Assembly (NCBI GenBank): GCA_025464925.1
Contig: JAODMS010000261.1
Coordinates: forward strand, 1-5,847
DNA length: 5,847 bases
Direction of reading: 5' to 3'
Source: Arthrobacter sp.
GTDB lineage: Bacteria; Actinomycetota; Actinomycetes; Actinomycetales; Micrococcaceae
The notes under the pieces were generated by a model, which saw only the letters and a list, made by a program, of their open reading frames with translations, did no database searches and had not been told where the DNA came from. Shown piece by piece: positions 1 through 5,847 of this stretch. The stretch's first letter is position 1. The number at the start of each line of letters is the position of its first letter. The position numbers and the translations under genes are program-made.

Positions 1-65
1 AGCTCAGCTGGTAGAGCGCCACGTTTACACCGTGGATGTCATCGGTTCGATCCCGGTAGGACCCA
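1..65 (+). tRNA. tRNA-Val(UAC), 5' end cut off by the window edge
   Basis: The window opens in the D-arm (agctcagctggtagagcg). The anticodon stem ccacg/cgtgg closes a seven-base loop tttacac, which puts UAC at the anticodon, so the tRNA reads valine codons. The T arm is atcgg-ttcgatc-ccggt (41-57). The acceptor 3' strand aggaccc (58-64) is followed by discriminator A at 65. About nine 5' bases, expected to begin gggtcct, lie outside the window. CCA is not encoded; the next bases are cac. The gene's 3' end from position 51 is duplicated at 5092, which shows that it is the insertion target of the neighbouring element. The insertion leaves the tRNA sequence complete. Confidence 0.93.
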
Positions 66-68
66 CAC
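51..68 (+). repeat. attL core, 18-bp direct repeat in the tRNA-Val 3' end
   Basis: The sequence tcccggtaggacccacac covers the end of the T-loop, the 3' half of the T stem, the acceptor 3' strand, the discriminator base and three further bases. It is identical to 5092-5109. Identity stops on both sides (cga before it here against gcg at the right copy; tttg after it here against agac). The crossover therefore took place within these 18 bases, and the pre-insertion attB should read through 51-68 straight into the sequence at 5110. Confidence 0.88.
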
Positions 69-79
69 TTTGTATGCAC

Positions 80-146
80 AACCCGCTGTATCCAGTCAAA
101 TTTCCCGCCAATACAGGGAAGTTTACGGATACGGCGGGTTTTGCTT
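80..146 (+). terminator. Long rho-independent-type hairpin after tRNA-Val, supplied by the element
   Basis: A 14-bp stem pairs aacccgctgtatcc (80-93) with ggatacggcgggtt (127-140), with one G-T wobble. A second, inner stem pairs aaatttccc (98-106) with gggaagttt (116-124), again with one wobble. The outer stem runs into ttttgctttg. It lies 15 bases after the tRNA and inside the element. I infer that it replaces the terminator displaced to the right of attR. The T tract is interrupted, so it could also serve mainly as a 3' processing or insulating structure. Confidence 0.7.
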
Positions 147-155
147 TGCCCATCT

Positions 156-183
156 GCTACTGCTTTTACTACTGCTTTTTTGA
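156..183 (+). repeat. Left arm-type integrase-binding site (two 12-bp direct repeats)
   Basis: The segment contains ctactgc twice at a 12-bp spacing (157 and 169), each followed by a T run. The same 28-29 base block recurs at 4999-5027 in the same orientation, with 18 of the first 20 bases identical and a shared ttttttga end. A duplicated direct repeat just inside both ends of a tyrosine-integrase element is what arm-type sites for the N-terminal domain of such integrases look like. The site lies 88 bases from the attL core and 36 bases before the integrase start. Protein binding is inferred. Confidence 0.7.
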
Positions 184-218
184 CCAGTTCATGACCGCCG
201 TGTTGGTAGTCTGTTCCC

Positions 219-1678
219 ATGGCACCACGGGGGGAGAAGCATCGGGAAGACGGTGACGGGTCGATCTTCCGGATCACAAGCAAGCGGAAGGACGGCACCG
301 TTGTCGAACGGTGGGGTGCCGACTTCACCATGGGATACGACTTCATGGCAAGCGAGTCGTTGCCCAGGGTCAGGGAGCAACCAAACAGATTGCCCGTGAC
401 AGGCGTGAAGCAGCCCGCCTGAAACTTCTTGTCCTCCAAGGCAAAGCTCCCCCTCCGTCCTCACAGGGGAGAAGCATGCTGTCCGCAGGGAAACCGTTCA
501 GCAATACCTTGAAAAGTGGTTTGCCACCCTGGACCCGGAGGAAGTGGGAGATGCCACCCGACGCTCCTACCGCTCCAAGCTCGAACTTCACATTTATCCC
601 CATATCGGGGACATCCCTCTCCTGCTTCTGACGGAAGAGGACATCCACACGCTCTTCCACGTCACCCTGAAAAATAAGGTTTACGACCCGAAACGCCCTA
701 GAGCTGCGAATCAGCAACGGTGGTCTGCTGAACATCTGGAAGCCCTTGGGTAAGGCTCTGAGCATGGCTGAGAACAAGGGAATCATCCCGCTCGACCCCA
801 TGCGTTCCGTCAAGAAACCCAGGGTTGAGGAAAAGGAAGAGACTGTCTACTCCTGGAAGCCCAAGTATCTTCTGGAACAGTTGGACGGTGACCCCGATGA
901 AGCAAAGTGGCTGCTCAGTTTCGTCCTTGGCTTGCGTATGTCCGAAAAGATCGGTCTGACCTGGGATTGTCTGAACCTGAAACCCCGTGGCGGAAAGCCG
1001 GCAACGGTCAGCATCAAGCAGCAGTTGAAGTGGCACGTCTCCGAACATGGATGCGGCAAGCGTGACAACGAAACGGCTCTCTACCCCTGTGGCAACAAGT
1101 CAAGTGCCCGTTGTCCGAAACAGATCGGCGGCGGTGGGCTATACGTCGATCCGGTGACCAAAACGGCAGCAGGTAAGCGGACGCTCCCATTGCCGACACA
1201 GCTGCAGAAGCTTTTGCTTGAACATCAGAAGCGTCAGGCAGCCGTGAAAAAGATGTATGCAGGAACCAAGGACTGGGATCCGTTGCCCGGTCTGGAAGAT
1301 CTTGTGTTCACCACTGCCAACGGACGCCCAATGAGCCAACAGCGTGAAAACACGGCGTGGCATGCGTTGTGCGAAAAGTTCAATGTTCCGATGCAACGTG
1401 GGCACCTCAACAGGCACGTTGTTGCCACCTTGCTTGCCGAAGCCGAAGTCCCCCCTGACAGGGCACAACTTATCCTAGGGTGGTCTTCCGCACGCATGCT
1501 CAGCACCTACACGCACCTGAGGGCTGTGAAGCACGCTGTGGAGCCCATGCAAGACCTGGAACGGGTCATGTTGGAACGGCAGACCTCAGCACGTTCCCGA
1601 GCCGTTGTAAAGGCTAGGAAGCTTGCGGACAAGAAGGCTTCACTCATGGATGACGGTAACGAGGAAGAAGCGGTCTGA
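219..1678 (+). pseudogene. Tyrosine-recombinase integrase, N-terminal half disrupted by three frameshifts
   Basis: The reading begins at ATG 219 (MAPRGEKHREDGDGSIF), which resembles the arm-binding N-terminus of actinobacterial phage-type integrases. The coherent protein then jumps frames three times. After MGYD (~341) it continues as LHGKRVVAQGQGATKQIA. Near the G run at 466-469 (cacagggg) it continues as GEKHAVRRETVQQYLEKW. Near 695-703 it continues as ELRISNGGLLNIWKPLGKAL into the intact catalytic domain. The first two jumps each fit one missing base and the third fits one extra base. Joined, the protein would be about 485 residues with the usual order of arm-binding, SAM-like core-binding and catalytic domains. 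It should recombine the 18-bp tRNA-Val site. Three lesions in ~360 bases, beside a 2.8-kb cargo frame with none, argue for real decay rather than random sequencing error, although homopolymer errors cannot be excluded. No clear Shine-Dalgarno precedes 219. Confidence 0.8.
746..1678 (+). CDS. Intact catalytic half of the tyrosine recombinase
   Basis: This uninterrupted frame holds the catalytic domain of the disrupted integrase. Counting from TTG 746 as residue 1, the active-site residues are R64 (LGLRMSEKIGL), K144 (AAGKRTLPLP), H220 and R223 (GHLNRHVV), W246 at the usual second His/Trp position (LILGWSS), and the nucleophile Y255 (STYTHL). A His/Cys-rich insertion (H101, C103, C115, C123) resembles the HGCG...CG...CP insert I recall from actinobacterial integrases. 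The C-terminus is basic and then acidic. The open frame extends upstream to about 671 with no ATG, so TTG 746 and ATG 764 are the available starts and neither has a convincing ribosome-binding site. If translated alone it would lack the arm- and core-binding domains. It is listed separately because its catalytic residues are complete and a gene caller would report it. Confidence 0.75.
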   Translation: MGKALSMAENKGIIPLDPMRSVKKPRVEEKEETVYSWKPKYLLEQLDGDPDEAKWLLSFVLGLRMSEKIGLTWDCLNLKPRGGKPATVSIKQQLKWHVSEHGCGKRDNETALYPCGNKSSARCPKQIGGGGLYVDPVTKTAAGKRTLPLPTQLQKLLLEHQKRQAAVKKMYAGTKDWDPLPGLEDLVFTTANGRPMSQQRENTAWHALCEKFNVPMQRGHLNRHVVATLLAEAEVPPDRAQLILGWSSARMLSTYTHLRAVKHAVEPMQDLERVMLERQTSARSRAVVKARKLADKKASLMDDGNEEEAV

Positions 1679-1704
1679 CCTTTGCGGACAGGTTCGAAAA
1701 TCCT

Positions 1705-1722
1705 TGTCTACTGAAGTAGACA
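1705..1722. repeat. Perfect 7-bp inverted repeat between integrase and cargo
   Basis: TGTCTAC (1705-1711) and GTAGACA (1716-1722) are perfect inverted copies around tgaa. The site lies 27 bases after the integrase stop. There is no T tract after it, so it is a poor intrinsic terminator. A regulator-binding site or an RNA hairpin protecting the integrase mRNA end are both possible. Function is not shown by the sequence. Confidence 0.45.
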
Positions 1723-1823
1723 GACGTAATCAGGCGTGCAGGTTTTCACCCGGAAGCGAACCTCAGCGGGTCCTCAGCAAGAAATGTCGGACCCACACGC
1801 CAGAATGGTTGCAGGGTCATCCA

Positions 1824-1851
1824 TTGACCTTGGGTGGCTCGAAAGTATCTC
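1824..1851 (+). promoter_or_regulatory. Possible promoter of the ATPase cargo gene
   Basis: TTGACC (1824-1829) is a good -35-like hexamer. Sixteen bases later comes tatctc (1846-1851), a weak -10 match. The arrangement sits 30 bases before ATG 1881 and would give a short leader. The -35 overlaps a small hairpin (ggtca at 1814-1818 with tgacc at 1825-1829), which could be a repressor site. It is a weak call because the -10 is poor. Confidence 0.3.
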
Positions 1852-1880
1852 TGCCGTGATGCACCCTGCCGTAAACAACC

Positions 1881-4703
1881 ATGGGGGAAGTCATCGCCGG
1901 TCACATCTACTCTGAAGTGCTCGCCTATTCGGACAAGAACCTGTTGCCGTGGCAGAAAGATGCCCGTCGCCGGCACACGGCTTCTCCCACGCTGTCTGAT
2001 ACTGAGGTCAATGAACTGACCGACATCGCCTATGCGACGGCACTCTCAGACCTGAGTCTTGGACTGGAACACGAGGACGAAACGGCCACGCTGAATCCTC
2101 CGGAAGCACTCCCGCTGACTCAGCACCACATCCCGAGCAGTTCTTCTGACAGCCCGCCTGTCACGATCAGTAAGATCACGCATCAAAAGGGGGTTAACCG
2201 GATGCGTGAAAACACTGAACTCACCCTGGCTCCCAAGGGCATCGTCATCATTTACGGTCTCAACGGGGTAGGGAAGTCCGGGTATACACGGATCCTGAAA
2301 TCCTCCTGCCACTCACGGCACCCCGAAACTATCTTGGGCAACGTTTTCAAGCAGGAAGATGTGGAACCCCGTGCGTCGGTGGACTACCTGCTGGGGGACG
2401 AGAACAAAACCCATGAGTGGAACCTGCGGGAGCCAAGCGAGGACCCGAACCTCTCACGAGTGGCAGTTTACGATTCCAAATCAGCCGCTTCCCACGTCTC
2501 AGCCAAGGGCACCACCCTCACTGTCACTCCGGACGGACTCGAACTCTTGCAATCCCTGATTGCTACCTGCGATGCCGTGGGAGCAACAGCGAAACGCAAA
2601 CAGGCTGCACTGAAATCAATGTCCGCACCCAACATCTACTCCGAAGCCACCGTTGCCGAAGTCCGCAGGGTCATGAAAATCCTGGGCAAGTTTGGTGGCA
2701 TCGAGCTCGTCAAGGAAATCGCCAAGCTGACAGAACCCGAACTTGCGGAGCTCGAATCCCTCCCCGGAACCATCAGCAACAGGAAAACCAACAGTAAGAC
2801 CACCCGGCTCGCTCATGCCCAAAGCAGGATGAACCAGACCAAGACCCTGGCACGCAGGATTGAAACGCTTGCCGAAAAGGTCAACGCCGAACAGATCACG
2901 GTGCTGTCAGGGATCTGGAAACGCCTTAGCGAAATCAAGGTAGAGGAAGCCGCACAATCACAGCATGACTTCTCACAGGAGGCAGTGGCTGGGGTTCTGA
3001 CAAGGCATTGGCACACCATGTGGGAGGCAGTGAGAATCTACTCCGACACAGAGGCTTACCCCGATCAGCAGTTCCCCTCTGACGGCATGGACAACTGCGT
3101 GCTGTGTCATCAGCCTCTCACCGAGGAAGCACACGAGCGTTTCCGTCAGTTTGAACGTGCCATGAAAAACGACCTCGCAGCCGAGAAGCACCGGCTTACC
3201 GAATCAGCCAAGGTCATCGTTGCGGGCATCAGGAATGCGGTCTCAGCAGAGCAGATTGATAATGACCTGCTCACAGTGCTGGCAGCCGAAAACGGTGCAG
3301 TCATCGTGCAGCTGCGGCTGGATCTGCACACCGTCACGGAGCTTCTCGAAAACCTGCCCACGGACACAGATACCGCTGAATCCATTGATGCCAAGGTTGC
3401 ACCCTTCATTGAAGGTTCTGAGCTTGCCAACGTTGATGGTGATGGCGGTTCTGTGGAAGGTTTTACCCTTACGGACAGCTTGGGCGAAGCAGTTACCTTC
3501 ATCGGGAAGATGGCGAAAACCTATGAGGCGGATGTTCAGGAGATTCAGAACGAAACCGGGGATGCCTCCGAGCTCGCCGCATTGCAGTCACAACTGACCA
3601 GCCTGCAGGAACGTGCCGCTGTCGCCAAGGCTCTGCCACAGTTGAAAAAGCTGCATAACAGGCTGATCCACATCGATGCCTTGCAGGAGGTCATCAAACA
3701 GTGCAACACCCGAGGTCTCTCTGATTATTCGGGGAAAGTGTGCCAGGAATACGTGGAGCAGGTTGCCGCTGACTTCAAGGGCAACCTCAGGATCCTGGAA
3801 GATCGTCCACGGGGAGCAGACAATGAGCCGCAGCTCAAAGTGGACCTCATTGCCACCAAAGTCGACAAAGGCGTCAGCAAGATTGCCTTCAACATTGTGG
3901 GAGCCCAGAAAAAGTCTGCCTCGGAGGTTTTGTCCGAAGGTGAGTTGAGGGCGGTCAGCATAGCCGCTTTCCTCAGCGATGTCTCCAGCAGTGGTGATGG
4001 TTCCGCTGTCATCCTGGATGACCCCATCACCTCCCTCGATTCAGCGTTCCAAATCAAGGTTGCTCAGAAGCTGGTGAAGGAAGCCAGGAACCGTCAGGTG
4101 ATCATATTTACGCACTCCATGGCGTTCGCAGGTGCACTGTGGCATGAGGGCATCAAGAAGGACAGGGAAGAGCAGATCCGTGAAGGTATCGATGATCCGG
4201 TCAAGGTGGAATACAGCTTCATCGAGATAACTCAACGTGAGGAAACGGGCACGGGTCAGCAGATTCCCGGAACTTCGCCCAAGGGTGGGTTCAAGCCACT
4301 GCTGGCGACACTGCGGAATGAGCAGTATCCCAAGGCGAAGGCTCTGTATGACTCAGATGACCACTCAGCCTACGAACGGGAAGTTGAGAACATTTGCAAC
4401 AACCTCCGGAAGGTCTGGGAGCTTGCCGTGGAGGAAATCCTTATCAACGGCATCGTGGCAAGGAACCAGCCGAGCGTATCCACGCAGCACCTCAAAACAC
4501 TGCTGGTGATGAAGGAAAAGGACATCGTTGCTGTCAATGACGGCATGAACTTCAACAACTTTTACGTGCACTCCACTGCCGAGGGCAATGAGAAGCGGAT
4601 CCCCACTCCGGCGGAGATCTTCCAGCGGTTGGAGGATGTGCGACTCTTTGCCAAGGATATTGGTGACCGCCGCAAGGAACAGGCTGATGAGTGGTCAGTC
4701 TGA
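1881..4703 (+). CDS. RloC-like zinc-hook ABC ATPase, putative tRNA anticodon nuclease (defence cargo)
   Basis: The 940-residue protein has the domain order of the RloC/PrrC-type ABC ATPases. Residues 1-115 are an N-terminal extension with the pattern LLPWQKDARRR (21-31). Walker A is GLNGVGKS (126-133). Two probable coiled coils (about 220-395 and 415-610) flank a CVLC zinc-hook apex (C406, C409, then QPL). The ABC signature is LSEGE (684-688), Walker B AVILDD (709-714), the D-loop SLD (718-720) and the H-switch H745. The C-terminal ~150 residues contain R843 and E847 in LRKVWE and H897 in YVHS. This R-x3-E...H order matches the Arg-Glu-His triad of the PrrC anticodon nuclease. In that family the ATPase senses DNA damage or anti-restriction activity and unleashes tRNA cleavage to abort phage infection. 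Here that role is inference. ATG 1881 is the first start in the frame and suits the short distance to the WQKDA motif, but no Shine-Dalgarno is visible. No toxin partner or restriction system is adjacent, so it appears to act alone. Nuclease activity is less certain than the ATPase call. Confidence 0.85.
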   Translation: MGEVIAGHIYSEVLAYSDKNLLPWQKDARRRHTASPTLSDTEVNELTDIAYATALSDLSLGLEHEDETATLNPPEALPLTQHHIPSSSSDSPPVTISKITHQKGVNRMRENTELTLAPKGIVIIYGLNGVGKSGYTRILKSSCHSRHPETILGNVFKQEDVEPRASVDYLLGDENKTHEWNLREPSEDPNLSRVAVYDSKSAASHVSAKGTTLTVTPDGLELLQSLIATCDAVGATAKRKQAALKSMSAPNIYSEATVAEVRRVMKILGKFGGIELVKEIAKLTEPELAELESLPGTISNRKTNSKTTRLAHAQSRMNQTKTLARRIETLAEKVNAEQITVLSGIWKRLSEIKVEEAAQSQHDFSQEAVAGVLTRHWHTMWEAVRIYSDTEAYPDQQFPSDGMDNCVLCHQPLTEEAHERFRQFERAMKNDLAAEKHRLTESAKVIVAGIRNAVSAEQIDNDLLTVLAAENGAVIVQLRLDLHTVTELLENLPTDTDTAESIDAKVAPFIEGSELANVDGDGGSVEGFTLTDSLGEAVTFIGKMAKTYEADVQEIQNETGDASELAALQSQLTSLQERAAVAKALPQLKKLHNRLIHIDALQEVIKQCNTRGLSDYSGKVCQEYVEQVAADFKGNLRILEDRPRGADNEPQLKVDLIATKVDKGVSKIAFNIVGAQKKSASEVLSEGELRAVSIAAFLSDVSSSGDGSAVILDDPITSLDSAFQIKVAQKLVKEARNRQVIIFTHSMAFAGALWHEGIKKDREEQIREGIDDPVKVEYSFIEITQREETGTGQQIPGTSPKGGFKPLLATLRNEQYPKAKALYDSDDHSAYEREVENICNNLRKVWELAVEEILINGIVARNQPSVSTQHLKTLLVMKEKDIVAVNDGMNFNNFYVHSTAEGNEKRIPTPAEIFQRLEDVRLFAKDIGDRRKEQADEWSV

Positions 4704-4882
4704 CCCGTCATCCCGAGGTGCAGCACATTACCATTGCTGAAATCTTGGCGAACAAGCGTCCGTCGATGCCTGGAACTATCCTGCCTTACATCCCTGCTGG
4801 TGGTCTCAGTGCTGACGATTGCTCGCAGTGCAGACATCCTGCCGAAGGGGATCCTGGACAGGTTGCGTGTCCCTCACCGTGA
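4691..4882 (+). other. Short open frame overlapping the ATPase end, possible remnant of a lost gene
   Basis: A 63-codon frame opens at GTG 4691 and overlaps the ATPase stop by 13 bases. Its first half (VQHITIAEILANKRPSMP, then ILPYIPA) reads like protein. It resembles a tail motif of the form vQxlTixellxgkxpxmP that I loosely recall from C-termini of DNA-methyltransferase or restriction-type proteins. The second half, from GGLSADDCSQCR on, looks like translated non-coding DNA. It may be a translationally coupled small protein or the stump of a former downstream gene. I do not recognise it with confidence. Confidence 0.3.
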
Positions 4883-4998
4883 CCTTCCTTGCTGATGGTT
4901 GGAGGTTGGGGAGTCCCGTCCGCCCCCGTGGGCACCAGGGTTGAGGGGGCAGATTCCGCTGCACACGCCTGCTGACATGTGGATGCTGAAAACATAAT
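4704..4998. other. Mostly non-coding stretch between cargo gene and right arm site
   Basis: Apart from the short overlapping frame ending at 4882, I see no convincing gene on either strand. Minus-strand frames here are short, arginine- or cysteine-rich and unlike known families. The stretch holds one GC-rich hairpin (4922-4950) and is otherwise featureless. It would be the natural place for an excisionase or a second cargo gene, but neither is visible. Confidence 0.5.
4922..4950. terminator. GC-rich hairpin after the ATPase gene, weak terminator candidate
   Basis: GCCCCC (4922-4927) pairs with GGGGGC (4945-4950) across a 17-base loop. No T run follows (agattccg), so it is not a canonical rho-independent terminator. 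In high-GC actinobacteria such hairpins without a U tract can still mark transcript ends. It lies 219 bases beyond the ATPase stop and is the only such structure before the right end of the element. Confidence 0.3.
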
Positions 4999-5027
4999 GC
5001 TACTGCTTTAGCTACTGCGTTTTTTGA
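4999..5027 (+). repeat. Right arm-type integrase-binding site (two 12-bp direct repeats)
   Basis: ctactgc occurs at 5000 and 5012, again 12 bp apart, followed by gttttttga. The block matches 156-183 at 18 of 20 bases plus the T-rich end, differing by one inserted G. It sits 65 bases before the attR core. In the excised circle the two arm sites would flank the core in the same orientation, as expected for an attP with arms on both sides. Confidence 0.7.
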
Positions 5028-5091
5028 AGGACGCTTGGCTCGATGGGCTGTTTTGCCTAGTGCTATATGGGAAGTTTGAAACCCTGTTGCG

Positions 5092-5109
5092 TCCCGGTAG
5101 GACCCACAC
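5092..5109 (+). repeat. attR core, 18-bp direct repeat
   Basis: This is an exact second copy of the tRNA 3' end segment at 51-68. It is not part of a tRNA here: the preceding bases (accctgttgcg) form no T arm. It therefore marks the right junction of the inserted element. The chromosomal sequence resumes with agacaaacccc and the probable native tRNA terminator. Confidence 0.88.
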
Positions 5110-5113
5110 AGAC

Positions 5114-5158
5114 AAACCCCGTCGTTGCAGGCATAAGAACCTGCACGACGGGGTTTTT
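5114..5158 (+). terminator. Strong rho-independent terminator, probably the original tRNA-Val terminator
   Basis: AACCCCGTCG (5115-5124) pairs perfectly with CGACGGGGTT (5146-5155). After one unpaired T, tgcagg (5126-5131) pairs with cctgca (5140-5145) around an eight-base loop. One more A-T pair (5114/5156) extends the base, and the 3' strand ends in a run of five T. It begins five bases after attR, where it would lie directly behind the tRNA in the uninserted chromosome. No gene now ends just upstream of it, which supports displacement by the insertion. Confidence 0.85.
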
Positions 5159-5245
5159 GTTTTGCGCAATGGTTGTTTGTGCAGTGGCGGGTGGGCCTCA
5201 GCGACGTCGAACACTTTTGTCGCACCCCCCTGGCAGAATTTAGTC

Positions 5246-5847
5246 ATGGAAGCCGTCAGGGATTTCCTCCCGTCCCAGGACACGGACCAGGCCGATGGCC
5301 AGGTCCAGTTTCCCGGCGTGTATGCCGGCGTGGAGGATGCCCTCGCTGGGCTTCAGAGGGTGGGCTCGACCGCGGTGGCGGACGCGGCGTTCTGGGGATT
5401 CCGGGCCGCGTCCGACTTCGCCGGCCGGGTCGAGGAACTCTCCCGGACCGTAGAGTATTTCCAGCTCGTCGCGGCCGCCGCGGTGGACCGCACGAGGCGC
5501 CAGGCAACGGCCGAGGCCGGCAACAGTCGGGGCGCCGGGATTGTGGGCTGGACCACGGGCTGGCGCGACACGTGCGCCGATGGCCGGGACGGCACTCCGG
5601 ACGCTTCTGCCGGCGTCGGCGCTGACGCGCCATGTGACACGGACGGTACTCCAGGCGCTTCTGTCGCTTCGGAGGTTTCCGGCTCCAAGGATGCCGACGC
5701 TGTAGACGACGGGTACCGGAACACTACGGAGTTCCTGCGGGCCCGGTTGCGGATCAGCGCCCCGGAGGCCCGGCGCCGGCTCGCCCTCGCCGAGGACCTG
5801 CTGCCCGAACCGCACGATTGGATGAGGCAACCTAAAAAGTCGCTGCC
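5246..5847 (+). CDS. DUF222 / HNH-endonuclease-family protein, 5' part (runs off the window)
   Basis: The frame from ATG 5246 (MEAVRDFLPSQDTDQAD) stays open for 200 codons to the window end. Two stretches are characteristic: VEELSRTVEYFQLVAAAAVDRTRRQA (about residues 66-91) and YRNTTEFLRARLRISAPEARRRLALAEDLLP (about 159-189). They match the DUF222 N-terminal domain found in multi-copy actinobacterial proteins, related to the 13E12 repeat family, that usually end in an HNH nuclease domain. That domain would lie outside the window. Between the two blocks is a low-complexity Gly/Ala/Asp/Ser linker (about 110-155). Codon third positions are strongly G/C, unlike the element genes. No Shine-Dalgarno precedes the start (tggcagaatttagtc). 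The biological role of the family is not settled. The gene belongs to the chromosome, not the element. Confidence 0.85.
   Translation, partial: MEAVRDFLPSQDTDQADGQVQFPGVYAGVEDALAGLQRVGSTAVADAAFWGFRAASDFAGRVEELSRTVEYFQLVAAAAVDRTRRQATAEAGNSRGAGIVGWTTGWRDTCADGRDGTPDASAGVGADAPCDTDGTPGASVASEVSGSKDADAVDDGYRNTTEFLRARLRISAPEARRRLALAEDLLPEPHDWMRQPKKSL

Follow-up and report, generated by a model that had tools for sequence, protein, structure and literature searches.

RloC is the closest described system to the protein reported here. Its activity, set off by DNA ends and ATP, is cleavage of the tRNA anticodon in which the wobble base is excised. RloC has been described with an E-x36-52-H pattern, and in the G. 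kaustophilus protein the hook lies at residues 288/291 and the triad consists of R692, E696 and H737 (PMC2610378). Mutation of R692, E696 or H737 abolished in vivo cleavage, and hook mutations raised it (PMC2610378). The figure given for linkage of RloC to restriction-modification (R-M) genes is 8/73 (PMC2610378). RloC is reported to give a damaged host a subtle advantage or none (PMC3874168), and phage protection by RloC is listed as not tested (PMC12322248).

The DNA analysed here (the window) comprises positions 1-5,847 of the forward strand of contig JAODMS010000261.1 from Arthrobacter sp. (GCA_025464925.1). From left to right it contains the 3' portion of a tRNA-Val(TAC) gene, a tyrosine-integrase gene, ORF 1881-4703, a stretch up to the right repeat whose listed frames are all short and overlapping, a second tRNA end and chromosomal DNA (Table 1).

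Table 1. Features of the window. Conservation counts refer to the best 80 of at least 454 relatives.
Feature	Position	Strand	Evidence
tRNA-Val(TAC) 3' part, 5' end lost at window start	1..66	+	Rfam tRNA 1-65, 45.9 bits
Left attachment-site repeat, within tRNA 3' end	51..68		exact 18-bp direct repeat with 5092-5109
Tyrosine-integrase gene, split among several frames; 746-1678 the sole long open piece	219..1678	+	Pfam Phage_integrase
RloC-type ABC-ATPase/HEPN gene (probable), 940 aa	1881..4703	+	open frame; PADLOC PDC-S06; Pfam AAA_13
N-terminal helical module (predicted), residues 1-92, invariant W24	1881..2156	+	W24 conservation; model helices
Walker A GLNGVGKSG, residues 126-134	2256..2282	+	sequence; G131 and K132 80/80
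Coiled-coil arms (predicted), about residues 220-640	2538..3800	+	long helices in structure model
CxxC zinc hook C406/C409 (zinc binding predicted)	3096..3107	+	each 80/80
ABC signature, Walker B, D-loop, residues 684-720	3930..4040	+	invariant columns S685, E688, D713, D714, P715, S718, L719, D720
Putative HEPN-like C-terminal domain, residues 798-940	4272..4700	+	structure model, Foldseek (weak)
R843-x3-E847	4407..4421	+	79/80 and 78/80; in register with short-group R-x3-E
H897	4569..4571	+	78/80
Right attachment-site repeat, then native tRNA terminator	5092..5109		exact 18-bp direct repeat; hairpin

Many genomes from the same bacterial family contain a 100% match to window positions 1-66, and four full copies of this stretch in relatives were tRNA-Val(TAC) by ARAGORN. 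The two copies of the repeat are 5,041 bp apart, with a terminator-like hairpin just right of the second, and the GC content rises from 55.6% between the repeats to 67.3% in the right flank. Starting at the repeat, 41-73 bases matched at 78-88% identity in at least 10 of 395 family genomes, a lower bound because two candidates were scored per genome; in two further genomes the right flank matched only further right. All eight genomes inspected among the ten showed a tRNA-Val running directly into a hairpin like that of the window's right flank, and both tRNAs run with ARAGORN were tRNA-Val(TAC). Hence, these genomes carry uninserted sites and the islet is real. It is inserted at the 3' end of tRNA-Val(TAC) and carries one intact recognised gene. 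The initial annotation had called this gene the sole cargo of a tRNA islet, which the repeats and the uninserted sites bear out, except that a broken integrase gene was recognised as well. Window positions 69-150, directly after the tRNA, contain what by eye is a terminator-like hairpin of the islet's own, resembling the post-tRNA sequence of loci L202 and L221. In the right flank, an ORF cut by the window end (5246-5847) was DUF222-like at 21.2 bits, below the curated 24.4. Searching ten genomes of one genus with the right flank gave matches only within this ORF, as short stretches in 3 of the 10.

The open piece of the integrase gene matched Phage_integrase with an E value of 5.4e-15, and a 503-aa open integrase frame of a relative aligned to the window in frames 3, 2, 1 and 2. 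The frame breaks may reflect decay or an assembly error. At E <= 1e-30, 6 of the 395 family genomes carry an intact relative, the best one sharing 50% identity, and no relative of the integrase was found among viral contigs.

The product of ORF 1881-4703 matched PDC-S06 in PADLOC with E values of 4.6e-138 and 1.7e-130, the long models (843-862 aa) fitting best, and Pfam AAA_13 with 51 bits. SMC/Rad50 heads with coiled-coil stubs matched residues 93-804. The motifs LSEGE (684-688) and DDPITSLD (713-720, Walker B/D-loop) and the linchpin H745 were read directly, and together with the invariant cysteines they confirmed the RloC-like ATPase with ABC motifs and a C406/C409 hook that had been recognised at first reading. 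The dN/dS to two relatives was about 0.13 (0.246/1.91 and 0.176/1.34), a rough value because dS exceeds 1. Since the 940-codon frame is intact and this ratio is low, the ORF appears to be under purifying selection and the cargo looks maintained. The protein had no match in a phage search and matched 262 plasmid records, the best being an Arthrobacter plasmid at 50% identity; a plasmid search with the window DNA gave no match.

To collect homologues, each species was represented by one genome and scanned with patterns taken from outside the C-terminal domain (Walker B and His-switch regions), and the best 80 of at least 454 relatives were used. In this set both hook cysteines and R843, E847 and H897 were conserved as listed in Table 1, and the full triad was present in 77/80. 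Its R-E spacing was always 3 and its E-H gap 48-52 in these 77. Within residues 795-940, R843, E847 and H897 ranked first to third in conservation, followed by R861 (77/80) and E851 (73/80). The exceptions among the 80 were L071, which lies at a contig end, L034 with an E-to-D change, and L073 with Thr for His. A protein-database set of 49 rows, which includes the query and two fragments and leaves out the identical P0002, gave R in 44, E in 47, H in 48 and both cysteines in 49. As judged from these alignments, the conservation of hook and triad motifs exceeds chance. H897 had been considered tentative owing to a 50-residue step from Glu to His; the query triad is R843-x3-E847-x49-H897, and the gap falls within the published x36-52 range and is normal for RloC, which removes that doubt. 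Ser occupied the Arg position, with E and H kept, in database entries P0048-P0050 and in 7 of the 18 loci L082-L099 (L087-L090 and L092-L094), a clade that occurs in the same bacteria and in related ones. The family of these loci, shared with an uncultured Nesterenkonia genome, is one which we take to be the Micrococcaceae.

Three alignments were built. The first (47 rows) holds the 49 database matches and the window protein, minus the identical P0002 and the fragments P0046 and P0047. The second, for the C-terminal model, holds the window protein and 76 of the 80 loci, leaving out L071 (cut), L035 and L052 (near-duplicates by eye) and L073 (no His); its invariant His column is therefore partly a matter of choice, and the conservation counts above keep all 80. 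The third is a short set of 24 of the 45 viral-contig loci L139-L183, which are RloC-type by architecture, none itself being characterised. Eleven of the 45 were not tabulated, and from the other 34 we left out five frames below 500 aa, four near-duplicates and L157 (858 aa, hook present, triad-like pattern not found); L160, with no pattern match, was kept. Triad counts in this set consequently lean towards triad carriers.

The 24 short proteins (729-810 aa) have their hook Cys at 256-296 and their Walker A glycine at 34-46. R was present in 24/24, E in 23/24 and H in 24/24, with Ser before the His in 20/24, and the E-H gaps were 37-43 in 20 proteins and 54-55 in 4. By sequence, this numbering and motif are close to those of G. 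kaustophilus RloC. Alignment of the 47 long with the 24 short proteins by hhalign gave a probability of 99.7 and an E value of 2.5e-25, starting immediately ahead of the hook at residue 403 and extending to E847. R843 and E847 fell on R649 and E653 of the short group; the alignment ends there, with the His beyond. The C-terminal domains alone aligned weakly (probability 2.5, E 0.019), with both histidines in register. PADLOC called PDC-S06 for the 940-aa protein, for four long homologues and for all seven short RloC-type proteins scanned. PA14 is the one strain listed with two RloCs in 2008 (PMC2610378), and PADLOC assigns it two PDC-S06 proteins (PMC11878078). On the strength of the hhalign alignment, the PDC-S06 calls, the numbering of the short set and the PA14 agreement, the 940-aa protein is likely a member of RloC, in terms of architecture and homology rather than activity. 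Because an ABC head with hook and triad is the known RloC architecture, the combination is less novel than first thought; what seems to differ is the N-terminal module of the long group.

The predicted helices of this module span residues 6-20, 23-34 and 40-61. A Trp at the W24 position was found in 80/80 long homologues (best 80 of at least 454) and in 37/40 of a further set, the other three being shorter or cut frames. Counted from the first possible start, the Walker A glycine of the 80 long homologues lies at residue 97-215. The short proteins and the two characterised RloCs seem to have no room for the module, for the two RloCs as judged from numbering alone. With the first 75 residues of a homologue as query, 98 proteins were returned, 95 of them with an AAA_13 label, in a search in which only proteins of 0.55-1.75 times the homologue's length could appear. 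The remaining three (P0060, P0091 and P0145) look like shortened members, all having been read and two scanned, and no different architecture carrying the module was found among the 98 proteins of that length range. No description of the module appeared in the available literature on RloC, PrrC and PDC-S06, the subjects searched. Some database entries, for example the 832-aa P0008, start further downstream though the frame is open.

The model of residues 790-940 (mf1817403f562) was a helical bundle with a pLDDT of 90.2 and a pTM of 0.83. The first eight Foldseek rows against the PDB were four chains titled HEPN and four MntA-HepT-type toxin-antitoxin chains, whose toxin is presumably a HEPN protein, with probabilities of 0.35-0.97. 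Hence, for the nuclease fold considered in the initial annotation, the confident helical model and the HEPN entries at the top of the list are suggestive of a HEPN-like fold, but the scores are weak (E at least 0.18). The VIA Z score did not discriminate between folds for this domain, and neither a BFVD fold search with the domain nor a sequence search of solved structures with its profile gave anything significant. PrrC and RloC structures were absent from the fold-search lists, an absence that carries no weight.

On the observed architecture, conserved triad and hook, RloC-type homology and islet structure, we propose, with a probability of roughly 0.78, that the protein is an anti-phage anticodon nuclease of a long RloC subgroup, a HEPN RNase silenced by its head and hook that cuts host tRNA, encoded by the only intact recognised gene of the 5,041-bp tRNA-Val(TAC) islet. 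By analogy with the RloCs characterised in PMC2610378 and PMC3874168, from which the steps beyond architecture are taken, the Rad50-like head and hooked coiled coil would act as a sensor of DNA damage or foreign DNA and would keep the C-terminal HEPN RNase silent. Binding of DNA ends by the head and hydrolysis of ATP would release the RNase, the R843/E847/H897 site would cut host tRNA in the anticodon loop, and translation would stop, so that the phage infection would abort. The triad spacing class, the hook and the head, which are the same as in RloC, argue for this substrate over mRNA, rRNA or phage RNA. An ABC-HEPN ribonuclease of the same build acting on one of the latter is an alternative that we regard as unlikely, even though HEPN RNases act on many targets (PMC3710099), the C-terminal domain is distant in sequence from that of the short RloC group, the residue preceding His is Val instead of Ser in 29 of the 30 close rows of the database set, and R861 and E851 are two further conserved charged residues.

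The initial annotation had also noted that no restriction system or inhibitor lies nearby, which suggested to it a self-contained abortive-infection gene. Within the 5.8-kb window, no R-M gene, type Ic hsd included, was recognised in the ORF list or by Pfam, and the broken integrase was the only other recognised gene of the islet. However, R-M genes were adjacent to or within a few kb of a homologue in 5 of 6 larger family neighbourhoods, namely type III and GmrSD-like genes in L111, type I genes in L113 and L115, a ResIII-type gene in L114 and HsdR in L116; in L112 inspection by eye revealed none, and the one ORF scanned had no Pfam match. Stand-alone thus describes the local setting, and independence from R-M is plausible. 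Among the best 80 of at least 454 relatives, at least 11 loci had R-M-like genes in the fetched flanks, a lower bound obtained with seven HsdM/HsdR/Mod/Res queries at E < 1e-8 and with one or both flanks shorter than 3 kb in 26/80 loci. Such neighbours would fit a silencing-dependent toxin that, like PrrC, normally works with an R-M complex and has been left orphaned in the islet. We give this explanation little credence, as the other 69/80 loci had no match to the seven queries (a test that misses distant R-M genes), R-M mutants showed the same activation of A. baylyi RloC (PMC3874168), and the window gene is open and apparently under selection in an islet with no recognised R-M gene. The Rad50/SMC-type head and coiled coil would also suit a DNA-repair or SMC-like protein devoid of RNase activity, but this reading is hardly credible and a repair role by itself is disfavoured, since no other residue of the C-terminal domain is as conserved as the triad; moreover, inspection of the ORF list showed no long ORF in the window, besides the integrase and the flank gene, as a possible Mre11-type partner.

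Two further observations concern the surroundings of homologues. In L001 (uncultured Nesterenkonia, 67%, the closest among the matches listed) a resolvase-domain ORF (9180-9902), a different kind of mobility gene, lies beside the homologue. A small gene of 176-180 aa, by eye a membrane protein, adjoins the RloC-type gene in L111 (11506-12048, minus strand) and L114 (6456-6986, minus strand), in otherwise different surroundings; it had no Pfam match, and the 80 loci contained no relative by tblastn at E <= 1e-5.

If the anticodon-nuclease reading is right, a tRNA-cutting mechanism known from experiment would also apply to the long PDC-S06 proteins, a broad branch on which we found no functional study in the RloC, PrrC and PDC-S06 literature. 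It gives the candidate family a testable active site, and no other intact gene was recognised in the minimal tRNA islet with which this copy travels. How such RNases stay silent could be approached directly through the Arg-to-Ser clade and the invariant Trp at the N-terminus, and the N-terminal module is the part with most to learn. It is possible, though we rather doubt it, that the long PDC-S06 proteins form a second RloC class, in which the module would be an extra sensor or safety catch and the RNase would respond to a different signal than DNA breaks, or to a further one, perhaps with a different tRNA cut. In that case the module would make the islet copy a complete one-gene abortive-infection system, since no other working gene was recognised in the islet.

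Compared with known systems, the protein shares related ATPase heads with Rad50/SbcC, Lamassu LmuB and AriA of PARIS. According to PMC2610378, Rad50, SbcC and gp46 lack the RloC-type C-region, and the best match stretches of LmuB and AriA end before residue 800. PrrC likewise combines an ABC ATPase with R-x3-E...H, but at 341-416 aa it is shorter, has no hook/coiled-coil insert and has been described as always linked with a type Ic R-M locus (PMC2610378, PMC3874168), and the best match of the PADLOC PrrC model was confined to residues 709-757, in the ATPase. The triad had been called PrrC-type; it is present and is RloC's as much as PrrC's, and membership of PrrC is ruled out by the 940-aa size and the hook. 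PDC-S06, the best match (E 4.6e-138), is a PADLOC candidate single-gene defence family, a label that comes without a stated mechanism in the available text. RloC of G. kaustophilus and A. baylyi shares the ABC head split by a coiled coil with a CxxC hook and the C-terminal R-x3-E-x36-52-H, and it usually lies outside R-M operons, as the window gene does in its islet (PMC2610378, PMC3874168). The 940 aa compare with 658-897 aa for RloC as listed in 2008 (PMC2610378), a descriptive rather than diagnostic difference, and 12 of the best 80 of at least 454 homologues exceed 897 aa when counted from the first possible start. The hook lies at 406/409, versus 288/291 in G. kaustophilus and a hook Cys at 314 in A. 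baylyi, and Val stands before the His where RloC has Ser. The protein further has an added N-terminal module of about 92 residues with an invariant Trp, which the two characterised RloCs, judged from numbering only, seem to lack.
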